Below, in pieces: positions 1-25,830 of a stretch of DNA of 25,830 bases (its first letter is position 1; the number at the start of each line of letters is the position of its first letter). Origin of the DNA: a virus; the IMG/VR virus record IMGVR_UViG_3300035070_001960, positions 1-25,830 of that record; one strand, 5' to 3'. The notes under the pieces were generated by a model. The model was not told where the DNA came from. It made no database searches and saw only the letters and a program-made list of their open reading frames with translations. The position numbers and the translations under genes were made by a program.

Positions 1-145
1 AAGTTTCGTATTCCTGTATAATCTTTATTGGAGTCCAGTATGACCGCTTTACTTGCAATGGCATTACCAACGGCAGTTGAACCTAAGTCCAGTGCGTTAA
101 GTTCTCCAACTACTGCTGTAATACCGTCTAATACATTAAGTTCAG
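1..145 (-). repeat. Long-range direct repeat, copy A (partner 1633-1777)
   Basis: Bases 1 to about 145 align base for base with 1633 to about 1777, with scattered, mostly silent differences. Both encode the ELNILDG-to-DYTGIRN block of the fibre protein. The offset is 1632 bases, exactly 544 codons, so it is in frame. The repeat probably continues past the left edge of the window. Confidence 0.85.
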
Positions 146-3100
146 CTGCGGTGCTTGTAACACCATCTAGAATGTTTAGTTCAGCAGCAGTTGATGTAAC
201 ACCATCCAGAATATTCAGTTCAGCAGCCGTTGATGTAACCGCAGTCGAACCAATTATAATTCCTGTTGCAGTAATCGTTGATTTAAATATGGCCGCACCG
301 TCAGCACTACCATCAAGAGTTAACATGGTGATATCGACACCACCATCTGTTCCCTTGAAAATAATATCACTCTCGTCAGCTGCAGCATCAATTGTAATAT
401 TACCAGAACTTGTTGTTATGGTAACTGCTGCGTCACCAGCAGTAATATCATCGGCAGCTGTAGTTGACCCAGCAGACATATAACTTTTTAGTCTTGAAAG
501 TGTTGATTTTCTATTTGTACCACCAGCACCATCATCAACTATGAACAAGTCTGCATCAGCAAGATCAGCACCGATATCAGTTGCACCATCAATATCAAGG
601 TCTGCAACCGCAATAGAACCATCAGGGAACACAGGTGCTTGTGAGAATGTTACAACACCATTAGATGCAATTGCGATTGCATCTGTATCAGAAGTGTGAC
701 CAATGTTTGTTCCGTTAATGATGATGTTATCAACGGTCAGCGTTGTCAATGTGCCTAGTGACGTAATGTTTGTTTGGGCAGCTCCAGTAACAGTAGCAGC
801 AGTTCCACTCACATTACCTGTAACATCACCTGTAACATCACCTGTCAATGCACCAACAAATCCTGTTGCAGTAATCTTACCCGTGCTAGGATTGTATGTG
901 AGTGTTCCATCAGATTCTAGACCTAAATTACCACCGTCAACATCCCCACCAGCGGTAAATACAATAGCGTTATTTTCATCCGTAGATTCATTGTCCGTTA
1001 TGGTTACTGTTGTTGCAACTGCTGCTGTCCCACTTGTATTTTGGTTACCAGCAGTATTGACACCCGGCAAATTAATATTAGCACTACCATCAAATGATAC
1101 ACCGCCAATTGTCCTAGCAGTTGCGAGTGCAGTTGCGGTATCAGCATTACCTGTAACATTACCCGTTAGAGGACCAGCAAATGCATCAGATGTAACTGTA
1201 CCATCAAAGTAGGCATCTTTAAATTCTACACTACTACTACCAAGGTCTAAAATATTATCAGCGCCGGGAGTTAAAGCACCATCTGTAAGTATTAATTGTT
1301 TTTCATTTCCTGCATAAAAGTTAATTGTGTCAGCAGTCTCAAAGTCAATCTTGGTCTGGTCATCCTCACCAATTTTGATATCAGTGGCCAACAAACTTGT
1401 GATAGTAGTTTGTGCGGCATTGAGGGCAAAGTCTATCGTATTGTCAGCATCCTGATAAGTCACTGCAATACCTGTTTCAGTATTACTACTGACCATCGCA
1501 CCAACTGTATCGGAAATGAACTCATCCAGTGCAGTACCGTTGACAGTGATTGCATCTGCTTCTAGTGTACCATCAACATCTACGTTACCAGAGAAATCAC
1601 CTGTTGCTGCGTCAAGTTCGCCACTTACGGTAAAGTTTCGTATTCCTGTATAATCTTTGTTGGAGTCCAGTATGACCGCCTTACTAGCAATAGCAGTACC
1701 AACAGCCGTCGAACCCAAGTCCAGTGCATTAATCTCACCAACTACAACAGTCGCACCGTCCAGAATATTAAGCTCTTCTGGTGTGGATGTAATTGCAGTG
1801 GTTGTAACCGCCGCAAGAAGGGGGATATAACCACTTTGGTTGAGCAATCTCTGTGTACGGTCAGCAGTTGGGTCGATAATCGTAAGAGTTGTTTCGTGGT
1901 CATCAGCAGTTGCACCTTCAAATATGACTGCGTTCTCTGCATTCATAGTCACAGTATCAACTTGAGTAGTCGTTCCTGCTACAACAAGATTTGGAACAAG
2001 TAGAGTTCCTGTACTTGGGTTGTAACGCAATGCACCTGTATCATCCAACAATGAATTCGACTCATCGTGGAAGGTCACGGGGAAGTTTGTATTCGCAGTG
2101 CTATCGGTGACCGTAACTTTTGCTGCGGTTCCAGTTGTATCTTGGTTAAGTGTTCCCACCACAAGATCAATAGTGCCGTCAGCATCTTGATAAGTTACTG
2201 TAATACCTGTCTCTGTGTTGGAACCAAACATAGCTCCAACAGTGTCTTGTACTACTTCGGTGAGGTCAATGTTACCAGTGCCATCAAAGGAAACTCCATG
2301 AATTGTTCTTGCAGTTTCTAAAGCAGTAGCAGTTGCAGCATTTCCAGTTGTGTTCTGATTGAGTGTACCAATAACAAGGTCTATGGTGCCATCTGCATCC
2401 TGATATGTTGCAGTAATACCTGTTTCAGTGTTAGAACTAAACATAGCTCCAACAGTATCTTGTACAACTTCAGTAAGGTCAATGTTAGCAGTGCCATCGA
2501 ATGATACACCATGAATAGTTCTAGCAGTTTCCAGTGCAGTAGCAGTTGCAGCATTACCAGTAGTATCTTGATTGAGTGTACCAATTACGAGGTCTATAGT
2601 GCCATCTGAATCTTGATACGTTGCAGTAATGTTTGTCTCTGTATTACTAGAGAACATTGCTCCAACTGTATCTTGTACAACTTCACTGAGGTCAATGTTT
2701 GCAGTACCGTCGAAGGATACACCGTGAATAGTTCTAGCAGTTTCCAGTGCAGTAGCAGTGGCCGCATTTCCTGACGTACTCTGATTGAGTGTACCAACAA
2801 CAAAATCTAATGTATTATCAGAGTCGTCATATGTTACAGTAATATTTGTTTCTGTATTAGAGGCAACCATTGCACCGACTGTATCAGCAATAGTTTCAGC
2901 AAGTGTAACACCATCAATTGTAAGTGCATCAGTTTCAAGTGTACCATCTATATCGACATTACCAGATATGTCTAACGATGCAGCTGTAACTGAACCTGTT
3001 GTTGTTAGGTTCTCGTTACCAAAACTAATCGCACCAGAACTATCGGTGATAGAACCAGCAGCTAATGCAAGAGTTCCACCATTAAGGGTAGTTGCGTTTA

Positions 3101-3347
3101 CTGTTGTACTAGCAAGTGTTGTAATTGTGGCAGATGTGATTGTTCCACTGACCACACCAGAAATTGTCGGCGCAGTTAAAGTTACTACTGTTGCAGTTGC
3201 ACTGATACCACTTGACAATGATGTGCCATCACCAAGTAAGGTATAAATTTCACTAAAGTTGTCATTAATTTTATCACCTGATGCACGAAGTGTATCGCCG
3301 GTGCCATCATTTGCAACTGAACCAAGATCAAGTGATTGATATGACAT
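1..3347 (-). CDS. Fibre-like virion protein, 3' end beyond the window
   Basis: An open frame runs from ATG at 3347 to the left edge without a stop (1115 full codons, C-terminus missing). A GGAG Shine-Dalgarno lies about 10 bases upstream of the ATG. The N-terminal ~65 residues (GDKINDNF, EIYTLLG) match the N-terminus of the fibre-like gene at 12017-13006. Then come three tandem 71-residue units (2133-2771), a 'TAxRTIxGVSFDGxANI' motif that reappears near 1100, a DDGAGGTNRKS motif near residue 940, and ELNILDG repeats at 84-239. This Gly/Thr/Asp-rich, Lys-poor composition with short beta repeats is known from long fibre or whisker-like virion proteins of marine T4-like phages. I infer a trimeric surface fibre anchored by the N-terminal module. 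The receptor-binding end would be in the unseen 3' part. Family function is inferred, not shown. Confidence 0.8.
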   Translation of the reverse strand, partial: MSYQSLDLGSVANDGTGDTLRASGDKINDNFSEIYTLLGDGTSLSSGISATATVVTLTAPTISGVVSGTITSATITTLASTTVNATTLNGGTLALAAGSITDSSGAISFGNENLTTTGSVTAASLDISGNVDIDGTLETDALTIDGVTLAETIADTVGAMVASNTETNITVTYDDSDNTLDFVVGTLNQSTSGNAATATALETARTIHGVSFDGTANIDLSEVVQDTVGAMFSSNTETNITATYQDSDGTIDLVIGTLNQDTTGNAATATALETARTIHGVSFDGTANIDLTEVVQDTVGAMFSSNTETGITATYQDADGTIDLVIGTLNQNTTGNAATATALETARTIHGVSFDGTGNIDLTEVVQDTVGAMFGSNTETGITVTYQDADGTIDLVVGTLNQDTTGTAAKVTVTDSTANTNFPVTFHDESNSLLDDTGALRYNPSTGTLLVPNLVVAGTTTQVDTVTMNAENAVIFEGATADDHETTLTIIDPTADRTQRLLNQSGYIPLLAAVTTTAITSTPEELNILDGATVVVGEINALDLGSTAVGTAIASKAVILDSNKDYTGIRNFTVSGELDAATGDFSGNVDVDGTLEADAITVNGTALDEFISDTVGAMVSSNTETGIAVTYQDADNTIDFALNAAQTTITSLLATDIKIGEDDQTKIDFETADTINFYAGNEKQLILTDGALTPGADNILDLGSSSVEFKDAYFDGTVTSDAFAGPLTGNVTGNADTATALATARTIGGVSFDGSANINLPGVNTAGNQNTSGTAAVATTVTITDNESTDENNAIVFTAGGDVDGGNLGLESDGTLTYNPSTGKITATGFVGALTGDVTGDVTGNVSGTAATVTGAAQTNITSLGTLTTLTVDNIIINGTNIGHTSDTDAIAIASNGVVTFSQAPVFPDGSIAVADLDIDGATDIGADLADADLFIVDDGAGGTNRKSTLSRLKSYMSAGSTTAADDITAGDAAVTITTSSGNITIDAAADESDIIFKGTDGGVDITMLTLDGSADGAAIFKSTITATGIIIGSTAVTSTAAELNILDGVTSTAAELNILDGVTSTAAELNVLDGITAVVGELNALDLGSTAVGNAIASKAVILDSNKDYTGIRN
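84..239 (-). repeat. Four 39-base (13-aa) ELNxLDG repeats
   Basis: Three nearly identical 13-codon units, VTSTAAELNILDG or its Val variant, occupy 201-239, 162-200 and 123-161. A fourth, diverged unit (ITAVVGELNALDL) occupies 84-122. The unit is in frame in the fibre gene. The ELNxLDG repeat is a known element of marine phage fibre proteins; it probably forms one beta turn per unit. Confidence 0.9.
1633..1777 (-). repeat. Long-range direct repeat, copy B (partner 1-145)
   Basis: Second copy of the block at 1-145, with the same reading frame and the same encoded motif (LDLGSTAVG, then KAVILDSNKDYTGIRN). It lies immediately upstream in protein order of a further GNVDVDGTLEADAIT segment, which itself echoes a GNVDIDGTLETDALT segment near 2960. 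The fibre shaft is therefore built of repeated multi-motif cassettes. Confidence 0.85.
2133..2771 (-). repeat. Three tandem 213-base (71-aa) repeats in the fibre gene
   Basis: Units at 2559-2771, 2346-2558 and 2133-2345 each start with GNAATATALETARTIHGVSF and end with VIGTLNQDTT or a close variant. The period is exactly 213 bases, measured between recurrences of the same TARTIHG codons. A partial fourth and a preceding degenerate unit flank them: the segment after 2132 starts GTAAKVTV, and the one before 2771 ends VVGTLNQSTS. High nucleotide identity between units suggests recent duplication or ongoing recombination. Confidence 0.92.
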
Positions 3348-3365
3348 TTATTTTATTCTCCGGTA

Positions 3366-3596
3366 TTAGTTCTCTTTAACTAATTGTTGTAGTAAAGATT
3401 TAATTTCATGCATTTCTGATTTCAAAGTATTTAATTCTCTAGTCGTTTCACGCATTTCATCCCTATGTCTTTGTGTTTCTTTTGCACGTTTTTTAGCGAT
3501 TTCATATGCGTTTACATTGTTATTTATGATTGCATGACTACCGTTAGAATCCTTAACGTAATTATCTTCATCCTCTATTTTTAAATATCTTGACAT
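3366..3596 (-). CDS. 76-aa coiled-coil protein
   Basis: A small, charged, Cys-free protein. The N-terminal ~35 residues (start MSRYLKIEDEDNYVKD, then HAIINNN) carry a motif I recall from small genes beside structural genes in cyanophage T4-like genomes. Residues ~35-76 form a heptad-like helix rich in Arg, Glu and Lys, ending in LKSEMHEIKSLLQQLVKEN, which predicts a coiled coil. It starts one base past the stop of the 822-aa gene and ends 18 bases before the fibre start, so it sits in the structural operon. It could be a small virion, chaperone or trimerisation protein for the adjacent fibre; that is inference. No clear Shine-Dalgarno is seen, so translation is probably coupled to the upstream gene. 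Confidence 0.75.
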   Translation of the reverse strand: MSRYLKIEDEDNYVKDSNGSHAIINNNVNAYEIAKKRAKETQRHRDEMRETTRELNTLKSEMHEIKSLLQQLVKEN

Positions 3597-3597
3597 A

Positions 3598-6066
3598 TTA
3601 TGTGGCCAAAGCTAGAACACGAAGATTTTTAATTAATGGTGCAGCAGTTTGATTTGTTGCCCTCATAACAATTTTAATCTGAAAAGAACTAAAATCTTCT
3701 AGAGGAGAACCAATACCATCATCTTTCACACCAGCAGTGTATTCATGTTCAATATAATCATCAATATATGTCGAAGGTCGAGTTATGACATCTGGCCCAC
3801 CAGACCCAGTGACAGTTCCATCGTCGTTAAAAAATTTGAAACCTATCTCTTCAAATTTAGTTTCATCATCAACCCGTAGGGTTTTAAACAACAATTTAAT
3901 ATCTGCTTCGGGAAACCGTCGAGCATCTAAAATAACTCTTAGAGAAGTTGCAGGAGTTTCTAGATCAATTTTCTTAGTGAGATAAATTGCTGAATGATTA
4001 TCACCCTCCGGTTCTGTCATTGCTTTGTATAAAGATGTAGGATATACATCTGATGAGGAATCAATTTGATTTATCTGGTTTGATACAGCAATCATCGACA
4101 TCCTCTGCAAGTCAAGTACAGGAGATAGTGAATCAGTTTCTGAAGTTAGAGTTATTGGAACACTCAAAGATTTTGTACCAGACATTTCATTTGTTTCATT
4201 AATACCAGACGCAACCAAATTATTACTTGTCCAATAATAGTTGTCACCAATTGGAACAACCCTACCATTTGTCGATTTTGTAAATGAAGTCTCAGAACCA
4301 CTTGGACTTGTTCCAGAAGTTGTCAACATTGTCGTCTCAATTTTAGTTTTTGACGGAACTAAAGTGCCCGCAATAAAAGTAGAAACATCATATTGTGCAT
4401 TTTCAGTTGCGGTAGCTACATTTCCACCGAAAGTGGACGTACCACCCTCGCCATCAACCACAGGGGTAGTTCCAAGAGTAATTGTATAACTATTTTGTTC
4501 AATATTACCAATTGCAGTGTGTGTTTTATTGATATCATACAACGGAACCTTATGGATTTGATACAATTCTACAGTTGCGCCATCCGCATGAGATGTAGCA
4601 GTTGTACTATTTGCGCCCCGTGTTGCACTAGTGATACCTGTTCCAGAAATATTAGTATAACTAATAATCTCATCATCAATTTTAATATAGTACACGTTGG
4701 ATGCATCTCTAGAATACTTACCACTAGTGTCATCAAAGTTTGTTCCACTCGTAAGGGTAATCGATGTTGCGGTGCTAGAAATTGTACCATTAAGTGTTGT
4801 TGATGCACCAGACTTAACTTCATCAATAGTGACGTTATTTGCAGTAGAATACATACCATGACCAGCATGATTAATTTTTAATGTTGTACTATTGTCTGTC
4901 ATCTCTAAAGGATTTGCATTAAGGGTTTTTACAGGAAGTGTTTTATTTTGTAACGTAACTAAACCAGCAGCATTCGTATCAAACTTAGCTCTCTTGAGAG
5001 AAAATTTCATGTCTTGTGTGGGCGATGGAACCCATGTGCTATTATTTGAACTCTTAAAAAGAACACCAACGTGAGGTTGGTCTGTAATTTCATTACCAGA
5101 AGTATCTTGTGTTCCAAGATCAGCAATCCACACTTTATATTCTGGAGTATTAGCTAATAGACAAATTGAATATTCTGTTCCGCCCTGCACATAAACGGGA
5201 GAGTCAAATGTAAAGGTAGTTGCAGTATTTCCATCTGTAGATGTTGTAACCTCTGAAGATTGTAATGTTTTTCTACCAAATGGAAGAATTTTTGGTCCGG
5301 GCACTCCATTAATTACATTACGAATTTCCATTGTCACAGGATATGTATTATCCTTTGCAAAAAAGAATACATCACAAGAAGTTACAAATGAACCACTAAC
5401 ATTATCGTTTTGAACATCAGTATCCAAAACAATAAAAGTCTGAGCCAATGGGTCCATACGAGGGGGAGTGTATTCGGACCCAACAATAACTTCACCCTCT
5501 TCAAAAAGGTCTGTTGTACTTACGATTGCATTTCTTGTTGCAATAATAGTTTCTTGTTGTGTATCTAATATACCTCTAGCAGAATAAATTGCTTCTGCGT
5601 AAGTTTCTCTTGCAACAATTTCATTTGCGCCGTCACCAACTTGTTTGTTATTTGGGTCTGCTGTTATTACAAAATCAATATCACCAGTTGCAAACTTAGG
5701 ATTGCCAGCGGCTCTTGGATTGGGAATAGTAAAGGTTCCTTCACAATTACCAACACCATCAGAAATTAATGTACTACCAGCAACAGGGGTTTCAACATCA
5801 GAGAAATTTGAGAAAGCAGTTCCAACAGCACCACTAGCGCCCGGTGTCACATACTTATTGACCAATTGTTTATCAAAAAACACATACAGTTTTGTAAATG
5901 GTTTTAAACTTTTAGCTTCGAAGGAAATTGTTTTTGAACGAGCATATGGAATAGCAGTTTTAGCAATAGACCTAAACCCATCACTAGAATACTCAATGTC
6001 CTCAAACACCTCAGTGAGAACACCAGTTCTAGTTTGTTGCGTTGCGTTGTAAGTTCTAACTACCAT
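3598..6066 (-). CDS. C-terminal part of the DUF4815-type giant structural protein, as a separate gene
   Basis: 822 aa. The first ~180 residues (RTGVLTEV, YARSKTISF, KPFTKLYVFFD, LISDGVGNCEGTFTIPNP, ARGILDTQQETIIATRNA) and the DPLAQTF motif at residues 205-211 resemble, from memory, the part that follows the DUF4815 region within single-chain structural proteins of T4-like cyanophages. Here it is its own gene. A middle segment (IKIDDEIISYTNI, then ATRGANSTTATSHADGA) is a common phage beta-sandwich module. The C-terminal ~120 residues (RVILDARRFPEADIKLLFK) are of virion type. The start is ATG at 6066, overlapping the upstream stop as TAATG, with AGGAG at 6076-6080 nine bases upstream. It probably works with the 1461-aa protein as one unit in the baseplate or tail periphery. 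Confidence 0.82.
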   Translation of the reverse strand: MVVRTYNATQQTRTGVLTEVFEDIEYSSDGFRSIAKTAIPYARSKTISFEAKSLKPFTKLYVFFDKQLVNKYVTPGASGAVGTAFSNFSDVETPVAGSTLISDGVGNCEGTFTIPNPRAAGNPKFATGDIDFVITADPNNKQVGDGANEIVARETYAEAIYSARGILDTQQETIIATRNAIVSTTDLFEEGEVIVGSEYTPPRMDPLAQTFIVLDTDVQNDNVSGSFVTSCDVFFFAKDNTYPVTMEIRNVINGVPGPKILPFGRKTLQSSEVTTSTDGNTATTFTFDSPVYVQGGTEYSICLLANTPEYKVWIADLGTQDTSGNEITDQPHVGVLFKSSNNSTWVPSPTQDMKFSLKRAKFDTNAAGLVTLQNKTLPVKTLNANPLEMTDNSTTLKINHAGHGMYSTANNVTIDEVKSGASTTLNGTISSTATSITLTSGTNFDDTSGKYSRDASNVYYIKIDDEIISYTNISGTGITSATRGANSTTATSHADGATVELYQIHKVPLYDINKTHTAIGNIEQNSYTITLGTTPVVDGEGGTSTFGGNVATATENAQYDVSTFIAGTLVPSKTKIETTMLTTSGTSPSGSETSFTKSTNGRVVPIGDNYYWTSNNLVASGINETNEMSGTKSLSVPITLTSETDSLSPVLDLQRMSMIAVSNQINQIDSSSDVYPTSLYKAMTEPEGDNHSAIYLTKKIDLETPATSLRVILDARRFPEADIKLLFKTLRVDDETKFEEIGFKFFNDDGTVTGSGGPDVITRPSTYIDDYIEHEYTAGVKDDGIGSPLEDFSSFQIKIVMRATNQTAAPLIKNLRVLALAT

Positions 6067-9000
6067 TATGCAGCGCTCCTATCTTCTTGTTGGAGAAATA
6101 ATTTGTATCTACCATGCACGGTATATAAATTTTCATTACAATATACATTATAATCATCTGATTGGGTAACAATACTTACTGTTTTCGTAGTTTTTGAAAT
6201 ATATTGTTTAGTATCAACTCGAATTCCATTTATATCATCACCAATAAGTAGGTCTTCTGTTCTCTTCCATACACCATTAGTTAATATGGGATGATCGTTG
6301 GTAATTTCTAATTCACCGTTAATAATATAATAGCCTTCTCTCATATGATTAAATATGAGTTCTTGAATTATGGTTGATCCACTATTATTCATAATCTTAT
6401 CACCAAGTTTCAATTTATTAACATTAATCAAAATATTATTTTCTAACATAACTTTCATATTATAAGTCAAGCAGACGTTATCATCCATGCCATCGCCCCA
6501 ATCGCCGTCCCAATCGTCGAAACCGAATTGCTCGGCCTGCGCCGGTACTCCATCATCTCTCTGAACAGTTCCAGACCAAGTTGTTTGCCAAGAGTTCCAA
6601 ACAGTACCCATATTATTACCAATAGCAGCAACAGTTGCATCATAGTTACCCTCACGGTTAATAATCAACTGGGGAGCAATTTCTGTTTCCATCCAGTTAT
6701 CCTGTGTTGGGTCTATGGCCAGTACACCTTTCCATGTCGCAGTCATGAATGGTGCAACTCTTTCAACAGTACTAGCAAACGGTTGTTCTGTTAATACTAC
6801 CTCTGTATATGGGAGAGTTATAAGATCACCTGTCTTCTGATAACCAGCAGAAGTTCTTGCAGAATCAGTCGAAACATTTTCTTCTAAATCGACGGATTTA
6901 GAAACATGAATTGGCCGCAAAGTTCCTTGCATAAAATCCATAGAGTTTTTATAATCTCTGTGGAAGGCATCACCAACTTTATGACCTTGGAAATTATCAA
7001 CAACAATTCCTGACTTAAATCTACTCAATCCGTTAGCATCTAACGTCTCAAAATTTAAAGCATCCTTTTCCAATAAATTTAGAGTTGTCATTCTTTCAAC
7101 ATTACTAAGTCGGCGGTTAAGTTTACCAATATCTTTCATGGTAAATCTTTGATTTCTTGTTCTTTCAATAGTTACATCTTCCGGCCTACGAGTAAATGGC
7201 GGAATATCTAAATCAGCAAGTTTCACAGAATTCGATGGAATATCAGGTTTTACTGGCGTAGTTGATGATGATCCTTCAATAATACTGATTGTTCCAGTGT
7301 CATCAATTACAACTACGTCTTTCCTTCCAAGATAATGCTCAAAGTCTGATTGAATATTAGAACCGGGCTTGACAAAATCAGAAATTGATGCACTAGCGCC
7401 ATCATATTGTCTAGAGTAGAAGTCAAAAGAGTTTCCTGTAATTTCATCAATAACCCCTAGTGTTCTTGATGTACCAGCAATATCTTCAACCTTTGGCCTA
7501 AAATCATATGAATCGATTAATGGAGGTTTAATATCTTCATAGTCCATTTGATTAGCAATATCAACATAAGAGTCAACTGTAAACATGTCTCCCGTACCAT
7601 GATCAAAATAATCATATATAATGAGCAATCTTCCTGTGGGTGCGGGTTCACCACCTTTTCTTATAATTCTAGAAATATCATAGAAATTATTACGATAACC
7701 GGAATCGAAAGTATATTTAGTAATAATATTCACACTACCATCTGTAAGAGTTCCGACAGTAGCAGTTGCACCGGAGCTTTCACCAGTGATTGTTTCCCCC
7801 GATACAAAGGAAATTGAATTAGATGCGGATGGAAGAACATAACTCATCGGAGATGTAATATCAACAATTCTTGCAGTTGCGCCACTTGTCGCACCAGTGA
7901 TTTTTTCACCTCTGGTAAATGTTCCTGCTTGATTAGTTAGAGTAAATTCTGGAGCAACTGCATCCGTGCTTGCTTCCTCTGAGTCAAAAACTGCAACGAC
8001 ATTAAACACATCCCCACGGCCAAGGGAAATAATCTCGTCTTTTGGACGAGTTCCATAGGCATCTGTTGTTCCAGAAGTTACTTTTAGTTGTTTCATAAGA
8101 TTAGTAGTTTTAGTCTTTGATTGAACAGAAGTTTTAAGAATTGTCGCAGTAAGTTTTATTTTTGCTGCGCTTCCCAAGATGGTTGCATCTGTAATAGTAA
8201 GAGTTGCTGTTCCACCACCACTAATTTTACCAGAGATACTAACGAGATCACCTTGTTCTCCCGTTCCGCCACCAGCAGTAAGAATAGATAATGTATAATC
8301 TGATTCACTGTGAGATAAAAATGTTTCATTTGTACCCGCATTAAAGGTAACAACACCAGAACTGTTTGTAATTCCAATAAACTGTCTTCGAACTGTATAT
8401 TGTGTATCACTTAAACCAGAATTAGTTGCGGTCAGAAGTGTTTTAATATTTCTATTTGGTAATCTAAATATTGATATATTTTTTTCTGTATCTTTTAGTT
8501 TTGCAACCACTGAATTTACAGTATCTTCTTGAATAATTCTACCACTAGAACTTACTTCAGTTTCTAATTCAATAGATGATAATGAATCCTCTTCAAGAGA
8601 AATATCACCAAAAACATTTCTTTCAGTTTCAAGAACAAAATTAGCAGTAAAGTCTTGACCACTATCTGCATCCTCCATATAAACCTGTCTAAAATTACCG
8701 AAAGTAAAAGTTTCTGCTTTGGTTACGGTAATATCAACATTACCAGAATTTTCAATAATACCACCTGTTTCAGCAGAATCGGAAGATGTAATCTTTTCTC
8801 CGGCTCTAAATGCACCAACTACAGAAATTAGATTTACTGAAGTTCCAGAAGTTCCATCTGCATATACATAACCTTTAGCACCAGAAGTCACACCCGTGAT
8901 TAATACACCACCGTTTGTGTGTGTTGCAAGAAGTGTTGGTGATGGAGTGCCACTCAAAGTTAATTTTGTAAATGGACGTATATCAAAAAGATATAATTTA

Positions 9001-10451
9001 TAACGAGAACCAGACGCAAATGCATTCGATCCAGCAGTACCAGAATCAAATTCAATTCCTCTAGCTCGGCCAACACCAATTAAATTACCATTCGCAGAAC
9101 CTCTGGTTGAATTTTCAGCATCATAGAATTGTACAGTTTTGAATGGAGTAGATTCTCCAGATATTTGTGTAATGTCTGGAGTATTGTATACATCTGTAAT
9201 GAGTGCATAATTACCAACGTCAAAAGTTGTAATACCAGCATTAATAGTTTCAAAATCTCTTGCTTTATTAATATCTTTTATGGTGGTTCGAGTCTTATCA
9301 ATTTCATAACCTCTGACGTATATTTTGCCCGGTGATATAGTAAGAGCTAAGAGATCGTTGCTGGCAGTGTTGCCATCAGCAGTTGTCGCACCCACAGTAT
9401 ATCTACCCTGTAGATTATCTTGACCTACACTAACATCTACTGATTCACCTATAGTAAATTCAAATGGTCGAACCGTATAACTTCCAGATTCATCATTAGT
9501 CCTTCTTGCAAATTCATCAGCAAGTTGAGAATATGGCGTCCGACGACCAATTACAGACGATTTACCATCTTTAAGATCAACCAGAGAGACAAAATTATTT
9601 GTGTCCGTTGAAGTTGTAATAGCAGAGAGTGCAACAGAAATACTTAATCTATGTGCGCCTTTTGCAGCATAGTTAGTTGACCCTGTAGAATTATCTAATA
9701 GAGACTCTTCATCTTCTGGTGTAACAATAGTTTCGCTTACTTTAAAACCAACTGTTCCTGTATAAGTTCTATCATAATTATTAAGAACTAGGGTTTCTTC
9801 TAGGTTGTTAACAAAGAAACCACGAATATAGTAAATACCAGATTCTATGTGAAACGCAAGACCTGTTCTTGATGCTGGACCTTCAGAACTTGCAAGTTGT
9901 TCTGGAGTTGATCCTGCAGCAACACTATACACAGAAGTGTATGTTGTAGCAGATGCAACATTTGCAGCATAACTTGATGTTGAATGTGATATTGGAGTAT
10001 TAGCAATAAGATTTTCACCATCAGCAAAAACTGTAGTTTCAAAATCTGTACCAGCCCGCTCATATGAAAGATAAAGGAGTGGTTGATCTGTCGTCGTCGC
10101 AGCTGCGAAACCAATAACCTTTGCGGTAACACCCGTTGTTTCACCTGTAATAGTTGTAGGACTATCTGCGTTATAGTATTGTGAAGGATCAATCTCTAGA
10201 TTATTAAATGTGCTTGCAATTTTCAAACTATAATATTCTTGAGTCGTTCCTTGACCCGGCACAACCACTGCACCCTCACGAAAAATGTGACTTCCATGTG
10301 CTTCAATTTGATGTTGTAATGCACTTTGAAGTTGCGTTAACTCTCTTGCCTGAACTGCATATCCTGGCCGAAAGAGAATTCTGTGATAATTATTCTCTGC
10401 ATTAAAATCATCAAAGTATGGTGCTGCGTTAAGATTAGTTTTTTGTGCCAT
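6066..10451 (-). CDS. DUF4815-type giant structural protein, N-terminal part with C-terminal Hint domain
   Basis: 1461 aa. The N-terminus (PYFDDFNAENNYHRILFRPG, QARELTQLQSAL, HIFREGAVV) is the signature of DUF4815, a family of long virion proteins in marine T4-like phages. Several GExITGxSSGATAxV-like modules follow (e.g. encoded at 7740-7925, 8770-8940 and 10110-10170). The segment DSYDFRPKVEDI, RLSNVERMTTLNLLEKDAL and INREGNYDATVAAI up to TVWNSWQTTWSG is the canonical late part of the family. Where relatives, as I recall them, continue into the RTG...KPFT...FFD region, this chain runs through a D/W/G-rich linker into a Hint domain (residues 1327 to ~1447) and stops 14 residues later. The continuation is the next gene, starting at 6066. 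It begins one base after the gp8 stop. Family assignment is strong; the exact virion position is inferred as baseplate or tail fibre base. Confidence 0.88.
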   Translation of the reverse strand: MAQKTNLNAAPYFDDFNAENNYHRILFRPGYAVQARELTQLQSALQHQIEAHGSHIFREGAVVVPGQGTTQEYYSLKIASTFNNLEIDPSQYYNADSPTTITGETTGVTAKVIGFAAATTTDQPLLYLSYERAGTDFETTVFADGENLIANTPISHSTSSYAANVASATTYTSVYSVAAGSTPEQLASSEGPASRTGLAFHIESGIYYIRGFFVNNLEETLVLNNYDRTYTGTVGFKVSETIVTPEDEESLLDNSTGSTNYAAKGAHRLSISVALSAITTSTDTNNFVSLVDLKDGKSSVIGRRTPYSQLADEFARRTNDESGSYTVRPFEFTIGESVDVSVGQDNLQGRYTVGATTADGNTASNDLLALTISPGKIYVRGYEIDKTRTTIKDINKARDFETINAGITTFDVGNYALITDVYNTPDITQISGESTPFKTVQFYDAENSTRGSANGNLIGVGRARGIEFDSGTAGSNAFASGSRYKLYLFDIRPFTKLTLSGTPSPTLLATHTNGGVLITGVTSGAKGYVYADGTSGTSVNLISVVGAFRAGEKITSSDSAETGGIIENSGNVDITVTKAETFTFGNFRQVYMEDADSGQDFTANFVLETERNVFGDISLEEDSLSSIELETEVSSSGRIIQEDTVNSVVAKLKDTEKNISIFRLPNRNIKTLLTATNSGLSDTQYTVRRQFIGITNSSGVVTFNAGTNETFLSHSESDYTLSILTAGGGTGEQGDLVSISGKISGGGTATLTITDATILGSAAKIKLTATILKTSVQSKTKTTNLMKQLKVTSGTTDAYGTRPKDEIISLGRGDVFNVVAVFDSEEASTDAVAPEFTLTNQAGTFTRGEKITGATSGATARIVDITSPMSYVLPSASNSISFVSGETITGESSGATATVGTLTDGSVNIITKYTFDSGYRNNFYDISRIIRKGGEPAPTGRLLIIYDYFDHGTGDMFTVDSYVDIANQMDYEDIKPPLIDSYDFRPKVEDIAGTSRTLGVIDEITGNSFDFYSRQYDGASASISDFVKPGSNIQSDFEHYLGRKDVVVIDDTGTISIIEGSSSTTPVKPDIPSNSVKLADLDIPPFTRRPEDVTIERTRNQRFTMKDIGKLNRRLSNVERMTTLNLLEKDALNFETLDANGLSRFKSGIVVDNFQGHKVGDAFHRDYKNSMDFMQGTLRPIHVSKSVDLEENVSTDSARTSAGYQKTGDLITLPYTEVVLTEQPFASTVERVAPFMTATWKGVLAIDPTQDNWMETEIAPQLIINREGNYDATVAAIGNNMGTVWNSWQTTWSGTVQRDDGVPAQAEQFGFDDWDGDWGDGMDDNVCLTYNMKVMLENNILINVNKLKLGDKIMNNSGSTIIQELIFNHMREGYYIINGELEITNDHPILTNGVWKRTEDLLIGDDINGIRVDTKQYISKTTKTVSIVTQSDDYNVYCNENLYTVHGRYKLFLQQEDRSAA
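6069..6473 (-). other. Coding region of an intein-like Hint domain, degenerate at its C-terminal junction
   Basis: Residues 1327-1461 of the DUF4815 protein. Block A: Cys1327 in CLTYNMKVML, followed by KLKLGDKI. Block B: EITNDHPILT, with T1384 and H1387 forming TxxH. Block F/G-like end: DDYNVYCNENLYTVHG, with penultimate-type His1446 but Gly1447 in place of the intein Asn. At ~120 residues there is no room for a homing endonuclease. Known Hint chemistry predicts N-S acyl shift at Cys1327, but Asn cyclisation is not possible. GC is about 28% by hand count over these bases, against about 53% over 6474-6600. A 14-residue tail (RYKLFLQQEDRSAA) follows the His-Gly. It could be a decayed intein, a bacterial-intein-like or Hedgehog-type cleaving domain, or a structural Hint. 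Confidence 0.8.
6076..6080 (-). promoter_or_regulatory. Ribosome binding site for the 822-aa gene, inside the Hint tail
   Basis: AGGAG on the minus strand, nine bases before ATG 6066, lies within the last codons of the upstream gene (the Asp-Arg-Ser of its C-terminus). It supports independent or termination-coupled translation of the 822-aa part rather than a sequencing frameshift. Confidence 0.75.
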
Positions 10452-10452
10452 A

Positions 10453-11958
10453 TTAGAATTCCACTACAATTTTAATGTCTTCCGTTTGATCTGTCGCACG
10501 GGTGATAGGTGCTCTATTCTCGTTGTAAATAATATTCCCACTGTCTGGTTCAAGTTCTGGGTTCGCATATCCATCGGTAAATGTGATCGTATTTGAGTTA
10601 GCAAGAGTTACTGCACTGTCCGCATTTGCATCAGGTGTCCCAGTTGCGCCAGAAGTTGCACCCGTAACAACATTTGCACCAGAGAACGCAATATATGCAC
10701 CCACTGAACTTGTGCCATAATCTGGGTATCTTTCCTGTTGATAATAAAGAATGTTGTTATTAGCATCCCACTGAACAACCCTACCAATTGCAAGAGTTGT
10801 TGCTTGTGTAATCTTTTCATCAGCAGCAAACGTACCACTGGTGCTAGCCAACTTTAGTGCATAAGTTTGTCGAGCTGTTGTAGATGTCGCAACTGTTGTT
10901 GTTCCAAAATTTGTTGGTTCAGTAACAATAGAAATGTTACGAAAATCATTTCCTGTAAGAAGATCATCGCCCTCTGCACCGACGAACAATGTGTTCATAA
11001 TCACATAGTGACCACCAAGTTCGTTGACCGCATTAGAACCGTGGCCACCTTTTGGACTAATTACAACTTTAATTGCACCCCCACTACCGTTATTAATGTC
11101 ACCAGAATCTACAGCAGTTGTTAGTCCTGCATTTGCAAATACTGTGTCATCTGTAAGTGTAATTGTTCCATAGGTATAATTAGTGCCACCAGAATAAACA
11201 ATTGTATCAGTTCCAGAAGTAAGACCGAAACTTGCAATGGCACCACTAGAAACCACAAATTCTACTACGGCACCAGAGGCTGTTCCCGCACTCGTGCCGT
11301 CGCCATTAATTGCTACATAGTAAGTACCATCTGTATATCCAGTTCCAGCGGTTACAATAAGACTTTCAATTTTACCATCAACAGCCGCAGCAGAAACAGT
11401 AGAATCAGTACTAACAGGCATAAAATCTGATGTCAAGAACTTTGTTTGTTCTGCACTGGTAATTGTGTACATATATTTTAGAACATAACCACCCTGAGAA
11501 AAGAAGGAAGTTGATTCAGAGGTAGGTTCAGAACCAGAGTAAGCAGTTCCACCGTTATTGTCTATAACCTTATACACACGATTATCAGATGTACGGAAGA
11601 AAAATGTGGATTGATAAATACTAGATTTACCAGATGAAGTTAGATTAGTAGAGCTAACATCGCTTTCGTACATATCAAAAGTTGTATTGTTGGCCCAGTT
11701 AAGTCGAGAAATTGCATAACTAACATCACCTGCTGCAATATTTTTTGCAGCGATAGCTTGATCCCAAACATTAAACTCACTGGTTACATCATCAGCTGGA
11801 GTAGGTGGTGCCGCATCTGTTCCACCACTAGTTGCTGATGTGAAAGGAGTAGACTTACCAATCATCATGTAGTATGTGCTTTTAGCTGCTTCATTAAAAG
11901 ACTCAAAGAATTGAGTTGCGTTATGAAGTCTAAATTTTTCTGTTATGATTGCTGTCAT
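10453..11958 (-). CDS. gp8: Baseplate wedge subunit, T4 gp8-like
   Basis: 501 aa. The N-terminus (ITEKFRLHNATQFFESF, then YYMMIGKSTPF), AISRLNWANNTTFDMYESD, STFFFRTSDNRVYKVIDNNG and GGYVLKYMYTITSAEQTKFL match the pattern of the gp8 wedge protein in T4-like marine phages. In T4, gp8 dimerises and joins gp10, gp7 and gp6 in the wedge. T4 gp8 is 334 aa; the extra length here is in the C-terminal half, which includes a VVTGATSGATG module also seen in the neighbouring giant proteins. The ATG at 11958 has a GAGGA box about 8 bases upstream and a TATAAATA late promoter at 11985-11992. The gene ends with TAA one base before the DUF4815 start, so the two are likely cotranscribed. Confidence 0.82.
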   Translation of the reverse strand: MTAIITEKFRLHNATQFFESFNEAAKSTYYMMIGKSTPFTSATSGGTDAAPPTPADDVTSEFNVWDQAIAAKNIAAGDVSYAISRLNWANNTTFDMYESDVSSTNLTSSGKSSIYQSTFFFRTSDNRVYKVIDNNGGTAYSGSEPTSESTSFFSQGGYVLKYMYTITSAEQTKFLTSDFMPVSTDSTVSAAAVDGKIESLIVTAGTGYTDGTYYVAINGDGTSAGTASGAVVEFVVSSGAIASFGLTSGTDTIVYSGGTNYTYGTITLTDDTVFANAGLTTAVDSGDINNGSGGAIKVVISPKGGHGSNAVNELGGHYVIMNTLFVGAEGDDLLTGNDFRNISIVTEPTNFGTTTVATSTTARQTYALKLASTSGTFAADEKITQATTLAIGRVVQWDANNNILYYQQERYPDYGTSSVGAYIAFSGANVVTGATSGATGTPDANADSAVTLANSNTITFTDGYANPELEPDSGNIIYNENRAPITRATDQTEDIKIVVEF

Positions 11959-11984
11959 TTTCCGTTTCCTCTAATCTATATTAG

Positions 11985-11992
11985 TATTTATA
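11985..11992 (-). promoter_or_regulatory. T4-type late promoter box upstream of gp8
   Basis: Exact TATAAATA on the minus strand, 27 bases before the gp8 ATG, in the 58-base gap between the 329-aa fibre gene and gp8. T4 late promoters consist of this single box, read by gp55/gp33-modified RNA polymerase. Confidence 0.8.
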
Positions 11993-12016
11993 CATCATAT
12001 TCATATCTAATTATAA

Positions 12017-13006
12017 TTATGCACCCGCACCATGAACAGTTTTCAGTGTAGAACCAGCTGAGTTTTTAATCAAAAGAGTTGATAGAGTTTTTAATTCTGC
12101 TGAACCTACAGCGTCATTGGCGATATGCTCTTCATCAATAGAATCTGCTGCATAATGTTCAGAGTTAATAGTATCATCAGCAATCTTTGCACCAGTTATT
12201 GCGTCAGCAGCAATATTAGCAGTCTGTACCCAAACACCAGTGAGAGTTCCACCAGCAGCACTTGTTGCAAGCTTCGCACTGTTGTCGTAGTAAAGGGTGA
12301 CAGCACCATCTGGAACAGCTACAATAGAGGACTCTCCAGTTTTTGCTTGGAAATTTAAGTTACCTGTAGAATTTTGGATGTAACTATTACTACTATCGTG
12401 ATGAATCTGAAGGTCAGACCCAGCGCCAAACATTGCCTTAGCATTGTCGGGGAAAAGAATGTCATCCGTACCAGTAGGAACTGTAAATACTGTGGCGTCA
12501 GCATCGTTCTTTAAAGTTATATCTGATGTGCTGCCTTGTCCTGTTAGGATTAAACCCTCGGCAGATGTGTAACCAATTGCAGCATTATCACCCGCCGCAG
12601 TGTCACCTGTTGCCTCAAGAGTAGCACCAGTGATGGTGGTTGTTGCGGTGATCGCACCAGTTACATCTAAACCAGAACTGTCGATATCGACTCGTTTGGT
12701 TCCCCCAGTAGTGACGTTGACTGTATCAGCAGCACCAAAGTAAATACCTGTATTTGTGTCGCCCGTATTTGTAATTGAAGGAGCAGAATTACTACCGTCT
12801 GCAAATGATGCAACACCAGTGATTGTTGGCCCAGCAAGAGTAACAACAGAAGATGTGGCACTGATACCAGACGTTAGTGCAGAACCCGTACCCAACAGAG
12901 TATAAATTTCAACAAAGTTATCATTTATTTTGTCACCACCACCACGAATAGTATCGCCGGTGCCATCCCCTGCGGTAGTACCTAATCCTATTGATTGATA
13001 TGCCAT
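12017..13006 (-). CDS. Fibre-like virion protein with shared N-terminal module
   Basis: 329 aa. Residues 1 to ~65 (GDGTGDTIRGGGDKINDNF, EIYTLLG, SGISATSSVVTLAGPTITGV) are paralogous to the N-terminus of the left-edge fibre gene. Further motifs are TNTGIYFGAAD, KRVDIDSSGLDVTG, ADATVFTVPTGTDD, FGAGSDLQIHHDSSNSYIQN and VTLYYDNSAKLAT, a known marine-phage fibre pattern. The C-terminal ~60 residues carry INSEHYAADSIDEEHIANDA, then SAELKTLSTLLIKNSAG. I infer a short tail fibre or baseplate-bound spike subunit. ATG 13006 has AAGGAAG just upstream and a late promoter box at 13027-13034, so it can be made apart from gp7. It lies between gp7-like and gp8 genes, an insertion into the usual wedge gene order. 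Confidence 0.8.
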   Translation of the reverse strand: MAYQSIGLGTTAGDGTGDTIRGGGDKINDNFVEIYTLLGTGSALTSGISATSSVVTLAGPTITGVASFADGSNSAPSITNTGDTNTGIYFGAADTVNVTTGGTKRVDIDSSGLDVTGAITATTTITGATLEATGDTAAGDNAAIGYTSAEGLILTGQGSTSDITLKNDADATVFTVPTGTDDILFPDNAKAMFGAGSDLQIHHDSSNSYIQNSTGNLNFQAKTGESSIVAVPDGAVTLYYDNSAKLATSAAGGTLTGVWVQTANIAADAITGAKIADDTINSEHYAADSIDEEHIANDAVGSAELKTLSTLLIKNSAGSTLKTVHGAGA

Positions 13007-13026
13007 TATTCCGTCTTCCTTTGTTA

Positions 13027-13034
13027 TATTTATA
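13027..13034 (-). promoter_or_regulatory. T4-type late promoter box upstream of the 329-aa fibre gene
   Basis: Exact TATAAATA on the minus strand, 20 bases before ATG 13006. It overlaps the last codons and stop of the gp7-like gene. Confidence 0.78.
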
Positions 13035-16000
13035 CTTCTTCTATATCAAAATTATTAAATACATTATCAAATGTAGTTAATATCCCATCAAATCCAAATT
13101 CAAGGACCGTTGTTTTGTCGTATAAATCTAGATCAGTTCCATCCTCAAGTAAAAATTCGAACCCAGTAGATTCATCATCACTTTCTAATGTAATATGTCC
13201 AGATATATTACCCGTATCATCAAGAGAAGATTCAAGCAATATGTTTCCACCGGATTCAAGTATTAATTCAGTGTTACCCGAATGATCTATAAGTAGATTA
13301 TCGATATCCTCTGAAGATATTGTTCCTCTAGAACTTACAAATATATCTGATGGAATAGTAAATGGTTCAAGTATAGTATCACCAGCCATATCAAATGGAT
13401 TTGCACCAACATTTATAGAATCTTCTAAAGCAATGAAAGTCCTTTCAAGTCTCAGTTTTTCACCAACACCAAACCCAGTAGAATCTTCCAAAAGAATATC
13501 GTCACCAAATGTTCCTGTAACAGTTGATCCATCCTCTAGTTTAAATGTTCCAATTTCTTGACCCTCAAGAATAATACCATCAAAAGAATTTTCATTAGAA
13601 ATATTAACTAAAGAATCACGGGTAAAGTTATTGGTAGAATATCCAAGTGATGTATAGGTATCTTTCGTTACACTCTGATTTATATTAACATCACTGCCAG
13701 ATTCCAACAAAATGTGATCACCAAGATCAGACGCACTGCTGTCAGTTTGAGTCAGTAATAAACGACTACCAAGTTGAGAGGAACCACTTTCCAATGCAAT
13801 ACCGTCACCACTAATACCCTCATAAGTTTTAGTTGCAAGGAATGATAGACCATTAGCAGTATTGTGTGTTTTATTTAACGTAACATCAACGTGCGTTGTA
13901 TAAGAAGATCGAACATGAACATCTCTATCGTACTGAGATATACCTTCAATAACAAAGATATCGGACTCAACTTCACTAAGCAAATTATCTATTATTGTAG
14001 AGTCTTCACCAGAAAGGAATGATATACCATCTTGAAGACTATCCTCAAGTTCGAATGACAAATCATCTTCTGTAACAATATCAAAACCAGCATCGCCCTG
14101 AGATGTTTGAAGATGTCCATCTTCAGTTCCATCAAGAACAAGGTTGTTCGATATCGCTTCAGCACTTTCTGATACGATACGATCTAAATCCTCAGTTAAC
14201 AACAAACCAGACTCGCCAGCATCAATTCCATAAGATATTTCTATTGCTTCAAAATCAATATAAGCATTTTCTGGTGTTTCTAATCGTATAACACCTACAC
14301 CAAGTTCTTCCTCAATTTCAAATTGATCATCAGAAGTTTCTTGAATAGAAGTTTCTAATAATAGGACAGTCTCTTCTTCAGTTGTAAAACCAAGACGGCG
14401 CTCAATAGGAGCAGCAAATATTGAGAAGAATGTAGTACTAAGAATAGCATCGAAGATCGCACCACTACGGTCAGACTCGCCAATTTCCTGCGCTTCTCCA
14501 ATTTGTAATTTAGCAGAAACAAAAGAAGTGGTAATAGCCTTTGAAAAAACATTAAATCCGGCTGGGTGAATTGATTTCTTCAACTCATTTAAATATGAAC
14601 TACCACCAGATGATGACTGAATTTCATATGAAAAATCTTGATAATAATAAGAATCTTGAATTCTTATTAAAGCTTCACCAATTAAATTTTCAATACCACC
14701 AAATGTTCCTGTTTTTTCAGCGGACGTACCCAAACTAAATTTTGCTTTTGCAATATCTGCATGAACAATTGTTGCAGACCCGTCCACAGTTGATATAGAT
14801 GTTGTTCCAGCAGAAAAATCAATTCCCGTATCCTCAAATAAAACTTTTTCGTTTATATGAAGAGTATCTGCATTTGTTCCATCCAATAACAAGTTAGTAA
14901 ATGGGTCATCATTTTCGTATAAAAGTTTTTCATTAACGCTATCAGTTATACCAGATTCTAAAACAATATTGTTAGTGGGATCACCAACACCGTTTGCATC
15001 TGTAGAATTAGGAATAATCTTATCACCAGAATTTGCACCAAGAGTATCTGTAGCATTAAGAACTAAATTATCTTCATATTCTATATCAGAATCAAGAACT
15101 ATAAAGGCGTTTTCATTTGATTTGAGCGGAGGAACCAATGAATCTTCCAACAGGAATTTTATTTGCCTCGGCGCTGGCAAATCATCTGGATGTTCCATAA
15201 TGATTTGACCAAAACCATCCTCCAAATCTATAAACCCAGATGTTATGCTTGTAGAATCTATTAAAAGTCTATAGCCATCTTCAGCAACTAAATTTTCCCC
15301 ATAAACAAGATTAGCATCCAAAATAATATTTTCATTAACATACTCAGATGTTGCAAGAGAGTCTTCTAGAAGTACACCCTCATTGTAACTGCCTTCTCCA
15401 AACGATTCACCTTGAATACCAACTGTGTCTTCAATTGAAACTTCTAGAAGTTGAGTTGCAGAGTCAAATGATCGAACTGTTCCTGTATGTGATGTTAATG
15501 CTGCGCCCGGAGTAAAAACTCCTGTTATATCTTTTACAACGAAATTTCCACGAAATTCTAATGTAGGTTCTTCAGTATAATTGAAGCCGGGATTAGTAAC
15601 ATTGACACTAGAAATTTTTCCAATATCTGTTGTAGTTGCATAAACCTTTGTGTTTGCACCATACTGACTTCTAACTGTAACAGTAGGTAAAAGTGCATAA
15701 CCTTCTCCCGAATTAGTCACCTGTATTTTTGTAATATCTCCAGCACCAGATTCTAAAATAAACCCCTCATTATCATAACGATTGGTGTCTATAACTATTG
15801 TGTTCGTTGCCAATTCAGTTTCAAATCTATCACCAAGAACTGCTTCTGTGTTGATACCACTAGTATATGATGCAGCATTTCCAGACTCACCATAGAGATG
15901 ATCTGCCCTGTGATTATAGTTACCACCATATAGTGTATATGTTTCGCTATTGTAAGTTGATTGTGCAACAGCTGTTAAAGTTGTAGGAGAATAAAATATT

Positions 16001-17715
16001 TCGCCGGGATACTCAAGGAAACTATACTGTCTCACTCCTGTTGAGAGAGATTGAAATTCTACAACATCATTATCTAAAAATGTTTGTGGAGTAGATAGAA
16101 GGATCGTTGACTGATCTGTAACAGAAGTAACTGTAACTGTTGTGTTTACAGGAATACTATTTGATCGTACAACCATCCCTATAGTAATATCTTCCCCAAC
16201 ATTACCATCTAGTGATACTGTTGTTGAATTAAATGTTGCGCCATTTACAGAAGCAGATGATTTTTTAATAATTGATTGTTCCGCTGCATAATTTGTTTTA
16301 TAGATTGGGTAGTAGTAACCGGAAACATCACTATATTTTCTATCAGTTCCTAATATTACATAAGGTTCCTCATTAAAAACTGTACCATCTTCAAGTTGAA
16401 AATTAAACTGTGTTATAAAAGTGTTAGTACCTTCTTCCTGTATAATAATATCACCGTCAGTCTCATCAACTATATTACCATTAACAACAACAACCTCGGC
16501 TTCTGCTTCTTTAACAAGACCAGCTTCTAATTCATTGTCTCTAAAAACTACAAGATCACCTATTTCATAATTGGTTCCCCCATCATCAATTGCAACGCCC
16601 GAAATAGAACCCGTTTCAACATCACCAACGGTCGCTGAAATATCGCCACTACCAACTGCGGCAGATGTATCAAGGTCAATCAGATCGCCCGTTTGGTATA
16701 GTGTCCCATCATTGGAGATTGTAACTGATGAAATTATATCACTAATAGTAAAATTATATTTTACGTCTCTTGTTCCAGAGATACCATATATGTTTTCACC
16801 ACTAATGAAACTTCCAACTACATTTGAAATCTGAAATTCAATATATGAAATACCACCAGAGACAGAAAAGGTTGTTGAATTTTCAACAAGCGCAGTTGCA
16901 TCGCTGTCTGTTCCAGTAATTGATTGACCTATAAGTTCATTTGCGACAACATTACCAACAGAGGAGCAACGAACAACAGTAGGGTTATCCCAATCTGCTG
17001 CTGATGATTTCAACATATATTGATTTGGATAGAACACCTCTGCGTCCTCATCCAGAAGGATTCTCATAAAGAGTTTAGCGGCTTCTTTAGTTCCCTTCCG
17101 TCGATACAACTCACCAATATGTTTTTCTAAATTTCTCTTGTTAATTCCATTTGCAAGATTAGTAGGAATTCCAGCCATAAAGGATTTGCGAAACTCTTCA
17201 ATAAAGTCATAAATGGTATTATCAATGTCAGCATAAGCCAACATCTGTTGAATATTCTGAACAGGATTTGCACGATATCTTGTAACTACACCAGACGCAC
17301 CAGAAGTTCCACCAGTTACAGTTTCACCTGTCTCAAACAATTGTTGTGAGGATATAAATAATCTTGGTGTCGCATTACCGAGGTCTTCAACAAGAACCTT
17401 TGCGGTGGCATAAGACGTGCCGCCAGTAATAATTTCGCCTTCGATAAATTTGCCTGTGGAGCCAGAACCAACTTCTGTGACAATCAAAGTTCCATCTTCA
17501 TTAAGAAGGGCATGATCAGTCTCAAATTCTAGAAGAATGTTGTCAATATTAACTGTTAGTTGTAGTTCACCAGATTCAAGAAACTGGTAATACGATTTTA
17601 AAAATTGAGAAAACTTCGGATGGTCTTCAGCAATGAAGTCAGGCAACTGACCATCAATCTGAGTACTAAGTTTATTCTCTAAAGTTGGGGTCCAAGATAG
17701 GTCAAAAGGAGGCAT
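13030..17715 (-). CDS. gp7: Giant baseplate wedge protein, gp7-like of marine T4-like phages
   Basis: 1561 aa. The N-terminus (IDGQLPDFIAEDHPKFSQF, LKSYYQFLE) and residues 150-225 (NPVQNIQQMLAYADID, FRKSFMAGIPTNL, ELYRRKGTKEAAKLFMRILL) match the large protein that sits between gp6 and gp8 in marine T4-like phages and is annotated as gp7. T4 gp7 is 1032 aa, so this copy is about half as long again. SGATA-type modules lie at residues ~88-148 and ~255-280. From ~residue 770 to the end the chain is a very acidic series of LE(D/S)G-type repeats. Position directly after gp6 and before gp8 supports the wedge role. The start at 17715 is two bases past the gp6 stop with no good Shine-Dalgarno, suggesting translational coupling. 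Confidence 0.75.
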   Translation of the reverse strand: MPPFDLSWTPTLENKLSTQIDGQLPDFIAEDHPKFSQFLKSYYQFLESGELQLTVNIDNILLEFETDHALLNEDGTLIVTEVGSGSTGKFIEGEIITGGTSYATAKVLVEDLGNATPRLFISSQQLFETGETVTGGTSGASGVVTRYRANPVQNIQQMLAYADIDNTIYDFIEEFRKSFMAGIPTNLANGINKRNLEKHIGELYRRKGTKEAAKLFMRILLDEDAEVFYPNQYMLKSSAADWDNPTVVRCSSVGNVVANELIGQSITGTDSDATALVENSTTFSVSGGISYIEFQISNVVGSFISGENIYGISGTRDVKYNFTISDIISSVTISNDGTLYQTGDLIDLDTSAAVGSGDISATVGDVETGSISGVAIDDGGTNYEIGDLVVFRDNELEAGLVKEAEAEVVVVNGNIVDETDGDIIIQEEGTNTFITQFNFQLEDGTVFNEEPYVILGTDRKYSDVSGYYYPIYKTNYAAEQSIIKKSSASVNGATFNSTTVSLDGNVGEDITIGMVVRSNSIPVNTTVTVTSVTDQSTILLSTPQTFLDNDVVEFQSLSTGVRQYSFLEYPGEIFYSPTTLTAVAQSTYNSETYTLYGGNYNHRADHLYGESGNAASYTSGINTEAVLGDRFETELATNTIVIDTNRYDNEGFILESGAGDITKIQVTNSGEGYALLPTVTVRSQYGANTKVYATTTDIGKISSVNVTNPGFNYTEEPTLEFRGNFVVKDITGVFTPGAALTSHTGTVRSFDSATQLLEVSIEDTVGIQGESFGEGSYNEGVLLEDSLATSEYVNENIILDANLVYGENLVAEDGYRLLIDSTSITSGFIDLEDGFGQIIMEHPDDLPAPRQIKFLLEDSLVPPLKSNENAFIVLDSDIEYEDNLVLNATDTLGANSGDKIIPNSTDANGVGDPTNNIVLESGITDSVNEKLLYENDDPFTNLLLDGTNADTLHINEKVLFEDTGIDFSAGTTSISTVDGSATIVHADIAKAKFSLGTSAEKTGTFGGIENLIGEALIRIQDSYYYQDFSYEIQSSSGGSSYLNELKKSIHPAGFNVFSKAITTSFVSAKLQIGEAQEIGESDRSGAIFDAILSTTFFSIFAAPIERRLGFTTEEETVLLLETSIQETSDDQFEIEEELGVGVIRLETPENAYIDFEAIEISYGIDAGESGLLLTEDLDRIVSESAEAISNNLVLDGTEDGHLQTSQGDAGFDIVTEDDLSFELEDSLQDGISFLSGEDSTIIDNLLSEVESDIFVIEGISQYDRDVHVRSSYTTHVDVTLNKTHNTANGLSFLATKTYEGISGDGIALESGSSQLGSRLLLTQTDSSASDLGDHILLESGSDVNINQSVTKDTYTSLGYSTNNFTRDSLVNISNENSFDGIILEGQEIGTFKLEDGSTVTGTFGDDILLEDSTGFGVGEKLRLERTFIALEDSINVGANPFDMAGDTILEPFTIPSDIFVSSRGTISSEDIDNLLIDHSGNTELILESGGNILLESSLDDTGNISGHITLESDDESTGFEFLLEDGTDLDLYDKTTVLEFGFDGILTTFDNVFNNFDIEEV
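13060..15400 (-). repeat. Degenerate LE(D/S)G repeat region of the gp7-like protein
   Basis: The C-terminal half of the protein carries dozens of short motifs such as LLEDSL, IVLESG, LLLDGT, LFEDTG, FELEDS, HILLESG, ILLEDS, FIALEDS, LILESGG and FLLEDGT, spaced roughly 15-35 residues apart. The region is strongly acidic. It looks like a stack of hydrophobic-acidic beta strands with Gly turns. Boundaries are approximate, and the spacing is irregular in places, e.g. near 14300-14850. Confidence 0.7.
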
Positions 17716-17717
17716 GA

Positions 17718-19619
17718 TTAATAACTCGACGGCGTTGCGTAATTAGTTGATGTGACGTAACTCGTTGAACCCCCCGCAGTATTAACTGCAATTGTATCCT
17801 GTCCCCCTGAGACTGACGTATTTACAAGATCAATTTCAACAATCTGATTTCTCTTACCTACAATATCACTGGACGCTGGTATTGCAGTTAACCTTATTCT
17901 TCTTGAGGCATTGCCATCAACACTAGATACAGATGTTATATAAACTGGATTAACTGAAACTAAACCAGTTGTGTAATCTACAGTTCCAGCGAAAGAATCA
18001 TAATAGGTTCTTGCTCCGGTAACCAAATAATAAATGCGGAGGTTGCCTGCGCCATCATCATCAAAGAACATTTCATTTGTGTTGTCTTGTATATAGAAAC
18101 CTGTTGATGAAATGATACCACCTGATGTAGAATTGTGACCAGAGTGGGGATTGTACAAGCTATTTCCAAAATTAACTGTAAAAGAAAAAGAACCTAACGT
18201 ACTTGGGGTATAAAAAACGCCGAGAGTCACCGTAGTGATATTGCTCAATATTGAAGCATCAGTATTATCAACCAAAGAAGTAAACTGAGAATGTCTAAAA
18301 ATAGAGTTGAATACTTTCAAGTAATCAGTATTGTAATTTGTAATAGTAGATTGTACAAGTGTCTCTAACGATTCTCTAGAATTTGTTGTTTGGTTACTAT
18401 CAAATTTAAAATTGACATTAAGGATAACGTTTAGAGTTTCTGCATCTATAACTACAGGAGTAATAGACGCTACAGTGTACGGAGACAAGTCTGTTACTAA
18501 CTGCGCCTTTTGAATTTCATTTAGATTTAGTCCTGTGGTTGACTTAACACTAATGAAAATTTTACCATACTCTGGAACATCAGATACACCAGTAACCGGA
18601 TTAAATGAACCATCCTCACCGCCCCAGACAGAAACCGCTTGAGTGTTTGCGAACAACTGTTTAACATATGTCTTGTAATCTTCTGTTGTAACACATCGGC
18701 CCTGTGATGCATAATCTAACGGTGCGTTGTACTTGATAGATTCAATACTCTCTGGTTCTGATCCACCAGCAGAAATTGAAACAGTAACAACATTAACACT
18801 ATTGACCGTATCGATTGCAGAAGATGAAGTAAACGCACTTGCACCGTTAGCTGCGCCCTTATTAGTCACAACATATTGCATGATAATAATATTACCATCT
18901 TCTATCGCAGAACCCAGAATACCGTCACCAAAATAAATTTCATACTGACCATCCTCAACCTCTTGAATAAAATATACATTCGATGTAGAGGTTAGTCCAG
19001 AAATATCTGTTGCTTGAGTAAAGGTTGTCTGTGTGGTATCCGTTGCAGAGTTTTGAACCACAACCGAAAGGGTTGTTGTATCTGCACGATCATCATTGAT
19101 TAGAAACCTCTGTTCAACATTCTGAGTGTCAGCAACGTATCGACTTGAAACATAACTTCCCTCATAAATTCTAACATCATTAAAGGCAATTGTCGAACCA
19201 CTGTTAGATGAAGTTACATCAGATATAGTTACAAACTGATAAGATTCATCTCCAACACTAGCACTGAACACTGTTCCTGCTGGCATCGTTGCACTTGCAT
19301 TCGTTGTGTTAAGAAAAATGTCAACAACCGCATTAGATGCTGTTGCAGAACGAGTGGTGTATCCCAAGGTCTTCGCATGAGAAACTACACTTGACCTCAG
19401 TTGAGAAGAGTCAAGGAACATTTCATTTGCAAGCATATTTGCATTGAAACCAAGGTAGTGCGTATTGTATGCAAGCACATCTAAAAGAGCAGATAGACCA
19501 GAACCTTCGAAGTCATAGTCCTTGAACTCTGTCTGATTTCGCATAAAAAGTTTTAGGTTATCCTTAACCTCATCAAAATCAAATTCTGTTACACTGAGTC
19601 GTTGTCTGTTTGCTGCCAT
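17718..19619 (-). CDS. gp6: Baseplate wedge subunit gp6 (baseplate J family)
   Basis: 633 aa, close to the 660 aa of T4 gp6. The N-terminus (FDEVKDNLKLFMRNQTEFKD, GSGLSALLDVLAYNTHYLGF, NANMLANEMFLDSSQLRSSV, HAKTLGYTTRSATAS) is the clear gp6 signature. The later VEDGQYEIYFGDGILGSAIE and SIESIKYNAPLDYASQGRCV followed by TTEDYK are baseplate J-type motifs. In T4, gp6 dimers form the continuous ring of the inner baseplate and are the conserved core of the wedge with gp25 and gp53. It starts at ATG 19619 in a TAATG overlap with the gp25 stop, so the two are translationally coupled. Directly downstream is the gp7-like gene. Confidence 0.93.
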   Translation of the reverse strand: MAANRQRLSVTEFDFDEVKDNLKLFMRNQTEFKDYDFEGSGLSALLDVLAYNTHYLGFNANMLANEMFLDSSQLRSSVVSHAKTLGYTTRSATASNAVVDIFLNTTNASATMPAGTVFSASVGDESYQFVTISDVTSSNSGSTIAFNDVRIYEGSYVSSRYVADTQNVEQRFLINDDRADTTTLSVVVQNSATDTTQTTFTQATDISGLTSTSNVYFIQEVEDGQYEIYFGDGILGSAIEDGNIIIMQYVVTNKGAANGASAFTSSSAIDTVNSVNVVTVSISAGGSEPESIESIKYNAPLDYASQGRCVTTEDYKTYVKQLFANTQAVSVWGGEDGSFNPVTGVSDVPEYGKIFISVKSTTGLNLNEIQKAQLVTDLSPYTVASITPVVIDAETLNVILNVNFKFDSNQTTNSRESLETLVQSTITNYNTDYLKVFNSIFRHSQFTSLVDNTDASILSNITTVTLGVFYTPSTLGSFSFTVNFGNSLYNPHSGHNSTSGGIISSTGFYIQDNTNEMFFDDDGAGNLRIYYLVTGARTYYDSFAGTVDYTTGLVSVNPVYITSVSSVDGNASRRIRLTAIPASSDIVGKRNQIVEIDLVNTSVSGGQDTIAVNTAGGSTSYVTSTNYATPSSY

Positions 19620-20056
19620 TATCGTAATCTCTCTAATAGAACTTCCATGTTGACAAGTTCTGTGGGTGCGTTGACAACATAAAACTCAATTGTAACATTG
19701 TATGCATTGTTATCAAGATTAGGTATGGCTCTAACTCCAACGAGTCTAGCCCTTGGTTCAAAGTTTTCAATCACCTCTTCTATCTTCATGGTAAGAACAT
19801 ATGCGGTGATAGGAGTCATAGGCTCAAATAGAATATCTCTCACACCAGAACCAATTTCGGGATGAAAGGGTTTCTCATAGAAGTTAGTTAGAACAAGATT
19901 TCTGACAGATCGTTTGACGGCCGTAAAATCTGTTACCTTGTTGATATCGTTTGTTCCCGACTTAGGACCAAAAAACAAATCTATATCGGAATACAGTTGA
20001 GCAGCTCGTTCTTGTCCCTGATATGTACCGTCAGTGTATGCGTCTTTAGCGCCCAT
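19619..20056 (-). CDS. gp25: Baseplate wedge subunit gp25 (GPW/gp25 family)
   Basis: 145 aa, against 132 in T4. YSDIDLFFGPKSGTNDI, VKRSVRNLVLTNFYEKPFHP, EIGSGVRDILFEPMTPITA and the IEEVIENFEPRARLVGVRAI segment are the family hallmarks; the Glu in the EIGSG/ILFEP region and the EPR motif are conserved. gp25 binds gp6 and gp53 in the wedge and the sheath initiates at it. ATG 20056 has GAGGA at 20063-20067 and a late promoter box at 20076-20083. The stop overlaps the gp6 start by one base. Confidence 0.95.
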   Translation of the reverse strand: MGAKDAYTDGTYQGQERAAQLYSDIDLFFGPKSGTNDINKVTDFTAVKRSVRNLVLTNFYEKPFHPEIGSGVRDILFEPMTPITAYVLTMKIEEVIENFEPRARLVGVRAIPNLDNNAYNVTIEFYVVNAPTELVNMEVLLERLR

Positions 20057-20075
20057 GAGTATTCCTCTTTATTAT

Positions 20076-20083
20076 TATTTATA
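20076..20083 (-). promoter_or_regulatory. T4-type late promoter box upstream of gp25
   Basis: Exact TATAAATA on the minus strand, 19 bases before the gp25 ATG, overlapping the stop of the 94-aa gene. It would give a short leader carrying the GAGGA ribosome binding site. Confidence 0.8.
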
Positions 20084-20363
20084 CATTTTCTGATGTATTA
20101 TGTTTCATAATAAACTTATTATTAAACTTCCAAACGTCTTTTGCATTGACTCGAAGAAATCGTTTGTTTGTCTCATTTGTATTTGGGTTAGGAATAGTCA
20201 CCATGACATTCTTACCCCTCTTAAAAGCATCAATCTGATTATTCAACCGTGCAAGATCATTCTGCATGTAATCTCTACGAAGTGCTTTACTCACATCTTT
20301 GCTTACGTTGTTGCGTTCGCCTTTCGAAACTTGTGTGTCCCTCGATTTCTTTCTCTTTGCCAT
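20079..20363 (-). CDS. 94-aa basic protein, function unknown
   Basis: The first ~35 residues are Lys/Arg-rich (start MAKRKKSRDTQVSKGER, then SKALRRDYMQNDLARLNNQI). The second half carries the motif VTIPNPNTNETNKRFLRVNA. I have a weak recollection of similar 'NPN-ETN' proteins beside gp25 in cyanophages but cannot name a function. No membrane segment or signal peptide. ATG 20363 follows a strong GAGGAG box, and a near-consensus late box lies at 20389-20396. The setting between the 439-aa protein and gp25 suggests a late, structure- or assembly-related role. Confidence 0.75.
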   Translation of the reverse strand: MAKRKKSRDTQVSKGERNNVSKDVSKALRRDYMQNDLARLNNQIDAFKRGKNVMVTIPNPNTNETNKRFLRVNAKDVWKFNNKFIMKHNTSENV

Positions 20364-20388
20364 AATATAACTCCTCTATATGTGTTTG

Positions 20389-20396
20389 TATTTATG
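20389..20396 (-). promoter_or_regulatory. Possible late promoter box upstream of the 94-aa gene
   Basis: CATAAATA on the minus strand, one mismatch from TATAAATA, 25 bases before ATG 20363. It overlaps the last codons of the 439-aa gene. The position fits, but the mismatch lowers confidence. Confidence 0.45.
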
Positions 20397-21711
20397 TCTT
20401 TACGTCAGGATCATAATTGATAAGATAACTATAACTAATCACCAAAGCATACCCTTTGAACCTTTTGTTTTCTGTTCTGCCGGTTTTCAATCCTCCATTT
20501 CGATTTCTATAGAAACTAATGCCAGATTGAGCGTGTATACGCTCCTTAATAACACCACCTTCAGGGCCCGGCAATCTGTATGCTGCTACAGCTTTAACAT
20601 TGCCGGGGTGATTTGATTTGGGTATAGCATCTGGCATTAAAATTCTAACACTACCATCCAGACCAATAACTGGTGAGAACCCACCAGCATCCAAACCCCC
20701 ATCTACAATTGTTATCATATGTGGTCCATACCTACTTTCATAGTATGGTGGTTTTTTTTCTTTTCTCCATTGGTTGTAAGTATCTCTCACAAGACTAGCT
20801 TCAACCTCAGTTCCCAATTGAATTAAATCACTTTCTGGTTCTACAAGAATACCAAGAGAATAAATCTGTTCTTCTGTCGGATGAATTAGTACACGCCGAA
20901 CACTAGAAGGATGATGTTTTAAATTTTTGATTATTAATGAATCACCAGAAATTTCTAATTGATCAATTTTTAACTTTTCTGTTTTAGTATCATATTTACG
21001 CACAAAACCAGTTGACTTTGGAGATGCAACATTGGATTGTGTATTGTCTGTTGTCACCGTCACAACAGTTTGTTTAACAGATATTTTCTTTGTTTCTGTT
21101 GCAACAACATATGAACCCCTATCTTCTGTTGGTGGAGTTTTAGTAACCACATAAGATTCCGTCTTTGTTTTTATCTCTTCAACCTTTGTCTCTACAGCAG
21201 GGTTCTGTTTTACCACAGATGAAACTTCAGTTACGGCAGGAACAGATGCTTGTTTTGGCGCAATAGGTTTTTGCACTGCTGGTTCAGTACTCCCTGCCTC
21301 TTTCTCAAGATTAGGAACGAGAGCACAAACATCACCACCCCCTAGTATTGATTTAGTTGCATCACTAACAAGACTATCTAACTCTAAACCGGCCGCCTTG
21401 ATGTCATCTCCAAACTCTGTTTTAATTTTTGCAAGAGCAGAAATAAAAGATGGAGTGCCGGGTATCTGTGAGGCAAGCCCTGCTATCTCTGCCTGCAAGT
21501 TTAGTTTTGGTAGAGTTGGTATCTCAATTGATTGAAGTTTATCCTTCAGACCCGCAAGTTCATTCTGAGCTTCTCCAAACGCAGCTGCAGCAGTAGATGC
21601 AGCTTCATCAAGTTTTGCCTTTGCGTCTGCTTTCGCATCAGCAAGTTTAGATAGGACATCATTCAGTTCTGGACTAGCACCACATATATTTGGAATTGAA
21701 AAATCAACCAT
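20392..21711 (-). CDS. 439-aa putative virion protein next to gp5
   Basis: N-terminal ~150 residues: SIPNICGASPELNDVLSKL, an Ala/Lys-rich helical stretch, IPTLPKLNLQAEIAGLASQI and GGGDVCALVPNLE. This resembles N-terminal regions I recall in structural proteins downstream of gp5 in marine T4-like phages. Residues ~150-235 are a Thr/Val/Lys/Pro-rich low-complexity linker. The C-terminal ~200 residues form a globular domain with SSVRRVLIHPTEEQIYSLG, RYGPHMITIVDGGLDAGGF and NVKAVAAYRLPGPEGGVI, which I do not recognise. The AGGAG at 21718-21722 uses the TAG stop of gp5 as its first bases, so expression is tied to gp5. A hub- or spike-associated role is inferred from position only. Confidence 0.75.
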   Translation of the reverse strand: MVDFSIPNICGASPELNDVLSKLADAKADAKAKLDEAASTAAAAFGEAQNELAGLKDKLQSIEIPTLPKLNLQAEIAGLASQIPGTPSFISALAKIKTEFGDDIKAAGLELDSLVSDATKSILGGGDVCALVPNLEKEAGSTEPAVQKPIAPKQASVPAVTEVSSVVKQNPAVETKVEEIKTKTESYVVTKTPPTEDRGSYVVATETKKISVKQTVVTVTTDNTQSNVASPKSTGFVRKYDTKTEKLKIDQLEISGDSLIIKNLKHHPSSVRRVLIHPTEEQIYSLGILVEPESDLIQLGTEVEASLVRDTYNQWRKEKKPPYYESRYGPHMITIVDGGLDAGGFSPVIGLDGSVRILMPDAIPKSNHPGNVKAVAAYRLPGPEGGVIKERIHAQSGISFYRNRNGGLKTGRTENKRFKGYALVISYSYLINYDPDVKT

Positions 21712-21720
21712 TCTAATCTC

Positions 21721-23334
21721 CTACAAATTATTCACAGTTGTTTCGGTAACATCTACGACACTTGTTCTTGTGGGCGAATCTGTTTGAGTATGGTTAACAC
21801 CAGCAGCAACATAGAGATATGTATCTTTACCAACGTGTTTATAATAGTCAGCATCGTAACGGACATGTGCATCACCGTTATAATCAATAGTGTGTATCCC
21901 TGCAATACTATGTGTATGAGTTCCACCAGTTGTTCTTGTGGTGTTTGATGCAACAATCTCACTCAGTGTACTCTCAGAGTTTATTGTCATTGCAGATGCA
22001 GACTTCATGTTCAGTGTGCTACCAGATTTAATAGAGACAATCCCCGATATGGTTGACTGAGATATATCGGTTTTTGCAAGCACGGTATAGTTAGAACCCG
22101 TTGATATATAAATACCATCGCCACCAGCGTTTGAACCCATCTTCTTACCCGTAACATCTAAATCATATCCACCACCAACAATTTGAATTTTAGATTTCTC
22201 AAAGGTGACAACCGAATCACCACCGACTCTACCTTTGATATCATCGTTGATATTGAAAGAATGATTACCGATAATCTCTTCTTCACGATTACCACCCGGC
22301 CCTCTTGGATGTGCATCGTTTGCAGCACCTACCTTGACACGATGGTTCTTGTGAATCTTCTGAACGAAGTCTCCTTCAATCTCCTGTATGTAGTCACCCT
22401 TGATGAGCTCTCTTACTGAACCCTCAACTGTGATATTCTGTGAACCCTTGATAACGATGTTCTCGCTACCAATCACAATCTCGTAGTTATCTCCAATAAT
22501 TTTGGTGACAACAGAGCCATCGGGGTGAATCTCTTCAAATGTTCCTGCCATGTGCTGGCGAAACATTCTTTCTGCGCCGGGGCTATCATCAACTTCCGTA
22601 ATGTGACCAGACTCAGATTCAAATACATGGTTGTAGGGATAGACACCAGAAATGTATGGGTTTGCATCTGCAATAATACCTTTAGGGTGTGGCTCTTCCC
22701 AAAACCCCCGTTTTTCATCTTCTTTTAATTCATCGCTGACGGTTTTTATGTTTGGTTTGGTTGCAGTAGGAATACCTGTTGCTTCCCCCTCATCATCATC
22801 AGTATCAGGATCGCCACGCAACCGTTCTAATCTGCGTTGAATAAGTGAGTTATGATCCTCGGAGTTTGCACCTCTAGCTAAACGATTGGTATCAGGTTCA
22901 CCAATATCGTGACCGCTATGTTCTATAACGCCGGGGTAAGGACCATAACTAGGATCAAATCCATATTCAGTTTGTGAAGAATCATTACTACGGGGATCAT
23001 TAAATCCTGATGATGCATTAGCATCTTCATTTGGAATACCCGGCAATGTACCCATAATGACAGGTTGCTGTGCTTCAGTATCTCTAAAGAATCCAACAAC
23101 CCACGAACCCTCTGTTATAAAAGAAGGTGTGTGACCTAATCCCTGCATAGAAGGATCAGTTACGGGATGCATCACATGGGCCCACGGGAGATCAATAGTC
23201 TTAACCTGAGTCAAGTCATCACTGTGCCGTCCGAGAACACGAACACGAACCCTACCCAACTGAGCAGGATCGTTCCTGTCTTCAACCACACCAACGAACC
23301 AACTGAAACCGTCTTTACCCATGAAATCTAGCAT
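21721..23334 (-). CDS. gp5: Baseplate hub/central spike gp5-like, lacking the lysozyme domain
   Basis: 537 aa, against 575 in T4. Residues ~10-105 are the gp5 OB fold (WFVGVVEDRNDPAQLGRVRV, DLPWAHVMHP, GSWVVGFFRDTEAQQPVIMG). Where T4 gp5 has its lysozyme (about 174-342) there is only an Asp/Glu/Gly-rich linker. From ~residue 230 a gp5 C-terminal-type beta-helix follows (YPYNHVFESESGHITEVDDS, EIHPDGSVVTKIIGDNYEIV, ENIVIKGSQNITVEG). Near the end is GGTHTHSIAGIH (from residue 470), an HxH pattern as in metal-binding spike tips. Trimeric membrane-puncturing needle. ATG 23334 has no Shine-Dalgarno, and a late promoter ends only five bases upstream; Met5 at 23322 is an alternative start, also without one. 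Confidence 0.9.
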   Translation of the reverse strand: MLDFMGKDGFSWFVGVVEDRNDPAQLGRVRVRVLGRHSDDLTQVKTIDLPWAHVMHPVTDPSMQGLGHTPSFITEGSWVVGFFRDTEAQQPVIMGTLPGIPNEDANASSGFNDPRSNDSSQTEYGFDPSYGPYPGVIEHSGHDIGEPDTNRLARGANSEDHNSLIQRRLERLRGDPDTDDDEGEATGIPTATKPNIKTVSDELKEDEKRGFWEEPHPKGIIADANPYISGVYPYNHVFESESGHITEVDDSPGAERMFRQHMAGTFEEIHPDGSVVTKIIGDNYEIVIGSENIVIKGSQNITVEGSVRELIKGDYIQEIEGDFVQKIHKNHRVKVGAANDAHPRGPGGNREEEIIGNHSFNINDDIKGRVGGDSVVTFEKSKIQIVGGGYDLDVTGKKMGSNAGGDGIYISTGSNYTVLAKTDISQSTISGIVSIKSGSTLNMKSASAMTINSESTLSEIVASNTTRTTGGTHTHSIAGIHTIDYNGDAHVRYDADYYKHVGKDTYLYVAAGVNHTQTDSPTRTSVVDVTETTVNNL

Positions 23335-23339
23335 GGGAC

Positions 23340-23347
23340 TATTTATA
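23340..23347 (-). promoter_or_regulatory. T4-type late promoter box abutting the gp5 start
   Basis: Exact TATAAATA on the minus strand, with five bases between the box and ATG 23334. By analogy with T4 late promoters, where transcription starts a few bases past the box, +1 would fall at or next to the A of the ATG. Confidence 0.78.
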
Positions 23348-23352
23348 ATAGT

Positions 23353-23529
23353 TTAGTGAAGGTCTGGATCACGCCCCATGCGTTTTTCAACATGTGACCA
23401 GTTGTATTCCTCTATGTCATAAAGGATATCTGGATTGTTTTGTCTTAATATTTCAACACAAGTCAAGGCTTCTTCTTGATCCATGTTATCAGCAATTACT
23501 TCTTTTGAAAAGACTCTGTACTTAATCAT
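23353..23529 (-). CDS. 58-aa acidic protein, function unknown
   Basis: Encodes MIKYRVFSKEVIADNMDQEE, then ALTCVEILRQNNPDILYDIE and EYNWSHVEKRMGRDPDLH, with TAA at 23353-23355. The ATG overlaps the TGA of the upstream oxygenase-like gene as ATGA, and AGGAG lies six bases upstream (23536-23540), so translation is well supported. Pattern: a beta strand, a helix, a second strand and a C-terminal Asp/His-rich tail, suggesting a small compact regulator-like fold. No function assigned. It is the last gene before the gp5 late promoter. Confidence 0.8.
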   Translation of the reverse strand: MIKYRVFSKEVIADNMDQEEALTCVEILRQNNPDILYDIEEYNWSHVEKRMGRDPDLH

Positions 23530-24083
23530 GATGAACTCCTTTTTGAGATCACCAAATGCGTTCTGTCAGGTCCACAGTTAACAAAACTGTGTAGAATTGT
23601 AGTATCAACCTCATAGAGACAACCATCAGCGGGTATGTGCATTATCTGATTCAAAGTAGGAAATATAAAGTAAGCATTTGGATTGGTTATAATAGCCAGA
23701 TGATAACGAGGGGAATTGTCTTTGTGAACAGAATAGGTTGTGTAAGCATTCATTTCCATAATTCTAGCACGTTCACCATTCGTGTCCTGTATCATGTCAG
23801 CAAAAACCGTGCCTTCATAAACTTCATTCAATATTGTGTATTCTGATTGTACCTTTATGATACGGTCTTTCTTCTCACGGTGTTCACCAGTTCCATCTGT
23901 ATATGGATTAACGACATTCTTGTCGCTGCGTTGCAAGCAAGTCTGCCGTCTTTGTCCATATATACCAGTGCCCAAGACTTTATCACTGTCATACAGTTTA
24001 TCGCCTAGACGCAACTGTATTAGCTCCCATTCAACTATACATCTATCTAGATCATAGCAGTAATTTGTTTTTCTTATTGCCAT
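23526..24083 (-). CDS. Putative 2-oxoglutarate/Fe(II) oxygenase, aspartyl/asparaginyl hydroxylase-like
   Basis: 185 aa. The C-terminal half has the double-stranded beta-helix signature of the Asp/Asn beta-hydroxylase family: H120 and D122 in SVHKDNSPRYHL, LAIITNPNAYFIF, IPADGCLYEVDT, then H165 in ILHSFVNCG and R174 in DRTHLVIS nine residues later. H120, D122 and H165 are the likely iron ligands and R174 the likely 2-oxoglutarate anchor. Such oxygenases are frequent in marine T4-like phages. The N-terminal ~80 residues are unassigned. Substrate unknown: virion protein, host protein or small molecule. It sits downstream of uvsX and two small genes, upstream of the gp5 late promoter, and overlaps the 58-aa gene by ATGA. 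No clear Shine-Dalgarno. Confidence 0.72.
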   Translation of the reverse strand: MAIRKTNYCYDLDRCIVEWELIQLRLGDKLYDSDKVLGTGIYGQRRQTCLQRSDKNVVNPYTDGTGEHREKKDRIIKVQSEYTILNEVYEGTVFADMIQDTNGERARIMEMNAYTTYSVHKDNSPRYHLAIITNPNAYFIFPTLNQIMHIPADGCLYEVDTTILHSFVNCGPDRTHLVISKRSSS

Positions 24084-24093
24084 GGTGGGTTAT

Positions 24094-24363
24094 TTAGACA
24101 GTTCCAATCAATTCATTTGGAAGAATGTAATCATAATTTGCAAGACCAGCAGTATTGCCCTTGGTAATTTCGATATAGACAGAGTTCAAAGACTTTTCCT
24201 TGAAGGGAACATACTTCTTCAACTTCTTGGACTTGTACAGAAACACTCCATCCTTCAACTTAATGTCATCATATGAGTCCTTATCAGAACCAACAGCAGT
24301 TAGAGTTCCGGTAAGAATTTCACCGTAGTCGCCGTTGTATACAACTTCATCACCGATATTCAT
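24094..24363 (-). CDS. 89-aa protein, function unknown
   Basis: Sequence begins MNIGDEVVYNGDYGEILTGT and continues with TAVGSDKDSYDDIKL and KSKKLKKYVPFKEKS. The opening (GDEVVYNGDYGEI) has the look of a small beta-barrel such as an SH3- or KOW-like fold, as seen in many small nucleic-acid or protein binders; this is only a pattern impression. An AAGGAA box lies just upstream of ATG 24363. It is 11 bases upstream of the oxygenase-like gene, likely in the uvsX transcript. Confidence 0.75.
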   Translation of the reverse strand: MNIGDEVVYNGDYGEILTGTLTAVGSDKDSYDDIKLKDGVFLYKSKKLKKYVPFKEKSLNSVYIEITKGNTAGLANYDYILPNELIGTV

Positions 24364-24374
24364 TTTTTCGTTCC

Positions 24375-24569
24375 TTATAGATATTCAAAATTAGTGGATG
24401 TAACAGGGTCTTTATCAGAACCAATCCATTGTTTTGTGGTAGTCACCACTCGAATTCGAGAGTCTTTCTCTGTGAGTGGCTTCGATGAGCCGTTTCTCGA
24501 CTCAAAGACACTCGCCCGATAGTACTCAGTCGTCACCGTCTTGAATGGTTTCTTCACTTCCTGCTCCAT
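24375..24569 (-). CDS. 64-aa protein overlapping the 3' end of uvsX
   Basis: Start chosen at ATG 24569, which has CGGAG seven bases upstream (24577-24581). The frame is open for another 66 codons upstream, but those lie wholly inside uvsX in another frame. The protein (start [20 protein letters not shown], then [20 protein letters not shown], ending [14 protein letters not shown]) is hydrophilic and basic in its first two thirds. It overlaps the uvsX coding end by 44 bases, so the two are translationally linked. No family recognised. Confidence 0.7.
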
Positions 24570-25572
24570 ATTTAAACTCCGTTTCTGCTGCAATGTCCAA
24601 CTGATGCATGATATCCTCAGTGAAGTAGGTTTCTGGGTCATTGAGTATCGCTTTACCAAACTGCTTTGACCCATCAGGCAGTTCGTATCTTGTTGACACC
24701 TTCTTGAAGACCTCATACTTCTCTGCCAGTTCCAGCAGACCGTAGTATCGATCCAATCCTTTGTCATATGTCAATCGCACATCCACCATCTTGTTCTCTT
24801 TGGTCAATCTACTCTTGTGGTTCTTACAGTGAATGATATTACCGACAACTTCCGTACCATCTTTCTCTTTCTTCTTGCTGAGATAGATAATACTAGACGC
24901 TGCATACTTCAGACCACTACCACCACCCATTTCTTTGGTAGAAAACAGACCCATACTCTCATAAGTATGATTAGTTACGACCATAGGGATTTTCGCTCGC
25001 CCAAGCTTCAACGTCAGAACTCGAAACGCCGCTTTGAGAACCTGAGCTCTTGTCATATCCCGTGTTTCTTTACCATCCGTGGTATCTTCGACTTCCTTCG
25101 TGGTACTCAGCATACCCAATGAGTCCAGACAGAGGAACAACGGCTTGCGGTTACTCTCAGGTTGCGCCATGTAGTCGTCAATCACTCGAATTGCCTGTGT
25201 GCGAAACTCCTGTACGGTTGTGACAGGAAAGATCACCATACGCTTCGGATCAATTCCACGATCAACAACCATGCTCTTAGTAATCGCACTTTCACTTTCG
25301 AAGTATATGACACCTGAGTCTGGATTTGCATCAAGAAAGTTCTTCACGATACCCATAAGGAAATACGTCTTACCTGTTGCACTCTCTCCTGCAATCGCAG
25401 TAATCTTATTCGAGGGAAGTCCCCCATATATGGAACCACTCAGCAGTCCATTGAAGATATATGAGCCAGTATCAATGAAACTGTCAACATCCCCCGCTTC
25501 AACACCGTCATCTACGATAGCTGCGTACTCATTACCAGCATTCTTGATAACGTCTCTTAGAAAATCATTCAT
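24526..25572 (-). CDS. uvsX: UvsX RecA-like recombinase
   Basis: 348 aa from ATG 25572, chosen because AGGAG lies seven bases upstream (25580-25584); an ATG at 25692 is in frame but has no such support and adds residues unlike the family. T4 UvsX is 391 aa. Walker A GESATGKT is at residues 62-69 and Walker [11 protein letters not shown] at 144-153. [18 protein letters not shown] and [11 protein letters not shown] are further RecA/UvsX core motifs. The C-terminus is acidic, as in the family. UvsX forms filaments on ssDNA and drives strand exchange for recombination-dependent replication and repair, helped by UvsY, gp32 and Dda in T4. The ATG overlaps the stop of a 54-aa membrane gene (ATGA), and a sigma70-type promoter lies 40 bases upstream. 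Confidence 0.95.
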
Positions 25573-25733
25573 ATATTCGCTCCTAGTAAGTAAAAGAATA
25601 GTATTGCTACCACTATATACCCTATTACAAGAAATGTCAAGGTATAAAAGATATATTTTAAAGAAATAAGTGGATGTCTCACAAAGAAACAAACACAGAA
25701 CCCAATGAGTAGTATTAACAGTAGCGCTTCCAT
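25569..25733 (-). CDS. 54-aa two-helix membrane protein
   Basis: Starts [17 protein letters not shown], then a short basic loop [10 protein letters not shown], then [20 protein letters not shown] and YLLGANI. Two predicted transmembrane segments (about residues 3-18 and 29-50) separated by Arg/His/Lys. The TGA stop overlaps the uvsX ATG as ATGA, the same arrangement as other gene pairs here, which favours a real gene. The Shine-Dalgarno is weak (TGGAC about 6 bases before the ATG). Size and topology fit small phage inner-membrane proteins, such as holin-like or exclusion proteins, but nothing specific identifies it. The uvsX promoter lies within it. Confidence 0.6.
25612..25640 (-). promoter_or_regulatory. 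Sigma70-type promoter for uvsX
   Basis: On the minus strand: TTGACA (25635-25640), a 17-base spacer, then TATAGT (25612-25617). This is a perfect -35 box, optimal spacing and a 5/6 -10 box. Transcription would start near 25605, giving a leader of ~33 bases with the AGGAG box of uvsX. It lies inside the small membrane-protein gene. Confidence 0.7.
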
Positions 25734-25749
25734 AATATGTCCAGTTAAG

Positions 25750-25830
25750 TCAATCAGAGTCGCTCAGTTTTGGGGGTGGGGGCGTTTTCTCCCAATCCTT
25801 GGTGTAGTTATTCTTGTACACTTTGTTACC
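25750..25830 (-). CDS. C-terminal fragment of an unknown gene (5' end beyond the window)
   Basis: An open frame enters from the right edge and ends in TGA at 25750-25752. The visible 26 residues are GNKVYKNNYTKDWEK, TPPPPKLSDSD: a Lys-rich stretch, a run of four prolines and an acidic tail. It reads like a disordered C-terminus. Too short to identify. Confidence 0.5.
   Translation of the reverse strand, partial: GNKVYKNNYTKDWEKTPPPPKLSDSD

What the first reader, a model, noticed from the sequence alone, without database searches (positions are those of the whole stretch)
3598..10451. Giant structural protein broken in two exactly at a Hint domain
The 1461-aa gene (DUF4815 type) and the 822-aa gene read as consecutive parts of one protein: the first ends its family sequence at TVWNSWQTTWSG plus a short linker, and the second begins with RTGVLTEV...KPFTKLYVFFD...LISDGVGN, which in the cyanophage proteins I remember follows within the same chain. 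Between them sits only a Hint domain. This resembles the 'fractured gene' arrangement known from marine metagenomes, where split inteins divide a phage gene, but here the whole Hint domain is on the first piece and no C-intein fragment starts the second. That combination may be a new way to divide or process a tail protein.
Basis: partly seen in the sequence, partly recalled or inferred. Interest (0 to 1): 0.82.

Follow-up and report, generated by a model that had tools for sequence, protein, structure and literature searches.

The report
Split phage baseplate protein, swappable ends
A large protein of a marine virus's baseplate (the tip of its tail) is made from two genes instead of one, and the cut end of the first carries a self-cleaving-type "Hint" domain that relatives swap for unrelated end domains, so the break looks like a reused attachment point and not a splicing system.

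Summary
The two proteins tile one DUF4815/VrlC baseplate chain (phrog_358) that is one gene in most relatives and one chain in solved phage 812 structures. Between them lie an acidic linker, a complete Hint domain and a stop codon overlapping the next start codon. The interpretation needs changing: the Hint did not cause this break. Close relatives are cut at the same linker with no Hint. The nearest relative (98% identical) has there an unrelated helical domain ("ICTAMN"), swapped between the linker and the next gene's ATG. A second linker, about 200 residues further on, behaves the same way: other phages cut it and cap it with a Hint or ICTAMN, or carry in-frame Hints. On a tree each break site, and the Hint, needs at least 5 changes. 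The Hint has the full HINT fold in a predicted model. It keeps Cys1 and TxxH, but the terminal Asn is Gly and nothing spliceable follows. It can at most cut (or transfer) at its own N-terminus, which would leave an acidic tail like those of Hint-less relatives. I read it as an exchangeable C-terminal cap on a fissioned baseplate subunit. What the caps do is unknown; activity is untested.

The parts
6066..10451 (-). N-piece gene, 1461 aa (P0001): DUF4815/VrlC body + acidic linker + Hint domain + stop
6555..10451 (-). DUF4815/VrlC body of the N-piece (residues 1-1299), phrog_358 positions 1-1153
   Evidence: Pfam PF16075 200.7 bits; phrog_358
6477..6554 (-). acidic Asp/Gly-rich linker before the Hint (residues 1300-1325)
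   Evidence: sequence; net charge -9 for residues 1294-1325, against +2 to +4 in intact linkers checked
6111..6476 (-). Hint domain core, residues 1326-1447: Cys1326 (6474-6476), T1384-x-x-H1387 (6291-6302), H1446-G1447 (6111-6116) in the place of the intein His-Asn
   Evidence: Vint PF14623; AF2 model pLDDT 84.7 and full-length HINT-fold matches
6069..6110 (-). short tail after the Hint, RYKLFLQQEDRSAA
   Evidence: sequence; low pLDDT
6068..6537 (-). exchanged cassette: the stretch with no homology to L057, whose flanks are 96-98% identical to the window
   Evidence: blastn window versus L057
6076..6080 (-). Shine-Dalgarno AGGAG, 9 nt before the ATG of the second gene, inside the end of the first gene
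   Evidence: sequence
6064..6068 (-). TAATG: stop codon of the N-piece overlapping the start codon of the C-piece
3598..6066 (-). C-piece gene, 822 aa (P0002): rest of the DUF4815/VrlC chain
   Evidence: phrog_358 to position 2055 of 2056; phage 812 ORF65 residues 779-947
5452..5499 (-). site 2 in the window (P0002 residues 190-205, before PLAQTF): unbroken here, but cut and capped, or carrying in-frame Hints, in other phages

Best explanation
The two genes encode one fissioned baseplate subunit of the DUF4815/VrlC family. SHOWN from sequence: the halves tile a chain that is intact in most relatives; the break lies in a variable linker (site 1); the same break exists without a Hint in close relatives; and the new C-terminus is a slot where Hint, ICTAMN and CGELY domains replace one another as a cassette ending at the next gene's start codon. 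INFERRED: the two products are translated separately and assemble non-covalently at the old linker, so the break tolerates attachments there. The Hint is a C-terminal cap. From its residues (Cys1 and TxxH kept; terminal Asn replaced by Gly; no Cys/Ser/Thr or partner after it) it cannot splice or cut behind itself. It may do an N-S acyl shift at Val1325-Cys1326, releasing itself by hydrolysis or passing the N-piece to a nucleophile. Simple self-removal would leave an N-piece ending in an acidic tail, as in most Hint-less relatives.
For: Tiling. Same break without Hint in the clade, and a closest relative with a different domain. Cassette boundaries at nearly constant flanks. Same slot logic at a second site. 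At least 5 changes each for the site-1 break, site-2 break and Hint. HINT fold and residues. Own ribosome-binding site for the second gene. Acidic N-piece tails versus basic intact linkers.
Against: No activity or virion composition was measured. The window's Hint is known from two near-identical contigs, so conservation of its catalytic residues under selection cannot be judged. The tree is a quick one with long branches; intact L017/L018 lie inside the split clade, so the order of break and rejoining there is unsure. L140 has a basic rather than acidic tail.
Confidence: 0.62

Rival explanations
1. The Hint is an inert cap: a displayed or passenger domain that neither cuts nor ligates, kept or lost at random on a tolerant chain end.
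For: It has lost the terminal Asn; an unrelated domain, or nothing, can take its place in close relatives; no activity data.
Against: Cys1 and TxxH are retained and the full fold is predicted with confidence; Hints recur at breaks of this protein.
Confidence: 0.24
2. The Hint is a ligase: the thioester at Cys1326 hands the baseplate N-piece to a nucleophile on another virion protein or on the host surface, as hedgehog Hint domains do with cholesterol.
For: Residues needed for the N-terminal acyl shift only, as in hedgehog-type domains; baseplate location of the family (PMC7029224).
Against: No candidate acceptor; no adduct-recognition region after the Hint; Hint-less relatives manage without it.
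Confidence: 0.08
3. The Hint came first as an in-frame self-cleaving insertion and the gene split behind it; the terminal His-Asn then decayed.
For: At site 2 all stages exist: in frame with HN (L281, L300), split with HN (L301, L310), split without HN (L105).
Against: In the window's lineage (site 1) the break is present in Hint-less relatives around it, and its closest relative has ICTAMN instead. This may be right for site 2, not for this locus.
Confidence: 0.05
4. A classical fractured gene rejoined by a trans-splicing split intein.
For: A Hint at a gene break recalls that arrangement; the window is a 25.8-kb fragment, so a distant partner cannot be excluded.
Against: The Hint is complete by fold (model residues 6-126 cover inteins from first to last residue); no C-intein at the start of P0002; terminal Asn is Gly followed by Arg; Hint-less split relatives are common.
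Confidence: 0.01

Closest known systems
DUF4815/VrlC baseplate protein (phage 812 ORF65, PDB 9EUF; pelagimyophage VrlC, PMC7029224)
   Same: Homologous over both halves.
   Different: One gene and one chain there; two genes with an end cassette here.
Split inteins and fractured genes (from my own knowledge of the metagenomic reports)
   Same: An essential phage gene cut in two with a HINT-fold domain at the cut.
   Different: Complete Hint on the first piece, no C-intein on the second, no terminal Asn and no nucleophile after it.
Bacterial intein-like (BIL) domains, C. thermocellum 2LWY and T. thermophila BIL2 6Y75
   Same: Best structural matches (Z about 17); single Hint without endonuclease.
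   Different: C-terminal His-Asn is His-Gly here; the domain ends a virion protein.
Hedgehog and Vint Hint domains (1AT0, 8R2C; PF14623)
   Same: Fold, Cys1 and TxxH; chemistry expected at the N-terminal side only.
   Different: No sterol-recognition region; the Vint profile matches only its positions 1-71 of 166.
Polymorphic toxin HINT domains (PMC3482391)
   Same: Mobile C-terminal cassettes with HINT domains; L158 has Hint-Hint-ICTAMN in tandem.
   Different: In the window nothing follows the Hint; no toxin domain or immunity gene was recognised.

Membership tests
DUF4815/VrlC baseplate protein | PF16075 over cutoff and full-length phrog_358 coverage | tested here: met
   200.7 bits against cutoff 30; phrog_358 1-1153 on P0001 and to 2055 on P0002
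DUF4815/VrlC baseplate protein | Present in the assembled baseplate | not testable with these tools
   Solved for phage 812 ORF65; no virion data for this phage
HINT superfamily | HINT fold with N-terminal Cys and TxxH | tested here: met
   Predicted model; 84 chains with Z of 8 or more, the listed ones intein, BIL or hedgehog-type; C1326, T1384, H1387
HINT superfamily | Autocleavage or acyl-transfer activity | not testable with these tools
   Needs biochemistry
Vint (PF14623) | Score over the curated cutoff along the profile | tested here: inconclusive
   31.5 bits on the domain alone, 26.2 in the whole protein, cutoff 27; profile positions 1-71 of 166 only
Intein (splicing) | Terminal His-Asn followed by Cys/Ser/Thr | tested here: not met
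   His1446-Gly1447-Arg1448 at the structurally equivalent place
Split intein / fractured gene | C-intein fragment at the start of the partner gene | tested here: not met
   P0002 starts with native linker sequence
BIL type A | Conserved C-terminal His-Asn | tested here: not met
   Asn replaced by Gly
Polymorphic toxin with PT-HINT | Effector domain after the HINT and an immunity gene | tested here: not met
   Only 14 residues follow the Hint; the next gene is the rest of the baseplate protein

The most novel reading that the evidence does not exclude
Marine myophages have turned two linkers of an essential baseplate protein into exchange slots: the gene is cut there, and mobile end cassettes (Hint domains or an undescribed helical domain, sometimes with enzyme genes) are mounted on the cut chain and swapped between phages, including with virion proteins of podovirus-like phages. 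The Hints trim or covalently transfer the chain end during assembly or adsorption.
Probability: 0.3. Interest if true: 0.82.

Novelty: new variant of a known kind. Interest (0 to 1): 0.66.

Why it matters
Hint domains are usually explained as inteins, hedgehog-type ligases or toxin releasers. Here they recur at gene breaks in a core virion protein, in the window without the means to splice, and an unrelated fold occupies the same slot. That makes concrete questions testable: how a core baseplate subunit tolerates repeated gene fission at two positions, which a solved relative (phage 812 ORF65) can map, and what a terminal Hint does on a virion. It also flags a common, unannotated C-terminal domain (ICTAMN; at least 324 matching stretches in IMG/VR) on marine phage virion-type proteins. 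I found no report of it, or of Hints in VrlC, in the open papers searched.

Tried and rejected
Relatives of the window's own Hint: by tblastn in deposited phages, none; by peptide patterns in IMG/VR, only L005; by a DNA motif, only L005 and two chance hits, L321 and L322. Vint profile in 50 related records: only L005 rings. Cyanophage VrlC proteins as Hint carriers: the five checked have none; their extra length lies elsewhere. Foreign-DNA argument for the Hint: its GC of 0.28 is below all 511 comparison windows, but third-position GC is normal, so amino-acid make-up explains it. ICTAMN against PDB folds: no match, which does not show a new fold; one significant match among viral predicted structures is an uncharacterised phage protein. 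Papers on fractured genes, Hint domains in phages, VrlC and DUF4815: nothing on this arrangement. The first tree summary labelled L262/L263 and L301/L310 as intact; labels were corrected.

Full report
1. What is there. The window is a fragment of a T4-like marine phage with the usual tail and baseplate module. The finding covers two adjacent minus-strand genes. The first encodes P0001, 1461 aa (10451..6066). The second encodes P0002, 822 aa (6066..3598). The stop codon of the first overlaps the start codon of the second (TAATG, 6068-6064), and an AGGAG sequence sits 9 nt before the second ATG.

2. One chain. P0001 1-1299 matches phrog_358 1-1153 and P0002 continues to 2055 of 2056. In the isolates Melnitz, HTVC008M and Mosig one gene covers both, with 31-38 residues between the two matched parts. 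The solved phage 812 protein ORF65 (PDB 9EUF and others) matches both halves. A published survey calls this protein VrlC, found it in all the pelagimyophages compared, and assigns it to the double-layered baseplate (PMC7029224).

3. The junction. After TVWNSWQTTWSG come about 30 residues rich in Asp and Gly, then a Hint domain starting at Cys1326, then 14 residues and the stop. Pfam Vint is just over its cutoff on the domain alone and just under in the whole protein. AlphaFold2 gives a confident model (pLDDT 84.7) that matches intein-like, intein and hedgehog Hint structures over its full length. Cys1 and TxxH are present. The structural alignment ends inteins at model residue 126, so His1446-Gly1447 occupies the place of the His-Asn; the terminal Asn is lost. 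The prediction is chemistry at the N-terminal side only. No activity was measured.

4. The break does not need the Hint. Of the relatives fetched, most have an uninterrupted gene. In the window's own clade the gene is cut at the same linker and, in most members, nothing is added (L008, L010, L011, L012, L014, L015, L019, L026). L028, L029, L036, L044 and L140 are cut there elsewhere in the family. P0002's first residues are ordinary linker: intact L018 reads QRQFNAVRQSRTG where P0002 reads MVVRTYNATQQTRTG.

5. The slot. The window's closest relative in the tree (L020/L057, 98% identical in the compared part) has no Hint. It has a longer linker, a 113-aa domain starting GGKIICTAMNNMYGFG (here 'ICTAMN'), a desaturase-like ORF and an Asp/Asn-hydroxylase-like ORF. 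Homology stops inside the linker (window 6538) and resumes at the base before the next gene's ATG (window 6067). L006 and L007 carry a third domain (KVLCGELYRQG, 'CGELY'), which aligns weakly with ICTAMN. So at nearly constant flanks the end cassette has been replaced.

6. A second slot. About 200 residues into P0002, just before DPLAQTF, other phages show the same thing. L105 is cut there and its first piece ends in a Gly/Asp/Ser linker and a Hint of a different subtype. L262/L263 and L301/L310/L315 also end the first piece in a Hint or Hint-like domain there; L263's is only a weak Pfam match. L162, L165, L184, L186, L191, L198 and L216 have ICTAMN there, followed by the rest of the protein where the contig reaches it. 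L281 has two tandem Hints and L300 one, in frame, ending His-Asn-Lys directly before or close to the DP[LI][AS]Q motif. Pfam PF16075 confirms the family in these records. These Hint loci came from a search with a Hint, not with DUF4815: 9 of the 80 returned loci are this protein.

7. How often. On a tree of 114 sequences, at least 5 changes are needed for the site-1 break, 5 for the site-2 break, 5 for Hint and 6 for ICTAMN/CGELY (tree). The tree is a quick one with several long branches, so the counts are rough.

8. The cassettes travel. L105's Hint and tail are 86% identical in DNA over 480 bases to the end of an unrelated protein in L155, which lies in a podovirus-like gene neighbourhood. 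ICTAMN ends many different virion-type proteins after Gly-rich linkers; its model is five helices without a PDB match. L158 has Hint-Hint-ICTAMN in tandem. In deposited phages ICTAMN was found in only two records, and the Hints searched hit no gene recognised as DUF4815 (hits labelled 'hypothetical' were not opened).

9. Interpretation. The best-supported reading is a fissioned baseplate subunit whose new C-terminus is a reusable attachment slot; in the window it holds a Hint. Self-removal of the Hint would leave ...GMDDNV, an acidic end like those of most Hint-less relatives. Whether the Hint cuts, transfers or merely sits there is open.

10. Limits. The window's Hint is known from two near-identical contigs. 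All capped relatives are metagenomic contigs, many of them fragments. Structures are predictions. Host and virion composition are unknown.

Noticed in passing
L156-L235, e.g. L156:4001-4339: A helical C-terminal domain, GGK[IV][IV]CTAMNxxYGFG (ICTAMN), with invariant Cys, ends many unrelated virion-type proteins after Gly-rich linkers; no Pfam, PHROGs or NCBIfam family at the thresholds used, no PDB fold match.
   Followed up: partly
L057 (between about 12356 and 13929), L054, L013, L158, L159: ICTAMN travels with a fatty-acid-desaturase-like ORF directly or closely downstream in different virion genes; at DUF4815 site 1 a hydroxylase-like ORF (Asp/Asn beta-hydroxylase type in L057 and L054) follows.
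   Followed up: partly
L155:4989-5486 and L105:6205-6744: The same Hint cassette (86% DNA identity over 480 bases, post-Hint tail included) ends a myophage baseplate protein and an unrelated protein of a podovirus-like contig.
   Followed up: partly
L158:113-1462: Tandem array Hint-Hint-ICTAMN at one C-terminus, recalling the HINT-plus-effector order of polymorphic toxins.
   Followed up: no
L263, between about 4441 and 4894: A small acetyltransferase-looking ORF (by eye) sits between the Hint-capped first piece and the second piece of the DUF4815 gene.
   Followed up: no
L239, L240, L242, L258, L264, L266, L268, L272, L303 and others: Many phage proteins end in a Hint or Hint-like domain after a poly-Gly linker (GGGGGC[FL]..GT.[IV].MADG), with nothing or only a short tail behind it.
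   Followed up: no
window 3598..10451 and relatives: Split N-pieces end acidic (net charge -3 to -14, L140 excepted at +2) while the intact linkers checked are basic (+2 to +4), so fission goes with a charge change at the cut end.
   Followed up: partly
L066, about 14062: P0002 homology changes frame inside the C part, suggesting a frameshift or a sequencing error in that contig.
   Followed up: no
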